64,000 nucleotides of DNA from Mangrovimonas yunxiaonensis. Lineage in GTDB: Bacteria > Bacteroidota > Bacteroidia > Flavobacteriales > Flavobacteriaceae. Under the pieces are notes generated by a model, which was not told where the DNA came from, did not search any database, and worked only from the letters and a program-made list of their open reading frames with translations. Numbering within the stretch: the stretch's first letter is position 1; each line of letters starts with the position of its first letter. Below are positions 1 to 64,000 of the stretch, piece after piece. The stretch spans positions 430,501 to 494,500 of the forward strand of contig NZ_JPFK01000007.1 in NCBI RefSeq assembly GCF_000733475.1, given 5' to 3'. The position numbers and the translations under genes were made by a program.

Positions 1-1708
1 TACCGGAAAGCTTGCGGTACATTCTAAAGTAGTTCTGTAAGGTCACCGTTGCAAAGGTTTGCGTAGCGGCTTCAATTTTTACATTTTCTTTGGCTTCGAT
101 AGCTTGGTGAAGGCCATCGCTATAACGGCGGCCATCCATAATACGACCCGTTTGCTCATCGACTATCATTACCTTGTTGTCCATAACCACATATTGAATG
201 TCTTTTTCAAACAGGGCATAGGCTTTAAGCAACTGGTTTAAGGTGTGTATGCGTTCCGATTTTATTCCGAAGTCACGGAAAAGGTCTTCTTTGGCTTCGG
301 CTTCGGCTTCTTTAGAGAGGCCTTGGCTTTCTATTTTAGAAATTTCCATACCTATTTCCGGCATGATAAAGAAGTTGGGGTCGTCGGCACCAGAAAGGTA
401 TTCTACCCCTTTATCGGTAAGCTCTATTTGGTTGTTCTTTTCATCAATCACGTAATATAAGGCTTCGTCTACCTTAGGCATTTCGCGATTGTTGTCCTGC
501 ATGTAGAAGTTTTCGGTTTTCTGAAGCAGTTGTTTAACCCCTTCTTCACTTAAAAACTTAATAAGGGCTTTGTTTTTTGGAATACCTCGGTACACGCGCA
601 ACAGCTGAAAGCCGCCTTCTTTGGTATCGCCATCGGCAATAAGCTTTTTGGCATCGGCCAATACACCCGTTAGGTATTTGCGTTGTACGCTTACAATATC
701 GTCTACTTTGGGTTTTAGTTCGTTAAACTCGTGGCGATCACCTTTAGGAATAGGCCCCGAAATGATTAAAGGGGTACGGGCATCGTCAACTAACACCGAA
801 TCCACCTCATCTACAATAGCAAAGTGGTGTGGGCGTTGTACCAAATCGTCTGGAGCATGCGCCATGTTATCGCGCAGGTAATCAAAACCAAATTCGTTGT
901 TGGTACCATAAGTAATATCGGCATTATAGGCTTTTTTACGCGCTGCCGAGTTGGGTTTGTGGTAGTCTATACAGTCTACGGTTAGCCCATGAAACTCAAA
1001 AATAGGCGCCATCCAAGCGCTATCACGTTTGGCTAAGTAGTCGTTTACGGTTACTAAATGCACCCCTTTTCCTGCTAGGGCATTAAGGTATACGGGTAGG
1101 GTAGCCACAAGGGTTTTACCTTCCCCTGTTTGCATTTCTGCAATTTTTCCTTGGTGCATGGCCACACCGCCTATGAGCTGTACATCGTAATGAATCATGT
1201 CCCAGGTAATGGCTTTTCCGGCGGCATCCCAAGAATTGGCCCAAACGGCCTTGTCATCTTCTAGTACAACATAGCTTTTGTCGCCCGAAAGCTCCCTGTC
1301 GAAAGCGGTTGCGGTTACGGTTAGCGAGGGGTTGTTGGTAAAGCGTTTAGCTGTTTCTTTAACAACGGCAAAGGCTTCGGGGAGGATGTCGTTTAAAACG
1401 GCCTCGGTAGCGGTGTAAATCTCATCCTTAATCTTATCGATATCTTGGTAGATTTCATCGCGTTTATCAATGTCCTCGGTATTTTGGGCTTCTTCTAGTA
1501 AGGCGTTTATGTTATCGTTGAAAGGCTTACGGGCTTCGGCAATTTGTGCTTTAAAGCTTTCGGTTTTGGCTCTTAGGGCGTCGTGCGACAACCCTTCTAG
1601 GGCACTTTCAAACGATTTTATTTTAGTTACGATAGGCATGATAGCCTTAACGTCCTGTTTAGATTTGTCTCCGACAAATAGTTTTAGTACAGAATCTAAA
1701 AAACTCAT
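1..1708 (-). CDS. secA: Protein translocase ATPase SecA, N-terminal part (runs off the window)
   Basis: SecA is the cytoplasmic motor ATPase that drives unfolded preproteins through SecYEG. The frame is open from the ATG at 1708 to the window edge (about 569 residues). Seen: the N-terminal [19 protein letters not shown], Walker A MQTGEGKT near residue 192, VDEVDSVL near residue 298, and [12 protein letters not shown] at the edge, just before the conserved MTGT segment. Walker A lies about 90 residues further in than in the E. coli enzyme, which fits the insertion known in Bacteroidota SecA. The C-terminal half lies outside the window. Identity is secure; the rest cannot be judged. Confidence 0.97.
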
Positions 1709-1731
1709 GTGTGTTATGTTTATTTTATAGG

Positions 1732-1794
1732 GTTGGCTTATGGCCAACTCCTGTGGGTGCTCGTTTAACCTAAGGGGTTATAAGTAAGATAACC
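1732..1794 (-). promoter_or_regulatory. Two small hairpins in the secA upstream region
   Basis: Two inverted repeats lie upstream of the secA start: GTTGGC/GCCAAC (1732-1748, loop 5) and GGTTAT/ATAACC (1776-1794, loop 7). They could be leader structures or chance palindromes. No known SecA leader element of this phylum was recognised. Confidence 0.25.
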
Positions 1795-1820
1795 GTTGTT
1801 CAGGTTGTGTTAAGTACACA

Positions 1821-1853
1821 AAAAAAGCCTCTTTTAAGAGACTTTTTTGTGTT
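1821..1853 (-). terminator. Intrinsic terminator after the DUF2795 gene
   Basis: An inverted repeat (arms around AAGCCTCTT and AAGAGACTT) is flanked by A and T runs, so it can terminate in either direction. It lies directly after the stop of the minus-strand DUF2795 gene at 1862 and separates it from secA. Confidence 0.7.
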
Positions 1854-1861
1854 TGTTTATA

Positions 1862-2083
1862 TTAATATTCGTCCTCGTTCCAGAGGTAATCTTCGTCTGT
1901 TGGGTAATCAGGCCAGATTTCCTGGATCGATTCGTATTGATCGCCTTCGTCTTCTATAGACTGAAGGTTTTCTACTACTTCAAGTGGGGCTCCAGTTCTA
2001 ATGGAGTAGTCAATCAGCTCATCTTTAGTAGCTGGCCATGGAGCATCACTTAAGTAAGATGCTAATTCTAAGGTCCAATACAT
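1862..2083 (-). CDS. DUF2795 family small acidic protein
   Basis: A 73-residue acidic protein beginning MYWTLELASYLSDAPWPATK, recognised as the DUF2795 family common in Flavobacteriia, with unknown function. The internal Met at 2083 was chosen over the Met at 2110 because the family normally starts MYWTLE. The conserved block is PWPATKDELIDYSIRTGAP followed by a Glu/Asp-rich tail ending in DEDYLWNEDEY. It lies alone between pduO-type adenosyltransferase and secA and has its own terminator. It has no signal peptide and should be cytoplasmic. Confidence 0.85.
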   Translation of the reverse strand: MYWTLELASYLSDAPWPATKDELIDYSIRTGAPLEVVENLQSIEDEGDQYESIQEIWPDYPTDEDYLWNEDEY

Positions 2084-2221
2084 TTGTAATTCGGTTTTAT
2101 TTTTCTGCAAAAATAAATTTTTACATCAAAAAGTCAAGAAAAAAATGAATTATTTATACAATAATAGAAAGAACGCTTTTTTGCTGTTGAAAGCCGTTGG
2201 AAATCCTGGTGTTTTTTTTAG

Positions 2222-2794
2222 TTACAATTTATCAGGAATCCATTTAATTTCTTTAGCGTTTAAGTCGTAGGTCAACTTTCGTGCCAACACAAAAAGGTAG
2301 TCAGAAAGGCGGTTTAAATACATTAAAACCTTATCGTCTATGGGGCTTATGTCGTTAAGTGCAGCAGCTAAACGCTCGGCACGTCTACAAACACAGCGTG
2401 CAATATGACAGAATGACACGGTTTGGTGCCCGCCAGGAAGTACAAAATGTGTCATGGGTGGGAGCGCCTCATTCATAGCGTCCATTTCTTGCTCTAAAAC
2501 GGCAATGTTTTCTGCTGAGATTTTAGGGATGTTTAAACGTTCTTTGCCACTTTTAAGTACGGCTTTTTCCGGGTCGGTGGCCAATATGGCTCCTAAGGTA
2601 AACAAGCGGTCCTGAATGTGGGCTAACAAGTCTTTATGGTGTTGTGCGATAGCCTGATCTCTAATTAGGCCAAGGTGCGAGTTTAACTCGTCTACCGTGC
2701 CGTAACTTTCAATGCGAATGTGGTGCTTGGGCACTCGTGTTCCTCCAAAGAGGGCTGTGGTGCCTTTATCGCCGGTTTTGGTGTATATTTTCAT
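2222..2794 (-). CDS. Cob(I)alamin adenosyltransferase, PduO type
   Basis: Transfers the 5'-deoxyadenosyl group of ATP to cob(I)alamin, giving the adenosylcobalamin needed by enzymes such as methylmalonyl-CoA mutase. Length 190 residues, normal for the family. Seen: the N-terminal ATP-binding motif YTKTGDKGTTALFGG, the ESYGTVDELNSHLG segment, and the C-terminal CHIARCVCRRAERL helix that carries the conserved Arg residues. It is followed by DUF2795 and preceded, after a 53-bp gap, by a methyltransferase on the same strand. No cobalamin biosynthesis genes are visible nearby, so it probably acts in salvage or recycling. Confidence 0.93.
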   Translation of the reverse strand: MKIYTKTGDKGTTALFGGTRVPKHHIRIESYGTVDELNSHLGLIRDQAIAQHHKDLLAHIQDRLFTLGAILATDPEKAVLKSGKERLNIPKISAENIAVLEQEMDAMNEALPPMTHFVLPGGHQTVSFCHIARCVCRRAERLAAALNDISPIDDKVLMYLNRLSDYLFVLARKLTYDLNAKEIKWIPDKL

Positions 2795-2847
2795 CTGTGG
2801 TATGCGGTATGTTTTACGTTCGCTAAAGGTAGCAAGTAATCTGCCAA

Positions 2848-3630
2848 TTAGAAAAGGAAAGGGAGTCTAATTTTAAAATCTTGTTTGGCCTGTTCTTTTC
2901 TGAAAAAAACCAGCCCCCATAAGAAGGTGTCTATGGTAACGGTCACTTTGGGGTGTGTTTTTATAAGCTCCCATGCGGCGGCCATGTCTGGATTCCAATT
3001 AATGTCATCAAAAATAAACACAGTATCGTTATGGGCGTGTGGCAAAAGGGTCTCAAAATAGCTTAAAGTGGCTTTTTGGGTGTGGTTGCCATCAAAAAAT
3101 ACCAAGTCGTAGGGGGGGTACTGGGGAAGTTGTGTTAAGACTTCTGAAAAGGAGCCGTTAAGACAGCTTACATTGGGATAAGCTTTTAGGTTTTGCTGGG
3201 CCAGTTTGGCCAGGTTGGGGCAGCCCTCAATGGTGGTTACACGATGGTTTGGGGCTCCTATACCCAGCGCTTGTGTGGCTAGGCCTAAGGAGGTCCCCAG
3301 TTCTAGGGAGTTACGGCATTTAAAGTACTGGCTTAGGCGGTACAGCAGTTTGGTTTTCGCCAAGGACGAGCCCGAATGTCTGGCAATAGTGGCAATTTTA
3401 CGGTCGGGCGTCTTGCTGCGTTTCGATCCAGGGCCGAGGTCGGTAATGCTAACAATCGCTTGGTTTTTAAGGAGGGTCTGCCTATAGCTTTTTAATTTGC
3501 CGTAGGCAGCGTATGGGGTTTTGTCGTATAGGCACTGGGTAATTAATTGGTATACAAAAGGCGAGTGCACGTCATGCTCGTTGGTGGCATGCAACAGGAA
3601 TTTTAGGTATTGGGTTAGTTGAAACATCAT
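2848..3630 (-). CDS. Class I SAM-dependent methyltransferase (O-methyltransferase-like)
   Basis: A 260-residue Rossmann-fold methyltransferase. Seen: SAM motif I ELGTSLGLA at residues 110-118, the acidic strand TTIEGCPNLA, VFFDGNHTQKAT and FIFDDINWNPDM, a pattern like that of the catechol-type O-methyltransferase group. The N-terminal roughly 100 residues (with HSPFVYQLI) are a family-specific extension common in Bacteroidota. It lies 9 bp after the ABC-F gene and is probably co-transcribed with it. The substrate cannot be read from the sequence. Confidence 0.85.
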   Translation of the reverse strand: MMFQLTQYLKFLLHATNEHDVHSPFVYQLITQCLYDKTPYAAYGKLKSYRQTLLKNQAIVSITDLGPGSKRSKTPDRKIATIARHSGSSLAKTKLLYRLSQYFKCRNSLELGTSLGLATQALGIGAPNHRVTTIEGCPNLAKLAQQNLKAYPNVSCLNGSFSEVLTQLPQYPPYDLVFFDGNHTQKATLSYFETLLPHAHNDTVFIFDDINWNPDMAAAWELIKTHPKVTVTIDTFLWGLVFFRKEQAKQDFKIRLPFLF

Positions 3631-3639
3631 AGAATGCGA

Positions 3640-5505
3640 CTAGTCTTCCAGTTTAGAGGATAATTCAAACCAGCGTTCTTCCTTAAGTTCTATATCGTTT
3701 ATAAGCTCCTGAAGTTCCAACGAAAGCGTATTGATGTCCTCCTGTGTTAAATCGGGGGAGTTAAACTTGGCTTCCAAGGCTTTTTTGTCGAAGGCTAAGG
3801 TGCTTAGTTTGCTTTCTATGCTTTTAAGTTCTTTTTGTTCGTTGTAGGAAAGTTTGCTTCCGGCATCTTCCCGCCAGTTGGTTTTTTCCTTTTTTACGGG
3901 AGCTTCTGCTGCTTGGGGCGCTGGTTGGCTGCTTTCGTAAGCCCTGTAATCGGAATAGTTTCCGGGGAAATCCTCGACCACACCTGCTCCTTTAAACACA
4001 AAAAGGTGGTCGGTAATTTTATCCATAAAATAGCGGTCGTGCGAGACCACAAGCAAGCAGCCTGGGAAATCCAATAAAAAGCTCTCCAACACATTAAGGG
4101 TAACAATATCGAGGTCGTTGGTGGGCTCGTCTAAAATAAGCACATTGGGGTTTTGAATTAATACGGTACACAGGTACAGGCGTTTTCGCTCGCCACCACT
4201 AAGTTTTTCAACAAAATCGTATTGCTTTTTACGGTCGAATAAAAAGCGTTCCAAAAGCTGCTGCGCACTAATTTGGCGTCCTTTTTTTAGCGGGATGTAA
4301 TCGCCAAATTCCCGAACCACCTCAATCACTTTTTGCTGGGGTTTTATAGTTATGCCCTTTTGGGTATAGTAGCCGTATTTAACGGTAGATCCCACAATAA
4401 CCTTCCCTTGGTCTGGGGTGTCTGTTTGTGTAAACAGGTTGAGGAATGTGGATTTTCCGGTGCCATTTTTGCCTATAATGCCTACGCGCTCGTCGTTTTT
4501 AAAGGTATAGTTAAATTTATCCAACAGCACTTTGTCGCCCAAGCGTTTGGAGACGTTGTGAAACTCGACCACCTTATTGCCCAGCCGCTCCATATTAAGT
4601 TCGAGTTGCACCTCGTGGTCATCTCTGCGCTTTTTGGCCAGTTGCTTGATGGTTTTAAAGTCGTCTATTCTGGACTTGGACTTGGTTGTTCTTGCTTTGG
4701 GTTGGCGGCGCATCCAGTCCAATTCTTTTTTATAGAGTTGTTTGGCCTTGCCGGTTTCAACGGTTTCCCGTTCTATTCTGGCGTCCCGTTGCTCTAGGTA
4801 GTAGCTGTAATTGCCTTTGTAGCTGTAAAGTTGGCCTTGGTCTAGTTCTAGAATTTCGTTGCACACCCGTTCTAAAAAATAGCGGTCGTGCGTTACCATA
4901 AACAAGGTAATGGCCGCTTTAGCAAAGTAGGCTTCCAGCCACTCTATCATTTCCAGATCCAGGTGGTTGGTGGGCTCATCTAAAATAAGCACATCGGGTT
5001 TTTGCAAAAGGGCCATGGCCAAGGCCAAGCGCTTTTTTTGTCCGCCAGACAGATGCTTTATTTTTTGGGAGAGGTCCTCCAGTTTTAGCTGCGAAAGGAT
5101 TTGTTTGTATTGGGTTTCAAAATCCCAAGCCTGGTGCACATCCATCAGGTCGAAAGCCTTTTGGTAGGCTTCGGTATCTTCGGGCTGTTTTAGGGCTTTT
5201 TCGTATTGCGCAATGATTTTTAGCGTTGGGTTATCGGTATTAAAAATACTTTCCTCTATGCTTAGGTTGGGGTCGAGTTTTGGCTCTTGGGGCAGAAAGG
5301 CCTTTTTTATGTCGTTCCTATAAATAATGCTTCCCGTATCGGGGGTGTCATCGCCGGCCAACATGTTTAAAATAGAGGTCTTTCCGGTGCCGTTTTTAGC
5401 GACCAATGCAAGTTTTTGGTCTTTGTGTAGGCTAAAGGAAAGGCCCTCGAACAAGGTGCGTTCGCCGTAGGCTTTCGAAATGTTTTCAACAGTTAGGTAA
5501 TTCAC
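3640..5505 (-). CDS. ABC-F family ATPase (Uup-like)
   Basis: A 621-residue soluble protein with two ABC ATPase domains and no membrane segments, as in ABC-F proteins that act on the ribosome. NBD1: Walker A AKNGTGKTS near residue 37, signature LSGGQKKRLALA, Walker B LILDEPTNHLDL. NBD2: Walker A GKNGTGKST near residue 345, signature LSGGERKRLYL, LILDEPTNDLDI. The linker is rich in Arg/Lys (QPKARTTKSKSR), and the C-terminal roughly 80 residues form a charged coiled coil, the arrangement of Uup. First gene of a minus-strand group with the methyltransferase. Confidence 0.93.
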   Translation of the reverse strand: MNYLTVENISKAYGERTLFEGLSFSLHKDQKLALVAKNGTGKTSILNMLAGDDTPDTGSIIYRNDIKKAFLPQEPKLDPNLSIEESIFNTDNPTLKIIAQYEKALKQPEDTEAYQKAFDLMDVHQAWDFETQYKQILSQLKLEDLSQKIKHLSGGQKKRLALAMALLQKPDVLILDEPTNHLDLEMIEWLEAYFAKAAITLFMVTHDRYFLERVCNEILELDQGQLYSYKGNYSYYLEQRDARIERETVETGKAKQLYKKELDWMRRQPKARTTKSKSRIDDFKTIKQLAKKRRDDHEVQLELNMERLGNKVVEFHNVSKRLGDKVLLDKFNYTFKNDERVGIIGKNGTGKSTFLNLFTQTDTPDQGKVIVGSTVKYGYYTQKGITIKPQQKVIEVVREFGDYIPLKKGRQISAQQLLERFLFDRKKQYDFVEKLSGGERKRLYLCTVLIQNPNVLILDEPTNDLDIVTLNVLESFLLDFPGCLLVVSHDRYFMDKITDHLFVFKGAGVVEDFPGNYSDYRAYESSQPAPQAAEAPVKKEKTNWREDAGSKLSYNEQKELKSIESKLSTLAFDKKALEAKFNSPDLTQEDINTLSLELQELINDIELKEERWFELSSKLED

Positions 5506-5561
5506 TTAAATCAGGCTTTTTGCAAAGAAACACATAAATGCCAAAATTAAAGCCATAAGTT

Positions 5562-5590
5562 TTGTTATTCCTTGTTAAAAGTTATATTTG
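5562..5590 (+). promoter_or_regulatory. Bacteroidota sigma-A promoter of the polysaccharide locus
   Basis: TTG at 5562-5564, an 18-bp spacer, then TATATTTG at 5583-5590, matching the TTG/TAnnTTTG consensus. Transcription would start near 5597, just before the wza-like gene. It lies in the divergent gap with the ABC-F gene and probably starts the polysaccharide operon. Confidence 0.65.
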
Positions 5591-5611
5591 TGAATAAACA
5601 TGGTTTTGTTC

Positions 5612-6406
5612 ATGAAGACATTAAGGGGGCTTTTCCTACTGTTGTTAGCCGTTTTTTCGGTATCCTGTATCCCGCATAAGGATACCTTATATTTTGTAAA
5701 CAAGTCGATGGCCTTAGATTCCTTACAGGTGGTTAAGGAAATGCAAAAGCCGTATCGGGTGCAAATAAACGACATCCTTACCATACGGGTAAAGGCTCTG
5801 GATCAAGACAATGTGCGTATTTTAAATCCCATAGACAGTCCTAACCTAAACATGACCAGCGGCGAGAAGTCGTATTACGATGGCTTTACGGTCGATGCCC
5901 ATGGAAACATACGCATGCCTACCTTAGGAACGATTAATGTGTTGGGGTATACCACCGAAGAGATTGAAAAACTTTTAGAGACCAAATTATTAAGCGAGCA
6001 GTTTAAGGCCACGGCCAACATATTTGTTACCGTAAAATTAGCTGGAATGCGCTTTACCGTTATGGGCGAAGTGGGCAGCCCGGGAACCAAAACCTTGTTT
6101 CAGGAGCAGGTGAATATTTTTGAGGCCATTGCCAATTCGGGCGAGATTCCGGTAACGGGCAACAAAAAAGAGGTGTTAATTGTTAGGCAGTATCCGCAGG
6201 GGCAAAAAGTGCATCATATCGATTTAAACGATACCGCCGTAATGCAATCGCCATTTTATTACATTCAGCCCAACGATATCATTTACGTAAAACCGCTAAG
6301 GCAGAAAACCTGGGGTACTGGGGAGACCTTTATGCAAAATGTGGCTACCGTAGCCACCTTACTCTCTTTAGTAACCACTTCTATTTTACTTTTTAACCGT
6401 TTGTAA
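5612..6406 (+). CDS. Wza-like polysaccharide export lipoprotein
   Basis: Outer-membrane-side polysaccharide export protein, partner of the Wzc-like kinase that follows after 1 bp. The start at 5612 (MKTLRGLFLLLL) was preferred over the ATG at 5600 because it gives a clean lipoprotein signal with lipobox FSVSC and Cys19, and because the -7 box ends at 5590. Seen: the poly-export segment YRVQINDILTIRV, an SLBB-like region (FTVMGEVGSPGTKTLF), and a C-terminal hydrophobic stretch (VATVATLLSLVTTSILLF). About 264 residues, shorter than E. coli Wza, as usual in Bacteroidota. Confidence 0.92.
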   Translation: MKTLRGLFLLLLAVFSVSCIPHKDTLYFVNKSMALDSLQVVKEMQKPYRVQINDILTIRVKALDQDNVRILNPIDSPNLNMTSGEKSYYDGFTVDAHGNIRMPTLGTINVLGYTTEEIEKLLETKLLSEQFKATANIFVTVKLAGMRFTVMGEVGSPGTKTLFQEQVNIFEAIANSGEIPVTGNKKEVLIVRQYPQGQKVHHIDLNDTAVMQSPFYYIQPNDIIYVKPLRQKTWGTGETFMQNVATVATLLSLVTTSILLFNRL

Positions 6407-6407
6407 G

Positions 6408-8873
<2,466 letters not shown>

Positions 8874-8937
8874 GTTTTTTAAGAGACCTTCATGCACTGC
8901 GTTGACACTTCGATTGCACTCAGCGTGACAATTCTGA

Positions 8938-9010
8938 ATGACATGGGCTGTTTTAAGTTTAAAAGCGTTTTCGTTTTACGATTCACCACTCACAACTCCC
9001 GTCTTGATTC
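8938..9010 (+). repeat. 73-bp direct repeat, copy 1
   Basis: Begins ATGACATGGGCTGTTTTAAG and ends CCGTCTTGATTC; identical by eye to 9353-9425. A shorter related copy of the first part (TCTGAATGACATGGGCT) is at 9096-9112. Confidence 0.95.
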
Positions 9011-9054
9011 TTAATACTTAATTCTTAATTCTTGCTTCTCACGCTTCACGCCTT
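8978..9054 (+). repeat. Heptad-register array (11 units), AATWCTT type
   Basis: Eleven consecutive 7-bp units in strict register, such as ACGATTC, ACCACTC, ACAACTC, GATTCTT, AATACTT, AATTCTT, GCTTCTC. Units vary but most end in CTT or CTC. The left part overlaps the 73-bp repeat. Confidence 0.75.
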
Positions 9055-9123
9055 TATTGTGTTTTTAAGAGATTCTTCGTTTCGCTGGCGCTCACTCTGA
9101 ATGACATGGGCTTTTTTTAGAGG

Positions 9124-9220
9124 GGTCTGAGCCCCGGCCCTAAAGGGGGAATCTTGTTTTGTTTTATTTATTTGAGAAGGTCTGAGCCCCAGCCCTAAAG
9201 GGGGAGTCTTGTTTTGTTTT
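9124..9220 (+). repeat. 42-bp tandem-like repeat pair
   Basis: Copies at 9124-9165 and 9179-9220 (start GGTCTGAGCCCC, end GTTTTGTTTT) differ at two bases. Each holds a CCCTAAAGGGGG stem followed by a T-rich run, so each could act as a weak terminator. Confidence 0.85.
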
Positions 9221-9352
9221 TTCTATTTTATTGTGTCTCTTTTTGCTGTTTTTTTCCGTTTTATACCTTCTTGCTTATTATGCTCTTTCTCCTTTTTCAT
9301 TAATAATCCTCCAATTTAATTATTAATATATTTCTCCTTTTGCAAACATAGG

Positions 9353-9425
9353 ATGACATGGGCTGTTTTAAGTTTAAAAGCGTTTTCGTTTTACGATTCA
9401 CCACTCACAACTCCCGTCTTGATTC
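9353..9425 (+). repeat. 73-bp direct repeat, copy 2
   Basis: Identical by eye to 8938-9010, 415 bp downstream in direct orientation. The sequence that follows again enters an AATTCTT/AATACTT heptad run. Confidence 0.95.
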
Positions 9426-9497
9426 CTGGCTCTTAATTCTTAATACTTAATTCTTAATACTTAATTCTTGCTTCTCACGCCACACAACCCACAACAT
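9393..9497 (+). repeat. Heptad-register array (15 units)
   Basis: Fifteen 7-bp units in one register: ACGATTC, ACCACTC, ACAACTC, CCGTCTT, GATTCCT, GGCTCTT, then AATTCTT and AATACTT alternating five times, then GCTTCTC, ACGCCAC, ACAACCC and ACAACAT. The array thus passes from the AATWCTT type into the ACAACCC type without losing phase. Confidence 0.75.
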
Positions 9498-9555
9498 CAT
9501 ATCAACCATAAAGCTCCAACAAACTTACCCCATGCGTTTTTTTATACGAGAGTTT

Positions 9556-9583
9556 TTGTTTGTCATAGCAATTGTTATCTTAG
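9556..9583 (+). promoter_or_regulatory. Probable promoter of the wzm gene
   Basis: TTG at 9556-9558, a 17-bp spacer and TATCTTAG at 9576-9583, one base from the TAnnTTTG consensus. It lies 25 bp before the wzm start. Confidence 0.45.
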
Positions 9584-9608
9584 CCTTTAAGAAGTATTTA
9601 ACAACTGT

Positions 9609-10454
9609 ATGGGCTTAGAAACGCGCGTGTACCAAAAGGAAAATAACCTACGGTTTGGAAAGCTGTTACGGGCATCGTTAACCGATATGGTGTCCTCCCG
9701 GTTTTTAGCCACCCAATTAGCGGTTCGCGACATAAAAGCCCAGTACCGTCAATCGTATTTTGGGATTTTATGGGCCTTTATTACACCATTAACCACCGCT
9801 TTTGTTTGGATATTCCTTAACAGTACGGGTACCATTAGGCTAACCGATACCGGAGTGCCCTATCCGGTGTATGCGTTTTCAGGAACCTTGTTGTGGTCTA
9901 TTATTAAAGAGGCAATCAATACGCCCATCTCTAGCACCAATGCAGCAAAATCTATTTTAACCAAGATTAATTTTCCTAAGGAAGCCTTAGTGGTGTCAGG
10001 GATTTTTAAGTTGCTCTTTAACAGTGCGATAAAAGTCCTTTTGCTAGTCGTGTTTATTTTTGTGTTTGGTGTCGGGTTTCATTGGAGTTTATTACTGTTA
10101 CCGTTTGCGTTATTAGCCGCGGTATTTTTTGGAATAACCATAGGCTTGTTTTTAACCCCTATTGGCATGCTGTATAAAGATGTAGGGCGATTGATTAGTT
10201 TCGGACTAGGGTTTGTCATGTACGTCACACCTGTAGTATATGCTATTCCTAAAGAGGGTATTATGAGAAGCATCATGCTATGGAATCCGTTTACCCCTGT
10301 TATCGTTACGGCGAGAGACTTGGCTTTAGGACAACCATTACAGTTTTTACCCTATTATATCGGATTATTATTAGCTTGTGTGCCACTGTTGTTTGTAGGC
10401 TTGGTGTTTTATAGAGTGTCTATTCCTATTATTGTAGAACGAATGAGTGCGTAG
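9609..10454 (+). CDS. wzm: ABC polysaccharide exporter permease (Wzm-like)
   Basis: Inner-membrane permease of an ABC-2 type exporter that moves a lipid-linked polysaccharide to the periplasmic face; it pairs with the Wzt-like ATPase at 11122. The 281-residue length fits the family. Seen: an N-terminal cytoplasmic segment with RDIKAQYRQSYFGILWA (the conserved RYRGSxLG-like element), followed by six hydrophobic segments. Unusually, permease and ATPase genes are separated by a small four-helix-bundle gene and two heptad-repeat arrays. Confidence 0.93.
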   Translation: MGLETRVYQKENNLRFGKLLRASLTDMVSSRFLATQLAVRDIKAQYRQSYFGILWAFITPLTTAFVWIFLNSTGTIRLTDTGVPYPVYAFSGTLLWSIIKEAINTPISSTNAAKSILTKINFPKEALVVSGIFKLLFNSAIKVLLLVVFIFVFGVGFHWSLLLLPFALLAAVFFGITIGLFLTPIGMLYKDVGRLISFGLGFVMYVTPVVYAIPKEGIMRSIMLWNPFTPVIVTARDLALGQPLQFLPYYIGLLLACVPLLFVGLVFYRVSIPIIVERMSA

Positions 10455-10464
10455 AGGAGGTGTT

Positions 10465-10580
10465 AGTTATCAGTTATCAGTTATCAGTTATCAGTTATCA
10501 GTTATCAGTTATCAGTTTTCTGTTACAACCGACAACCGACAACCCACAACCGACAACCCACAACCGACAACCGACAACCG
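10465..10580 (+). repeat. Double heptad array: AGTTATC x7 then ACAACC[GC] x8
   Basis: 10465-10513 is seven perfect copies of AGTTATC followed by one altered copy (AGTTTTC); 10525-10580 is eight copies of ACAACCG or ACAACCC. The two halves are roughly complementary in orientation (GGTTGTC on the minus strand versus AGTTATC on the plus strand). The array ends 12 bp before the four-helix-bundle gene. Confidence 0.95.
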
Positions 10581-10592
10581 AAATAAAGAAAA

Positions 10593-10952
10593 ATGAAAAG
10601 TTATAAAGATTTAGAGGTTTATGTGTTAGCTTTCCAATATGCTATTGAAGTACACGAATTAACATTAAAGCTCCCTAAGTACGAACTTTACGAGCAAGGA
10701 AGTCAGTTGAGAAGATCATCTAAATCTATAAAAGATAATATTGTTGAAGGCTATGGGAGGCGTGGTTACAAGCAGGACTTTATTAAGTTTTTAGTGTATG
10801 CACATGCATCGCTTTTAGAATGTTTAAGCCAGTTAGAAATGATAGAGCAGTTATACGAATTAGACGTAAATGATTTAATTTCAAAATATGATGCCTTAGG
10901 AGCAAAAATATATAGTTTTAAAAATTATGTAGAACAACATTGGAAAGTTTGA
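10593..10952 (+). CDS. Four helix bundle protein (S23/IVP family)
   Basis: A 119-residue protein of the family first noted as 23S rRNA intervening-sequence proteins (TIGR02436/PF05635 type). Seen: the conserved SYKDLEVYVLAFQYA start, the central LRRSSKSIKDNIVEGYGR motif and the FIKFLVYAHASLLECLSQLE helix. The fold is four helices; molecular function is not established. There is no rRNA here. The gene is embedded between two heptad arrays and splits the wzm-wzt pair, suggesting it entered as a passenger with the repeats. More AT-rich than wzm and wzt. Confidence 0.9.
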   Translation: MKSYKDLEVYVLAFQYAIEVHELTLKLPKYELYEQGSQLRRSSKSIKDNIVEGYGRRGYKQDFIKFLVYAHASLLECLSQLEMIEQLYELDVNDLISKYDALGAKIYSFKNYVEQHWKV

Positions 10953-10968
10953 AGTTCTCAGTTAACAG

Positions 10969-11115
10969 ACAACCCACAACCCACAACCGACAACCCACAA
11001 CCCAAAACCGACAACCGATAACCGACAACCCGCAACCCACAACCGAAAACAGACAACCGAAAACAGACAACCCACAACCCACAACCGACAACCGACAACC
11101 GATAACCGACAACAG
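10969..11115 (+). repeat. Heptad array ACAACCN x21
   Basis: Twenty-one 7-bp units in unbroken register, mostly ACAACCC and ACAACCG, with ATAACCG, AAAACCG, GCAACCC and AAAACAG variants. It ends 6 bp before the TTG start of wzt. On the minus strand the array is (GGTTGTC)n-like and rich in GG pairs at regular spacing. Confidence 0.95.
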
Positions 11116-11121
11116 TAACAA

Positions 11122-12342
11122 TTGAAGAACAACGAACACAACATACAATCCGATAGGGAAGTCCTCGTAAAAGTAGAAAACCTCAGCAAAAAATTCTGCA
11201 AAGACCTCAAGACCAGCTTATGGTATGGTGTTAAGGACTTGGTAAGCGGGGTTCGTGGCAACAAGCACGAGCGCGAACTGCGCCCCAAAGAGTTCTGGGC
11301 GGTAAAAGATGTGAGTTTCGAGCTGCGCCGTGGGGAGTGTTTAGGCCTGATAGGGCATAATGGCGCAGGAAAAAGCACCCTGCTTAAAATACTAAACGGC
11401 CTCATTAACCCCGATGCCGGTAAAGTCACCATCAAAGGCCGTGTGGGGGCACTTATAGAGTTAGGGGCTGGCTTTAACCCCATACTTACAGGGCGCGAAA
11501 ACATTTATAACAATGGGGCGGTGTTAGGGTTTTCACGGCAAGAAATCACCCAAAAGCTAGACGACATTATTGCGTTTGCCGAGCTAGAGGACTTTATCGA
11601 TATGCCCGTACAACATTACAGCAGTGGCATGAAAGTACGCCTAGGCTTTGCGGTAGCGGCCCAAATGGAACCCGATGTCTTGATTATTGATGAGGTGTTG
11701 GCGGTGGGAGATTTAGGGTTTGTATTAAAGTGTTTTAAGCAAATTGATACTATTTTGCCCAACACGGCTATCGTATTTGTAAGCCATAGTATGCCTATGG
11801 TGTCCCGTATTTGTAACCAGATGATTTTAATGGAGCATGGAAAACCTAAGTTTCAAGGAACTAATGTTGCTAAAGGCATAGATTTGTATTATACGCGGTT
11901 TGCTAATAATGAAAGCAATGTGGTGTTTGATGATGGGAGTTTAGAGTTTTTGTCCCACAATTGCGATTTAGAACAAGGTCAAGTGTTGAGAGGACAAGAT
12001 ATAGGAATAAGCCTTTGTTTTGCTATAAAGAAAGGAGCTCTTAAAGTGGTACCTACCGTATATATGGAGATAAAGGATAAAGATTTAAGGCCTGTGGCAG
12101 GAGTGCAAAGTGGCCAAGAATCTATTGAGGTTAAAGATGCCAAGTATTTAAAGTATTATTTTACCATTAAAAACTCAATGTTTACACTAGGGGCTTATGG
12201 TATTGATATTAGTGTAAAAGATGCTGAAAGCAACAGCCCCATTTTGAGGGTGAACAATTTTATAAAATTTTCGGCTGTAGGAGATAAGAGTATGTGGGTT
12301 CCCTTTGAACTACAAACAGATGTAGCTGTAGAACTTAAATGA
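11122..12342 (+). CDS. wzt: ABC polysaccharide exporter ATPase with C-terminal glycan-binding domain (Wzt-like)
   Basis: Cytoplasmic ATPase of the Wzm/Wzt exporter (406 residues). Seen: Walker A GHNGAGKST near residues 79-87, signature YSSGMKVRLGFAVA near 166, Walker B VLIIDEVLAVGD near 188, and a C-terminal beta-sandwich region from about 250 to 406 typical of Wzt proteins that recognise the modified glycan end. TTG at 11122 is the only plausible start: an in-frame TAA lies at 11116 and no ATG or GTG precedes the ABC domain. The C-terminal third is visibly more AT-rich, suggesting exchange of the specificity domain. Confidence 0.93.
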   Translation: MKNNEHNIQSDREVLVKVENLSKKFCKDLKTSLWYGVKDLVSGVRGNKHERELRPKEFWAVKDVSFELRRGECLGLIGHNGAGKSTLLKILNGLINPDAGKVTIKGRVGALIELGAGFNPILTGRENIYNNGAVLGFSRQEITQKLDDIIAFAELEDFIDMPVQHYSSGMKVRLGFAVAAQMEPDVLIIDEVLAVGDLGFVLKCFKQIDTILPNTAIVFVSHSMPMVSRICNQMILMEHGKPKFQGTNVAKGIDLYYTRFANNESNVVFDDGSLEFLSHNCDLEQGQVLRGQDIGISLCFAIKKGALKVVPTVYMEIKDKDLRPVAGVQSGQESIEVKDAKYLKYYFTIKNSMFTLGAYGIDISVKDAESNSPILRVNNFIKFSAVGDKSMWVPFELQTDVAVELK

Positions 12343-12343
12343 T

Positions 12344-13405
12344 ATGATAAACGTAACCAAAACCTTTTTACCCCCTCAAGAGGAATATCAAGCTATTTTA
12401 CAACGGGCTTGGGATACGGGTTGGATGACCAATAGAGGCGTTTTGGTACAAGAACTTGAAGCTAAACTAAAAGACTATTTAGAAGTTGGCAACATCATAG
12501 CCATGACCAATGGCACCTTGCCGTTACAAATAGCAATAAAAGCCTTAGGGTTAACAGGGGAAATTATTACCACCCCCTTTAGTTATGTAGCTACGACCAG
12601 TAGTATTATTTGGGAAGGCTGTACGCCTATTTTTGTAGATATCCATCCAGAGTATTTAACTATAGACGAGACCCAAATAGAAGCCGCAATAACCCCAAAG
12701 ACCACAGCCATATTGGCAACACATGTCTTTGGAAACCCCTGTGATGTAGAAGCGATACAGGTTATTGCTGATAAGTATGGGTTAAAAGTGATTTACGATG
12801 CCGCCCATTGTTTTGGGGTAAAATATAAGGGGCAGCCTATTTTTAACTATGGCGATGTGAGTACCTGTAGTTTTCATGCGACCAAGTTGTTTCATACGGG
12901 AGAAGGAGGCGCTTTGTTTTGCAAGCCTGAGTATTACGATGTCATGTTTTCCCATCACAACTTTGGGCATGAGGGACAGGAAGCCTTTAAAGGTTTGGGA
13001 ATAAATGCCAAGATGAGCGAACCCCAAGCAGCTATGGGCTTGGCGGTACTGCCGTATATGGAAACCATTTTGGAACAGCGAAAACAAGTAGTGGCATCTT
13101 ATAATGAGGCTTTGGCTAGTTTGCCTCTAAAACCATTAAAATTACGGGAAGGCACCCAGTGGAATTATAGTTATTACCCGGTGATTTTTGAAAATGAAAC
13201 ACAGTTGCTCAAGGCTAAAATAAAGCTTAACGAAAATAACATATTTCCTAGACGCTACTTTTACCCAAGTTTAAATACCTTACCGTATTTAAAAACTGAT
13301 GCAATGCCAATAGCAGAAGCCATATCTAAACGGGTAATGTGTTTGCCGTTGTATCTGGGATTATCAAAAAATCAAATAAAGGGTATAGTGAGTAAGTTTA
13401 TTTAA
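12344..13405 (+). CDS. DegT/DnrJ/EryC1 family sugar aminotransferase
   Basis: PLP enzyme that aminates a keto nucleotide sugar (353 residues). Seen: the cofactor region AMTNGTLPLQIAIKALG, YDAAHCFGV, and the PLP lysine in SFHATKLFHTGEGG at about Lys181, then NFGHEGQEAFKGLGINAKMSE. It starts 1 bp after wzt and is followed by two acyltransferase genes, a classic arrangement for making an N-acylated amino sugar. The matching dehydratase or isomerase is not in the window. Which sugar and which carbon are aminated cannot be told. Confidence 0.93.
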   Translation: MINVTKTFLPPQEEYQAILQRAWDTGWMTNRGVLVQELEAKLKDYLEVGNIIAMTNGTLPLQIAIKALGLTGEIITTPFSYVATTSSIIWEGCTPIFVDIHPEYLTIDETQIEAAITPKTTAILATHVFGNPCDVEAIQVIADKYGLKVIYDAAHCFGVKYKGQPIFNYGDVSTCSFHATKLFHTGEGGALFCKPEYYDVMFSHHNFGHEGQEAFKGLGINAKMSEPQAAMGLAVLPYMETILEQRKQVVASYNEALASLPLKPLKLREGTQWNYSYYPVIFENETQLLKAKIKLNENNIFPRRYFYPSLNTLPYLKTDAMPIAEAISKRVMCLPLYLGLSKNQIKGIVSKFI

Positions 13406-13415
13406 AAAAATATAA

Positions 13416-14357
13416 ATGAAATTAGATTTTAAAGAAATAAAGGAATTTTTAAATAAACATGCAATTTCATTTAAGTGTAATGATTCGATTGTAGGTAAAT
13501 ATGAATTAGCTTCTTTGTTTAATCCTGTTGATTTCGGGTTTTATTTTTTTACAGGCACTGATGCTAAGATATTACAAGTAAATCATTCTTTGTTTCTTGT
13601 TTCTAATGATTTTAAGGTTACTATGGACTGTTCAAATCAGTATGTTTATTTACTTGAACATGACCCGCAACATGTTTATTACTTAATAATGCTTGAGTTT
13701 TTTGGAACTAAATCAACAGGTGTTATAGCAGCTACATCAAGAGTCGATCCAGAGGTGAAACTAGGCAATAATGTGCAGATTGATGATTTTTGTGTTATTG
13801 AAAAGGATGTTATTATTGGAGATAATGTTATTATTGGTAGTCATTGTAAAATTCATAAAAACAGCGTAATTCGAAAAAATACTATTTTAGAAACCATGTC
13901 TGTAATTGGAGCTAGAGGTGTTGCCTGGGTGTGGGATAAAAATCAAGAAGAGAAAATATTACAGCCGCAGTTAGGCGGGGTAGAAATAAAAGAAAATTGT
14001 TTTTTAGGAGCTAATACAGTAATTGTAAGAGGTTCTATTAATGAAAAAACAACTATAGGGGCTAGCTCCTATTTAGCTCCAGGTTGTAGAATTGGGCATG
14101 GTAGTATTTTAGGAAATTATGTGCATTTAGCTAACAATGTAATTACAGGAGGGAATACAGTTATTGGAGATTATTCTTTTGTAGGGTCTGGAGTTGTTTT
14201 TAGGCCAAAAATTAAAATACATGCCAAAACCATAGTAGGGGTTGGAGCCGTTATTGTTAAAAACACAAGTGAGGAAAATAAACTTTTAAAAGGAGTGCCA
14301 GCTCAAGAATACGATATTCAAAATCAAATGTCTGGTATGCCTAAGCCAAAACAATAA
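13416..14357 (+). CDS. LpxD-like left-handed beta-helix N-acyltransferase
   Basis: A 313-residue protein with a roughly 100-residue N-terminal domain followed by many hexapeptide repeats (I/V-G-x4), as in UDP-3-O-acylglucosamine N-acyltransferase. The LpxD-like stretch QPQLGGVEIKENCFLGANTV is followed by CRIGHGSILG, where His228 lies at the place of the catalytic histidine. In this setting it more likely acylates the amino sugar made by the upstream aminotransferase than lipid A. Clearly AT-rich compared with wzt. Confidence 0.8.
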   Translation: MKLDFKEIKEFLNKHAISFKCNDSIVGKYELASLFNPVDFGFYFFTGTDAKILQVNHSLFLVSNDFKVTMDCSNQYVYLLEHDPQHVYYLIMLEFFGTKSTGVIAATSRVDPEVKLGNNVQIDDFCVIEKDVIIGDNVIIGSHCKIHKNSVIRKNTILETMSVIGARGVAWVWDKNQEEKILQPQLGGVEIKENCFLGANTVIVRGSINEKTTIGASSYLAPGCRIGHGSILGNYVHLANNVITGGNTVIGDYSFVGSGVVFRPKIKIHAKTIVGVGAVIVKNTSEENKLLKGVPAQEYDIQNQMSGMPKPKQ

Positions 14358-14364
14358 ATTTATT

Positions 14365-14844
14365 ATGATTTCAAGTAAAGCAAAAATAGGTGAAAATGTA
14401 GAAATTGGTAACTATGTAGTAATAGAGGATGGCGTAGTTATAGGAGATGGAACCATTATTAAAAATTATGTTGAGTTAAGGGAAAATACAATTATTGGAA
14501 AAAATTGCTTCATAGATTCGAGAGTAAGTACTTCAGGGAACTGTATTATTGGAGATAATGTTACTTTAAGGTATGATTCTATTATTGCAAGAGGTTGTGT
14601 GATAGGAAGTAATACTTATGTTTCTCCTAGAGTAATGACAAATAATTTAGATTCGGGTAAAGAAGCAATTGGAGGAGCAAAAATAGGAGAAAATTGTTTT
14701 ATTGGGACAAACACAGTTTTGCAACATGGAATAGTGGTTGGAGATAATTCAATAACTGGCTCTATGTCTTTTATTACAAAGGATGTACCATCTAATGAAA
14801 TTTGGATTGGGATCCCTGCTAAATTCTATAAAGAAAATTTATGA
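14365..14844 (+). CDS. Hexapeptide-repeat acetyltransferase (WlbB/WbbJ-like)
   Basis: A 159-residue protein made almost wholly of left-handed beta-helix repeats (AKIGENVEIGNYVVIEDGVV and similar) with the acetyl-CoA-type ending ITKDVPSNEIWIGIPAKFYK. Close to the WlbB/WbpD group that N-acetylates UDP-sugars at C3. Third gene of the amino-sugar module; the next gene overlaps its end by 4 bp (ATGA). A second acyltransferase next to an LpxD-like one suggests two acyl groups or two amino sugars. Confidence 0.85.
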   Translation: MISSKAKIGENVEIGNYVVIEDGVVIGDGTIIKNYVELRENTIIGKNCFIDSRVSTSGNCIIGDNVTLRYDSIIARGCVIGSNTYVSPRVMTNNLDSGKEAIGGAKIGENCFIGTNTVLQHGIVVGDNSITGSMSFITKDVPSNEIWIGIPAKFYKENL

Positions 14845-15773
14845 GGCCGTTACTAAGTGTTTGTGTTGTAACCTACCAACATGTTAATTACATCAAACAA
14901 TGCCTAGATGGCATTCTCATGCAGGAAACCACATTCCCATTTGAAATTATCTTGGGGGAAGATGAAAGTACAGATGGTACCCGTGAGATTTGTATAGACT
15001 ATGCCAATAATTACCCCGATAAAATAAAACTGTTTTTACGCTCACGTAAAGATGTGATTTATATAAACGGCAACCCTACAGGACGTTATAATTTTATAGA
15101 AAATTTAAAAGCTTGTAGCGGTAAATACATTGCTTTATGCGAAGGAGACGATTATTGGACAGACCCTTTAAAGCTACAAAAGCAGGTAGATTTTTTGGAA
15201 GGAAATGAAGATTTTACCATATGTTTTCATAAGGTGAAATTGTTGAAAGGTAGTGAACTAGAAGAATCGGATGATATTACAATTGAAAGGTATAATAAAA
15301 TAAAAAAATTACCAGTTACTATAAATGAATTGCTGCGTTATGGTAATTTTATACACACCCCTTCTGTAATGTTTAGAAATACATTAAAGGAATTCCCTTT
15401 TGAATTATATTCGTCTCCTATAGGAGATTATTTTCTATATATTATTTTGGCCAGTAATGGTTATATAAAACGATTGGAGGATGAAATGGCGGTTTATAGA
15501 GTAGGTGTTGGATTATATTCTGGTTTAAATGCTCTATCTTATCAAAAAAACATTTTGAAGTATCAATCATGTATTTTATCATATTTAAATAATGATGAGT
15601 ATAAAAATTTGCTTTTAGCAAAACAAATACATTGTATAGATGAGTATTTTAATCAATTTAGTCGCAAATTGCCTAATGATAATATTTTAATTAAGAAATT
15701 AAGTTTTAAAAAATTGGTAAAACTACTTGTGTTAAAAATAAAGAATAAATGTATTCTCAAAAAATCTACATAA
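14841..15773 (+). CDS. GT2 family glycosyltransferase
   Basis: GT-A fold transferase of 310 residues, cytoplasmic, adding one sugar to the lipid-linked repeat unit. Seen: LLSVCVVTYQHVNYIKQCLD at the N-terminus, GEDESTDGTREIC with the nucleotide-binding Asp, and ALCEGDDYWTDPLKLQKQ holding the metal-binding acidic motif. ATGA overlap with the preceding acyltransferase. The first third is richer in GC than the remainder. Sugar and linkage cannot be predicted. Confidence 0.92.
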   Translation: MRPLLSVCVVTYQHVNYIKQCLDGILMQETTFPFEIILGEDESTDGTREICIDYANNYPDKIKLFLRSRKDVIYINGNPTGRYNFIENLKACSGKYIALCEGDDYWTDPLKLQKQVDFLEGNEDFTICFHKVKLLKGSELEESDDITIERYNKIKKLPVTINELLRYGNFIHTPSVMFRNTLKEFPFELYSSPIGDYFLYIILASNGYIKRLEDEMAVYRVGVGLYSGLNALSYQKNILKYQSCILSYLNNDEYKNLLLAKQIHCIDEYFNQFSRKLPNDNILIKKLSFKKLVKLLVLKIKNKCILKKST

Positions 15774-16657
15774 TTATTGTATCCTACAATGGGATGAATT
15801 GGATAGATCAATGTCTAAAAAGCTGCGGTGATTATCCTGTAATTGTAGTTGATAATGCTTCTGCCGATGATACGGTAGGTTTTATAGAACAGCAGTTTCC
15901 AAACGTCACATTATTAAAACAAGACACCAATTTAGGCTTTGGGCAAGCCAATAATTTAGGTGTTAGTTATGCGCTAAACCATGGTGCAAAGCAGGTGTTT
16001 TTGCTTAATCAAGATGCGTATTTGGAAGAGACTACCATTACACAGATGGTAGAAGTACACAAACAGTATCCAGAGTATGGTGTTTTGAGTCCGATGCATT
16101 TGAATGGTAGAGGTGATACTTTAGATTATAATTTTCTAAATTATATAAAACGCTCTAAAACATTTTTAACAGATTGTTTTTTACCCCAAAAGTCTACAAA
16201 TAAAAATCACTTAGTAGAGATAGAGTTTGTAAATGCCGCATTATGGTTAATTTCTAAGGAATGCTTAAAAGAGGTAGGTGGTTTTAATCCTTATTTTTTT
16301 CTATATGGTGAGGATAGAGATTATATTAATCGGGTTCATTATAAGGGGTTTAAGCTAGGTGTGGTTTTAAATACCTTTGGGTATCACGATAGAGTTCAAA
16401 AAGACTCCATATCTAAATCACAAAAAATTGATACCACTTTATTTGAAGTACAACTATTAAACCCAGCTTCAAAAGTTAACTTTAAAGATGAAAGCATTAT
16501 ATTGTATAAATCTTTTATTAAAAATCTTTTCAGATTAAAGTTTAACAACTGCAAGCGTATTTTAAAGAAGTTGAACGTATTACGTTCCAATTTAAATGAA
16601 TTAGAGACCTATTCGAGTTTGAGTAAGTCTAATAAAAAATTTTTATATATAAAGTAG
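15749..16657 (+). CDS. GT2 family glycosyltransferase (rhamnosyltransferase-like)
   Basis: A 302-residue transferase of the WbbL-like GT2 subgroup. Seen: IYIIIVSYNGMNWIDQCL, VVDNASADDTVGFIE, NLGFGQANNLG and FLLNQDAYLE (acidic metal-binding motif), plus ALWLISKECLKEVGGFNPYF with the usual aromatic and Gly residues. It overlaps the preceding transferase by 25 bp in another frame, so the two are translationally coupled. Its second half is AT-rich. Confidence 0.92.
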   Translation: MYSQKIYIIIVSYNGMNWIDQCLKSCGDYPVIVVDNASADDTVGFIEQQFPNVTLLKQDTNLGFGQANNLGVSYALNHGAKQVFLLNQDAYLEETTITQMVEVHKQYPEYGVLSPMHLNGRGDTLDYNFLNYIKRSKTFLTDCFLPQKSTNKNHLVEIEFVNAALWLISKECLKEVGGFNPYFFLYGEDRDYINRVHYKGFKLGVVLNTFGYHDRVQKDSISKSQKIDTTLFEVQLLNPASKVNFKDESIILYKSFIKNLFRLKFNNCKRILKKLNVLRSNLNELETYSSLSKSNKKFLYIK

Positions 16658-16664
16658 TTTTTTT

Positions 16665-17615
16665 TTGAAAGCAAATAAACGAGTATCTATTATCATTCCA
16701 GCCTACAACCGCGCCCATTTAATAGGCGAAACTCTAGAGAGTATTTTGGCACAAACCTATGCCAACTGGGAATGTATAATTGTTGATGATGGCTCTACTG
16801 ATAATACGGTTAAGATGGTTTCTAGCTATGTGGCAAACGATAATCGGTTTAAGTTGTTTGAGCGCCCAAATACCAGATTGAAAGGGGCTAATACGTGCCG
16901 AAATATTGGTCTGGAACAGGCGCAGGGTGATTATGTGGTGTTTTTTGATAGTGATGACTTAATGACGCCAGATCATTTGGAAACTAAAATTCAAGCTATA
17001 GAAATAGGTGATTTTGATTATTGTATAACCAAAACCGAGTATTTTAATTATGATACTGATTGTCTTGCTGAATATTACAAGTTTGATACTTGCGAAATTA
17101 CACCTTATAATTACGTAAGTCAAATGATAAATTGGTTAACCTTAGACGTTTGCATAAAGGTATCCATTGCTAAATCTATATCTTTTAATGAAAATTTACA
17201 GTCAGGACAAGAATATAACTATTACTGTAAATTGGTACATAAATCTGTAAATGCTAGTTTTATTGATAAAGTTGTTTCTTTACGTAGGCATCATGAGCAA
17301 TCTATACGGGCTGGTTTAGATGATAAGTTTAAATTAACTCAAAGTTATTGTAGAGCAAAATGGCATACTTATTTAGACATAAAACATCAAGCGAATAAAG
17401 AAACACGTTTGTTGCTATTGTGTATTTGTTTGCATGCTACTTATAAAGAACGACAGATTTTAGTCGCAGAAAAGAAGTTGTTTTATTGGCAAGTGTTTAA
17501 GGAGTTAGGAATAAGAGGTATGTTTTTAGGACCTATGTTATGGTCTTATAACGTTTTTGGGAAAGGGTATGTGTTTAGAAAAGAGTTGTTTAAGGCCTTT
17601 CCGGATTTGCCGTAG
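16665..17615 (+). CDS. GT2 family glycosyltransferase (NRAHLIGET group)
   Basis: A 316-residue GT2 enzyme. Seen: VSIIIPAYNRAHLIGETLES, IIVDDGSTDNTVKMV and GDYVVFFDSDDLMTPDH. The start is TTG at 16665, because no ATG precedes the catalytic domain and a stop lies upstream. Its first 100 or so residues closely match the transferases at 19457, 20419 and 21380, while the C-terminal half differs: a paralogous set with diverged acceptor parts. Last plus-strand gene before the opposite-strand island. Confidence 0.9.
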   Translation: MKANKRVSIIIPAYNRAHLIGETLESILAQTYANWECIIVDDGSTDNTVKMVSSYVANDNRFKLFERPNTRLKGANTCRNIGLEQAQGDYVVFFDSDDLMTPDHLETKIQAIEIGDFDYCITKTEYFNYDTDCLAEYYKFDTCEITPYNYVSQMINWLTLDVCIKVSIAKSISFNENLQSGQEYNYYCKLVHKSVNASFIDKVVSLRRHHEQSIRAGLDDKFKLTQSYCRAKWHTYLDIKHQANKETRLLLLCICLHATYKERQILVAEKKLFYWQVFKELGIRGMFLGPMLWSYNVFGKGYVFRKELFKAFPDLP

Positions 17616-17685
17616 TGAGTCGTGGTTTGGTGGGGTTAAAAGCCAAGACAGGGAAAGTGAGTATTGCGGTGTGAGAGATTTTGTA

Positions 17686-17913
17686 TTAGGCTGATTTTTT
17701 ATCATTGGTTGTTTTTATGCCATTAACCATGTTAAAAACCTCTTTGTAGTCTAACCCCATATAATCACAGAACTCGCGTATGGTGAGTGCTTGGTGTTTT
17801 TCTTTTTCGTAAACATCTTTAATCGTACGCACTAGTGTTTGTGCTGTTGTTTGCGATTTTCCTATAATTATAGCAACCTCTTTAGGGTATATGCATAATC
17901 TTTTCATTCCCAT
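17686..17913 (-). CDS. Small uncharacterised protein, probable helix-turn-helix type
   Basis: A 75-residue basic protein (MGMKRLCIYPKEVAIIIGKS at the start). The KEVAIIIGKSQTTAQTLVRTIK segment looks like a helix-turn-helix with a following helix, and TIREFCDYMGLDYKEVFNMV like a second one. Similar short proteins starting MKRLCIYPK occur in Flavobacteriia, but no function is known to me. It lies on the strand opposite to the polysaccharide genes, next to the 249-residue unknown gene; it may regulate that gene (inference only). Confidence 0.6.
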   Translation of the reverse strand: MGMKRLCIYPKEVAIIIGKSQTTAQTLVRTIKDVYEKEKHQALTIREFCDYMGLDYKEVFNMVNGIKTTNDKKSA

Positions 17914-18174
17914 TATACAATAAATTAAATTTCTCTTTGCTTTTTAGATTCATCGTTTTCATAATAAAAAAATTTAAAAATAGTTTGGTTTTTAGCAATT
18001 TAGGGAAACTCATTAAGAGTTTTAACATTTCGTGTTAATTCTTCTTAACAGCTTATCAACATTTAACACAATTACTCCTACAAAAAGTAATATCTCTATC
18101 GTGTTTTTTTGAGACTTTATAATAAAACACCAAGCCAATAAACCATATTAGCCTGGTGTTTAAACGCTACACAA
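17914..18174. other. AT-rich gap with no recognised gene
   Basis: Very AT-rich 261 bp between the two island genes. Apart from the hairpin at 18124-18161 nothing was recognised. Confidence 0.6.
18124..18161 (-). terminator. Probable terminator of the 249-residue gene
   Basis: Arms AAACACCA (18125 region) and TGGTGTTT (ending 18161) can pair across a roughly 20-base interval. On the minus strand the second arm is followed by TTATT. It lies 14 bp after the stop at 18175. Confidence 0.45.
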
Positions 18175-18924
18175 CTATACTACCTCTAAAATTTGTAAGG
18201 CATTAAAGGTTCCGTTTTTAAGCAGATACTGCACGTTGTTAATTTCCTGGAAAAAAGCCACCTTAAGTAAATAAAAGGCCTGCCCACTTCCAGTAGCTGG
18301 TGCTACGGGCGTTAGGGTAACGGTTGTTGCCGTGCCATTAATAGGCAGGTTTTCTATGTTACTTAATTGCATGTCCTTAGTTTCGGTATCGAAATCTAGA
18401 TTTAGAAATCCACAACTAAACTCGACATGTGTTGCGCCTTCAGGGATGTTTAACTTTTGATCTGGTGTTAGATCATCTATTATCACTTCGCCTGTTGCGG
18501 TGTTTAACGTCCAATCGCTTAGCAACACTTCAGATAGGCTTGATTTTCTATTAAAATCGAACCCTTTTAAAGGCAGTTTTCCTTCTGGTGTTTGAATGCC
18601 TACAGCTACATTTCGCTTCCCTCGTATTGATGTTAGGTCGGCATTTTTTACTTGCGACATCACTTGTGTTAATCGGGATGCTAACTTACTGTCTTTAGCA
18701 TTAGACACCATATCAATAATAGCTCGTCTTAATAGCTTTCCGCTGGAAGCGCTAGACCCGAACTCGCTATTGTTTTCACGTGTTCTTTGAAACGCTGGGT
18801 CGCTTTTAATACGGTCTTTACTTACGCCGCCTTTGGTTCTCATGCGGTATCCGTCTTCGGTCTTGTAGAAGTTTACATCGTCTAACGATCCTTCTACTTT
18901 AAAAAGGCTTTTATATTTAGCCAT
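18175..18924 (-). CDS. Uncharacterised flavobacterial protein (MAKYKSLFKVEGSLDD family)
   Basis: A 249-residue protein without signal peptide or membrane segments. The N-terminal part has GSLDDVNFYKTEDGYRMRTK, GGVSKDRIKSDPAFQRTREN and SSASSGKLLRRAIIDMV, a pattern I recall from multi-copy hypothetical proteins of Flavobacteriia. The C-terminal part is predicted to be beta-rich (VEFSCGFLNLDFDTETKDMQ). No catalytic motif is visible. It is opposite in strand to the surrounding locus, and an inverted repeat lies just upstream. Function unknown; a role in a mobile or surface system would be speculation. Confidence 0.6.
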   Translation of the reverse strand: MAKYKSLFKVEGSLDDVNFYKTEDGYRMRTKGGVSKDRIKSDPAFQRTRENNSEFGSSASSGKLLRRAIIDMVSNAKDSKLASRLTQVMSQVKNADLTSIRGKRNVAVGIQTPEGKLPLKGFDFNRKSSLSEVLLSDWTLNTATGEVIIDDLTPDQKLNIPEGATHVEFSCGFLNLDFDTETKDMQLSNIENLPINGTATTVTLTPVAPATGSGQAFYLLKVAFFQEINNVQYLLKNGTFNALQILEVV

Positions 18925-18940
18925 AACTTTAAATATTTAT

Positions 18941-18958
18941 GTATGCTATTGTGCATAC
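18941..18958 (-). promoter_or_regulatory. Inverted repeat upstream of the 249-residue gene
   Basis: GTATGC-N6-GCATAC, centred about 25 bp upstream of the start at 18924. The position suits an operator or a leader hairpin. The neighbouring small HTH-like protein is a candidate binder, but nothing in the sequence proves it. Confidence 0.35.
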
Positions 18959-19289
18959 GAGTTAAACAAAAATGACATTGCGTTGCTATAGCTTTTTAAT
19001 TGGTGCACCTATGTATGAGCTCCTACATATAAATTTCAACTGCAAGATCTATTAACGACAATGCTTGAGACAAATATATTTTATACTCCAAAGTCTCTTT
19101 TTTGATTTTTAGGTGTTTAGGGTGTAGTTGTTTTTCTTTTATGTTTTATCATTTTTTTGATGTTTTGATATGCGGTTCTTTGTTTTAGAGGGCTTTTGAT
19201 TATAAATGGTTCTTATTTTGATTTTTGCTGTTTTTCGTTGTTTTTGCTGTTTTTTAGTGTTTTTCGTGTTGTGATTCTGTTGGGTATTT

Positions 19290-19330
19290 GTACGGACTAT
19301 GTACGGCGTATCTACGGGGTATGTACGGCG
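19290..19330 (+). repeat. TACGG short repeat cluster
   Basis: Four imperfect units: GTACGGACTAT, GTACGGCGTATC, TACGGGGTAT and GTACGGCG, 10-12 bp apart. Could be binding sites for a protein or a remnant; nothing else is known. Confidence 0.6.
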
Positions 19331-19456
19331 AAGTGATGAGACGTGACCCGTCCTAAAATAACTATACACAAACCACGTGTATGAAAACATCAAAACAACC
19401 AACTAATACCTAAATACTCACAGCGGTTCATTATATTAGCTATCTAATTATTAAAC

Positions 19457-20422
19457 ATGCCAGAACACCCACTAGTTTCCATTATTATCCCTACCTATAA
19501 TAGGGCGCATTTAATAGGTGAAACCTTAGACAGTGTGTTAGCACAAACCTATGCCAACTGGGAGTGTCTTGTGGTGGATGACGGTAGTGCTGATAATACC
19601 GAAGATATTTTAAAAACCTACATAAGGAAAGACTCACGCATACAATACCATAAACGACCGGACAGCCATTTACCAGGAGGTAATGGGGCACGAAATTATG
19701 GGTTTGAGTTAAGTAAAGGCGAGTATATACAATGGTTTGATAGTGATGATTTGATGTTGCCGGGGTTTATTGAAAGAAAGATGGATGTATTTACAAAAGA
19801 CTTAGAGCTTGTAATATGTTCTGGGTTTTATGTGAGTAGTAGTTTAGTTAAACAAAACAGTATTGATTTAAACCTTCAAACATTTTTGTATAAAGATTAT
19901 GTTTTGTGGGATGTCCATATATTAACACCATCAGTTTTATTTAGAAAAAACTTTTTAGAGGATAAAATGTTATTTAGTGATAAAATAACCAGAGGACAAG
20001 AGACAGAGTTTTTTTCCCGTTTGTTTTTTAAATTACCAGCGAAGCGTTTTAAAATTTTACATGCCCCTTTATTTTTATATAGACAACATAAAAACACAAA
20101 AACAGCTGTAAATAAAGAATATATTTCAGAATTTAAGTATTCTCAAAGCTATATTTATTTAGAAAACCTTAAACGGTCTATAAAGATAGAAGACAAAGAA
20201 CTAATTACACATTGCGTGCAAACACTTTTGATACATTTTAATAAAGGTTTAAAATATAAAGATGAAGCCACAACAGAATATATTTTCACCAATTTAGTTC
20301 CAATTTTGAAAAACAGTCAGTTTAAGTTTTATTTAGAATTCAAAATCATAGGTGGGTTGATGTTATTATTTAAAGCAAGTAGTTACCAAGTTTACAAACG
20401 ATGGAAGGATATAAAAATATGA
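19457..20422 (+). CDS. GT2 family glycosyltransferase (NRAHLIGET group)
   Basis: A 321-residue GT2 enzyme. Seen: LVSIIIPTYNRAHLIGETLD, LVVDDGSADNTEDIL, NGARNYGFELSKGEYIQWFD and SDDLMLPGFIERKMD. Paralogous at its N-terminus to 16665, 20419 and 21380. The first 300 bp are more GC-rich than the AT-rich remainder. It restarts the plus-strand polysaccharide genes after the island and overlaps the next gene by 4 bp (ATGA at 20419). Confidence 0.92.
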   Translation: MPEHPLVSIIIPTYNRAHLIGETLDSVLAQTYANWECLVVDDGSADNTEDILKTYIRKDSRIQYHKRPDSHLPGGNGARNYGFELSKGEYIQWFDSDDLMLPGFIERKMDVFTKDLELVICSGFYVSSSLVKQNSIDLNLQTFLYKDYVLWDVHILTPSVLFRKNFLEDKMLFSDKITRGQETEFFSRLFFKLPAKRFKILHAPLFLYRQHKNTKTAVNKEYISEFKYSQSYIYLENLKRSIKIEDKELITHCVQTLLIHFNKGLKYKDEATTEYIFTNLVPILKNSQFKFYLEFKIIGGLMLLFKASSYQVYKRWKDIKI

Positions 20423-21378
20423 TAGATGCTCCTTTGATATCCGTCATCATCCCTACCTATAATCGTGCCCACATTATTGGAGAGACGTTGGATTCTATTT
20501 TAGCCCAAACTTACACCCATTGGGAGTGCATCGTGGTGGACGATGGGAGTACGGATGGTACAGAAGACCTTATGGCAGAATATATGGAAAGAGATATTAG
20601 GTTTCGGTATTACCACAGACCGGCTGAAAGGCCTAAAGGACCTTGCAGTTGTCGCAATTATGGGTTTGAACAAAGCAAGGGTGATTATGTTAATTTTTTT
20701 GATAGTGATGATATTTATAAACTCAAAGCATTGGAGACTTGGTTGGGGCATTTTAAAAATGATATAGACACTGTTGTTTCTAAAGTTGAATTGATAAGAT
20801 TTAATGATTATAAGCTATTAAAGACTTATGATATAGCTTCAGATAAGCTCTTGGAAGATTTTTTTACTGGCCGTATTAATTTTTTTGTTTGTGGGGCGTT
20901 ATGGAAACGGGATTTTTTGATAAATAAAAAAATGCTTTTTGATGAAACTCTTAGAAATGGAGATGATTGGGACTTTAATTTAAGAATGCTATATAACAAT
21001 CCACGTATAATATTCCTAGACTCTGCCATAGTGCAAAATAGGGTTCATGAGAACTCTTTATCAAAAGAAAGATCGAAGCTTAATAAGGATGAGCTTAAAT
21101 CTTATTTCACTACCTTAACATTTCATTTGCAGGAGATAAAAAAAGAACCATCAATAGATAAAGCATTGGTCGAGGATTATGTAATATCAAGATACTATGC
21201 CTATTTGAAATTGGCTTTAAGAAAGGGAGATGGAGTCAAGTTTTATATTTTTTTGGAATTAGTGAAAAGGGAGTTTTTATTAAAATATTATCTTCTAATA
21301 CCTAGAACTATTATGGGATTTTTGATTTATGTTTTGTCTAATAGAGGGTATAACCTGCTGAATCTTAAAAATAAATAA
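20419..21378 (+). CDS. GT2 family glycosyltransferase (NRAHLIGET group)
   Basis: About 319 residues. The ATG at 20419 (MIDAPLISVIIPTYNRAH) was preferred to the one at 20401 because it forms an ATGA overlap with the previous stop and matches the paralogues. Seen: IVVDDGSTDGTEDLM, CSCRNYGFEQSKGDYVNFFD and SDDIYKLKALETWLG. The C-terminal half is unique to this copy. Adds one sugar in the repeat unit; specificity unknown. Confidence 0.92.
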   Translation: MIDAPLISVIIPTYNRAHIIGETLDSILAQTYTHWECIVVDDGSTDGTEDLMAEYMERDIRFRYYHRPAERPKGPCSCRNYGFEQSKGDYVNFFDSDDIYKLKALETWLGHFKNDIDTVVSKVELIRFNDYKLLKTYDIASDKLLEDFFTGRINFFVCGALWKRDFLINKKMLFDETLRNGDDWDFNLRMLYNNPRIIFLDSAIVQNRVHENSLSKERSKLNKDELKSYFTTLTFHLQEIKKEPSIDKALVEDYVISRYYAYLKLALRKGDGVKFYIFLELVKREFLLKYYLLIPRTIMGFLIYVLSNRGYNLLNLKNK

Positions 21379-21379
21379 A

Positions 21380-22312
21380 TTGGAATCCTTAATATCTATC
21401 ATTATACCAACATATAATAGAGCACATTTAATAGGTGAAACAGTTGAATCGATACAAAATCAAACGTATGAGCAATGGGAGTGTATTATTGTGGATGATG
21501 GTTCTACTGATGATACTGAGGAAGTAGTTTTAAAGTATATAGAAAAGGATATGCGCATCACTTACTACAAAAAACCAAGCAATTTGCCTAAAGGGCCCTC
21601 GGCTGCCAGGAATTACGGGTTTACTAAAAGTAAAGGGATGTATATTAATTGGTTTGATAGTGATGATTTGATGCATCCTGAAAAGCTGGAAACAGATTTA
21701 AAACATTTAGCTTCTGGGGATTTTGATTTTACCATTAGTCAGTCTTCATTTTTTAGAAAAAACGGAACGCCAAAGAAAATGTATTGGAACACCTCTCTTT
21801 GGAGTGAAGACCCCATTAATGATTTTATAACCAAAAAAATAGGATGGAGCATTAACGTACCTTTATGGAAAAAAATAAGTTTGGAAAGGTGTCAGTTGAA
21901 GTTTGATGAAAAGCTAATGACAGGAGATGATTTTAAATATCATATACAGGCCATGCAATTTGGATTAAAGCCAATAGTAACTAATCAAGTTGCAGTTAGG
22001 CAAAGAGAGCATGACTCTAGACTGAATAACTATCCTTTAAAAGCACCTTATAAATTAAAAGTTAATGAATACTTGATTATTAATAAAAATGATTTGAAAT
22101 TAACCACAGAGACGGTATTTAGTCTAAAGGTGCAATTTCATAAGCAGTTTACTAGTTTGTTAAAGCATAAAGAGTTGTGCAAGGCTTATACTTGCATAAA
22201 AAAAAGGAGCTTATATGATTTAAGTTTCTCTCAAAAGAAAAGACTGTACGTGGGGGTGTTGATGGGGGGGGTATATAAAGTATTTGGGATAGGATATTCC
22301 TTTCTTAAATAA
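21380..22312 (+). CDS. GT2 family glycosyltransferase (NRAHLIGET group)
   Basis: A 310-residue GT2 enzyme beginning at TTG 21380, immediately after the previous stop; no ATG lies before the catalytic core. Seen: ISIIIPTYNRAHLIGETVES, IIVDDGSTDDTEEVV, SAARNYGFTKSKGMYINWFD and SDDLMHPEKLETDLK. Fourth member of the paralogous set. AT-rich after the first third. Confidence 0.91.
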   Translation: MESLISIIIPTYNRAHLIGETVESIQNQTYEQWECIIVDDGSTDDTEEVVLKYIEKDMRITYYKKPSNLPKGPSAARNYGFTKSKGMYINWFDSDDLMHPEKLETDLKHLASGDFDFTISQSSFFRKNGTPKKMYWNTSLWSEDPINDFITKKIGWSINVPLWKKISLERCQLKFDEKLMTGDDFKYHIQAMQFGLKPIVTNQVAVRQREHDSRLNNYPLKAPYKLKVNEYLIINKNDLKLTTETVFSLKVQFHKQFTSLLKHKELCKAYTCIKKRSLYDLSFSQKKRLYVGVLMGGVYKVFGIGYSFLK

Positions 22313-22413
22313 GGGTTTAGATAAAGATGATTCTTTTAATATAAAAGATGAAATTAAGATGTGGTTGATTTGGAGCTTCTGAAAAATTTAAGAAGTTTAA
22401 TTAGTTGAAAATT

Positions 22414-23610
22414 ATGAGGAAACAGCTTAAAATAGCCATTTACACAGGCACCATCCCGTCATCAACCTTTATCGAGCATCTGATAGAAGGGGTTGCCAAG
22501 CACCATAAGGTCTTGTTGTTTGGCACCATTAAAAAGGCGGTACAGTATAACAACCCCAACATGACCATCATCGAAACCCCAACCAAGCAATTTAAAAATG
22601 TGTGGTTAACGGGTATTAGAAGTTTTAGGTTGCTTTTCAAGTCACCAAAACTATTAAATATGGCCATTCGTCAAGCCTTAACCTATACAACACGCTACGA
22701 GCAGTGGATGCGGTTTTCGCGTTTTGTTCCGGTGTTATTACATCAACCCCATGTATTTCATCTACAATGGGCCAAAAAACTCTCGCGTTGGCTCTTTTTA
22801 CAAGAAGCCTATGGGGGCAAAGTGGTGGTGAGTTTACGAGGCACACACATTCATATTTCGCCAAAAGCCGATGCCGCTTTAGCCCAAAGTTACCACGATT
22901 ACTTTCCAAAAGTCGATGCCTTTCATGCCGTATCGCAAGATATGAAAACCGAGGCTTTGTCTTATGGAGCAACAGCAGACAACGTTAAAACCATTTACAC
23001 GATATTACCAGATGCTGTATTTAACCATTTTACACCTGCTAAAGCAGTTAATGAAACTCTAAATATAGTTTCTGTAGGGCGTTACCATTGGGTAAAAGGC
23101 TACGATTATGCGCTTAAAGCCATTAAGTTGTTAAAAGCACAAGGGATTCAAGTAACGTATACCATTATTGCCTCAAAGCCAGTACCAGAAGATATGCTGT
23201 TTATGGTTAATGATTTGTCCCTAGAAGATGTTGTGGTCTTTAAAGATCATGTGCCTCAAGACGCATTGTTTGCCTATTTAAAAACATTTGATCTGTTTTT
23301 GTTACCCAGTTTAAGTGAAGGCATAGCGAACGTCGTTTTGGAAGCTATGGCTATAGGTCTTCCAGTAGTTTCTACCAATTGTGGTGGTATGCCCGAAGTG
23401 GTGCTACCTAACAAAACAGGTTGGTTGGTACCTATTCGCGATCCCGAAGCTATGGCACAAGCCATTACCGATATGCATAAAACCCCTAACGAGCAATTAC
23501 AAACCATAACCCAACAAGCACACGATTTTGTAAAAACGCAGTTTAATGCTAAAGATAGTATACAACAGTTTTTAGCGTTGTATGAAGCGGTTGTTAGGGA
23601 GCATAAATAG
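22414..23610 (+). CDS. GT4 family glycosyltransferase
   Basis: GT-B fold retaining transferase, about 398 residues. The ATG at 22414 (MRKQLKIAIYTGTIPSST) was chosen over the TTG at 22405. Seen: an N-terminal acceptor domain with KVVVSLRGTHIHIS, the linker IVSVGRYHWVKGYDYALKAI, and the donor-binding motif LPSLSEGIANVVLEAMAIGL with the E-x7-E pair. Richer in GC than the GT2 genes before it. Followed by a REP/GIY-YIG unit. Confidence 0.92.
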   Translation: MRKQLKIAIYTGTIPSSTFIEHLIEGVAKHHKVLLFGTIKKAVQYNNPNMTIIETPTKQFKNVWLTGIRSFRLLFKSPKLLNMAIRQALTYTTRYEQWMRFSRFVPVLLHQPHVFHLQWAKKLSRWLFLQEAYGGKVVVSLRGTHIHISPKADAALAQSYHDYFPKVDAFHAVSQDMKTEALSYGATADNVKTIYTILPDAVFNHFTPAKAVNETLNIVSVGRYHWVKGYDYALKAIKLLKAQGIQVTYTIIASKPVPEDMLFMVNDLSLEDVVVFKDHVPQDALFAYLKTFDLFLLPSLSEGIANVVLEAMAIGLPVVSTNCGGMPEVVLPNKTGWLVPIRDPEAMAQAITDMHKTPNEQLQTITQQAHDFVKTQFNAKDSIQQFLALYEAVVREHK

Positions 23611-23685
23611 ATAACTTTCACATCTTTGTTGTGCTCCTGTCTGCCTATAGTTAGATATTTCAGCACTTTCCTGTTCACAACTTTT

Positions 23686-23712
23686 TGTCATGCTGAACTT
23701 GTTTCAGCATCT
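23686..23712 (+). repeat. REP-like hairpin, upstream of GIY-YIG copy 1
   Basis: TGTCA followed by TGCTGAA-CTTGT-TTCAGCA (23691-23709) and TCT. Same motif as at 24143, 37765 and 37924, and inverse of the copy at 24062. Confidence 0.9.
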
Positions 23713-23765
23713 CTTTTATTTAAAACCAATTAATTTTTGTACTTTTTAAGTAAACACAAAAAAGC

Positions 23766-24023
23766 TTGAAGAGGACGTATCACAATTACTGGGTTTACAT
23801 TATAACTAATAAACCAAGAGGCGTCCTATACATAGGAGTAACAGGAGGGATTGATGATAGAATGGAGCGTCATATAAAGGGTGAAGGAGCCGCGTTTGCA
23901 AAAAAGTATAATCTTACTAGATTGGTGTACTATGAAGAATTTCAATATGTGGAAGATGCTATAAAACGAGAAAAGCAATTGAAAAATTGGCATCGAGGTT
24001 GGAAAATTAATTTAATCGAATGA
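23766..24023 (+). CDS. GIY-YIG nuclease domain protein, copy 1 (truncated)
   Basis: An 85-residue single-domain GIY-YIG protein of the UvrC/URI-like superfamily (metal-dependent nuclease fold). Seen: YHNYWVYIITNKPRGVLYIGVTG with the two Tyr of the motif, Arg in GIDDRMERH, and YYEEFQYVEDAIKREKQLKN with the metal-binding Glu. The start is TTG at 23766, with no ATG available. Compared with copy 2 (37965), a TGA replaces a Lys codon after LIE, and the conserved tail (NPxWxNLWKP) continues in frame beyond it. Bracketed by inverted REP-like hairpins at 23686 and 24062. Confidence 0.85.
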   Translation: MKRTYHNYWVYIITNKPRGVLYIGVTGGIDDRMERHIKGEGAAFAKKYNLTRLVYYEEFQYVEDAIKREKQLKNWHRGWKINLIE

Positions 24024-24061
24024 AATAATCCTAATTGGAAGAATTTGTGGAAACCTTTAGA

Positions 24062-24088
24062 CCCTGAAACCAGTTCAGGGTGACAGGT
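24062..24088 (-). repeat. REP-like hairpin in inverse orientation, downstream of GIY-YIG copy 1
   Basis: CCCTGAA-ACCAG-TTCAGGG followed by TGACAGG, the reverse complement form of the TGTCAnnCTGAACTTG element upstream of the gene. A degenerate further copy follows at about 24184-24203. Confidence 0.85.
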
Positions 24089-24169
24089 TTTAATTATATT
24101 TTGGCTAACTTTTGTTTCCGCACTTTCTTGTTAATAATTGTCTGTCATGCTGAACTTGGTTCAGCATCT
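24072..24169 (+). repeat. 98-bp REP-containing repeat, copy A
   Basis: Begins AGTTCAGGGTGACAGG and ends with the hairpin TGCTGAACTTGGTTCAGCA (24148-24166) plus TCT. Matches 37853-37950 at 96 of 98 positions by eye. Here it lies downstream of a GIY-YIG gene. Confidence 0.92.
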
Positions 24170-24223
24170 CTTAAAAGTTGTGAGACCCTGAACCAAGTTT
24201 AAGGTGATTTTATTTTTTGTAAT

Positions 24224-24272
24224 CTTCACCACCCACTACTCACATCTCACATCTCACTACTAACTACTATTT
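24224..24272 (+). repeat. Heptad-register array (7 units), TCTCACA type
   Basis: Units CTTCACC, ACCCACT, ACTCACA, TCTCACA, TCTCACT, ACTAACT and ACTATTT in one 7-bp phase. The array ends at the -33 element of the next gene. Confidence 0.65.
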
Positions 24273-24300
24273 GCAATCTCCACACTTATAGCTATATTAG
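24271..24300 (+). promoter_or_regulatory. Probable promoter of the asparagine-synthase-like gene
   Basis: TTG (24271-24273), 19-bp spacer, TATATTAG (24293-24300), one base off the TAnnTTTG consensus; the start codon lies 16 bp further on. Confidence 0.55.
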
Positions 24301-24316
24301 AGCTCTCGAGGAAACC

Positions 24317-25714
24317 ATGACCATAAAAACACCCATCATACCAACCCAGCAAACGTTTGCGAAGCGTAACGCCCCACATAAGCTAAACTTACAAGCCATT
24401 TGTGTGTTTGCCGCAACAGGCTTTTTTTTAGACCAGGACACCTACTGGACCGATGAGGTGGTCTTACCGCCGGCAACAACAAACAAGCTAGATAACCAAG
24501 GGGTTTTATTGGAGTCTAAACCGTGGTTTTCTTGGTACAACACACCAAGGGAACGCCCGTTTCAGGAGGTGGTCGACGAATTTTCGGAACTGTTTAAGAC
24601 CATTGTGGCTGAACAAATAGGGGAGCAACCCGTTATTTTACCATTGTCTGGCGGACTAGACAGTCGTACCCAGGCGATTGTGCTTAAAGAACTACAAGCC
24701 AACGTACAGGCCTATAGCTACCAGTTTGAACAAGGCTATAACGAAACCAAAATAGCCGAGCAAGTGGCCAAACAGAGTGGGTTTGCGTTCGATGCATACA
24801 CCATTCCCAAAGGCTATTTGTGGGATAAGATAGATGACTTGGTAAAAATGAATCAAGGGTACTCCGATTTTTGTAGCCCGCGTCAATTGGCCGTGCTCAA
24901 CCAATTAAAAGCCTATCAAGGCGTCTTTTCGTTAGGCCATTGGGGCGATGTGCTGTTTGATGATATGGGAGTGGCCGAAGAAATCTCGCTCGAACAACAA
25001 GTAGAAGTAGTGATAAAAAAAATAACCAAACGTGGCGGTTTGAAATTGGCACAAACCTTATGGCAGGCTTGGGGACTGGAAGGCAACTTTTACGATTATT
25101 TTCATGCCCGTATTAAAACCCTGTTAGCACAAATAAACATCCCCCACAGTGCCAATGCCCGCATACGCGCCTTTAAAAGTTTGTATTGGGCGCCGCGATG
25201 GACCAGCGTTAACCTAGCTGTTTTTAAGGATGCCCATCCCATAACCTTACCCTATTACGACCATAGGATGTGTAAGTTTATTTGTGAAATACCCGAGCGC
25301 TACTTGTCAGCACGCCAAATACAAATTGCCTACATCAAACAAAAAGCCCCTAAATTGGCAAAATTAACGTGGGATTTGTACCATCCGTGTAACCTGTATA
25401 ATTACCAAACCTATTACACCTATAAAGGCCTGCCAGGGCGAGCGAAACACGCCTTACAGTACCGTGTAAAACGCTTTTTAGGGCAGACCACCATACAGCG
25501 CAACTGGGAATTACAGTTTTTAGGGAAAGATAACGACCACCATTTGCAACAGGCTTTGTTTTCTAAAGCATTTAAAACCTTTGTACCTTCCAAAGTAACC
25601 CAAGAAATGTATCATGGGTTTACATCTAAAGACCAAGTGCATTATGCCCATGGGGTAAACATGTTGCTGACTTTGTCGAAGTGGAATGACTTGCAAAATA
25701 GTAGTAAAGTATGA
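24317..25714 (+). CDS. Asparagine-synthase-like protein without glutaminase domain
   Basis: A 465-residue protein with the PP-loop ATPase motif ILPLSGGLDSRTQAI near residues 105-120, followed by the synthetase-type segments GYSDFCSPRQLAV and LGHWGDVLFDDMG, and LPYYDHRMCKFICEIPERYL. There is no N-terminal Cys and no Ntn-type glutaminase domain; the first roughly 95 residues are short and different. Known relatives in surface-polysaccharide loci activate a carboxyl group for amidation, so amidation of a uronic acid or aminoacyl substituent, using free ammonia or another amine, is a plausible role (inference). 4-bp overlap with the next transferase. Confidence 0.8.
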   Translation: MTIKTPIIPTQQTFAKRNAPHKLNLQAICVFAATGFFLDQDTYWTDEVVLPPATTNKLDNQGVLLESKPWFSWYNTPRERPFQEVVDEFSELFKTIVAEQIGEQPVILPLSGGLDSRTQAIVLKELQANVQAYSYQFEQGYNETKIAEQVAKQSGFAFDAYTIPKGYLWDKIDDLVKMNQGYSDFCSPRQLAVLNQLKAYQGVFSLGHWGDVLFDDMGVAEEISLEQQVEVVIKKITKRGGLKLAQTLWQAWGLEGNFYDYFHARIKTLLAQINIPHSANARIRAFKSLYWAPRWTSVNLAVFKDAHPITLPYYDHRMCKFICEIPERYLSARQIQIAYIKQKAPKLAKLTWDLYHPCNLYNYQTYYTYKGLPGRAKHALQYRVKRFLGQTTIQRNWELQFLGKDNDHHLQQALFSKAFKTFVPSKVTQEMYHGFTSKDQVHYAHGVNMLLTLSKWNDLQNSSKV

Positions 25715-26568
25715 CAGTATCAATTATACTACCTAACTATAACCATGCACCTTATTTAGAGGAGCGTTTAGACAGCATACTTAATCAAACTTACACCAAT
25801 TTTGAACTCATTATTTTAGACGATAATTCTTCAGATAATAGCTTGGATATTTTACAAGCTTTCAAAAGCCATAAAAAAGTGAGTCATTTTATTGTCAATA
25901 GAAAAAATTCAGGATCACCTTTTGAACAATGGAAAAAGGGATTAGATTTGGCTAAAGGCGATTATGTTTGGATAGCAGAAAGTGACGATAAAAGCGATTA
26001 TGATTTTTTAGAATCACAATTAAGAACAATTAATAGAGAACAGGCTGATATTGTTGTGGCGGCAACACAAAAGTTTAATTCAAAAGATGTTTTAGGGGAG
26101 GTAAAGCACCCTATTTTTAGAAATAAATTTAAGCTGAGTTATACTATGGATGATATTTTATATTGCCCATTACTTAATGTTAGTGCTATGCTTTGTAAAA
26201 CTCATTTAGTTAAGAAAGCAATTTTTTTTAAAGACTTTAAATTAATTGGAGATCGTGTGTTTTACCATGAAGCTTTTTACAATTGTAAGTTTGTTTTTAA
26301 TACCACTACAAATTCCTACTTTAGAAAAGAAGGAGAAAGCGTTTCTACATTAAAGTTTAAGGGAATAGATTATTTGAAAACGTATTTTAAGGAACATTTA
26401 CGGTTTATTATTTATGTATATAATGACCGACAAATTTCAAAACAACTGTTTAATAGTTACCTTACAAGGTTTTTTAATCGTGTGAGGCATAGAACAAAAA
26501 GAAAAGAAAAGTTTGGTTTTAAATTTTTCAGTATATACTTACTATACATAAAAAATCTAAAAAGATAG
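25711..26568 (+). CDS. GT2 family glycosyltransferase
   Basis: A 285-residue GT2 enzyme. Seen: VSIILPNYNHAPYLEERLDS, IILDDNSSDNSLDILQ and GDYVWIAESDDKSDYDFLES. ATGA overlap with the asparagine-synthase-like gene suggests they act on the same residue or are at least co-expressed. Strongly AT-rich after the first 100 codons, with a Lys/Arg-rich C-terminus (RHRTKRKEKFGFKFF) that could lie on the membrane surface. Confidence 0.92.
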   Translation: MTVSIILPNYNHAPYLEERLDSILNQTYTNFELIILDDNSSDNSLDILQAFKSHKKVSHFIVNRKNSGSPFEQWKKGLDLAKGDYVWIAESDDKSDYDFLESQLRTINREQADIVVAATQKFNSKDVLGEVKHPIFRNKFKLSYTMDDILYCPLLNVSAMLCKTHLVKKAIFFKDFKLIGDRVFYHEAFYNCKFVFNTTTNSYFRKEGESVSTLKFKGIDYLKTYFKEHLRFIIYVYNDRQISKQLFNSYLTRFFNRVRHRTKRKEKFGFKFFSIYLLYIKNLKR

Positions 26569-26569
26569 T

Positions 26570-27583
26570 ATGACTGCAGCCATTGTTATGACCGTAAAAA
26601 ATGAAGCGAGATTATTACGCAGTAATATTTTATATCATTTAGGGATAGGGGTTAAAAAAGTGTTTGTTTACTTTGACGGTACTACAGACAATGGGCGAAG
26701 CACTATTATAGATTTGGATCATGTGGTTTGTACTAACAGTGTATCGGTTACTTCTATGCAACAATATGATTTTTTAGCCCCTTTTTTAACAAAAGCTAAG
26801 TTGCACCATACCGCAAGGCAATGCCTAAATACTTATCATGCATTATTACAATGTAAGCAAGAAGGGATTGATTGGTTGGTGTCTTTAGATGCTGATGAAC
26901 TTTTACTAACACCAGAGTTAGGAAATCAAACACTTCAAAGTTTTTTAAAAAGCGCCTCAAGTTTAGATTTAGATGTGGTTAAATTACAGCCTATGGAAGT
27001 TGTGAATAGACAAATGCATTATAATAATGTTATAATAGAAGAAACACTCTTTAAACGACAGAAAAACTTCACGTCTAAATGGGATCAAATTTATAGACGC
27101 TTTTACAATCCTTATACTACATCTTATGAAAAGAAATCGTATTGGCTGGGTCATACTATGGGAAAAGCTATGATTCGGGTTGCTGCAGGAATTATGCCCA
27201 AAACAGTTCATAGATACCAAAAGATTGATGGCGCAAAATTGCAAATAAAAACTATGGGACATGTTTTACATTATCATGTATATGATGCTGAGGATTTTAT
27301 TAAAAAGTACAAAAACTTTAAGCATCGCCCTGATACTTTTTTAAGCGGTCATAAAATAGAAGATCTTAAGCAGCTATGGATAACTTTAGTGAATGATTCG
27401 AAATATAGTCAGGAAGATTTAGAGTATTATTATAAAACCAATGTTCTTTTTGATACCAAAGCTGAAAAACGCCTATATCGAACACGTGTGTTTAATGTTC
27501 TAAAACGCAAGGAGTCTGCCGTAGTACAAATCACGCACCCCAAGACTATTTTGGAAGAGCAACTTAAACACGATAGGCTATGA
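26570..27583 (+). CDS. GT2/GT92-like glycosyltransferase (DUF23-like)
   Basis: A 337-residue protein with AAIVMTVKNEARLLRSNILY at the N-terminus, a WLVSLDADELL acidic motif near residue 105, and a C-terminal region with WLGHTMGKAMIRV and GHVLHYHVYDAEDF. This is the pattern of the Glyco_tranf_2_4/GT92 group found in bacterial polysaccharide loci. It lies 1 bp after the previous transferase and overlaps the next by 4 bp. Confidence 0.82.
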   Translation: MTAAIVMTVKNEARLLRSNILYHLGIGVKKVFVYFDGTTDNGRSTIIDLDHVVCTNSVSVTSMQQYDFLAPFLTKAKLHHTARQCLNTYHALLQCKQEGIDWLVSLDADELLLTPELGNQTLQSFLKSASSLDLDVVKLQPMEVVNRQMHYNNVIIEETLFKRQKNFTSKWDQIYRRFYNPYTTSYEKKSYWLGHTMGKAMIRVAAGIMPKTVHRYQKIDGAKLQIKTMGHVLHYHVYDAEDFIKKYKNFKHRPDTFLSGHKIEDLKQLWITLVNDSKYSQEDLEYYYKTNVLFDTKAEKRLYRTRVFNVLKRKESAVVQITHPKTILEEQLKHDRL

Positions 27584-28638
27584 GCATACAGCCTAAACAT
27601 ATACTGTATACAATCCCTAATTTTGACACTGCAGGGAGCCAATATGTATTAACCTATTTAATAAAACATTCCCCAAAAAATTATACAGTTTATATAGGTG
27701 TAGATAAGGCCATTGCACTTGTTCCAGATGTCGTTCCAAAATCACAACGCTTACTCATAAAAAAAAGTGGCGATTTATGGCGGGATGCCTTAAAGTTTTC
27801 AAAACAACTAAAAGCAAATAATATAGATATAATTCATTCTTGGGATTATAGGTCGGAATTAGTTGAAGTAATAGGGGCAAGATTAGCTAGAGTGCCTTAC
27901 ATTTTTACTAAAAAAAACAATGCTTGGAATAAACGCTGGCATATAAAAAGTTTGTTAGCTACACATATTGCTTACGATAATCCCGATATGAAAATGCGAT
28001 TCTTTAATTACTGGTATTTGGGTAAGAAAATAAGTTTTATTCCACATGGAGTAGATATCAACCAATTTCAACCTGAGATAAACAGAGAATTAAAAACATC
28101 AAGTTTTAATATAGGCTGTGTTGGGCAAATTAATAAAAATAAAAACCAAGAGTTTTTGGTGTCTTTATTGCCTGAGTTACCACAATTTGTAAGGTTGTAT
28201 CTGTATGGTAAATATGATTCTGCGTATTTAGAATATTTAAAAAAAATAGCTGAAGAATTAGGGGTGATAAACCGAGTTACTTTTGGTGATTATATATCAA
28301 ATAATGAGCTTCCAAAAGTATTGACGCAATTGCAGGTGTTTATATTACCGTCTAGGCAGGAAGGGTTGCCAGTTGCTGTTTTGGAAGCCTTGGCATGTGG
28401 TGTGCCTGTACTGTGTTCAGATTCAGGAGGAGGCGCTAGGTATATATTTAGGCTAGGTAAAGGAGGTGATGTATTTCAATTAAATGATAAGGATAAAGTG
28501 TTAAAGTGGTTAAAACAATGTTATACAAACAGTACATTTTATAATAAAAAACAAACAGAAGCTCGCGAAGTGGCCGAAATGTTTAATGCCGATTATGAGG
28601 TAGAGGCTTATCACAAGTTATATGATAAATTATTATGA
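27580..28638 (+). CDS. GT4 family glycosyltransferase
   Basis: GT-B enzyme, 352 residues. Seen: HILYTIPNFDTAGSQYVLTY, a Gly-rich donor domain start (IGCVGQINKNKNQEFLVSL), and ILPSRQEGLPVAVLEALACG with the E-x7-E pair, then VPVLCSDSGGGARYIF. Overlaps both neighbours by 4 bp, so it lies in the tight sub-operon 25711-29483 ending in a sulfotransferase. AT-rich. Confidence 0.93.
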   Translation: MSIQPKHILYTIPNFDTAGSQYVLTYLIKHSPKNYTVYIGVDKAIALVPDVVPKSQRLLIKKSGDLWRDALKFSKQLKANNIDIIHSWDYRSELVEVIGARLARVPYIFTKKNNAWNKRWHIKSLLATHIAYDNPDMKMRFFNYWYLGKKISFIPHGVDINQFQPEINRELKTSSFNIGCVGQINKNKNQEFLVSLLPELPQFVRLYLYGKYDSAYLEYLKKIAEELGVINRVTFGDYISNNELPKVLTQLQVFILPSRQEGLPVAVLEALACGVPVLCSDSGGGARYIFRLGKGGDVFQLNDKDKVLKWLKQCYTNSTFYNKKQTEAREVAEMFNADYEVEAYHKLYDKLL

Positions 28639-29483
28639 AAACATATAAAAAGCACTTAGTTATTGTAGGGTCTGCAAGGAGTGGAACTAGTTGGTTGGCA
28701 GAGCTTATTGCGCGGCAATATCGCTATCGTTTGTTGTTCGAACCAGAACATCCTATTAATACAAAGCAAGGCGCGTTAATTTGTGACCAGTTTTTTACTG
28801 AAACTTATAATACCCCAGCCGCCAAGGCTTATTTAAAAAAGGTTTTTGCAAATAGAGTAGATAGCGACTGGATAGGTCAATTAAGCCATAGAAAATATAA
28901 AAGACATTTGTGGCCATTTATTCCAAAGCAGTATATTATTAAATTTGTGCGCTGTAATTTATCCGCAAAGTATGTTAACGAACACTTTAAAATTCCTTTA
29001 ATACATATTTTACGAAATCCTTATGACGTAATTGCTTCGCAACAGCGTGTGGCTTTTCCTTGGCTTTTTAATTTGGAGTATTTTAAAGAACAAGAGCATT
29101 TAGTTGATTTGGTTCTTGAGCTGTTTGGCTTTGATTTAAAAACCATAACTCAATATAGCAACATAGAAACTCTAGCAATTAGGTGGTGTCTGGAAAATGT
29201 TATTCCCTTAGAAGTGCAAGATGCTTATAAATTTAAGTCTAGAATTGTAAGACACGAAATATTAACAAGTCGGGTTGGGGAATTTCTAGATTTATGCGAC
29301 TTTTTTCATTTAAACCCAATTCAAGGCATCGAAAGAGAGTTTCATCGTCCATCAAGTAAAACACACCCTAAAAGTCAGGTTAGAAAGCAAGGATATAAGC
29401 CCAATAGACTCACAAATTCAGATATAAAAAAAGTAAATGCTATTTTAGATACTTTTGAAACGCAATTATACCCTAGACAATAA
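28635..29483 (+). CDS. PAPS-dependent sulfotransferase
   Basis: A 282-residue cytoplasmic sulfotransferase that would transfer sulfate from PAPS to a sugar hydroxyl. Seen: the 5'-phosphosulfate-binding loop IVGSARSGTSWLAELIARQY near residues 10-28, the 3'-phosphate-binding segment LIHILRNPYDVIASQ near 125-140, and VIPLEVQDAYKFKSR. It overlaps the preceding GT4 by 4 bp. A second sulfotransferase is at 31721. PAPS-making genes are not in the window. Confidence 0.88.
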   Translation: MKTYKKHLVIVGSARSGTSWLAELIARQYRYRLLFEPEHPINTKQGALICDQFFTETYNTPAAKAYLKKVFANRVDSDWIGQLSHRKYKRHLWPFIPKQYIIKFVRCNLSAKYVNEHFKIPLIHILRNPYDVIASQQRVAFPWLFNLEYFKEQEHLVDLVLELFGFDLKTITQYSNIETLAIRWCLENVIPLEVQDAYKFKSRIVRHEILTSRVGEFLDLCDFFHLNPIQGIEREFHRPSSKTHPKSQVRKQGYKPNRLTNSDIKKVNAILDTFETQLYPRQ

Positions 29484-29487
29484 CCTT

Positions 29488-30651
29488 ATGAAAATCGGCC
29501 TCGTTTTATCGCAAGCACCCGCATATTCCGAAACCTTTTTTAAGGCAAAAATTAAAGGCTTACAAAAAAGTGGATTTCAAGTGGTCTTGTTTTGTCAGAA
29601 TAACAAAACAGGGTTTAAGGGGTGCGAGCTCAAGCTGTTTTCAAAAGTGGCTAAAAACCCCATACTTCAAACCGCCTATATGCTGCGCGTATGTTTGGGG
29701 TTACTCCCGTATTGGCGACGTGTAAAAGCATGGTATCACCTAGAGCAACCAAAACAATTAAAAACATTTTTAAAGCAGGTCTATATAAACGCCCCAATTT
29801 TAAAGTCAAACTTAAACTGGTTACATTTTGGCTTTGCTACCATGGCATTACAACGAGAAACACTAGCCAAAGCCATAGGAGCAAAAATGGCGGTAAGTTT
29901 AAGAGGGTATGATATAGAAGTGTATCCGTTAAAGCATTCAAATTGCTATCGTTTATTATGGCAACATGTCAATAAGGTACATGCTATTTCTAGGTATTTG
30001 CTTGAAAAGGGGTATGGCCTAGGATTGCCTAAAGCAACATCACATGCCATTATTACGCCAGCCATTAATACGAATTTGTTTAATAACCAAAACGTCAACC
30101 AGAGGAGTGCCCCGTTACAAATAACGACCGTTGCTCGGCTACACTGGATAAAGGGGTTGTTAGAAACCTTGGAAGCACTAGCGCTGGCCAAAGCACAAGG
30201 GCTTGATTTTAGGTATCAGATAATAGGGGAGGGTACCATGCGGGAAGAATTGTTGTTTGCCATGCATCAATTAGGACTTCAAAAACAAGTTACTTTAATG
30301 GGAAAGATGTTGCCTCATCAGGTATTAGAAGCTTTAAAGCGAACGGGGGTTTACATACAGTATAGCCATTCTGAAGGGTTCTGTAACGCGGTATTAGAAG
30401 CCCAAGCCATGGGGTGTTTGTGCTTGGTGTCTGATGGTGGTGCGCTTCCAGAAAATGTCATTAATGGCAAAACCGGTTGGGTGGTGCCCAAACAACAGCC
30501 CAAACACTTGGCTAAAAAGCTCTTAGACATTGTTGCATTGCCCCAAACCACCAAACAGCAGCTAAGCCAACAGGCCAGAAACCGCGTAAAGACACAGTTT
30601 ACGTTAGCACAGCAGCAAGAACATTTCAAGCAATTTTATCAAACCATCTAA
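29488..30651 (+). CDS. GT4 family glycosyltransferase
   Basis: GT-B enzyme of about 387 residues. The ATG at 29488 (MKIGLVLSQAPAYSETFF) was chosen instead of the upstream TTG-type start at 29455, which would overlap the sulfotransferase; 4 bp separate the genes. Seen: MAVSLRGYDIEVYPLKHS, QITTVARLHWIKGLLETLEA, and YIQYSHSEGFCNAVLEAQAM with the E-x7-E pair. Similar in layout to the GT4 at 22414 and likewise richer in GC than its neighbours. Confidence 0.91.
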   Translation: MKIGLVLSQAPAYSETFFKAKIKGLQKSGFQVVLFCQNNKTGFKGCELKLFSKVAKNPILQTAYMLRVCLGLLPYWRRVKAWYHLEQPKQLKTFLKQVYINAPILKSNLNWLHFGFATMALQRETLAKAIGAKMAVSLRGYDIEVYPLKHSNCYRLLWQHVNKVHAISRYLLEKGYGLGLPKATSHAIITPAINTNLFNNQNVNQRSAPLQITTVARLHWIKGLLETLEALALAKAQGLDFRYQIIGEGTMREELLFAMHQLGLQKQVTLMGKMLPHQVLEALKRTGVYIQYSHSEGFCNAVLEAQAMGCLCLVSDGGALPENVINGKTGWVVPKQQPKHLAKKLLDIVALPQTTKQQLSQQARNRVKTQFTLAQQQEHFKQFYQTI

Positions 30652-30660
30652 AGTGTGCTA

Positions 30661-31755
30661 ATGAAGTTGTATTACCCACAAGACCATTATAATGCAGCCC
30701 ATAGGGGCGAAGTGTTTCCTTTACTAAAACCATTTCTAAAGGCAGAGGGGTTTACCGATGCCGAGCGGATAAAATTGTACGGGGTTTCCCAACAGGATTA
30801 CACGTTTGTAAATAGCATACAAGAGGCCGAAGTGGTTATTTTGCCCATGTCGTGGAATTACTATATAGAATTTAAAAAAATGGATATGGCAATGGCTTTA
30901 ATTAATAAGGCTAAAGAGCACGACAAAATGGTTTGGACTGTTAATTTGTACGATATAGGGGTGAAACTTAAAGGACTTGAAAACATTAAGGTTTTTAGAA
31001 CGAGTGGTTTTCGGTCAAAATTACCAAACTGGCATATAGGTAGACCTGTCTTTATAGGAGACCCTTTGTTTAGGTTAAATAGGTTACAAATTCCTTTTTC
31101 TTATCCCAAATTTCGTATTCGTCCTTTAATTGGTTTTTGTGGATTGGCTAGTGGAAGTAAATATAAAAGGCATATGGATTTGCTGAAAATAATGACTAAG
31201 AATTTTTTAAGCATGATAGATTTGAGTCATTATGAAAGGGATACTTTACTATCGGCAGCTTACGAACGCTTTGGAATGTTAAAACAGTTAGAGTTAAATA
31301 AAGAAATAGATACAGTCTTTATTTATAGGAATAATTATAGGGCAGGGGCAAGAACTCATGAAGATAGGGAAGCGTCATCTCGTGATTTCTTTAAAAACAT
31401 TATAGCTTCTCAATACATTCTTTGTATGCGAGGTGCCGGAAATTTTTCAGCGCGGCTGTATGAAACCTTAGCCATGGGACGCATTCCGATTTACGTAAAT
31501 ACTGATGGATTGCTACCTTTACAGGATGCTATAGATTGGAAACAGCATGTGGTTTGGGTAGAATATAAGGATAAGGATAGCTTATATGAGAAAGTTCTTG
31601 AATTTCATAAAAGTTTAACCGAAGAAGATTTCTTGCAGTTATGTAGAGCAAATAGACAATTATGGGAGTCTAAATTAAAAATGGCCTCTTTTTTTAAATA
31701 TCACTTAGCAAAACATAAGAATGAAGATAATATTATTGATAGGGCAAAGGGTTAG
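30661..31755 (+). CDS. Exostosin-like (GT47) glycosyltransferase
   Basis: About 364 residues. The ATG at 30661 was preferred over the GTG at 30655. The C-terminal half carries CMRGAGNFSARLYETLAMGR followed by IPIYVNTDGLLPLQD, the characteristic donor-binding part of exostosin-type GT47 enzymes in bacterial loci. The N-terminal part has YYPQDHYNAAHRGEVFPLL and VVILPMSWNYY. GC content drops after the first 200 bp. Its end overlaps the next sulfotransferase by 35 bp in another frame. Confidence 0.82.
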   Translation: MKLYYPQDHYNAAHRGEVFPLLKPFLKAEGFTDAERIKLYGVSQQDYTFVNSIQEAEVVILPMSWNYYIEFKKMDMAMALINKAKEHDKMVWTVNLYDIGVKLKGLENIKVFRTSGFRSKLPNWHIGRPVFIGDPLFRLNRLQIPFSYPKFRIRPLIGFCGLASGSKYKRHMDLLKIMTKNFLSMIDLSHYERDTLLSAAYERFGMLKQLELNKEIDTVFIYRNNYRAGARTHEDREASSRDFFKNIIASQYILCMRGAGNFSARLYETLAMGRIPIYVNTDGLLPLQDAIDWKQHVVWVEYKDKDSLYEKVLEFHKSLTEEDFLQLCRANRQLWESKLKMASFFKYHLAKHKNEDNIIDRAKG

Positions 31756-32578
31756 GAGTGGAACAAATTTTATAGCGTCTACATTAGGGCAACACCCTGA
31801 TATAGTTATGGTGCCCGAGAGTACAACCTTAGGCGAGTTCAATTTGTTTAGATCTAATGAGATAAAACATGTATATAACCAAATTTCGGGAGCAAGTTTT
31901 GGGCTCAATTTTAACCAAGAAGATGAAGCGTTATTTTTTAAAAAATATGGAGAAATGTGGATTGAGGTTTTATGTGAAAAATACAACTTGCCTAAGGATA
32001 AGGTTATTTTTATAAAGAGCCCCATATTGTCCAATGTTGAATTGTGGTTGAAAGCTTTCCCTAATGCTAAAATTCTGATTGTTACAAGAGATGGTAGAGA
32101 TAATGTAATTTCGTCTGTTAAGACATCTAATGATTTTAGGTCATGGCATTCATTTTGGCTTAAATTTAAAAAAAGAGCTAATTATTTTTCTGGGCGATCT
32201 TTTATAAACCATACAAAGGATTGGAGAGATACGGCTAGACAAGTTTTTAGACTTTCTCCTCATAATAATTTAAAAGTTATGAAATACGAGGAGCTTAACA
32301 ATTCTAAAAAGGGGGTAGAGGATATGCTAAGATTTTATGGCTTAAAAATCAATGAGAATATCTTAGAGCGTTGTTTAAAAGCTCCAGTTGTTGGTAGTTC
32401 TGTAGGAGTTAACAGTAACGGCATAAGGAAGCCTAATTGGAAGCCGGATCAGGAAAAGTCAAAATTTGTTTTCTCTAATAAATGGGTGTTTTGGGGAATG
32501 GGAAAAAGAATGGTTTTTAAGATGTTAGCGGGTAAAGAACTAAAAGAACTTGGCTATGAGACAGATAATAAGTGGTAG
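31721..32578 (+). CDS. PAPS-dependent sulfotransferase, second
   Basis: A 285-residue sulfotransferase. Seen: the PAPS loop IILLIGQRVRSGTNFIASTL right at the N-terminus, IFIKSPILSN, the 3'-phosphate motif ILIVTRDGRDNVISSVKTS, and VMKYEELNNSKKGVEDMLRF. It differs clearly from the one at 28635, so the two probably sulfate different positions or residues. AT-rich. Starts inside the end of the GT47-like gene. Confidence 0.88.
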   Translation: MKIILLIGQRVRSGTNFIASTLGQHPDIVMVPESTTLGEFNLFRSNEIKHVYNQISGASFGLNFNQEDEALFFKKYGEMWIEVLCEKYNLPKDKVIFIKSPILSNVELWLKAFPNAKILIVTRDGRDNVISSVKTSNDFRSWHSFWLKFKKRANYFSGRSFINHTKDWRDTARQVFRLSPHNNLKVMKYEELNNSKKGVEDMLRFYGLKINENILERCLKAPVVGSSVGVNSNGIRKPNWKPDQEKSKFVFSNKWVFWGMGKRMVFKMLAGKELKELGYETDNKW

Positions 32579-32599
32579 TCCTTTAATTAAGCTTTAAGT

Positions 32600-34033
32600 A
32601 TGATTTTTAACTCACTGGATTTTGCACTCTTTTTACCTTTGGTGTTTGTTTTATATTGGTTTGTATTTAATAAGAGTTTGCAAAGGCAAAACATATTGGT
32701 GGTTATTGCTAGCTATGTGTTTTACGGTTGGTGGGATTGGCGCTTTTTATCTTTAATTATATTCAGTACGCTCGTAGATTTTTTTATAGGGAAGCAATTA
32801 GGAAAAACCTTGTCTTCTTCTAAACGTAAACTTTTACTATGGGGGAGTATCGTAGTAAACATAGGTTTTCTGGGGTTCTTTAAATACTACAATTTTTTTG
32901 TTGATAATTTTATAGACGCTTTTGCACTTTTCGGCCAACAAATTTCACCTAACAGTTTAAATATTATTTTGCCCGTAGGCATTAGTTTTTATACCTTTCA
33001 AACACTTAGTTATACCATAGATGTATATCGTAGGCGGTTAGAACCTACAAAAGATATTGTGGCTTTTGCAGCCTTTGTTTCCTTTTTTCCTCAATTAGTT
33101 GCTGGCCCTATAGAGCGGGCGACACACTTGTTGCCACAGTTTAAGCATAAAAGGGTTTTTAATTACACTAAAGCTGTTTCAGGTATACAATTAATCGTTT
33201 GGGGACTGTTTAAGAAAGTGGTTATAGCCGACAATTGTGCGCAATTTGCAAACGATATTTTTGAGAATTATAACCAATATTCAACGGCAACATTGGTTTT
33301 AGGGGCGGTATATTTTGCATTTCAGATTTACGGTGATTTTTCTGGCTATAGCGATATTGCTATTGGAACGTCAAGACTATTGGGTTTTGATTTAATGAAA
33401 AACTTTGCAACCCCATATTTTTCTAGGGATATTGCCGAGTTTTGGAGACGATGGCATATTTCCCTGTCCACATGGTTTAGAGATTACCTTTACATTCCCT
33501 TAGGAGGCTCTAGAGGCGGAACTTTTATGGTGATACGTAATGTGTTTGTCATTTTTTTAGTCAGTGGGTTTTGGCATGGAGCCAATTGGACTTTTATTGT
33601 ATGGGGCTTTTTAAATGCGCTGTATTTTTTACCTTTAATACTTTTAAAACGCAACAGAGTGCATACAAATACCATTGCTGAAAATACTTGGTCGCCCTCT
33701 TTTAGGGAAATAATCCAAATGGGCACTACTTTTGCTTTAACCTTGGTAGCTTGGATTTTTTTTAGAGCAAATTCTGTTACTGAAGCTTTTCAGTATATAA
33801 AACGTCTATTACTGTTCGAACTAGATATGGAACGTTTAACTATCGAAAGGTTTTCTGTAGAAATCCTGCCTTTAATTGCCTTACTTGTAGTAATTGAATG
33901 GTTTTCTAGAAATAAAGAACAGCCATTACAAAATGTAAAATACCCCATGCTGTTTTGCTGTAGTTTGATACTCTTGATTTTTATGTTTGGAAGTTATTCA
34001 CAGTTGTATGAATTTATATATTTTCAGTTTTAA
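32600..34033 (+). CDS. MBOAT family O-acyltransferase (AlgI/DltB-like)
   Basis: Polytopic inner-membrane O-acyltransferase of 477 residues, moving an acyl (usually acetyl) group across the membrane to the polysaccharide. Seen: about ten hydrophobic segments, ILPVGISFYTFQTLSYTIDV, FWRRWHISLSTWFRDYLYIP, and FWHGANW with the catalytic-type His at residue 326. Its partner, an SGNH-like protein, starts 2 bp downstream, the AlgI-AlgJ or DltB-DltD type of arrangement. Confidence 0.94.
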   Translation: MIFNSLDFALFLPLVFVLYWFVFNKSLQRQNILVVIASYVFYGWWDWRFLSLIIFSTLVDFFIGKQLGKTLSSSKRKLLLWGSIVVNIGFLGFFKYYNFFVDNFIDAFALFGQQISPNSLNIILPVGISFYTFQTLSYTIDVYRRRLEPTKDIVAFAAFVSFFPQLVAGPIERATHLLPQFKHKRVFNYTKAVSGIQLIVWGLFKKVVIADNCAQFANDIFENYNQYSTATLVLGAVYFAFQIYGDFSGYSDIAIGTSRLLGFDLMKNFATPYFSRDIAEFWRRWHISLSTWFRDYLYIPLGGSRGGTFMVIRNVFVIFLVSGFWHGANWTFIVWGFLNALYFLPLILLKRNRVHTNTIAENTWSPSFREIIQMGTTFALTLVAWIFFRANSVTEAFQYIKRLLLFELDMERLTIERFSVEILPLIALLVVIEWFSRNKEQPLQNVKYPMLFCCSLILLIFMFGSYSQLYEFIYFQF

Positions 34034-34035
34034 AC

Positions 34036-34914
34036 ATGTCTAAATTTTTAAGGTATATTTTTATTTTACTGGGTATTAGTTTATTAATGCTTGTAGTTTT
34101 AGATGCTTTGTATACTTATGTTTATACCCATCCAAGACATGTGAGAAATAAAGTAATCTGGATGAAAGAGATTCCATCTTCAGAAAAGTTTGACTACGCT
34201 GCTTTTGGCTCTTCCCGTACGTTTTATAACCTCGACCCATTGCAGATTGAAAAAGAAACAGGACTTAAGGGTGTTAATATGGGGTATCCAGGAGCAAATA
34301 CTTTTGAAATTATGTTGATGGTAAAAATGTTTCTACAAAAATTTGAAGTGAAACGTATATTTATACAAGTCGACGACCAATACAATAAAAGCCATTATGA
34401 TAGGACAGCTATTATTCCTTTTATGCCATTTATACATGATGATATTATTTATGAAAACATTAAGAAGGTTGAAACAAATGCAGTATACTTAAAGTATATT
34501 CCTTTTTATAGGTACATGAAGTATGATTCTAAATTAGGGTTTAGAGAGTTAATGATGACCAGTTTTAATGAAGTTAACCAATTTGAGGTAAATTACGGGT
34601 ATGCGCCTACAATGAAGAAAAACATGAAAGAAAGTAATAGCCCATACAAGTTTAAATTAAAGGATGTTAAAAACAAACATATTGTCGAGCTTTTAAGGGT
34701 GTGTAAAGAGGAGCAGGTGGAGGTTATGTTTTACACATCGCCCATATATAACCCTGAGGGCAATTTAGAACTTCTCAATACCCATTTGCCAAATTATAAA
34801 GACTTTTCTAATTCAATTCTTGCCCATGATATGTTTAATGATCCTTATCATTTAAATACCTCAGGGACAAAAATGTTTACTAATTTATTCATAACAACTT
34901 ATTTTGAGAATTGA
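34036..34914 (+). CDS. SGNH-like periplasmic partner of the MBOAT acyltransferase
   Basis: A 292-residue protein with one N-terminal membrane anchor (IFILLGISLLMLVVLDALYT) and a periplasmic domain. Seen: GSSR at residues 58-61 as the nucleophile-type block I and DPYH at 269-272 in the position of the Asp-x-x-His dyad, giving an SGNH hydrolase-like fold as in DltD and AlgJ. It would transfer the exported acyl group to the glycan (inference from pairing). 2 bp after the MBOAT gene. Confidence 0.8.
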   Translation: MSKFLRYIFILLGISLLMLVVLDALYTYVYTHPRHVRNKVIWMKEIPSSEKFDYAAFGSSRTFYNLDPLQIEKETGLKGVNMGYPGANTFEIMLMVKMFLQKFEVKRIFIQVDDQYNKSHYDRTAIIPFMPFIHDDIIYENIKKVETNAVYLKYIPFYRYMKYDSKLGFRELMMTSFNEVNQFEVNYGYAPTMKKNMKESNSPYKFKLKDVKNKHIVELLRVCKEEQVEVMFYTSPIYNPEGNLELLNTHLPNYKDFSNSILAHDMFNDPYHLNTSGTKMFTNLFITTYFEN

Positions 34915-35018
34915 TTTTTATGAAACAGGAAGTTCAATATAAAAATAATAGGTTTCTTTTATTTTGGGAGTGTCATATAATGCCTTCGGTAAGATGTAAC
35001 ACCTCTAAACATTAGTAT

Positions 35019-36338
35019 ATGCTATTCCAGTTCTACAAATACATCCAGCCTACCCATTATTTCTTGTTGCGCCAAGAGGTGGGCGGAGTATTTCCAAACC
35101 CAGAAGGGTTACCCAAAACGGTGTTAGAACAAGTAACACCATTGCCCTATGCCAGCCCTTTAGCGCAAGCCTACGATAAGTCGTGGCAAGCCCTACAAAA
35201 AGGATGGGTTGGAGCAGCAGCACCCTTAACCCATATAGAGCCGCTTTCGGTATTGGACAACTACCAGTTTGTTCGGGCCTATTTTAAAACCCCTTGGGTA
35301 TGGTATGTGTTGTTGCTTAGACTGTTAGCAGGTAAGCACCCCTTAAACGAATTACAGGCCTTTTTAAAAAGCAGGCACATGCCTAAAGCCTCACTCTACA
35401 AGCCTCAATTGGCACAACCGGAATGGCATAGCATAGCTTGGCCAAAAAACCAACCTTTGGTAAGCGTGGTTATCCCTACCTTAAACCGATATCCATATTT
35501 AAAGGATGTGCTAAAAGATTTGGAAAAGCAGGAGTATAAGAACTTTGAAGTACTGGTTGTCGACCAATCCCAACCGTTTCAAGAGGCATTTTATAACGAC
35601 TGGCCGTTCCCCTTAAAGGTCATTCGCCAAAAGGAAAAAGCCTTGTGGCTGGCCAGAAATACCGCCATAAAACAAAGTCAAGGCGAATATATTTTACTGT
35701 TCGATGACGACAGCCGCGTGGCCCCCGATTGGATAACAAACCACCTAAAAGGATTAGAGGCCTTTAAAGCCGACATATCGTCGGGAGTTTCCATATCTAA
35801 AGTAGGAGATAAAGTCCCTGAGCATTATAGTATATTTAAAATAAGCGACCAGTTAGACACAGGCAATGCGATGATTAAAAAAGCGGTGTTTAAGAAAATA
35901 GGACTGTTCGACAGACAATTTGAAAAGCAACGAATGGGCGATGGGGAGTTTGGTGCACGGGCGCATGTTCATGGCCTGCTAAACGTGTCTAACCCCAAAG
36001 CCAAACGCCTACACCTAAAAGTGGGCACAGGAGGGTTGCGCGATATGGGCAGTTGGGATGCCTTTAGAACAAAAAACCTGTTAGATCCCAGACCCATACC
36101 AAGCGTGCTCTATTATTTTAGACGCTATTATGGAAATCAAGCCGCCAAATATGCCATTCTAAAAACCGTACCATTATCCATAATGCCATATCAATTTAAA
36201 GGGCATAAGGTTTTAAAGGTTGTAGGAGTTTTTGTTTCCCTGCTATTGCTGCCCTTGGTGGTTTTTCAAGTGTTTAAAAGTTGGCGTTTGGCGAGTAAAA
36301 AGTTAAAAGAAGGCCCGATGATTGAAGCATTAGAATAA
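35019..36338 (+). CDS. GT2 family glycosyltransferase with N-terminal extension
   Basis: A 439-residue protein. The first roughly 145 residues are an extension without recognised domain; the GT2 domain follows with LVSVVIPTLNRYPYLKDVLK, VLVVDQSQ, and GEYILLFDDDSRVAPDWITN. Near the C-terminus is a hydrophobic segment (VVGVFVSLLLLPLVVFQVF), so it may be membrane-anchored. The gene is GC-richer than the preceding AT-rich block, and a 104-bp gap separates it from the SGNH gene. Confidence 0.88.
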   Translation: MLFQFYKYIQPTHYFLLRQEVGGVFPNPEGLPKTVLEQVTPLPYASPLAQAYDKSWQALQKGWVGAAAPLTHIEPLSVLDNYQFVRAYFKTPWVWYVLLLRLLAGKHPLNELQAFLKSRHMPKASLYKPQLAQPEWHSIAWPKNQPLVSVVIPTLNRYPYLKDVLKDLEKQEYKNFEVLVVDQSQPFQEAFYNDWPFPLKVIRQKEKALWLARNTAIKQSQGEYILLFDDDSRVAPDWITNHLKGLEAFKADISSGVSISKVGDKVPEHYSIFKISDQLDTGNAMIKKAVFKKIGLFDRQFEKQRMGDGEFGARAHVHGLLNVSNPKAKRLHLKVGTGGLRDMGSWDAFRTKNLLDPRPIPSVLYYFRRYYGNQAAKYAILKTVPLSIMPYQFKGHKVLKVVGVFVSLLLLPLVVFQVFKSWRLASKKLKEGPMIEALE

Positions 36339-36378
36339 AAAATGAAGTAAAGAAGCCACATAAAAGCAAACAACACCT

Positions 36379-36448
36379 CATTGCGAACCAAGTGAAGCCA
36401 TCTGTTTATTACAACGCTAAAACAAAAAGATTGCCATACTTCAGTACC
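36379..36448 (+). repeat. Degenerate inverted repeat (ATTGCGA...AGCCATCT type)
   Basis: CATTGCGAACCAAGTGAAGC at 36379 and AGATTGCCATACTTCAGTAC at 36429 are partly complementary, resembling a decayed pair of the ATTGCGA/GAAGCAATCT short palindromes seen in many flavobacterial genomes. It directly precedes the heptad array. Confidence 0.55.
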
Positions 36449-36449
36449 A

Positions 36450-36568
36450 ACAACCGACAACCAACAACCAACAACTAGCAACCAACAACCAACAACCGAC
36501 AACCAACAACCAACAACCGACAACCAACAACTAACAACCAACAACTAACAACCAACAACAGACAACCA
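36450..36568 (+). repeat. Heptad array ACAACCN x17
   Basis: Seventeen 7-bp units in strict register, mostly ACAACCA with ACAACCG, ACAACTA, GCAACCA and ACAACAG variants. It ends 6 bp before the ATG of the next gene, the same distance as the array before wzt. Confidence 0.95.
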
Positions 36569-36574
36569 AACCCA

Positions 36575-37687
36575 ATGAAAAAAAACATCCTCATAGTCAC
36601 TTCCGAATTCCCACCCTTACCAGGAGGCATAGGAAACCATGCCCATCAGTTGGCCTTTCATTTGTCTCAGCAAGGGCATCAGGTCACGGTTTTGGCCGAT
36701 TACAGAACCTATGAGCAGCAAGAAGAAAGCCAGTTCGATCTTCAGCAGCCCTATACGGTTAACAGAATTTCTAGAAAAAAGAACCGCTGGTTAATGTACC
36801 TAAACCGAATTAAAAGCTATCGCCAAATGTACTCAAAAGCTGATGTGGTGCTAGCCTCAGGGAAGTTTTCACTTTGGTTGGTAGGCTTGGGGTCTGTAGG
36901 CTTTAAAAAACGCCCTAAATTAGCAGTTTTACATGGGACGGAGGTGAATTTTCAAAAACCACTGTTAAAATGGAGTATCAATCAAGCGTTAAGGCAATTC
37001 CATAAAGCCATTGCAGTGTCTCAGTTTACAGCCAACTTGGTAAAGAACTTACCTTTGGAGGTACAAATCATCCCCAATGGCATTACCTTGGAAGATTGGC
37101 AGCAGCAAAAAACCGTTCAAAAACGAGAGGAGCAGGATTTCCCCATTTTAATAACCGTTGGGAACTTAACCGAACGCAAGGGGCAGGCCAATGTAATTAA
37201 AATGATGCCACAGCTGTTAGAGCAGTACCCAAACCTTCGCTACGACTGTGTGGGGCTACCTACCGAATTAAAAGCATTAGAACAGCTAACTCACGAACTT
37301 GGCGTAGCCGAACGGGTACACTTCCATGGCCGATTATCAGATCAGGAGTTAAAAGAGAAACTCCTCCAAAGCGATGTGTTTGTAATGTTAAGCCAACAAA
37401 CAAGCGCCGGCGATGTAGAGGGGTTTGGCATAGCTATTTTGGAGGCCAATGCCTTGGGTATTCCAACCATTGGGGCTTTGGGGAGCGGGATAGAAGCGGC
37501 CATTGCACAAGGGAAATCAGGATTTTTAGTGCCTAATACAGATGCTCAAGCCTTTGAAAAAGCACTGCAAGCCATCTTAAAGGCCAAAGAGCAGTTCCGC
37601 CAAGGCGCTTTGCAACGAGCAGAAGCCCACAATTGGAAAGTAATTGTAAAACAGTATCTGGAGGTGATAGAGGCGTTGTTCGTTTAA
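36575..37687 (+). CDS. GT4 family glycosyltransferase
   Basis: GT-B enzyme, 370 residues. Seen: NILIVTSEFPPLPGGIGNHA (nucleotide-sugar GT4 N-terminus with the GGIG loop), LAVLHGTEVNFQKP, LITVGNLTERKGQANVIKMM, and DVEGFGIAILEANALGIPTI with the E-x7-E pair. Its start lies at the end of the heptad array, so the repeats form its leader. Confidence 0.93.
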   Translation: MKKNILIVTSEFPPLPGGIGNHAHQLAFHLSQQGHQVTVLADYRTYEQQEESQFDLQQPYTVNRISRKKNRWLMYLNRIKSYRQMYSKADVVLASGKFSLWLVGLGSVGFKKRPKLAVLHGTEVNFQKPLLKWSINQALRQFHKAIAVSQFTANLVKNLPLEVQIIPNGITLEDWQQQKTVQKREEQDFPILITVGNLTERKGQANVIKMMPQLLEQYPNLRYDCVGLPTELKALEQLTHELGVAERVHFHGRLSDQELKEKLLQSDVFVMLSQQTSAGDVEGFGIAILEANALGIPTIGALGSGIEAAIAQGKSGFLVPNTDAQAFEKALQAILKAKEQFRQGALQRAEAHNWKVIVKQYLEVIEALFV

Positions 37688-37764
37688 AGAATTCCTATTT
37701 AGAAGCAAGGTGCCTAACGTTTTTCATGTTCAAATTATAATACAATTAATAAATAAAGTAACAT

Positions 37765-37791
37765 TGTCATGCTGAACTTGTTTCAGCATCT
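37765..37791 (+). repeat. REP-like hairpin
   Basis: TGTCATGCTGAACTTG followed by TTTCAGCATCT; hairpin TGCTGAA-CTTGT-TTCAGCA at 37770-37788. Same sequence as the element at 23686-23712. Confidence 0.9.
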
Positions 37792-37852
37792 CTTTTCAAT
37801 ATTCTTTTTAATAATAACAAGCCCTTGAAACGCTTGCCTGTCGTTATAGAGG

Positions 37853-37950
37853 AGTTCAGGGTGACAGGTTTTAATTATATTTTGGCTAACTTTTATTTCC
37901 GCACTTTCTTGTTAATAATTGTTTGTCATGCTGAACTTGGTTCAGCATCT
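37853..37950 (+). repeat. 98-bp REP-containing repeat, copy B
   Basis: Matches 24072-24169 with two differences by eye. Ends with the hairpin TGCTGAACTTGGTTCAGCA (37929-37947). Here it lies upstream of the GIY-YIG gene, whereas copy A lies downstream of one. Confidence 0.92.
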
Positions 37951-37964
37951 TAATTTTTAAGTTT

Positions 37965-38261
37965 GTGGTAAAGCGAGCCTATCATAACTATTGGGTCTAT
38001 ATTTTAACAAATAAGCCAAATGGAACACGTTATATTGGAGTGACGGGGGGTATAGATGATAGGATGGAAAGACATGTTGAAGGTAAAGGAAGCTCCTTTT
38101 TAGCAAAATATAAACTTAAACATTTAGTGTATTATGAGGAATTCCAATATGTGCATGAAGCCATAAAAAGGGAAAAGCAATTAAAAAATTGGCACAGACA
38201 ATGGAAAATTAATCTTATAGAGAAAGTGAACCCTGAATGGCAAAATTTATGGAAACCTTAG
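37965..38261 (+). CDS. GIY-YIG nuclease domain protein, copy 2
   Basis: A 98-residue single-domain GIY-YIG protein, full length by comparison with copy 1. Seen: YHNYWVYILTNKPNGTRYIG with both motif tyrosines, GGIDDRMERHVEGK with the Arg, YYEEFQYVHEAIKREKQLKN with the catalytic-type Glu, and the tail NPEWQNLWKP. Starts at GTG 37965, as no ATG is available. Enclosed by a REP-like hairpin at 37929-37947 and its inverse at 38274-38290. Single-domain members of this family are nucleases or DNA-binding proteins of mostly unknown role. Confidence 0.88.
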   Translation: MVKRAYHNYWVYILTNKPNGTRYIGVTGGIDDRMERHVEGKGSSFLAKYKLKHLVYYEEFQYVHEAIKREKQLKNWHRQWKINLIEKVNPEWQNLWKP

Positions 38262-38273
38262 CGTAGAAAAGAT

Positions 38274-38298
38274 CCTGAACCAAGTTCAGGATGACAGG
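38274..38298 (-). repeat. REP-like hairpin in inverse orientation, downstream of GIY-YIG copy 2
   Basis: CCTGAAC-CAA-GTTCAGG (38274-38290) then ATGACAGG; reverse complement form of the upstream element. Lies 12 bp after the stop of the GIY-YIG gene. Confidence 0.88.
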
Positions 38299-38354
38299 GT
38301 GTTCATAATTAACATAAATTCCCCCAGACCACTAAAATAATAACTCAGGAATCT

Positions 38355-38362
38355 TATATTTG
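38355..38362 (+). promoter_or_regulatory. -7 box TATATTTG before a GT4 gene
   Basis: Perfect TAnnTTTG match 16 bp before the start at 38379, but no TTG at the expected -33 distance. Confidence 0.35.
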
Positions 38363-38378
38363 AAAGGATAACGTACAC

Positions 38379-39530
38379 ATGCTTTTGAAACTGCTCATTA
38401 TTTCCCATACCGAACATTATCAGACTGCGGAAGGCACCATAGTAGGTTGGGGGCCAACAGTTACCGAAATCAACCACCTAACAAAGGTCTTTGATGAAAT
38501 TACCCATGTGGCCATGTTGCATCGGGGAGAAGCACCGCCAAGTGCACTGCCATATACGAGTCCTAACATTAAATTTGTAGCGCTGCCGCCATTAGGTGGA
38601 CAAAGTTTAAGCGCAAAAATGCAACTGCTTACACAGGCGCCAAAAGTATTACGTACGGTTTCTAGAGAGTTAAAGCAAGCCGATTATTTTCAGTTTCGGG
38701 CGCCCACAGGGATAGGGGTTTACCTCATGCCGTATTTAACGTGGTTTGCCAAAACCAAAGGCTGGTATAAGTATGCCGGAAATTGGAACCAAAAGCACGC
38801 TCCCGTAGGATATGCCATACAGCGTTGGTTGTTAAAACAGCAGCAGCGCCCAGTAACCATCAACGGACAATGGCCAAACCAACCCAAACAGTGTATCACG
38901 TTCGAAAACCCTTGCCTAACCGATGCCGAACTAACCTTAGGGGAAACCTTGGCCAAAACCAAGGTGTTTTCGGAAAAACTTAACCTGTGCTATGTTGGGC
39001 GTTTAGAAACCCCAAAAGGGGTAGGACGTATTATTGAAGCCTTAAAGCTGCTGCCCCAAGCTTTAAAACAACGTATAGGAACCGTACATTTGGTAGGCGA
39101 TGGGCCAGAGCGACCTAATTTTGAAGCCGAAGCCAAGAAAGCTGGTGTGGATATAACGTTTCATGGGTATTTGCCCCGAAAGGCCGTGTTCGAGATATAT
39201 AAAGCCTCACATGTTTTTGTAATGCCCACAACAGCCTCCGAAGGATTTCCTAAGGCCATTGCCGAAGCCATGAACTTTGGGTGTGTGCCTGTGGTATCAT
39301 CCGTATCGGCCATTGGGCAATATATAACGCATGGGGTTACAGGGATTTGTCTGTTAACACCTACGGCACAGGGGTTGGCAACCCAATTGGAACAGGTGTT
39401 GGGCATGGAGTCTAGCGCTTTAAGTGCCATGCTTGCCCGTCAGCGTGAACTTGTAACCCGTTTTGGATTTACACATTATAACACCCGAATTAAAAATGCT
39501 ATATTAAGCCAATTTGAGAGTAACGTTTAG
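38379..39530 (+). CDS. GT4 family glycosyltransferase
   Basis: GT-B enzyme, 383 residues. Seen: LLIISHTEHYQTAEGTIVGW at the N-terminus, KLNLCYVGRLETPKGVGRII, FHGYLPRKAVFEIYKASHVF, and TTASEGFPKAIAEAMNFGCV with the E-x7-E pair. First gene of the GC-richer conserved end of the locus; overlaps the next gene by 17 bp. Confidence 0.92.
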   Translation: MLLKLLIISHTEHYQTAEGTIVGWGPTVTEINHLTKVFDEITHVAMLHRGEAPPSALPYTSPNIKFVALPPLGGQSLSAKMQLLTQAPKVLRTVSRELKQADYFQFRAPTGIGVYLMPYLTWFAKTKGWYKYAGNWNQKHAPVGYAIQRWLLKQQQRPVTINGQWPNQPKQCITFENPCLTDAELTLGETLAKTKVFSEKLNLCYVGRLETPKGVGRIIEALKLLPQALKQRIGTVHLVGDGPERPNFEAEAKKAGVDITFHGYLPRKAVFEIYKASHVFVMPTTASEGFPKAIAEAMNFGCVPVVSSVSAIGQYITHGVTGICLLTPTAQGLATQLEQVLGMESSALSAMLARQRELVTRFGFTHYNTRIKNAILSQFESNV

Positions 39531-40887
39531 AGATTATAACGCCGATAATTATTTAACCCTAATCCTGTTACACATAGGAATGGGCTTGGCTTTGTATGCC
39601 ATTCCGGTAGTAGGAAAACTTATTTTTGTTGGTGCTTTTTTGTATTTTTTCCTGAAGATAGTTATGGTTCCCAAAAAGGAAAAAACCCGTGCAGTTTTGC
39701 TGGGTTGCGCTTATTTTGTAGGAGCTGAGGTACTGTTCAGAATGACCAAATCGGGCTTGTCGTACGAAGCTTCAAAATACATTGTCATCCTGTTTACCTT
39801 AATGGGCATTTTTTACCGCGGGGTATCGGGTAAAGGGCATCCGTATTTTATGTACCTTATTTTGTTGGTGCCCGCTATTGTTGTGGCTTCCATAACCTTA
39901 ACATTCGATGCGCGTTTTAGAACCAACATCGCCTTTGTGTTAAGCGGCCCAGTGTGTCTGGGAATTGCTGCGTTGTTTTGTTACGATAGGAAAGTGTCGC
40001 AATCGCTGCTATTAGAGGTGTTAAATTACATGGTGTTGCCCATTATTGCGACCACCTGCTATTTGTTTTTGTATACCCCAAGCATAAAGGATGTGCTTAG
40101 CAGTACGGCATCAAACTCGGCAGCCTCTGGAGGGTTTGGCCCGAATCAGGTTTCGACGATTTTGGGTCTGGGCATGTTTGCCATGGTGGTTCGTATTTTT
40201 TTAAGGTCGCCAGGTACAGTCCTAAAAGTGCTTAACCTCGTGGTGTTTGGTGCTATGACCTATCGCGCGTTTGTAACCTTTAGCCGTGGCGGCGTTATCG
40301 CTGCTGTTATTGTTGTGGCAGCCTTCCTGTGGGTGTTGTTTTGGCGTTCGAATGCGCGTCAAAAAAACCAAATTGTAGGGTCGTTTGCGCTTTTTGTTGT
40401 TGCTGCAGCAGTGACTTGGATGATTAGTTCGCAGCAAACCATGGGACTATTAGATAAACGTTATGCCAATGAAGATGCTTTAGGGCGTGAAAAAGAAGAT
40501 GTTGCTACGGGACGTCTAGACCTGTTTATGGAAGAAATGGAAGGCTTTTTGGGGCATCCGTTTTTTGGCGTTGGTGCCAGCCGAACTAAAAATATGCGTG
40601 TAGAAGCAGGAATAGGGCATTTGCCCTCCCATAATGAGATAGGACGCTTACTCTCTGAACATGGTATTATGGGCATATTAATCCTGCTTATTTTAATCTT
40701 TACGCCTTTGGCCTACCGGACGACCAATAACAGAAACCTATTTTTTTATGCTTTTTTGGCCTTTTGGTTTGCCACCATCAACCACTCGGGCATGCGTATT
40801 GCCGCCCCATCCTTTGTTTATGCACTAGCTCTTTTAAATGTCACGTATGCTAAAAAACATCCTGTACATAGGAAACAAATTAAGTAG
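39514..40887 (+). CDS. O-antigen polymerase/ligase family membrane protein (Wzy/WaaL-like)
   Basis: A 457-residue polytopic inner-membrane protein with about eleven hydrophobic segments and a periplasmic loop between about residues 305 and 375 holding GRLDLFMEEMEGFLGHPFFG and LPSHNEIGRLLSEHG. The H-N-x-x-G pattern and the loop position are those of the Wzy_C/O-antigen ligase family. It starts at TTG 39514 inside the end of the GT4 gene. Polymerase versus ligase cannot be decided from sequence alone. Confidence 0.87.
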   Translation: MRVTFRDYNADNYLTLILLHIGMGLALYAIPVVGKLIFVGAFLYFFLKIVMVPKKEKTRAVLLGCAYFVGAEVLFRMTKSGLSYEASKYIVILFTLMGIFYRGVSGKGHPYFMYLILLVPAIVVASITLTFDARFRTNIAFVLSGPVCLGIAALFCYDRKVSQSLLLEVLNYMVLPIIATTCYLFLYTPSIKDVLSSTASNSAASGGFGPNQVSTILGLGMFAMVVRIFLRSPGTVLKVLNLVVFGAMTYRAFVTFSRGGVIAAVIVVAAFLWVLFWRSNARQKNQIVGSFALFVVAAAVTWMISSQQTMGLLDKRYANEDALGREKEDVATGRLDLFMEEMEGFLGHPFFGVGASRTKNMRVEAGIGHLPSHNEIGRLLSEHGIMGILILLILIFTPLAYRTTNNRNLFFYAFLAFWFATINHSGMRIAAPSFVYALALLNVTYAKKHPVHRKQIK

Positions 40888-41863
40888 TCCCAAGAGCAAT
40901 GTCTCTTCCATAAGCACCTTAGGGCCTTTACTGGAGCAGGAGCACTATAGGGTGTATTATGCGTCTGCTAAAGTTAACAAGCTGGCCAGGCTTTTCGATA
41001 TGGTTAAACAGGTTGTGTTGTTAAGGCATCGGGTAGATGTTGTTTTAATAGATACCTATAGCACGTGGAATTTTTATTATGCCCTTGTGGTATCTCAGCT
41101 TTGCCGCCTATTTGGCTTGCGTTACATCCTTAGTTTAAATGGAGGCAATTTACCGTATCGTTTGCAGAAGTTCCCCAAATGGAGCAACTTACTTTTTAAA
41201 CCGGCATACCGCATGGTGTCGCCATCGTTATATTTAAAAACACAATTCAAACAGTATGGCTATCCTGAAGTTACGTACATCCCCAATAACTTGCTGCTTG
41301 CGCAATACCCCTTTCAGGAGAAAACATACCATACCGTAAAGCTGCTATGGGTACGTTCTTTTTCGAAGATTTATAACCCTAGCATGGCCGTTCGGGTGCT
41401 AAAGCAATTGCTAGACGATGGGGTAGCGGCATCGCTTTGTATGGTGGGGCCAGACACCGGCGATGGGTCTCTGCAAGACACCAAGGCGCTAGCAGAATTG
41501 TTAGGGGTTAGGGTAACCTTTACCGGAAAGCTTTCAAAACCCGAATGGATTGCTTTGGCACAGGACCATAACATGTTTATAAACACTACAAATTTCGATA
41601 ATGCACCTGTGAGTGTCCTTGAGGCCATGGCGCTTGGGCTGGCTGTTGTATCGACCAACGTTGGTGGCATGCCCTACTTAATCACCCATGGGCAAGAAGG
41701 GGTGTTGGTGCCGCCAGAAGCACCAGAAGCCATGGCAAATGCGATAAAAACATTGGCCACGCAGACAGTAAAAACCAAAGCGATGGCAGTTTCAGCTAGG
41801 AAAAAGGTAGAACGTTTTGACTGGCCGGTAGTAAAAACCCAATGGTTTGCGCTTTTGCAATAA
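40847..41863 (+). CDS. GT4 family glycosyltransferase
   Basis: GT-B enzyme of about 338 residues; ATG 40847 (MLKNILYIGNKLSSPKSN) is favoured, ATG 40838 is possible. It overlaps the O-antigen polymerase gene by about 40 bp. Seen: RYILSLNGGNLPYRLQKFPK, KLLWVRSFSKIYNPSMAVRV, VTFTGKLSKPEWIALAQDHN, and NAPVSVLEAMALGLAVVSTN with the E residues of the donor site shifted to FDNAPVSVLE. Last transferase before the initiating enzyme. Confidence 0.9.
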   Translation: MLKNILYIGNKLSSPKSNVSSISTLGPLLEQEHYRVYYASAKVNKLARLFDMVKQVVLLRHRVDVVLIDTYSTWNFYYALVVSQLCRLFGLRYILSLNGGNLPYRLQKFPKWSNLLFKPAYRMVSPSLYLKTQFKQYGYPEVTYIPNNLLLAQYPFQEKTYHTVKLLWVRSFSKIYNPSMAVRVLKQLLDDGVAASLCMVGPDTGDGSLQDTKALAELLGVRVTFTGKLSKPEWIALAQDHNMFINTTNFDNAPVSVLEAMALGLAVVSTNVGGMPYLITHGQEGVLVPPEAPEAMANAIKTLATQTVKTKAMAVSARKKVERFDWPVVKTQWFALLQ

Positions 41864-41869
41864 GAACGC

Positions 41870-41899
41870 TTGGATAAGTTATAGAACTTATTATCTTTA
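41870..41899 (+). promoter_or_regulatory. Probable promoter of the initiating sugar transferase
   Basis: TTG (41870-41872), 19-bp spacer, TATCTTTA (41892-41899); start codon 21 bp later. Gives the last gene of the locus its own promoter. Confidence 0.55.
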
Positions 41900-41920
41900 A
41901 CAGCAACTTTTGTTTAACCA

Positions 41921-43318
41921 ATGGCCAATCGCGTAAAACGAATCCATTTTAACATTTCAGAACGAAAGGTTCTGCTTAGAATGGTCGATATAGTAGCTGT
42001 GTTGGGAATGTTGTTCCTGGCAGGCTATTGTTTTGCCTTCGATTACTTTAAATTTGCTTGTGAAAACTGGTCTTGGAGTCTGGTTTTAACCCTTTATTTA
42101 AGTGTCTTTGGCACCGTGTTCGAACTTTACGACCTAAAACAGGCCAGTCGTATTGATAAGGTAATCTCCAACATTGCCCTAACCACCTCTACAGTTGTCC
42201 TCTTTTATTTGCTAACCCCTTATTTTACGCCTTCTTTGCCCACCAACCGCTTACAACTGGTTTATTTTTACGTGGCCATCTTTTTAGCGTTGCTACTTTG
42301 GCGTTTGCTGTATCTTAACGTTATTTCGAAACCCCGATTTTTTAAAAAGGTGCTGTTGGTTGGCGAAACAGCCAACATTCAAAACATTGTAGAGGCTTTA
42401 AGACAAGCCGATTCCAATTATAAAATAATAGGCTTTATAAATTGTGAAGCATCTAAAGCCGAAGCCATAAAATATAAAGGCCTAACAGAGTACCAGCCCA
42501 TGGCCTTACACGAGGTTATCCGGGAGGAACAGGTCTCGGAAATTGTTGTCGCAGCATACCAGGCAGAAGCCATTATTCCTGAATTATACGACGAGTTGAT
42601 AGCCTTGCTAGAACACGGCTTTGCCATTAAGGAATTCACCCAAGTTTATGAAGATATGACCCAAAGGGTGCCCGTGCAATTTGTAGGGAAAGATTTTTAT
42701 AAGTACTTCCCCTTTAGCCGTAACAACCGAAACAAATTTTATTTGTTCTTCCATCGGGCTATGGATGTGTTTATCGCTGCTGTTGGAATACTGGTTGGGC
42801 TAGGGCTAATGCCTTTTGTTTTGTTGGGGAATGTTTTTGGCAACCGCGGCCCTTTGTTTTATTCGCAAGAACGCGTTGGCATGCATGGCGAGCACTTTAA
42901 CATTGTAAAATACAGAACCATGGTTAAAGATGCCGAAACCCAAGGCGCCGTTTGGGCCACCAAAGGCGATGTAAGGGTTACGCCTTTTGGCCGGTTTTTA
43001 AGAAATACCAGATTGGATGAGTTCCCCCAGTTTTTTAACATTCTTAAAGGCGATATGAGCTTGATAGGCCCAAGGCCGGAACGTCCAAGCTTTGTTAAGG
43101 AGTTGGCAGAGGTTATCCCTTTTTACAAAACCCGCCATATGATTAAACCCGGGCTAACGGGTTGGGCGCAGGTTAAAGTGCGCTATGGGGCTTCGGTTCA
43201 GGACAGCCAAACCAAATTGCAATACGATTTATACTACATTAAACACCGAAGTTTTATGCTGGACATTAAGGTGTTGGTAAAAACATTAAGCACCATACTG
43301 TTTTTTAGAGGCCAGTAA
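41921..43318 (+). CDS. Polyprenyl-phosphate sugar-1-phosphate transferase (WcaJ/WbaP-like)
   Basis: Inner-membrane enzyme that starts each repeat unit by moving a sugar-1-phosphate from a nucleotide sugar to undecaprenyl phosphate (465 residues). Seen: four N-terminal hydrophobic segments, a central Rossmann-like region (KKVLLVGETANIQNIVEALR), then the C-terminal catalytic domain: a fifth hydrophobic segment (VFIAAVGILVGLGLMPFVLL), YSQERVGMHGEHFNIVKYRT, RLDEFPQFFNILKGDMSLIG followed by PRPERP, and GLTGWAQV. The layout is that of WcaJ/WbaP-type proteins. It closes the locus and has its own promoter. Confidence 0.95.
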   Translation: MANRVKRIHFNISERKVLLRMVDIVAVLGMLFLAGYCFAFDYFKFACENWSWSLVLTLYLSVFGTVFELYDLKQASRIDKVISNIALTTSTVVLFYLLTPYFTPSLPTNRLQLVYFYVAIFLALLLWRLLYLNVISKPRFFKKVLLVGETANIQNIVEALRQADSNYKIIGFINCEASKAEAIKYKGLTEYQPMALHEVIREEQVSEIVVAAYQAEAIIPELYDELIALLEHGFAIKEFTQVYEDMTQRVPVQFVGKDFYKYFPFSRNNRNKFYLFFHRAMDVFIAAVGILVGLGLMPFVLLGNVFGNRGPLFYSQERVGMHGEHFNIVKYRTMVKDAETQGAVWATKGDVRVTPFGRFLRNTRLDEFPQFFNILKGDMSLIGPRPERPSFVKELAEVIPFYKTRHMIKPGLTGWAQVKVRYGASVQDSQTKLQYDLYYIKHRSFMLDIKVLVKTLSTILFFRGQ

Positions 43319-43362
43319 GAGGGGCGAAAATAATTGGAGTATCCCTATTAGAGCACAATAAA

Positions 43363-44529
43363 CTAACGGCTGCTTTTAATTAAAAAAACATACCTAAGCA
43401 TGAGCGCAAGCAGTAAGGGCATGAGCGCAAACGCAAACTGTTGCACCCCGCTAATCCAATGCAGTCCCATAAGCGCTAAGCATATAACAAGCAGTTTAAG
43501 GTATTTGCGGACCCATGGTTTTAAAGGGGCCTTTTTCCAAACCGATGTTATGATAATAAGGTTAAGCGGGAACGCCCAAAGCAGGTTGTAATTGTTGGCA
43601 GTAGCTTGGTGGTTGGTTGCGAACCACAACAGCATAAGCGCAATACCGATACAGCCTGTTATGCCAAAAATAAGCACATCCAAACCTCTGCTGCGTGTTT
43701 GGCGTTTGGCATCGCGATAGGTGATGTAACCTACTATACCACCCAGTATTAAAAAGATGACCAAAGGGCTAAACATTAAAGCGCTTAGTGAGGTGGTTTT
43801 GGCCGTTGTTGTAGGCGTGTGTATGGGTCTTGATGTGGCGACCAATGGGGTTTGGTTTAGGGTGGCACCTTCGAAAAGTGTGTGTATATACGCCGGGAGA
43901 AACATGTGTTCTTCTAGGTTGGCCGTTTTGTCTATTACAGCCCCTAAGGCAATATCAATACCCAAGCTGCCCCAGGTGTTCCAATGTAGGTTGTCTTGAA
44001 TTAAGGTGCGAAACGTTTTTGGACTAAAGTTGGCCGGTGGGTTAAACACAACAGGCTCCTGGGCCGTTTGCACCACGACTTCTTTAATTTTTGTCGCGCA
44101 GTTATCGTAAAAGAAATCGTAAAGATAGTACCGGTTTTCGGGCTTGTAATTGTTGTTTAAAAAACTATAAAGCGCTTGTTTTTGTGCTTGTGAAAGTTGC
44201 AGCACTTGTTCTTGAATGCTGCGGTTTTGCCAGGTGTAAAACCCGTAAATGTCTTTGTAATTCGATTTTCCTATCGCGTAGTTTAACTTACCGGTAGCAA
44301 ATTTTAAATAAAAATTAGGGGTGTTAAAATCAAAACGCCCATAATCAAAAGTAATGTCTAGGTTGTTTGTGGGGTCTTTTATACGAAAGGCATTGTGGCC
44401 AAAAGCATCGTTTAGACTGCTTCCCGGACCAATGGTTAAAACGCTTATTTGCGCCTGATTGGAAAGGGGGCGGTGCTGGGCTTGTAGGGTAAAACCAATA
44501 AGCAGAACAAGCCAAAAAAACTGTTTCAT
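43363..44529 (-). CDS. DUF4105 family membrane protein
   Basis: A 388-residue protein with signal peptide (FFWLVLLIGFTLQAQ), a periplasmic DUF4105 domain (VLTIGPGSSLNDAFGHNAFR; YYLYDFFYDNCATKIKEVV with the conserved Asn-Cys), and about four C-terminal hydrophobic segments. The domain's Cys/His pattern resembles a papain-like peptidase fold, but a function has not been shown to my knowledge. It follows the PorV-like gene by 17 bp on the same strand, so the two form an operon converging on the polysaccharide locus. Confidence 0.85.
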   Translation of the reverse strand: MKQFFWLVLLIGFTLQAQHRPLSNQAQISVLTIGPGSSLNDAFGHNAFRIKDPTNNLDITFDYGRFDFNTPNFYLKFATGKLNYAIGKSNYKDIYGFYTWQNRSIQEQVLQLSQAQKQALYSFLNNNYKPENRYYLYDFFYDNCATKIKEVVVQTAQEPVVFNPPANFSPKTFRTLIQDNLHWNTWGSLGIDIALGAVIDKTANLEEHMFLPAYIHTLFEGATLNQTPLVATSRPIHTPTTTAKTTSLSALMFSPLVIFLILGGIVGYITYRDAKRQTRSRGLDVLIFGITGCIGIALMLLWFATNHQATANNYNLLWAFPLNLIIITSVWKKAPLKPWVRKYLKLLVICLALMGLHWISGVQQFAFALMPLLLALMLRYVFLIKSSR

Positions 44530-44546
44530 AGCGGGGTGTTTTTTTA

Positions 44547-45638
44547 CTATCGAAAGATACTAAAATCCAATTTTAAGGAAAAGACATTGGAGTATAAAGC
44601 GACACTTTGGTCACCAATATCGGTAAAGGCATAATCTATTTGAATGCCCTTATATTTAAACCCAACACCCATGCTGGGCTGAAAACTTAGGCGCTCGCTA
44701 TTATCGTACTCCAGTTCGTTTTGGAAATTACCCAAGCCGCCTCTTAAAAACACCATATCAACATAGCCAAACTCCAAGCCCAAAGCAGGGTTAATACTGG
44801 CAAACGATGTAGAAATAATGTCGTTGGTCTCTTGAAACCTAACGTTTAAGTCCAATTCGGCTAAGATGGAATAATCGTAGCGGACAATAAATTTTTTGGC
44901 AACGCCTATTTGCAGTTTCGGAATGGTAATTTCGGTGGTTTCGGGAAGTTCTTGGTTTTCACCTTCTACAGCATTTTGTACGGTAGCAAATTCATCTTCA
45001 TCGATACTCCAGGCATTGTATGTGGTGGTAATGTCCCTGGCCATAATACCAAATTTCCAGTCGTTTCGTGTTTGAAACTGAATGGCGGCATCTAGGCCAA
45101 AGCCCCAAGAGGAGGCAAAATCGCCAATAATCCGGCGTATGACTTTAGCGTTAATCCCGTAGTTTACCCCTTCAAAAGGAAGCGCTCGGGCATAGCTGAA
45201 GGTCACACCATAGTCGGCGGTAGAAAACGTGCTAATGCGGTCGTAATTTATTTGGCCTTGGTCGTCTATTAATTGGGTGGTGTTTAGAATATCGTCAACC
45301 GCAAAGCGTATTACCGATAGCCCAATGCTACTGCGGTCGTCCAAAGGCATAGCAAAACCTATGTAATCGTAATTGGCAATGTTGGCAAAATAGCTGGAAT
45401 GCATAAGGGCAAGGGCTTTATCTTCCAGATGAAGCAGACCGGCAGGATTCCAGTAGCCCGAGTTAACATCGGCACTGTGGGCCGTAACAGCATTGGCCAT
45501 GCCCAAAGCAGCCGCATCAACCCCAATATTCATAAATTCGTTAGAGTATTTTCTTGCCGTTTGGCTAAACATACAAACGGTTACTATAAAACAGCTTAGC
45601 GTAGCCAGAAACTTTTTCAAAAACAATTTTTTATGCAA
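44547..45638 (-). CDS. PorV/PorQ family outer-membrane protein
   Basis: A 363-residue predicted outer-membrane beta-barrel with signal peptide (LATLSCFIVTVCMFSQT). Seen: the family start FMNIGVDAAALGMANAVTAH and SGYWNPAGLLHLEDKALALM, with the UPF0164/PorV-type NPAGL motif, and many alternating amphipathic strands ending in a hydrophobic C-terminal strand (FSLKLDFSIF). PorV is the outer-membrane partner of the type IX secretion system; this longer, PorQ-like paralogue may not be the main one. First gene of the pair with DUF4105. Confidence 0.85.
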   Translation of the reverse strand: MHKKLFLKKFLATLSCFIVTVCMFSQTARKYSNEFMNIGVDAAALGMANAVTAHSADVNSGYWNPAGLLHLEDKALALMHSSYFANIANYDYIGFAMPLDDRSSIGLSVIRFAVDDILNTTQLIDDQGQINYDRISTFSTADYGVTFSYARALPFEGVNYGINAKVIRRIIGDFASSWGFGLDAAIQFQTRNDWKFGIMARDITTTYNAWSIDEDEFATVQNAVEGENQELPETTEITIPKLQIGVAKKFIVRYDYSILAELDLNVRFQETNDIISTSFASINPALGLEFGYVDMVFLRGGLGNFQNELEYDNSERLSFQPSMGVGFKYKGIQIDYAFTDIGDQSVALYSNVFSLKLDFSIFR

Positions 45639-45696
45639 ATATGCTATTATTTTTCAATATATTAAACTTGAAAAGGCATTAGATATTGTGCGGTTT

Positions 45697-45728
45697 TTGT
45701 TTTAGACGCAAATAGTTTGCTATTTTTA
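45697..45728 (+). promoter_or_regulatory. Probable promoter of pssA
   Basis: TTG (45697-45699), 21-bp spacer, TATTTTTA (45721-45728); start codon 20 bp later. Confidence 0.4.
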
Positions 45729-45747
45729 CACCAGATAATTTTTTAAG

Positions 45748-46500
45748 ATGAAGAAACACCTTCCCAATGCTCTAACGTTATTAAATCTGCTTTGTGGCTG
45801 TTTTGCCGTAGTTTTGGCTGTAAACAACAATTTTGTTGCTGCCGGACTGTTTGTGTTTGCAGGTATTTTTTTCGACTTTTTTGATGGCCTAGCAGCACGA
45901 GCCTTAGGGGTGCAGAGTGCCTTGGGCGTACAGTTAGACTCTTTGGCCGATATGGTAACCAGTGGCTTGGTGCCTGGTATCGTGATGTTTAAATTGTTAA
46001 CGCTGGCTAGCGATCAGGCTGCATTGGTAGAAATTTCGGGCGGCTGGGAGGCGGCAAACACCTGGCAGGGGTTTGCATTTGCACCAATAGCGTTACTGGG
46101 ATTTTTAATAACCTTGGCATCAGCCTATAGATTGGCCAAGTTTAATATAGATGAAGACCAACAAACCTATTTTAAAGGCTTGCCCACACCAGCTAATGCC
46201 CTTTTAATTTTGTCGCTCCCCATGATTATCGAATACCAACAAAGCGATGCCATGAATGCCATTATTGTTAATGTGTGGACCTTAGTTGGGGTAACGCTAG
46301 TAAGCAGTTATTTGTTGGTAAGTCCTATTAAATTATTCGCCTTAAAATTTAAAACATGGGGGTTTAAACCTAATGCCGTGAGGTACATATTTATTATCCT
46401 AAGTCTAGTGGCTCTGCTGTTGTTTCAGTTTGCGGCCATTCCTTTAATTGTTCTATTGTATTTTATGCTATCGTTAACGTCCCAATCTCAAATTGTATAA
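45748..46500 (+). CDS. pssA: CDP-diacylglycerol-serine O-phosphatidyltransferase
   Basis: Integral-membrane enzyme making phosphatidylserine from CDP-diacylglycerol and serine, the precursor of phosphatidylethanolamine. The CDP-alcohol phosphotransferase motif D-G-x2-A-R-x8-G-x3-D-x3-D is seen as DGLAARALGVQSALGVQLDS followed by LAD, around residues 48-70. About 250 residues with eight hydrophobic segments, as in PssA type II. Starts divergently from the PorV-like gene; DUF808 follows after 9 bp. Confidence 0.94.
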   Translation: MKKHLPNALTLLNLLCGCFAVVLAVNNNFVAAGLFVFAGIFFDFFDGLAARALGVQSALGVQLDSLADMVTSGLVPGIVMFKLLTLASDQAALVEISGGWEAANTWQGFAFAPIALLGFLITLASAYRLAKFNIDEDQQTYFKGLPTPANALLILSLPMIIEYQQSDAMNAIIVNVWTLVGVTLVSSYLLVSPIKLFALKFKTWGFKPNAVRYIFIILSLVALLLFQFAAIPLIVLLYFMLSLTSQSQIV

Positions 46501-46509
46501 CACTATTTT

Positions 46510-47379
46510 ATGGCTTCAGGTATTTTTGCATTATTGGATGATATTGCCGCATTGATGGACGATGTGGTGGTTATGAGCAAGGTAACCACTAAAAAAACAG
46601 CAGGCATTTTAGGAGATGATTTGGCGGTGAATGCCGAAAAGGCTTCCGGATTTGTGTCTTCTAGAGAGTTACCTGTGTTATGGGCCATTACCAAAGGATC
46701 GTTTTTAAATAAGGTGATTATATTGCCCATCGCTTTTTTGTTGAGTGCCTATTTGCCTTGGATGGTAACCCTTATTCTAATTTTAGGAGGCTTGTATTTG
46801 GCTTATGAAGGCGCAGAGAAAATATACGAATATGTGGTGCCCCACCAGCATAAAGATGAAACCAAAGCGACACTTGCCGAGGCGCCTTCTGAAGCCTTGG
46901 AGCAGGCAAAAATAAAATCGGCCATTGTTACCGATTTTATCTTATCGGTAGAGATTATTATTATAGCCTTAGGGGCTGTTATGGACCAAACGTTAACCGT
47001 ACAAATTTTAGTGGTTACCATAGTGGCCTTAATAGCCACCGTTGGGGTTTATGGCATTGTCGCCCTTATTGTTAGAATGGACGATTTGGGCTTGGTGTTA
47101 GTAACCTCCAGCAAGGGGCGTAAAACTTTTGGGTACCATCTTGGGCAAGGGCTAATTAAAGCATTACCAATAGTGGTAAAGAGCTTGTCGGTAATTGGTA
47201 CCATAGCCTTGTTGCTTGTAGCAGGAGGTATCTTTGTCCATAACATTGCTTTTTTACACCATGTTATGGAGCAATGGCCTAGCCTGATTAGGGATTTTTT
47301 AATAGGGCTTGTTGTAGGAATCGCAGTTTTAATTTTAGTTACAGGGTTTAAAAAGCTACTAAAACTAGTTAAACCATAA
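46510..47379 (+). CDS. DUF808 family membrane protein (YedI-like)
   Basis: A 289-residue multi-pass membrane protein. Seen: the family start ASGIFALLDDIAALMDDVVV, MSKVTTKKTAGILGDDLAVN, and ELPVLWAITKGSFLNKVIIL, then about six hydrophobic segments. YedI-like proteins have unknown function. It lies between pssA and a DUF1428 gene with short gaps, so a common transcript is likely. Confidence 0.92.
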   Translation: MASGIFALLDDIAALMDDVVVMSKVTTKKTAGILGDDLAVNAEKASGFVSSRELPVLWAITKGSFLNKVIILPIAFLLSAYLPWMVTLILILGGLYLAYEGAEKIYEYVVPHQHKDETKATLAEAPSEALEQAKIKSAIVTDFILSVEIIIIALGAVMDQTLTVQILVVTIVALIATVGVYGIVALIVRMDDLGLVLVTSSKGRKTFGYHLGQGLIKALPIVVKSLSVIGTIALLLVAGGIFVHNIAFLHHVMEQWPSLIRDFLIGLVVGIAVLILVTGFKKLLKLVKP

Positions 47380-47391
47380 GGTAGAGATTAC

Positions 47392-47772
47392 ATGGCAAAT
47401 TATATTGATGGTTTTGTTTTTCCTATCCTTCAAAAAAACTTGAACGCCTATCGCGATGTCGCTGAAAAGGTAGCTGAAATTTGGAAGGAATATGGTGCCT
47501 TGGCTTACTTTGAGTATGTTGGTGACGATTTAACTCTAGAAGGAACGCGTTCTTTTATGGATGTTTTAGAAGCAAAAGAAGATGAAGTGATTGTATTTGG
47601 TTGGGTTGTTTTTCCTTCAAAAGAGGTTCGGGATCTGGCCAATAAACAAGTGCCTGAAGATTTGAGAATGACAACATTGGTAGCGCCATTAACCCAGCCG
47701 GAGCGATTAATTTTTAATGCCAGTAGAATGGTTTATGGAGGCTTCCAGGCGCTCGTTAAATCAAACGAATAG
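47392..47772 (+). CDS. DUF1428 family protein (YbaA-like)
   Basis: A 126-residue cytoplasmic protein of dimeric alpha-beta barrel type. Seen: YIDGFVFPILQKNLNAYRDV at the start, YFEYVGDDLTLEG, and VFGWVVFPSKEVRDLANKQV. Function is not established. 12 bp after DUF808; its end converges on lptB with only 13 bp between the stops. Confidence 0.92.
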   Translation: MANYIDGFVFPILQKNLNAYRDVAEKVAEIWKEYGALAYFEYVGDDLTLEGTRSFMDVLEAKEDEVIVFGWVVFPSKEVRDLANKQVPEDLRMTTLVAPLTQPERLIFNASRMVYGGFQALVKSNE

Positions 47773-47785
47773 CGCGTTTTGGGAA

Positions 47786-48529
47786 TTAAATGTTTCTAAT
47801 TTTCTTTTTGCGCAGTTCAAAATTCTGCCCTAGGTACACTTTACGCACCATTTCGTCATTTGCCAGTTCTTCTGGTACACCAGCTTTTAAAATGCGTCCT
47901 TCAAACATGAGGTAGGTTCTATCGGTAATGGCTAGAGTTTCCTGCACGTTATGGTCGGTAATAAGAATTCCAATGTTTTTCTCGGTTAGCTGTGCCACAA
48001 TACGCTGAATGTCTTCAACAGCCACAGGGTCTACACCGGCAAAGGGTTCGTCTAATAAAATAAAACTGGGGTTCGTGGCCAGAGCTCGGGCAATTTCTGT
48101 ACGCCGGCGTTCACCACCAGAAAGGAGGTCACCACGGTTTTTGCGAATGTGTCCTAAGCCAAACTCTTCAATTAGCGCTTCCATTTTTAGGTGCTGTTCT
48201 TTTTTACTTAGCTTGGTAAGCTGTAGCACGCTTAAAATATTGTCTTCAATACTAAGTTTTCTAAACACCGAAGCTTCTTGGGCCAAATAGCCAATACCGC
48301 TTTGAGCCCGTTTGTACATGGGAAATTTGGTAATGTCGGTTTGGTCTAGAAAGATGTTGCCGCCATTGGGTTTTATTAAGCCCACAATCATGTAGAACGA
48401 GGTTGTTTTTCCTGCACCATTGGGGCCCAACAGCCCAACAATTTCACCTTGGTTAACTTCCAAGGAGACGTTTTTTACAACTTTTCGTCCGTTGTAGGAC
48501 TTCATTAAATTTTCGGCTTTTAACTTCAT
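47786..48529 (-). CDS. lptB: LPS export ABC transporter ATP-binding protein LptB
   Basis: Cytoplasmic ATPase that powers lipopolysaccharide extraction by LptFG (247 residues, normal). Seen: Walker [17 protein letters not shown] near residue 35, [20 protein letters not shown] (signature), and [20 protein letters not shown] with Walker B. The phrase [13 protein letters not shown] is typical of LptB. It is the last gene of the minus-strand group kpsF-tatC-CMD-lptB, so LPS export and KDO precursor supply are in one neighbourhood. Confidence 0.96.
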
Positions 48530-48604
48530 AGGATGAAAATCTCTGGGGCTAAAATAGTAAAAACGTTAGAGATTGGTTTTTGTATTGGGCAATTTATTAT
48601 AAGT

Positions 48605-48952
48605 TTAACGCTGTTCTTCTAAAGCTTCAAGATACTCGTAAGCACGTCTTAAATGCGGAATAACAATGGTGCCACCAACCAAAGTTGCAATGCCAAGGGC
48701 TTCGGCAATTTCGGCTTTAGAGCCTCCAGCATTTACCGTGCCTTCTAAGTGGTACTTCACACAATCGTCACATCTTAACACCGTAGAGGCGACCAGCCCT
48801 AAGAGCTCCTTGGTTTTTACGTCTAAGGCGCCTTCTTGGTAGGCATTGGTATCTAAATTAAAAATGCGCTTTATTAGCTTGTTGTTGTCTTCAAGAATGC
48901 GCGCGTTCATTTTAGAACGATAGGTATTAAACTCGTCTATAATATCAGCCAT
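48605..48952 (-). CDS. Carboxymuconolactone decarboxylase family (AhpD-like) protein
   Basis: A 115-residue all-helical protein. The C-x-x-C motif in STVLRCDDCVKYHLEGTV plus the His two residues later is that of AhpD-like peroxidase/disulfide proteins; a role in thiol-based reduction is likely. It overlaps the end of tatC by 8 bp and so is translationally coupled to it, an arrangement usual in Flavobacteriia. Confidence 0.92.
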   Translation of the reverse strand: MADIIDEFNTYRSKMNARILEDNNKLIKRIFNLDTNAYQEGALDVKTKELLGLVASTVLRCDDCVKYHLEGTVNAGGSKAEIAEALGIATLVGGTIVIPHLRRAYEYLEALEEQR

Positions 48953-49772
48953 GTTGTTTCTGTTTTTGCTTTTGTTCTTTTTTTAGAACAACTTTTGAAA
49001 TGTAAATACTTACCTGGTATAGAATGAGTATTGGAATGGCCACAATAACCTGACTTGCAATATCTGGCGGCGTTATAACAGCCGAAAGAATGAGCACAAT
49101 AACCAGGGCAAATTTTCGATATTTTTTCATGGCTTGGGGGGTAACCAGACCAATTTTGGTTAAGAAGTATATGATAATGGGGAGCTCGAAAATAATTCCC
49201 GATGCCAAAACCGAAGAGCGCACCAACGAAATGTAAGAGCTGATATCGATTTGGTTGTCGACCATTTCGGAGATGTTGTAATTCACCAAAAAGTTGATGG
49301 AAAGCGGGGTAACAATATAGTACCCAAACAGCACACCAATAAAAAATAAAATTGAAGATATAATGATAAACCCCCTAGAATGCTTGCGTTCGTTAGGGTG
49401 TAAGCCCGGACTTAAAAACTTCCAGAATTGGTAAACAACATAAGGAAAGGCAATAACCAAACCGCTAAAGATTGCCGTCCAAATATCGGCAGAGAACTGT
49501 CCGGCCATGGTACGGTTTTGTATGATTAGCGGAAGCTCTTCGTTACAGAAAGAGGTGTCTACACCAATATAGTTGGCCGATTGGCACAGCATGTTATAGG
49601 TGGGGAAACTCATGTCTAGCGGCGCGAAAATAATCAGGTTGAAAATTTCCTTGCTAAAAATAAAGGCTACAGTAGCCGCTGCCAAAATACCAAGGGTTGC
49701 CCGTATTAGGTGCCATCTTAAATCTTCCAGATGATCTAGGAACGACATCTCATCTACCTGCTTTTTTGCCAT
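48945..49772 (-). CDS. tatC: Twin-arginine translocase subunit TatC
   Basis: Core receptor of the Tat system, which exports folded proteins (275 residues). Seen: MSFLDHLEDLRWHLIRATLG at the N-terminus, FPYVVYQFWKFLSPGLHPNE with the conserved Pro/Glu, six hydrophobic segments, and a Lys/Gln-rich C-terminal tail. It shares one base with the kpsF stop upstream and overlaps the CMD gene downstream. TatA/B are not in the window. Confidence 0.96.
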   Translation of the reverse strand: MAKKQVDEMSFLDHLEDLRWHLIRATLGILAAATVAFIFSKEIFNLIIFAPLDMSFPTYNMLCQSANYIGVDTSFCNEELPLIIQNRTMAGQFSADIWTAIFSGLVIAFPYVVYQFWKFLSPGLHPNERKHSRGFIIISSILFFIGVLFGYYIVTPLSINFLVNYNISEMVDNQIDISSYISLVRSSVLASGIIFELPIIIYFLTKIGLVTPQAMKKYRKFALVIVLILSAVITPPDIASQVIVAIPILILYQVSIYISKVVLKKEQKQKQKQHG

Positions 49773-50737
49773 TATATAATCCCTTCTTTAATTAAATCGT
49801 GTAAGTGCACCACGCCGGCATAGTTGCCCTGGTCCTCAACCAAGAGTTGCGATATGCCGTTTTCTTCCATAAGTTCCATGGCATCGACTGCTAGAGCATC
49901 GGCGGCAATGCGCTTGGGGTTGGTGCTCATGATGTTTTTGGCTGTTAGCGCCATAATATTGTCGGTTTTGCTTAGCATACGTCTTAAATCGCCATCGGTA
50001 ATAATACCAATGATTTTGCTGTTTTCAACAACAGCCGTAACGCCAAGCATTTTTTCAGAAATTTCTATAATCACATCCTTGAGGGAAGTTTCTGGACTTA
50101 CTTGGGGTTTTTGGTTGATTTCCGAAAGATCGTTAACACGCAAATACAACTTCTTACCTAGAGCGCCGCCGGGGTGGTATTTGGCAAAATCTTTGCTAGA
50201 AAACCCTTTTAGTTCCAGCAGGCAAACGGCCAAGGCATCGCCAATAACCAATTGGGCTGTTGTGCTTGTTGTAGGAGCCAGATTGTTTGGGCACACTTCT
50301 TTTTCAACATACGCATTTAAAACAAAATCGGCCTGTTGCCCTAGAAACGAATTTTTGTTGCCTGTTAAGGCAATCATTTTGTTTTTGGCATTCTTAATTA
50401 AAGGCACCAACACCTTAATCTCTGGCGTGTTGCCACTTTTAGAAATGCAGATAACCACATCGTCTTCAAGAATAAGTCCTAAATCGCCATGAATGGCATC
50501 GGCAGCATGCATAAATACCGCTGGGGTTCCTGTCGAGTTCAGGGTGGCTACAATTTTTGTGGCAATTATGGCACTTTTTCCTATGCCCGTTATAATAACA
50601 CGGCCGTTGGAATGGTAAATGGTATTAATGGTATTAACAAAATCGTCGTCTATTAAGTCGGCCAAATGGGCTATAGCTTTGCTCTCTTCAAGAATGGTGT
50701 GCTTTGCCGTTTTGATGATGGCATTTTTATTATTCAA
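49772..50737 (-). CDS. kpsF: KpsF/GutQ-type D-arabinose-5-phosphate isomerase
   Basis: Converts ribulose-5-phosphate to arabinose-5-phosphate, the first step of KDO synthesis for lipopolysaccharide (321 residues). Seen: SIS domain with RVIITGIGKSAIIATKIVAT, FMHAADAIHGDLGLI and ISKSGNTPEIKVL, then two CBS domains (VIIEISEKMLGVTAV..GIITDGDLRRML; IMSTNPKRIAADALAVDAME). First gene of the kpsF-tatC-CMD-lptB group and divergent from recQ. Confidence 0.94.
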   Translation of the reverse strand: MNNKNAIIKTAKHTILEESKAIAHLADLIDDDFVNTINTIYHSNGRVIITGIGKSAIIATKIVATLNSTGTPAVFMHAADAIHGDLGLILEDDVVICISKSGNTPEIKVLVPLIKNAKNKMIALTGNKNSFLGQQADFVLNAYVEKEVCPNNLAPTTSTTAQLVIGDALAVCLLELKGFSSKDFAKYHPGGALGKKLYLRVNDLSEINQKPQVSPETSLKDVIIEISEKMLGVTAVVENSKIIGIITDGDLRRMLSKTDNIMALTAKNIMSTNPKRIAADALAVDAMELMEENGISQLLVEDQGNYAGVVHLHDLIKEGII

Positions 50738-50764
50738 AATTTATCATTTTTTTAAGTTGACGCT

Positions 50765-50788
50765 TTTAAAGATTTTTTTATCTTTAAA
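50765..50788. promoter_or_regulatory. Perfect inverted repeat in the kpsF-recQ divergent gap
   Basis: TTTAAAGAT (50765-50773), six T, ATCTTTAAA (50780-50788): a 9-bp perfect palindrome 28 bp upstream of kpsF. Could be an operator or a leader hairpin. The remainder of the 197-bp gap is AT-rich without other signals. Confidence 0.35.
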
Positions 50789-50934
50789 GTATTAGAAGGC
50801 TAGTTTGCCAAGTTGGATTATAGCCTTGATGCAAAGCTAAATAAAAAAATAAGAGGGATTTTAAAATGTATGCATATTTCGTATCGATGCCTTTTATTTT
50901 TAATTTTTAAAACCGTATATATTAAATTTTATTC

Positions 50935-53136
50935 ATGGGGATTGTTGAAAGTGACTTACATGCAGCTTTAAAAAAATATTTTGGCTTCGGCAAGTTTAAG
51001 GGCTTACAAGAAGATGTTGTAAAGAGTATTTTATCACGGCAAAATACCTTTGTAATTATGCCTACAGGTGGCGGGAAGTCGCTCTGTTACCAACTGCCAG
51101 CGCTTATGCAGGAGGGTACGGCCATTGTGGTATCGCCCTTAATTGCTTTAATGAAAAACCAAGTTGATGCCATTCGCGGCGTATCGGAAGAGTGGGGTAT
51201 TGCCCATGTGTTAAATTCCTCTTTGACCAAAACCGAGACCAAACAGGTGAAGGCCGATATTGTTAATGGGGTTACCAAATTACTTTATGTCGCCCCAGAA
51301 TCGCTAACCAAAGAGGAGCACGTCGATTTTTTAAAGACCCAGAAAATATCGTTTATGGCCATAGACGAAGCCCATTGCATTAGCGAATGGGGGCACGATT
51401 TTCGTCCGGAATACCGCAACTTACGCCAGATTATTATGCGTATTGGCGATAACATTCCTATTATTGGACTTACGGCAACAGCAACCCCTAAAGTACAGGA
51501 AGATATTTTAAAAAACCTAGGCATTACCGATGCCAATACCTTTAAGGCCTCATTTAACCGGCCTAACCTATATTATGAAGTACGCCCAAAAACCAAACAG
51601 GTCGATGCCGATATTATTCGGTTTATAAAACAGCACGAAGGCAAATCGGGTATTGTTTACTGTTTGAGCAGAAAGCGCGTAGAAGAACTCGCACAAGTAC
51701 TTCAGGTAAACGGCATAAAAGCCGTGCCCTACCATGCGGGACTAGATGCCAAATCGCGAGCGAACCACCAGGACATGTTCTTAATGGAAGAAATAGATGT
51801 GGTGGTGGCAACCATAGCCTTTGGTATGGGGATAGATAAACCCGATGTGCGGTTTGTAATCCATCACGATATTCCTAAAAGCATAGAAAGCTATTACCAA
51901 GAAACAGGCCGCGCCGGGCGCGATGGTGGCGAAGGCCACTGTTTGGCCTTTTATGCCTATAAGGACATAGAAAAGTTGGAAAAATTTATGTCTGGTAAGC
52001 CCGTAGCCGAGCAGGAAATAGGCCATGCCCTCTTGCAGGAAGTTGTTGCCTATGCCGAAACCACAATCTCCAGACGAAAGTTTATCCTGCATTATTTTGG
52101 TGAAGCGTTTGATAACGCTACCGGTGAGGGAGGCGATATGGATGATAATGTACGCTATCCCAAAAAGCAACACGAGGCTAAAGACGATGCTGCCCTAATT
52201 TTAAAAGTGGTCGATAAGACCAACCAAAAGTACAAGGCTAAAGACTTGGTTAACGTACTGGTCGGTAAGGCCAATGCCTTAATTAAATCGCATAGAACTG
52301 ACGAGCAGCCCTTTTTTGGTACTGGGAACCACAAAGAAAAAGCCTATTGGATGGCGCTAGTACGCCAAATTCTGGTTGCGGGATATTTAAAAAAAGACAT
52401 TGAAACCTATGGGGTTATTAAGCTAACCCCGGCAGGAAAACAGTTTATTGCTTCGCCAAGTTCGTTTATGATGACCGAAGACCACGATTTTAGCGATGCT
52501 TCAGACGGTCAGGTTATTACTGCGGCCAAAGGCGGCGGCGGTGTGGCCGACGAGACCTTAATGCGCATGCTTAAAGACTTGCGAAAACGCAATGCCAAAA
52601 AATTGGGCGTGCCCCCGTTTGTCATCTTTCAGGACCCCTCGTTAGAAGATATGGCGCTTAAATACCCCGTTACTTTAGATGAGTTGAGCAATGTACACGG
52701 TGTGGGCGATGGGAAAGCCAAAAAATACGGTAAGGACTTTATTAAACTTATTTCGGATTACGTAGCGGAAAACGGAATTAGCCGACCAGATGATCTGGTT
52801 GTAAAATCGACCGGAAGCAACTCGTCACTTAAATTATACATCATTCAAAACATAGATAGAAAATTGCCGCTAGATGACATTGCCGCATCGAAAGGGATGG
52901 AAATGGCCGATTTTATCAAGGAAATGGAAGCCATAGTTTACTCGGGAACCAAGTTGAATATAGACTATTGGGTAGACGATTTGCTGGACGAAGACCAGCA
53001 GGACGAAATTCACGAGTATTTTATGGAAGCCGAAACCGATAAAATAGATGTAGCCATTGATGAGTTTGATGGCGATTACGACGATGAAGAACTCCGGTTA
53101 TACCGCATAAAATTTATTAGCGAGGTGGCCAATTAG
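50935..53136 (+). CDS. recQ: ATP-dependent DNA helicase RecQ
   Basis: 3'-5' DNA helicase for recombination and repair (733 residues, longer than the roughly 610 of E. coli). Seen: FVIMPTGGGKSLCYQLPALM (motif I), FMAIDEAHCISEWGHDFRPE (DEAH box and aromatic loop), ATIAFGMGIDKPDVRFVIHH and QETGRAGRDGGEG (motifs V-VI), then RQC and HRDC regions (PPFVIFQDPSLEDMALKYPV) and an acidic tail. The RQC zinc site is missing: the expected cysteines are replaced (SRRKFILHYFGEAF, then GGDMDDNV). Confidence 0.94.
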   Translation: MGIVESDLHAALKKYFGFGKFKGLQEDVVKSILSRQNTFVIMPTGGGKSLCYQLPALMQEGTAIVVSPLIALMKNQVDAIRGVSEEWGIAHVLNSSLTKTETKQVKADIVNGVTKLLYVAPESLTKEEHVDFLKTQKISFMAIDEAHCISEWGHDFRPEYRNLRQIIMRIGDNIPIIGLTATATPKVQEDILKNLGITDANTFKASFNRPNLYYEVRPKTKQVDADIIRFIKQHEGKSGIVYCLSRKRVEELAQVLQVNGIKAVPYHAGLDAKSRANHQDMFLMEEIDVVVATIAFGMGIDKPDVRFVIHHDIPKSIESYYQETGRAGRDGGEGHCLAFYAYKDIEKLEKFMSGKPVAEQEIGHALLQEVVAYAETTISRRKFILHYFGEAFDNATGEGGDMDDNVRYPKKQHEAKDDAALILKVVDKTNQKYKAKDLVNVLVGKANALIKSHRTDEQPFFGTGNHKEKAYWMALVRQILVAGYLKKDIETYGVIKLTPAGKQFIASPSSFMMTEDHDFSDASDGQVITAAKGGGGVADETLMRMLKDLRKRNAKKLGVPPFVIFQDPSLEDMALKYPVTLDELSNVHGVGDGKAKKYGKDFIKLISDYVAENGISRPDDLVVKSTGSNSSLKLYIIQNIDRKLPLDDIAASKGMEMADFIKEMEAIVYSGTKLNIDYWVDDLLDEDQQDEIHEYFMEAETDKIDVAIDEFDGDYDDEELRLYRIKFISEVAN

Positions 53137-53199
53137 CCACTGTAGTGTTTTCATCTGATATCCATCTTTTAAAAACTTCTTCCTTCACGTGGTAATTAG

Positions 53200-53207
53200 T
53201 ATCTTTG
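53200..53207 (+). promoter_or_regulatory. -7 box TATCTTTG before the PPIase gene
   Basis: Perfect TAnnTTTG match 22 bp before the start at 53230. The -33 region (about 53178) lacks a clear TTG. Confidence 0.45.
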
Positions 53208-53229
53208 CAGCTCATTAAAAATAAAGCAC

Positions 53230-54162
53230 ATGCAAGACGGATTATACGCAAAATTCAACACGACAAAAGGTGCCATTTTGGTAGCCTTGGAATTCGAAAA
53301 AACGCCAGGTACGGTAGGTAACTTTGTAGCTTTGGCCGAAGGTCAATTAGAAAACTCGGCAAAAAAGCAAGGCACACCGTATTACGACGGCTTAACCTTT
53401 CATCGTGTTATCCCAGATTTTATGATTCAGGGCGGATGCCCATTAGGAACCGGAACAGGAAACCCAGGTTATCAATTTGACGATGAGTTTCATCCGGATT
53501 TAAAACACAATGGCCCTGGGGTACTTTCTATGGCCAATGCAGGTCCAGGTACCAACGGTAGCCAGTTTTTTATCACCCATGTGGAAACTCCTTGGTTGGA
53601 TGGCAACCATACGGTTTTTGGTAAGGTTGTAGAAGGACAGGACGTGGTTGATGCCATTGCCCAAGGCGATAAAATTGATACCTTGGAAATTGTACGGGTA
53701 GGAGATGCCGCCGAGAAATTTCATGCGATTGAAGCCTTTAGAACCTTTGAGGGAGCTAGAGAAAAACGCATTGCAGAAGAACAAGCTGCAAAAGATGCCG
53801 AGCTAGATAAACTGGCCGCAGGCTTTAAAAAAACCGATAGCGGACTCCGTTACCAAATTATTCAAGAAGGCAACGGAAAGCAACCTGCAAAAGGCAGCAC
53901 GGTTAAGGTGCATTATAAAGGACAGTTGGCCGATGGTACGGTATTCGATTCGTCCTATAAAAGAAACCAACCTTTAGAGTTTGCCGTAGGGGTAGGCCAA
54001 GTTATCCCGGGTTGGGACGAAGGTATTGGCTTATTAAACGTAGGCAGCAAAGCGCGCTTGGTAATACCAAGTGATTTAGGCTACGGAAGCCGTGGTGCTG
54101 GAGGCGTTATTCCACCTAATGCTACCTTGATCTTTGATGTAGAACTTATGGATGTTAAGTAA
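53230..54162 (+). CDS. Cyclophilin-FKBP fusion peptidylprolyl isomerase
   Basis: A 310-residue protein carrying two different prolyl isomerase domains. Residues 1 to about 165 are a cyclophilin: [20 protein letters not shown] (catalytic Arg), [20 protein letters not shown] and [15 protein letters not shown]. Residues about 210-310 are an [40 protein letters not shown] and [20 protein letters not shown]. They are joined by a charged helix ([20 protein letters not shown]). No signal peptide, so cytoplasmic. It has its own promoter and terminator. Confidence 0.93.
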
Positions 54163-54190
54163 GTTTCTGTAGTAGAGAATAACCATATAT

Positions 54191-54224
54191 AAAAAAAAGC
54201 CGCTTTATTTAGCGGCTTTTTTTT
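54191..54224 (+). terminator. Bidirectional terminator
   Basis: A strong hairpin AGCCGCT-TTATTT-AGCGGCT with A8 before and T8 after. Serves the PPIase gene and, read on the minus strand, the convergent thioredoxin-like gene ending at 54226. Confidence 0.88.
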
Positions 54225-54225
54225 G

Positions 54226-54789
54226 TTACTGTTCAGGTTTCCATTTAATATTACAGCCAATACTGGGCTTTTGTGTTTTTGTGTTTTCTTCATGGTTTAA
54301 AAGGCATTCTAGGGCGTGCCTTATATCTGCTCCAGTAACGGGAATTTCGTTGCCTGGTCTAGAGTCGTCCAATTGGCCGCGATAAATCAGTTTTAAATCT
54401 TGGTCAAACACATAAAAATCTGGAGTACAAGCAGCGTTATACGCTTTGGCGACTTTCTGGGTTTGGTCGTAGAGATACGGGAAAATAAAATCCTGATCTA
54501 TGGCATTTTGCTTCATTTTGTCTGGCGCATCATCGGGATAGTTGGCAACATCGTTACTGGAAATAGCAATGGTGTTAATCCCTTTACTTTTATAGTCTTT
54601 TGCCAATTGGCTTAACTCGTGATTAATGTGTTTAACAAAAGGGCAATGGTTGCAAATAAAAGCCATTAAAGTGCCATTAATGCCTTTTAGGTTGTCTAGC
54701 GAAAAGGTTTCTCCAGAAACGGTATCTTGCAAGATAAAATGAGGCGCATTGGTGCCTAAGGGAAGCATATTTGAAGGAGTTCGTGCCAT
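54226..54789 (-). CDS. Thioredoxin-like (AhpC/TSA-type) family protein
   Basis: A 187-residue cytoplasmic thioredoxin-fold protein. Seen: LGTNAPHFILQDTVSGETFS, then FICNHCPFVKHINHELSQLA with the C-x-x-C-P active site, INTIAISSNDVANYPDD, and CTPDFYVFDQDLKLIYRGQL. This is the resB/peroxiredoxin-like family common in Bacteroidota. It has no signal peptide, so an intracellular thiol reductase or peroxidase role is likely; the substrate is unknown. Convergent with the PPIase gene. Confidence 0.88.
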   Translation of the reverse strand: MARTPSNMLPLGTNAPHFILQDTVSGETFSLDNLKGINGTLMAFICNHCPFVKHINHELSQLAKDYKSKGINTIAISSNDVANYPDDAPDKMKQNAIDQDFIFPYLYDQTQKVAKAYNAACTPDFYVFDQDLKLIYRGQLDDSRPGNEIPVTGADIRHALECLLNHEENTKTQKPSIGCNIKWKPEQ

Positions 54790-54837
54790 TTTTGTGTGCT
54801 TTTTTTCAAATGTCGCAAATATTTATACTTTTAGAAA

Positions 54838-55173
54838 ATGAAAAAACCCATAAATTTTGAAGATTTTGTTAAAATAGATCTTCGCGTAGGTACAATATGT
54901 GCTGTTAACGATTTTCCAAAGGCTAGAAAACCAGCTTATCAGTTGGTTATAGATTTTGGCCCCTTAGGAATTAAAAAATCCTCGGCACAAATAACAACCT
55001 TATATAGTAAAGCCGATTTGCTAAACAAGCAAATTGTTGCTGTTGTTAACTTTCCTAAAAAGCAAATCGCTAATTTTATGAGCGAGTGCTTAGTGGTAGG
55101 CGCAGTAAAAGAAGCCGATGTGTTTTTGCTTAGCCCAGAACATCAGGTCCCTAATGGCAGTAGTATCTCGTAA
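54838..55173 (+). CDS. csaA: tRNA-binding domain protein CsaA
   Basis: A 111-residue OB-fold protein of the tRNA_bind (EMAP/Trbp111) family. Seen: INFEDFVKIDLRVGTICAVN, SSAQITTLYSKADLLNKQIV and VNFPKKQIANFMSECLVVGA. CsaA has chaperone and export-related activity in Bacillus; the role here is inferred from homology. The transporter gene follows after 3 bp, and the next acyltransferase overlaps it, so these three genes form a plus-strand unit. Confidence 0.9.
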   Translation: MKKPINFEDFVKIDLRVGTICAVNDFPKARKPAYQLVIDFGPLGIKKSSAQITTLYSKADLLNKQIVAVVNFPKKQIANFMSECLVVGAVKEADVFLLSPEHQVPNGSSIS

Positions 55174-55176
55174 TTT

Positions 55177-56079
55177 ATGCAGGAGTTAGATTTGGTAAAA
55201 CTAAACTTTAGTACCCAAGGCCTGTGGGTTTTAAACATCGCCTTGGCTATTGTAATGTTTGGTGTTGCCCTTGGCATTACGTTAGACGATTTTAAGCGCT
55301 TAATCAAGTTGCCTAGGCTGTTGTTTTTGGGGCTTTTGTCTCAGTTTGTTCTGTTGCCTCTGGTCACTTTTGCTTTTGTTTGGGCGACCAACCCGCAGCC
55401 TAGTATTGCCTTAGGCATGTTTATGGTAGCAGCTTGCCCCGGTGGAAATATTTCTAATTTTATGACCCATTTGGCTAAGGGAAATACAGCATTGTCGGTA
55501 AGTTTAACAGCTTTTACAACACTTATGGCCATTGTAATGACCCCATTTAACTTTCAGCTTTATAGCAGTTTGCACCAACCTACGGCTGGCCTATTACGGG
55601 ATGTGGCACTAAGCCCTGTGGAGGTGTTGAAGGTTGTTGGAATGGTTTTAGGATTGCCCCTAATTTTGGGCATGCTTGTTAGATACCGATTTCCAGAGCG
55701 AGGTATTAAGCTGTCTAAAGGGTTAAAACCGTTTTCTATTGTGGTGTTTGTAGCCATTGTATGTATCGCTTTTTCTAAAAATTTTGATGTTTTTACAGGC
55801 TACGTAGATCGCGTATTGGTCTTGGGCATTGGCCATAACATCTTGGCTCTATTTTTAGGGTGGTGTTTGGCCAAAAGCTTTGGTGTTTCGCTTATGGACA
55901 GAAAAGCCATAACGCTGGAAACGGGCATACAAAACTCGGGCTTGGGGTTGCTCTTGATTTTTACTTTTTTCGATGGGTTGGGCGGCATGGCCATTATGGC
56001 TGCTTTTTGGGGCATTTGGCATGTGGTTTCGGGCTTGGTTTTAGCGTATGTATGGTCTTTTAAAACAACAACCCATTGA
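55177..56079 (+). CDS. Bile acid:sodium symporter family transporter
   Basis: A 300-residue membrane protein with eight to nine hydrophobic segments (BASS/SBF family). Seen: MVAACPGGNISNFMTHLAKG (the conserved P-G-G-x2-S-N element), SVSLTAFTTLMAIVMTPFNF and ITLETGIQNSGLGLLLIFTF (E-x-G-x-Q-N-x2-L). Likely a Na+-coupled uptake system for an organic anion; bacterial members take up various carboxylates, so the substrate stays open. Overlaps the acyltransferase start by 4 bp. Confidence 0.93.
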   Translation: MQELDLVKLNFSTQGLWVLNIALAIVMFGVALGITLDDFKRLIKLPRLLFLGLLSQFVLLPLVTFAFVWATNPQPSIALGMFMVAACPGGNISNFMTHLAKGNTALSVSLTAFTTLMAIVMTPFNFQLYSSLHQPTAGLLRDVALSPVEVLKVVGMVLGLPLILGMLVRYRFPERGIKLSKGLKPFSIVVFVAIVCIAFSKNFDVFTGYVDRVLVLGIGHNILALFLGWCLAKSFGVSLMDRKAITLETGIQNSGLGLLLIFTFFDGLGGMAIMAAFWGIWHVVSGLVLAYVWSFKTTTH

Positions 56080-57116
56080 AACATATTTGGCTACATACGG
56101 TAAGAGCCTATGTGCGATTGGGCTTGTACTTTTATTACAAAAGGATTAGGGTTGTTAGGCAGGCGCCTATTCCTAAACAGGCACCTATTATTTTTTTAAG
56201 CAACCACCAGAATGCTTTGGTCGATGCCCTTTTAATCGCGACAACCAGCACCCGATTTACCTATTTTTTAACCCGAGCGAGTGTGTTTAAGCACCCTATT
56301 GTAGCCAAGTTGTTAAGTAGCGTACAAATGCTTCCTGTGTTTCGGGTAAGGGATGGCTGGCAGACCATTAAAAACAATCACAATACTTTTGACCATTGTG
56401 TGGCATTGCTTGGCCAAAACAAAACAGTGTCGCTTTTTCCAGAGGGCAACCATAACATAAAACGCACTGTTAGGCCATTAAGCAAAGGGTTTACCAGAAT
56501 TGTTTTAGATACGTTAAAGGCTCACCCCACTTTAGAGCTTAAACTTGTACCGGTGGGATTAAATTATCGGGAGGGAACAAGGTTTCCCGATGCGGTTACG
56601 TTAATGTACGGGAAAGCGATAGAGGTTCGGGAGCTGCTTAAAACCGAAACAAACGACCAAAAGGCTTCTATGCTCTTAAAGCAAAACGTTCAAGAAGCTC
56701 TAAAAACACTAACCACACATATTGCTCCAGAGCATTACGAAACGCATTTGGAGCACTTGCATGAACAGCAAGCAGACTTTTTTTATCCAGAACACCTAAA
56801 CGCTAGCTTGGCTTCGGGGGGTGTGACCTACACCGGGCCAACATATAAAAGGTCTTTTGGTATGTTAAGAGGTGTTTTTAAAAGATTACTAATATTTAAT
56901 CTGTGGTTGCCCTTTTTGGTTTGGCGTTATAAGGTGCTTCCAAAAATTAAAGAGGTGGAGTTTATTGCAACCTTTCGGTTTGCTTTGGCCATTACTTTGG
57001 TGCCGTTATGGTTGTTGCTGGTAGCTTGTATTGTAGGCGCTGTTTTTGGATGGGCGTTTGGAGCGTGGTATTTGGGGGCATCCTTAGCCTTAGCCTTGGT
57101 GTATGTTAAGATGTAG
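56076..57116 (+). CDS. Membrane glycerolipid acyltransferase (PlsC-like)
   Basis: A 346-residue acyltransferase of the 1-acylglycerol-3-phosphate type. Seen: FLSNHQNALVDALLIATTST (the NHxNxLxD catalytic block), MLPVFRVRDGWQTIKNN, VSLFPEGNHNIKRTVRPLSK (the FPEG block) and LKLVPVGLNYREG, followed by two C-terminal hydrophobic segments. The spacing H-x5-D is the variant usual in this Bacteroidota group. Acts in phospholipid synthesis or remodelling. Ends at a bidirectional terminator. Confidence 0.9.
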   Translation: MKHIWLHTVRAYVRLGLYFYYKRIRVVRQAPIPKQAPIIFLSNHQNALVDALLIATTSTRFTYFLTRASVFKHPIVAKLLSSVQMLPVFRVRDGWQTIKNNHNTFDHCVALLGQNKTVSLFPEGNHNIKRTVRPLSKGFTRIVLDTLKAHPTLELKLVPVGLNYREGTRFPDAVTLMYGKAIEVRELLKTETNDQKASMLLKQNVQEALKTLTTHIAPEHYETHLEHLHEQQADFFYPEHLNASLASGGVTYTGPTYKRSFGMLRGVFKRLLIFNLWLPFLVWRYKVLPKIKEVEFIATFRFALAITLVPLWLLLVACIVGAVFGWAFGAWYLGASLALALVYVKM

Positions 57117-57119
57117 CAA

Positions 57120-57149
57120 AAAAAAACTGCTTGGAGAAAGCAGTTTTTT
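57120..57149 (+). terminator. Bidirectional terminator
   Basis: AAAACTGCTT-GGAG-AAAGCAGTTTTTT hairpin between the acyltransferase stop and the convergent DUF3276 stop. Confidence 0.85.
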
Positions 57150-57155
57150 AGTGGG

Positions 57156-57536
57156 TTAAATATCGTCAAAATCGATATCGGTGAATTTTTCAGGCGATGT
57201 TGTTGCAACCACCTCTTCAGAGTCGAAGGTGTCGTTATCGCTATCAAAATGTTCCTTTTTAAAATCTTTTTGGTGTCTTTCGCTAATAACTTCTTCTCCT
57301 TTTTCGTTAATGATATAATCGGTCATTTCCTGTAGGATATCATTAAATTCGCTAAAATCCTCTTTGTATAAGTAGATTTTGTGTTTTTTGTAATGGAAGG
57401 AGCCGTCGTCGTTTGTAAATTTTTTACTTTCTGTAATGGTTAGGTAATAATCTCCTGCTTTTGTAGATCTTACATCAAAGAAATAGGTTCTTCTCCCTGC
57501 TCTTAATACTTTTGAAAAAATCTCTTCTTTCTCCAT
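57156..57536 (-). CDS. DUF3276/PUR-domain nucleic-acid-binding protein
   Basis: About 126 residues; the Met at 57536 (MEKEEIFSKVLRAGRRTYFF) was chosen, though Met codons at 57539 and 57545 are possible. Seen: the PUR-alpha-like repeat FFDVRSTKAGDYYLTITESK and FHYKKHKIYLYKEDFSEFND, then an acidic tail (DSDNDTFDSEEV). Bacterial PUR proteins of this type bind single-stranded RNA or DNA. Common and conserved in Bacteroidota. Same strand as, and downstream of, the ABC exporter gene. Confidence 0.9.
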   Translation of the reverse strand: MEKEEIFSKVLRAGRRTYFFDVRSTKAGDYYLTITESKKFTNDDGSFHYKKHKIYLYKEDFSEFNDILQEMTDYIINEKGEEVISERHQKDFKKEHFDSDNDTFDSEEVVATTSPEKFTDIDFDDI

Positions 57537-57664
57537 CATAATCATTTAAATTCGTATTGTTTTGTTAAAAACGTAATAAATTAAGTTGTCCAAAAATCTA
57601 AAAAAAATACAAATCGACCAACAAAAATGCCATTTCTTTTTAGGGGACTATTTTCCTGTTAAAC

Positions 57665-59413
57665 TTATTCGCTTAACTGTTTTAAATATAGGTCTTTATA
57701 ATATCCGTTCTGTTTTACAAGCGAGCTGTGGTTGCCACTTTGTATGATGTTTCCGTTGTCTAGGACAATAATATGATCGGCATTTTTTGCCGAAGAAACC
57801 CGGTGGCTTACAATTATGGTTGTTTTGTTTTTTGAAAGGGTGTTTAAGTGCTTGAGGATTTTCTCTTCGGTTTCTGTATCTACGGCCGATAGCGAGTCGT
57901 CTAGCAGTAATATTACGGGGTCTTTAACAATGGCACGGGCAATAGAAACACGTTGTTTTTGCCCTCCCGATAGGGTAATGCCCCTTTCGCCCAGCACCGT
58001 ATCGTACCCTTTGTTAAACTTAACAATGTTTTTATGAACTTGGGCTTGTTTGGCCGCCGTGATAACATCTTCATCGGTGGCATCTTCCTTACCAAACTTA
58101 ATGTTGTTTTTAATGGTGTCGGAAAACAAGAAGGCATCTTGCGGCACATAGCCAATGGCATTTCTTAAATCGGTGAGGTTTATGTGGTCTATGGGTTTTC
58201 CGTCAATTAATAATTCTCCACCTTCAATGTCGTACAAACGGCCAATTAAATCAAGGATGGTCGATTTTCCTGAGCCTGTTTTACCAATAATAGCAAGGGT
58301 TTTGCCTTTTTCTAGAGTGAAAGAAACGCCCTTTAAGGCCTGAATGTTAGTATCGTCGTAGGTAAAGGACACATTTTTAAAACTAATGTTTCCTTCTATA
58401 ACATGGCGCTCTTGGGTTTTGTTGGCAATTTCTGGGGTGAGTTTTAAAAAGGCATTAATGCGTTTTTGGGAGGCTTCTGCCTGTTGAACAATAGAGGTTA
58501 CCCAGCCCACCGTAGCTACAGGCCAGGTTAGCATGTTAACATAAATAATAAACTCGGCAATGGTGCCTAAGCTTTCAATTTCCCCATCGATGTATTGTTT
58601 ACCGCCTATGTAAATAACCATTAAATTACTTATACCAATGAGGAGGATCATCATAGGAAAGAAAAACGACCTTACTTTAACCAAATCGAGTTGCTTTTGA
58701 CGGCTCTCTTCAGAAAGACTATTAAAATCTGCCGCTGTTTGAGGTTCTATCCCATAGGCTTTCACAATTGAAATGCCGCTAAAAGTTTCTTGGGTAGAAG
58801 ACGATAGCTTAGACAGGTATTCCTGTACAACCGTACTTCGTTTATGGATTTCCTTACTTAGTTTGTATATAGCTACCGATAGGATAGGGAGGGGCAACAC
58901 CGTGTACAAGGTTAGCTTAGGCGCTTGGTTAAACATGTAAATAAGGGCAATAATAAAAAGCGTAATGGTGTTAATGCTGTACATAATGGCTGGGCCAGCA
59001 TACATGCGTACGCGGCTAACATCTTCGGTAATACGGTTCATTAAATCGCCGGTGCGGTTTTGCTTGTAAAAGTTTAAGGACAGTTGTTGGTACTTTTGGT
59101 ATACTTCGTTTTTAAGGTCGAATTCAATATAACGCGAAACGTTAATAATGGTTTGTCGCATTAAGAAGGTAAAAATACCAGCCACAATCGAGGCGCCAAT
59201 AATTAAGAGGATGTTTTCTAGTAAGGCCTGCTTAAAAACCGAAATATCTGTTATGGTATTGTTATTCCAGTGTTCTACCACGGTAAAAATCTCACGAACA
59301 AGTCTAGGGGTGAAAAGCAGAAAAATTCTGGCAACGATAGTAATAACAATGCCAAGAATGATTCGATATTTATATTTTAAAAAGTATTTATTAAGGTGCT
59401 GGAGTTCTTTCAT
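57665..59413 (-). CDS. ABC exporter, fused permease and ATPase (MsbA-like)
   Basis: A 582-residue half-transporter working as a dimer. Residues 1 to about 315 hold six membrane segments (IILGIVITIVARIFLLFTPR first) with the coupling helix ETFSGISIVKAYGIEPQTAA. The ATPase domain has Walker A IIGKTGSGKSTILDLIGRLY near 370, IGYVPQDAFLFSDTIKNNIK (Q-loop), ITLSGGQKQRVSIARAIVKD and ILLLDDSLSAVDTETEEKIL. Lipid flippase or multidrug export are both possible. Divergent from the leucine dehydrogenase gene. Confidence 0.93.
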   Translation of the reverse strand: MKELQHLNKYFLKYKYRIILGIVITIVARIFLLFTPRLVREIFTVVEHWNNNTITDISVFKQALLENILLIIGASIVAGIFTFLMRQTIINVSRYIEFDLKNEVYQKYQQLSLNFYKQNRTGDLMNRITEDVSRVRMYAGPAIMYSINTITLFIIALIYMFNQAPKLTLYTVLPLPILSVAIYKLSKEIHKRSTVVQEYLSKLSSSTQETFSGISIVKAYGIEPQTAADFNSLSEESRQKQLDLVKVRSFFFPMMILLIGISNLMVIYIGGKQYIDGEIESLGTIAEFIIYVNMLTWPVATVGWVTSIVQQAEASQKRINAFLKLTPEIANKTQERHVIEGNISFKNVSFTYDDTNIQALKGVSFTLEKGKTLAIIGKTGSGKSTILDLIGRLYDIEGGELLIDGKPIDHINLTDLRNAIGYVPQDAFLFSDTIKNNIKFGKEDATDEDVITAAKQAQVHKNIVKFNKGYDTVLGERGITLSGGQKQRVSIARAIVKDPVILLLDDSLSAVDTETEEKILKHLNTLSKNKTTIIVSHRVSSAKNADHIIVLDNGNIIQSGNHSSLVKQNGYYKDLYLKQLSE

Positions 59414-59475
59414 TTGTTTAATTAGTACGAGCTACATTTTCTTTGTATTGTTTTTTTATTTATTGGTATAGTATG

Positions 59476-59506
59476 TTGCACATTTTATAAGATTAAGTTA
59501 ATTTTG
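59476..59506 (+). promoter_or_regulatory. Promoter of the leucine dehydrogenase gene
   Basis: TTG (59476-59478), 20-bp spacer, TAATTTTG (59499-59506), a full match to the Bacteroidota consensus; start codon 49 bp later. Confidence 0.65.
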
Positions 59507-59555
59507 CACCGTGTTTTTGAAGAATTCTCAAAACACTTAATTATAACAAATTATT

Positions 59556-60659
59556 ATGTTAACAGAGGTGAAAAAAAACAGCAAAGAACTTATGGCAGAC
59601 CCAGTTTTTGGTCAGCTTTCATTTGACAATCACGAACAAGTCGTTTTTTGTAGCGACAAAGATACGGGATTACGAGCAATTATAGGTATTCATGACACAA
59701 CTTTAGGCCCAGCCCTTGGTGGGACTAGAATGTGGGCCTACCAAAACGAATGGGAAGCTTTAAACGACGTGCTTCGTTTATCACGAGGGATGACCTACAA
59801 ATCTGCGATTACAGGGTTGAACTTAGGAGGCGGAAAAGCCGTGATTATTGGCGATGCCAAAACACAAAAAACACCTGAGTTAATGAAAAAATTTGGGGAG
59901 TATGTGCACTCGTTAAGCGGGCGCTACATTACGGCCGAAGATGTTGGAATGGAAACTAGCGACATGGATTTGGTTCGTGAAGTGACTCCTTATGTTACTG
60001 GAATTTCAGAAGATAAAGGCGGGTCGGGCAACCCATCGCCTGTAACAGCCTATGGCGTTTTTATGGGCATGAAAGCTGCTGCAAAACATAAATTCGGTAC
60101 CGATTTATTAGAAGGTAAACGTGTTTTTGTTCAAGGAATTGGGCACGTTGGCGAAGCGTTGGTAGAGAATTTAGTTGAAGACGGTGCCATAGTAACCATA
60201 GCCGATATAAATCAAGAGCGTTTGGCGTATGTGCGCGACAAATACGGAGTTACCATTTACGGCGGCAACGACCTTTACACCGAAAGCATGGACATTTATG
60301 CACCTTGTGCTTTAGGAGCCACTATAAACGACGATACGTTAAGCAAATTACAAGCTAAAGTAATTGCCGGTGCTGCCAACAACCAATTGGCCATAGAGGA
60401 CAGACATGGTAAAATGTTGCAGGACAAAGGCATCGTGTACGCTCCAGATTTTTTAATCAATGCAGGAGGAATTATTAATGTTTACGCCGAATTGGAAGGG
60501 TATAACAAAGCCGAGATTATGCGTAAAACGGAAAATATTTACAACACCACCTTGGAGATATTAAACCATGCCGATGCTAACGGCATAACCTCTAACCAAG
60601 CCGCTTTAGAGCTGGCAAAAAAACGCATAGAGGCCAGAAAGCAAGAAAATAAAAGCTAA
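59556..60659 (+). CDS. Leucine dehydrogenase (Glu/Leu/Phe/Val dehydrogenase family)
   Basis: NAD-dependent oxidative deamination of branched-chain amino acids (367 residues). Seen: GTRMWAYQNEWEALNDVLRL with the substrate-binding region, GLNLGGGKAVIIGD with the catalytic-type Lys, VGMETSDMDLVREVTPYVTG, and the nucleotide fold VFVQGIGHVGEALVENLVED. Length and motifs fit leucine dehydrogenase rather than glutamate dehydrogenase. A single gene with its own promoter, followed by a hairpin. Confidence 0.93.
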   Translation: MLTEVKKNSKELMADPVFGQLSFDNHEQVVFCSDKDTGLRAIIGIHDTTLGPALGGTRMWAYQNEWEALNDVLRLSRGMTYKSAITGLNLGGGKAVIIGDAKTQKTPELMKKFGEYVHSLSGRYITAEDVGMETSDMDLVREVTPYVTGISEDKGGSGNPSPVTAYGVFMGMKAAAKHKFGTDLLEGKRVFVQGIGHVGEALVENLVEDGAIVTIADINQERLAYVRDKYGVTIYGGNDLYTESMDIYAPCALGATINDDTLSKLQAKVIAGAANNQLAIEDRHGKMLQDKGIVYAPDFLINAGGIINVYAELEGYNKAEIMRKTENIYNTTLEILNHADANGITSNQAALELAKKRIEARKQENKS

Positions 60660-60674
60660 TTGTATTAAAAATAC

Positions 60675-60682
60675 TATTTTTG
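60675..60682 (+). promoter_or_regulatory. -7 box TATTTTTG before nusB
   Basis: Full TAnnTTTG match, but it lies before the hairpin at 60686 and lacks a well-placed TTG. If used, the hairpin would be in the nusB leader. Confidence 0.35.
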
Positions 60683-60685
60683 TAG

Positions 60686-60711
60686 GGCAAAACTCTTTAA
60701 AGGGTTTTGCC
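60686..60711 (+). terminator. Hairpin between leucine dehydrogenase and nusB
   Basis: GGCAAAAC and GTTTTGCC pair perfectly around a 10-base interval, followed by a TTATTTAATT tract. Either a weak terminator of the upstream gene or a leader structure for nusB. Confidence 0.5.
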
Positions 60712-60739
60712 TTATTTAATTGTAATAAAGTTCTTTTAA

Positions 60740-61684
60740 ATGCTTAATAGAAGACACATTCGAATAAAAGTCATGCAAACTGTTTATGCCTTTAAAGGCG
60801 GCGAGAGCGGTGCTTTCGATAAAGAACAGAAGTTTTTGTTGCAGAGTTTAGACAAAACATACAACCTATACCTTTTAATGCTGTCTTTGCTTATAGAGGT
60901 TCAAAAAAAAGCCCAGGATCACCTCAACAAGAGCATGCAAAAGCACTTGGCTACCGAGGCCGATAAAAACCCCAACAGAAAACTGGTTAACAACGAAGTT
61001 TTACAACTGCTAATGGCTAGCGAACCATTGCAAGAAGCTCTGGAAGATTATAAAATAACCCACTGGCATTTTGACGATGAGTATGTCGATATTGTGTTTA
61101 AAGAGCTGTTGGCCAGCCCACTTTATGCCGATTACATGAAAACCAGAGTGTCCGACTTTAAAGAAGATAAACTCTTTTTAATCGACCTTTACCGCGATAT
61201 TATTGCGCCAAACGAAAAACTTTACGATTATTTAGAAGATACCCACATGACCTGGGTAGACGACTTACCCCTAGTTAACACAGCCATTTTAAAGCTGTTA
61301 CGTAAAGTTAAACCCAATGCCCCTTCGCGTTTCTTTACACCAGAATTGTATAAAGACGATGACGATAAGGATTTTGCCGTGTCTCTGTTTAGAAAAACTA
61401 TACTAAACCAAACAGCATTTAAAAAAATTGTTGAAGACCGTACCAAAAATTGGGATTCCGACCGTATTGCCGACATAGATTATGTGTTGCTTATAATGGC
61501 CATATGCGAAATTAACAAATTCCCGTCAATACCAGTAAAAGTAACTATTAACGAGTATCTGGAAATCGCCAAAGAATACTCTACTCCCAAAAGTAGTATC
61601 TTTATTAATGGAATTTTAGATAAGCTTGTAAAAGAGCTTCAAGAAAGCGATACCTTAAATAAAACAGGGCGGGGGTTGATGTAA
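60740..61684 (+). CDS. nusB: Transcription antitermination protein NusB, long form
   Basis: A 314-residue protein; the start LNRRHIRIKVMQTVYAFKGG and the C-terminal NusB domain (LFRKTILNQTAFKKIVEDR, IADIDYVLLIMAICEINKFP, VTINEYLEIAKEYSTPKSSI, FINGILDKL) are clear. The family in E. coli has about 140 residues; the extra 150 or so residues in the middle are typical of Bacteroidota. Acts with NusE in rRNA antitermination. A distinct promoter for the following DUF1573 gene makes it an operon of its own. Confidence 0.94.
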   Translation: MLNRRHIRIKVMQTVYAFKGGESGAFDKEQKFLLQSLDKTYNLYLLMLSLLIEVQKKAQDHLNKSMQKHLATEADKNPNRKLVNNEVLQLLMASEPLQEALEDYKITHWHFDDEYVDIVFKELLASPLYADYMKTRVSDFKEDKLFLIDLYRDIIAPNEKLYDYLEDTHMTWVDDLPLVNTAILKLLRKVKPNAPSRFFTPELYKDDDDKDFAVSLFRKTILNQTAFKKIVEDRTKNWDSDRIADIDYVLLIMAICEINKFPSIPVKVTINEYLEIAKEYSTPKSSIFINGILDKLVKELQESDTLNKTGRGLM

Positions 61685-61706
61685 ACAGAATAAATTAGTA
61701 CATTTA
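61676..61706 (+). promoter_or_regulatory. Promoter of the DUF1573-yajC pair
   Basis: TTG (61676-61678, within the end of nusB), 20-bp spacer, TACATTTA (61699-61706); start codon 40 bp later. Confidence 0.5.
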
Positions 61707-61746
61707 CTGACTTTAAAAATAAACATTAAATTAAAAAATTAGCCCA

Positions 61747-62241
61747 ATGAAAAAAGTAGTATTAGGTTTAGCAGCCCTTTGTATGGTTGCTTTCACGTCT
61801 TGTAAAGAAGATGCTTCGAAGAAAATTGATGAGAACAATGTAGCAGAAGCAGCAGAAAGAGATGCCAACGCTTCTAAGTTTCCTGTAATGACTTTCGAAA
61901 AAACCGAGCATGATTTTGGTGAAATTGAGAGCAAAACACAAGTAGAAACTGTTTTTAAATATACTAACACAGGTGAAGCACCATTAGTAATTACCGATAT
62001 TAAAAGTACCTGTGGTTGTACCGTTCCTAAAGATTGGGACAAAGCACCATTGCAACCAGGCGATACTGGCGAGTTTACTGTAAAGTTTAACGGCTCTGGA
62101 AAAAACAAAGTAACCAAAACGGTTACAGTTACTGCCAATACTAAAACTGGTAATGAGCAAGTAAAAATTACAGCTTTTGTAAAAGCAGACCCTAATGCCG
62201 CCGTTCAACCAGCTAAAGCAATGGTACCACAAGTAAAATAA
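61747..62241 (+). CDS. DUF1573 family lipoprotein
   Basis: A 164-residue exported lipoprotein: signal peptide KKVVLGLAALCMVAFTSC with Cys19. The mature part has the DUF1573 Ig-like domain: TFEKTEHDFGEIESKTQVET, FKYTNTGEAPLVITDIKSTC and GCTVPKDWDKAPLQPGDTGE. Very common in Bacteroidota; function unproven, probably on the periplasmic or outer-membrane side. Start is 1 bp from yajC at the other end, so the two are co-transcribed. Confidence 0.93.
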   Translation: MKKVVLGLAALCMVAFTSCKEDASKKIDENNVAEAAERDANASKFPVMTFEKTEHDFGEIESKTQVETVFKYTNTGEAPLVITDIKSTCGCTVPKDWDKAPLQPGDTGEFTVKFNGSGKNKVTKTVTVTANTKTGNEQVKITAFVKADPNAAVQPAKAMVPQVK

Positions 62242-62242
62242 T

Positions 62243-62536
62243 ATGGGAGAAGGGATTGCAAGTTTTTTGCCTTTCATCTTAATGTTTGCTGTGATCTATT
62301 TCTTTATGATCGCACCGCAAATGAGAAAGCAAAAACAAGAAAAAAAGTTTGCCGCCGAACTTAAAAAAGGCGATAAAATAATTACTAAAAGTGGCTTACA
62401 CGGGAAGATTGTTGAGTTAAACGACAAAGACAGTTCTTGTGTGATAGAAACCCTAGCAGGAAAAATTAAATTTGAACGCTCGGCAATTTCTATGGAGTTA
62501 AGCAAGAGCTTAAATGCCCCTGCAAAAACAAAGTAA
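62243..62536 (+). CDS. yajC: Preprotein translocase subunit YajC
   Basis: Small single-pass inner-membrane protein associated with SecDF (97 residues). Seen: the membrane helix FILMFAVIYFFMIAPQMRKQ with the family hallmark IAPQMRKQKQEKKF, then KKGDKIITKSGLHGKIVELN. Followed at once by a strong terminator. Confidence 0.95.
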   Translation: MGEGIASFLPFILMFAVIYFFMIAPQMRKQKQEKKFAAELKKGDKIITKSGLHGKIVELNDKDSSCVIETLAGKIKFERSAISMELSKSLNAPAKTK

Positions 62537-62556
62537 CCCACGTTTATATAAAATTA

Positions 62557-62585
62557 AAGCGCCTCCAAGTGGAGGCGCTTTTTTT
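62557..62585 (+). terminator. Intrinsic terminator after yajC
   Basis: Perfect 10-bp stem AAGCGCCTCC-AAGT-GGAGGCGCTT followed by T5. Strong; it also lies at the 3' end of the convergent YdeI-like gene. Confidence 0.92.
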
Positions 62586-62587
62586 GT

Positions 62588-63184
62588 TTAACAATTTTTG
62601 TATTTGTCGTACAAACCACAACCTTGTAAAATAAGCGGTTTAATTTTATCCAGTCTAGAGTGTTTGGTCGCCTCTCTTTTGGCGCTTGTAATATAGTCGC
62701 AGTACTCCCTTTGTTTTCCCGGTGTTAAGGCGTTAAAGCTTTGCAATAGGTTTTTTTCCTGTTTTAAAGCAGCTTTAAGAAGTTCCGGAACCTCTACAGT
62801 GCGGCCCTTTTTTTCTGGTTTAAGCTGTTTGCCTAGTTTTTGATTTTCGATGGCTTCTTTAACATAGGCCAGAACCAAGTTGGCATCAATATCTGCAAGT
62901 TTAGTAAAGCGCATTTGGCGTAAGGCTTTGGTTTTTTCCTGTGCCTGCTCCAAAACGTTTTTTTCATCTTTTAAAAACACGCCGTTAAAAAACCAAATGC
63001 CAAAATGGTTTTTAAAGGCACCTAAACCAACAGTGTTTTTGCCATCGACAGTGTAAACCGGCGCGCCCCATTTTAAAGTTTCTTCCATAGCGGTAGAGCG
63101 CATAATTTGCCGCAATTGTGTTAAGGCCTCAGCAAATTTTTCGTGTTTTTCAATGTATCCTTCTACCGTAGTAATTTTTCCCAT
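62588..63184 (-). CDS. YdeI/OmpD-associated family protein with DUF1801 domain
   Basis: A 198-residue cytoplasmic protein. N-terminal DUF1801 part: LTQLRQIMRSTAMEETLKWG, APVYTVDGKNTVGLGAFKNH and FGIWFFNGVFLKD. C-terminal YdeI-type part: LKAALKQEKNLLQSFNALTP and KQREYCDYITSAKREATKHS. Function unknown; some members are linked to cationic-peptide stress. Single gene, convergent with yajC, divergent from the TonB-dependent receptor. Confidence 0.88.
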   Translation of the reverse strand: MGKITTVEGYIEKHEKFAEALTQLRQIMRSTAMEETLKWGAPVYTVDGKNTVGLGAFKNHFGIWFFNGVFLKDEKNVLEQAQEKTKALRQMRFTKLADIDANLVLAYVKEAIENQKLGKQLKPEKKGRTVEVPELLKAALKQEKNLLQSFNALTPGKQREYCDYITSAKREATKHSRLDKIKPLILQGCGLYDKYKNC

Positions 63185-63266
63185 AAGGCTATTTTCAGAT
63201 TTTGAATATTAAAATACAAAAAAAAGTTTTTTTAACGAGACTTATAATCAATCCCTTACAATTTCT

Positions 63267-63289
63267 TATTTAAAATAATTCTAAATAAA
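63267..63289 (+). promoter_or_regulatory. Putative regulator box 1 upstream of the TonB-dependent receptor
   Basis: TATTTAAAATAATTC followed by TAAATAAA; matches 63328-63350 in 21 of 23 positions. ATTTA/TAAAT ends give an imperfect 19-bp dyad, as expected for an iron regulator of the Fur or DtxR type (inference). Confidence 0.45.
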
Positions 63290-63327
63290 TTTTTTTATGT
63301 CTTTTCTGAATGATAGTTTTGCGCATC

Positions 63328-63350
63328 TATTTAAAACAAGTCTAAATAAA
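63328..63350 (+). promoter_or_regulatory. Putative regulator box 2 upstream of the TonB-dependent receptor
   Basis: Second copy of the 23-bp site, TATTTAAAACAAGTC then TAAATAAA, 61 bp from the first (about six helical turns) and 13 bp before the start codon. Confidence 0.45.
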
Positions 63351-63363
63351 AATAATACTCAAA

Positions 63364-64000
63364 ATGCAAAAATGTTTACTGCTGTTTACTTGCCTAATGG
63401 CTCAACTTTGTTTGTCGCAAGCAAGTGTAACAGGAACCATAACCGAAAATAATGGAACGCCCATACCTTACGCTATTGTAAGTCTTTCAGAAGGTGCTTA
63501 TGTCACCACCACCGATGAGGAGGGGCGCTTTATGTTACGAGAAGTTGCTTTAGGTACTCATAACATCACAGTCACATCAATGGGGTTCAATCCCATACAA
63601 CAAAGCATTTCTATACAAACGCCTACCGTACACACATTTAATGTTTCAATGACCTTTAATAATGCCTTAAATACCGTTGAGGTTTTTGGAAGACGTCTTA
63701 AAAATCCAGATAAAATTGAAGCGTTAACACGTTTGCCTCTTGAACCTTATAAACAAATACAAAGCATCTCGATTATTGGCGAAAAGCTAATTGCAGATCA
63801 GGGAAACCTAACCATATCCGAAGCGACCAAAAATGTGCCTGGCGTATACACGTTTGCTACCTATGGCAACAAACGCGAAAGTATGTCGTCTAGAGGGTTT
63901 AGAGGAATTCCCATTCTTAAAAATGGGGTGCGTGTACACTCCGATTTTCGGGGTGTAGGCATCTTAACCGATATGCAAGGAGTAGACAACATTCAGGTGC
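63364..64000 (+). CDS. TonB-dependent siderophore receptor-like protein, N-terminal part (runs off the window)
   Basis: Open from the ATG at 63364 to the window edge (212 codons). Seen: signal peptide (CLLLFTCLMAQLCLSQA), a carboxypeptidase-regulatory-like domain (VTGTITENNGTPIPYAIVSL; DEEGRFMLREVALGTHNITV), and the start of the plug domain (SISIIGEKLIADQGNLTISE; NVPGVYTFATYGNKRESMSS; RGFRGIPILKNGVRVHSDF). The plug resembles the FhuA/FpvA-type ferric siderophore receptors. Iron-regulated expression is suggested by the two upstream boxes. The barrel lies outside the window. Confidence 0.88.
   Translation, partial: MQKCLLLFTCLMAQLCLSQASVTGTITENNGTPIPYAIVSLSEGAYVTTTDEEGRFMLREVALGTHNITVTSMGFNPIQQSISIQTPTVHTFNVSMTFNNALNTVEVFGRRLKNPDKIEALTRLPLEPYKQIQSISIIGEKLIADQGNLTISEATKNVPGVYTFATYGNKRESMSSRGFRGIPILKNGVRVHSDFRGVGILTDMQGVDNIQV

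Follow-up and report, generated by a model that had tools for sequence, protein, structure and literature searches.

The hairpins considered here are closest to the CGTC-tagged REPs (Di Nocera, 2013), for which the accessible text of the defining survey gives an unpaired CGTC or TGTC tag, a stem of 8-9 bp nearly always starting with AT, a loop of 4-5 nt and a short tail, mostly CCA (PMC3733652). The same text describes outward dimers, often made of two different sequences, and a distribution over five phyla including Bacteroidetes, and counts dRS3 of Neisseria and RPE-4 and RPE-6 of Rickettsia among these repeats; REPs are mostly intergenic, and many may act as RNA (PMC3733652). As far as this text goes, the CGTC repeats have no association with transposase genes and seemingly no dedicated transposase, and the 2013 survey, which raised the question of what spreads them, identified no enzyme (PMC3733652). 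Words beginning with GIY are absent from the accessible text of that source, and no publication linking GIY-YIG genes with REPs was found in the literature covered, with bioRxiv and most subscription journals outside this scope and an unseen report accordingly possible.

The second system relevant for comparison is REP/RAYT, in which REPs with a GTAG tag go with an IS200-like tyrosine transposase. The units described below resemble it in that short tagged hairpins surround the gene of a single enzyme, further copies lie elsewhere in the genome and several REP types follow the enzyme lineage; they differ in combining a YGTC tag with a GIY-YIG nuclease.

Two REP-flanked GIY-YIG genes in a Mangrovimonas genome

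The window, that is, the whole 64-kb stretch of Mangrovimonas yunxiaonensis DNA that was analysed, holds two units in which a small GIY-YIG gene lies between a hairpin and its inverse. Unit 1 opens with the hairpin TGTCATGCTGAACTTGTTTCAGCATCT, and the layout recurs in unit 2 (37924-38296). The features of both regions, in window coordinates, are the following:

23686..23712, + strand: left REP of unit 1, TGTC tag outward (sequence; hairpin; fold z -3.94)
23766..24023, + strand: GIY-YIG gene of unit 1, TTG start assumed (PF01541; translation)
24061..24085, - strand: right REP of unit 1, tag outward (sequence; fold z -2.46)
24072..24169, + strand: 98-bp segment, first copy, 98% identical to 37853-37950 (repeat comparison)
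24143..24169, + strand: left REP of a gene-less pair adjoining unit 1 (sequence; fold z -5.12)
24185..24207, - strand: decayed right REP of the gene-less pair (sequence; repeat family D20)
37765..37791, + strand: solitary REP upstream of unit 2 (sequence; 33 bp identical to the region of the unit-1 left REP)
37853..37950, + strand: 98-bp segment, second copy, consisting of half a REP, a linker and a full REP (repeat comparison)
37924..37950, + strand: left REP of unit 2 (sequence; fold z -4.87)
37965..38261, + strand: GIY-YIG gene of unit 2, intact, GTG start assumed (PF01541; translation)
38272..38296, - strand: right REP of unit 2 (sequence; fold z -4.24)

The proteins of unit 1 (85 codons) and unit 2 (98 codons) match the GIY-YIG domain PF01541 (E 7.5e-17 and 6.4e-16, respectively) and no other domain; in particular, no HUH/Y1 tyrosine transposase domain is matched in either. 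In both units, the hairpins have the form YGTCA-stem-loop-stem, with the unpaired TGTC tag facing away from the gene, and when folded as single-stranded DNA, five hairpins of the window and one of another locus in the same genome (L003) beat shuffled sequences, with z between -2.46 and -5.12. Sequence, domain match and folding bear out the preliminary description of this locus, which had reported a hairpin upstream and its inverse downstream of a small GIY-YIG gene, the same layout at a second site, and a parallel with REP/RAYT elements involving an unrelated nuclease. The part of that description that has to be qualified concerns unit 1, where the layout stands but the gene looks truncated, because an in-frame TGA (24021-24023) precedes the conserved NPxW end; past this codon, the frame continues to a stop at 24081-24083, within the right REP. 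The gene of unit 2 is intact in translation.

In the predicted folds, the window hairpins have stems of 8-9 bp and loops of 3-5 nt; their tails are CTC, CTT or CT, and one REP starts with AC, not AT. Judged by these features, and as a refinement of the preliminary description, the repeat fits the known superfamily of CGTC-tagged REPs except for the CT(C/T) tail and the single AC-starting arm. The units found here share with that superfamily the CGTC/TGTC tag, the stem usually starting with AT, the short loop and the occurrence of outward dimers and heterodimers; the window tails, however, are CT(C/T) where the survey gives CCA for most repeats, and an enzyme gene lies inside the REP pairs, whereas the published repeats are reported without a dedicated transposase.

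The 98-bp segment extends from the loop of the unit-1 right REP to the end of the next REP. Both bounds coincide with REP features, so a recent copying event has its ends there. Downstream of the segment lie gene 2 at the one site and, at the other, 15 bp and then the decayed REP, an arrangement that would be compatible with either direction of copying and with either gain or loss of the gene. No Rfam family was matched at gathering scores within the 64-kb window. Other repeats in the window are arrays of a 7-bp unit (ACAACCG/ACAACCA) at 10511-11156 and 36404-36609, 25 kb apart, and several repeat families at 8938-9454, including a 102-bp repeat (92% identical, 415 bp spacing).

The genome to which the window belongs (2.67 Mb) contains five GIY-YIG matches, namely the two units and the loci L003, L004 and L005. 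The pattern CTGAACTNGNTTCAG occurs in it 10 times, and its reversed control 0 times; six of the 10 sites are no more than 250 bp away from a GIY-YIG gene, and the zones around the five matches make up 0.14% of the genome (binomial P 1.3e-15, with the sites taken as independent though the two units are related). L003 has the same unit layout as the window with other stem sequences, such as GTCATCCTGCG..CGCAGGATCC, and L004 carries imperfect versions of the hairpin identified by eye, such as GTCATTGCGA..GCAATC. The flanks of L005, a partial GIY-YIG match, have no such hairpin.

Specific association of outward hairpins with GIY-YIG genes

The pairing of GIY-YIG genes and hairpins extends far beyond flavobacteria, a further refinement of the preliminary description. 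Two sets of loci were compiled. The wide set comprises 80 loci, the best 80 of 571 relatives found in a scan of 84,980 species genomes and chosen by protein only; according to the record titles, it covers Alpha-, Beta-, Gamma- and Deltaproteobacteria, Bacteroidetes, Chloroflexi, Nitrospirae, Nitrospinae, Elusimicrobia and candidate phyla. The flavobacterial set comprises 114 loci from 61 genomes, part of 209 matches at E 1e-6; 34 of these loci are best hits and 80 were picked by hand before their flanks were seen, with multi-copy genomes favoured. One of the 80 and two of the 114 loci were excluded for too little flank. To pass the strict test, a hairpin had to lie no more than 200 bp from the gene, carry a GTC tag and have a perfect stem of 8 bp or longer. 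Since shifted-window controls fall largely in coding DNA, the control consisted of the regions flanking neighbouring genes of these loci.

By the strict test, a hairpin accompanies 66 of 79 GIY-YIG genes of the wide set vs 29 of 356 other genes at these loci, and outward hairpins on both sides are found at 32/79 vs 0/356; a looser test gives 75/79 vs 45/356 for any hairpin and 43 vs 1 for both sides. In the flavobacterial set, the respective values are 47/112 vs 7/66 (any hairpin) and 29/112 vs 0/66 (outward, both sides) by the strict test, and 56/112 vs 15/66 and 29 vs 0 by the looser one. The enrichment of the palindrome beside these genes that the preliminary description had predicted is thus observed both in the family of the window and beyond it. 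The strict test detects no hairpin at 65 of the 112 flavobacterial loci and the looser one none at 56, so that half escape both tests; many of the 27 misses that were read by eye have imperfect or altered hairpins.

Among the 64 possible trinucleotide tags, GTC ranks first, clearly in the wide set (66, followed by TGG with 54, the complement of the CCA tail) and, narrowly, in the flavobacterial set (48, followed by GAG with 46, the complement of the CTC tail). GTC is preceded by C or T on 78 of 82 left sides and 80 of 82 right sides. The strict form with an AT-starting stem is present at 48 of 79 wide loci vs 0-2 of 66-74 per shifted control, and the CCA tail is common in the wide set; variants of the hairpin that lack the first AT pair or have long loops exist as well.

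Inspection by eye of seven named records from a plasmid collection revealed hairpins flanking the gene in Sinorhizobium, Azospirillum (where the unit sits between annotated sufB and sufC), Aeromonas and Neisseria, gene-flanking hairpins with imperfect stems in Planktothrix, a GTCGCC variant in Novosphingobium, and in Spirosoma a hairpin pair upstream and an imperfect hairpin downstream of the gene. A 50-kb stretch of Sinorhizobium pSymB considered for strain comparison was dropped, since it contained a single GTC hairpin and lacked REPs of the common type. In the genus of Rhodanobacter thiooxydans, all 15 other loci of the gene among those retrieved (L260-L274) have a strict REP within 400 bp, several of them apparently representing one orthologous site. 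A Rhizobium locus (L055, 1900-3333) contains two REP-GIY-YIG-REP units in tandem, and one genome (G164) has 14 DNA matches to this region.

The association does not extend to the related YhbQ family. YhbQ/UPF0213 proteins (structure 1zg2, the only solved relative found by sequence) have the domain and size of the unit nucleases, but among 30 YhbQ loci (the best 30 matches from 185 genomes of the class of Rhodanobacter), none has an outward REP pair and three have a single hairpin that is not REP-like. In an unrooted tree of 150 proteins (80 wide, 40 sampled flavobacterial and 30 YhbQ; 93 columns), all 30 YhbQ proteins fall on one side of a branch with 99/97 support, the bootstrap being not fully settled, and so form a separate clade. 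GIY-YIG enzymes cut by hydrolysis, with an active site that includes tyrosine, arginine and glutamate. Residues Y12, Y23, R33, H37 and E70 (unit-2 numbering) are invariant in 31 aligned proteins, and we take them to include those of the catalytic site.

REP type and protein type are inherited together. In the 83 units with both arms, the left and right arms are identical in 29 and differ on average at 1.35 of 8 positions, vs 3.64 between units. The covariation set consisted of units with at least one arm found (56 of 114 flavobacterial, 67 of 80 wide); REP arm distance and protein distance between genomes are correlated in the flavobacterial units (r 0.578; 0 of 2000 permutations) and in the wide ones (r 0.258; 3 of 2000), and when REPs were shuffled among units of one genome (28 units, 11 genomes), the observed value was reached in 0 of 2000 trials. 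Linked co-inheritance rather than recognition could be the cause of this covariation. The match between unit type and REPs across the whole genome is more telling. Type A REPs have a median of 9 in the 24 genomes with a type A unit vs 0 in 15 genomes with other units (p 5.5e-5), and type C REPs, by a text rule that also took in two other arms (G000, G107), which were left in, a median of 5 in 11 genomes vs 0 in 28 (p 8.4e-4); with the flanking REPs subtracted, p is 5.6e-4 and 8.2e-3, respectively.

At E 1e-6, matches to the nuclease are present in 90 of 149 genomes of the family, with up to seven per genome, and REP count and gene count are correlated (Spearman 0.50; one REP pattern, kinship ignored). 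At least three REPs are found in 44 of the 90 genomes with a match vs 4 of the 59 without, and 27 of the 90 gene-positive genomes have no match to the REP pattern. In one of the four match-less REP-rich genomes, G075, a profile search detected small GIY-YIG genes, whereas in G061, G139 and G052 (10, 14 and 3 pattern matches), it detected none, the profile matches lying in frames of at least 280 codons. Hence, 45 of the 48 genomes with at least three REPs have the gene and three do not, so the expectation of the preliminary description that palindrome-rich genomes possess the gene holds with these three exceptions.

Because the gene-between-repeats pairing recurs in many unrelated bacteria, the nuclease probably spreads the hairpin repeat. 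Judging from the sequences, we consider it likely that REP-gene-REP is an autonomous mobile unit of ~400 bp, with its GIY-YIG nuclease being the dedicated enzyme of the CGTC-tagged REP superfamily.

Occupied sites, empty sites and remnants

Orthologous sites with and without the unit, which the preliminary description had proposed to compare, were found at three places, along with remnants. The first is the trpB|trpA junction, flanked according to Pfam by the tryptophan synthase alpha chain and a PALP-family enzyme. Among 29 readable loci (from the best 30 TrpA hits of 142 genomes with a match, the query genome included), seven contain a unit (371-389 bp), eight have 0-11 bp between the genes, and at least four have gene-less REP pairs, the gene-less pairs and the gene-bearing units being found in different genera. 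In one genome (G063), two hairpins read by eye surround the apparent 3' end of a GIY-YIG gene, which points to loss of the gene from a unit. All seven units at this junction (L275, L278, L283, L286, L295, L299 and L302) have TTC-tagged hairpins in place of GTC, and for this reason fail the tag test; the TTC tag could reflect decay after fixation, as if the tag had been lost, or a different tag. In several flavobacterial genomes, the same junction harbours an unrelated gene-less palindromic element, GGCGTTACCGCAAGGGTCGGGCTTTC...ATCCCTAACGC (for example, L276, L279 and L285, and further L288, L293 and L300). Two other units (L033 and L037, from two genomes) have an aminotransferase gene on one side and a histidine-biosynthesis gene on the other (IGPD; Pfam on L033), and given this placement in the his operon, some copies look old and vertically kept.

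The second site, from the genus of Rhodanobacter thiooxydans, lies where two type I restriction genes with N6 methylase and specificity domains meet. The two genes overlap in G348 and G317, leaving the site empty, and are separated by a unit in G306 and G150 and by a relic in G343 and G344. The insertion in G306 has ATGAGTTTGCC at its left border and ATGAGCCTGCC at its right, 9 of 11 bp being alike, which suggests an 11-bp target duplication at this one site. Among 82 units, direct repeats of at least 10 bp within 60 bp of the ends number 10, vs 0.17 expected; the eight cases inspected are largely tandem arrays of REPs or units, and accordingly the excess was not taken as evidence of a target-site duplication common to all units.

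At the third site, a match through flank, unit and flank was obtained in G332 only, of 45 genomes searched. Both flanking genes are present in 23 of 29 other loci, 69-363 bp apart, with a GTC hairpin in two of the 23. Nine of these 23 loci (L307, L308, L315, L319, L321, L328, L329, L331 and L333), in the Rhodanobacter genus, contain GTAGGAGCG-type palindromes that resemble GTAG REPs, so these sites seem to be shared by two REP systems.

These sites bear on the strongest rival explanation, namely that a free-standing GIY-YIG homing endonuclease enters REP pairs that already exist and are spread by something else, cutting gene-less pairs and being copied into them by recombination. GIY-YIG is described as a classic homing fold in the accessible text of PMC1564403, and the unit proteins give weak matches to homing endonuclease profiles. 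The 98-bp left context common to the gene-less pair and unit 2 in the window would suit such a route, as would the coexistence of gene-less pairs and gene-bearing units at trpB|trpA in different genera, but this scenario has difficulty with the sites that have neither gene nor REP (two in the restriction operon, the eight trpB|trpA loci with 0-11 bp, and 21 of 23 at the third site), and the apparent gene end between the hairpins of G063 points to gene loss. The unit nucleases share the nuclease domain and selfish behaviour with I-TevI-type homing endonucleases; the profile matches, however, are weak and, where a cut-off is given, below it, the unit genes are flanked by their own repeats, and several empty sites lack a repeat. 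We regard homing into pre-existing pairs as unlikely and favour an autonomous mobile unit.

A candidate enzyme for CGTC-tagged REPs

Somewhat less probable still is the view that the REPs are merely hairpins of transcription or mRNA, or intergenic hot spots, with the gene moving by another route. The mostly intergenic position of REPs and the possible action of many as RNA, as given in the accessible text of PMC3733652, would agree with it, as would the reading frame of unit 1, which enters the right REP, and the seven operon-embedded units that keep hairpins but not the GTC tag. A role of this kind would not account for the lack of outward pairs at other genes of the same loci (0/356 and 0/66) and at YhbQ genes, nor for the fact that the best-scoring tag is unpaired and thus of no evident use to an RNA hairpin.

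GIY-YIG enzymes include the structure-specific SLX1, which would be in keeping with the least probable of the explanations, that the nuclease serves the host by resolving or removing REP hairpins, its gene being kept near its substrates by selection. Repair nucleases with this domain, such as UvrC, are described in the accessible text of PMC1564403, and some copies occupy one operon junction across several genera, but within the family a single genome can have as many as seven matches, and these numbers, the tandem units, the stop-bearing and partial copies and the scattered presence look like mobile DNA.

Under the preferred interpretation, a mobile unit with its own nuclease, the GIY-YIG enzyme would recognize and bind the REP hairpin, either extruded or single-stranded, for instance on the lagging strand, and would cut it by hydrolysis near the YGTC tag. 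Host repair or replication would then copy the segment enclosed by two outward REPs to a new place, mostly between genes, and gene-less REP pairs would be non-autonomous derivatives served in trans. This scheme differs from REP spread by tyrosine enzymes, which involves a covalent tyrosine intermediate, in the hydrolytic cutting proposed.

On balance, although with slightly less assurance than for the unit itself, we favour the broader proposal that this GIY-YIG lineage is the missing mobilizing enzyme of CGTC-tagged REPs in many phyla, and that it represents a second, independent and hydrolytic route of REP spreading, in which units of ~400 bp would be among the smallest self-mobile DNAs. With a protein of fewer than 110 residues and a 27-nt hairpin, the question of what spreads these repeats becomes directly testable. 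If the proposal is true, many genes annotated only as GIY-YIG nuclease family protein would acquire a function, REP systems would have arisen twice, with unrelated nucleases, and one mechanism could explain the spread of dRS3, RPE-4, RPE-6 and related repeats.
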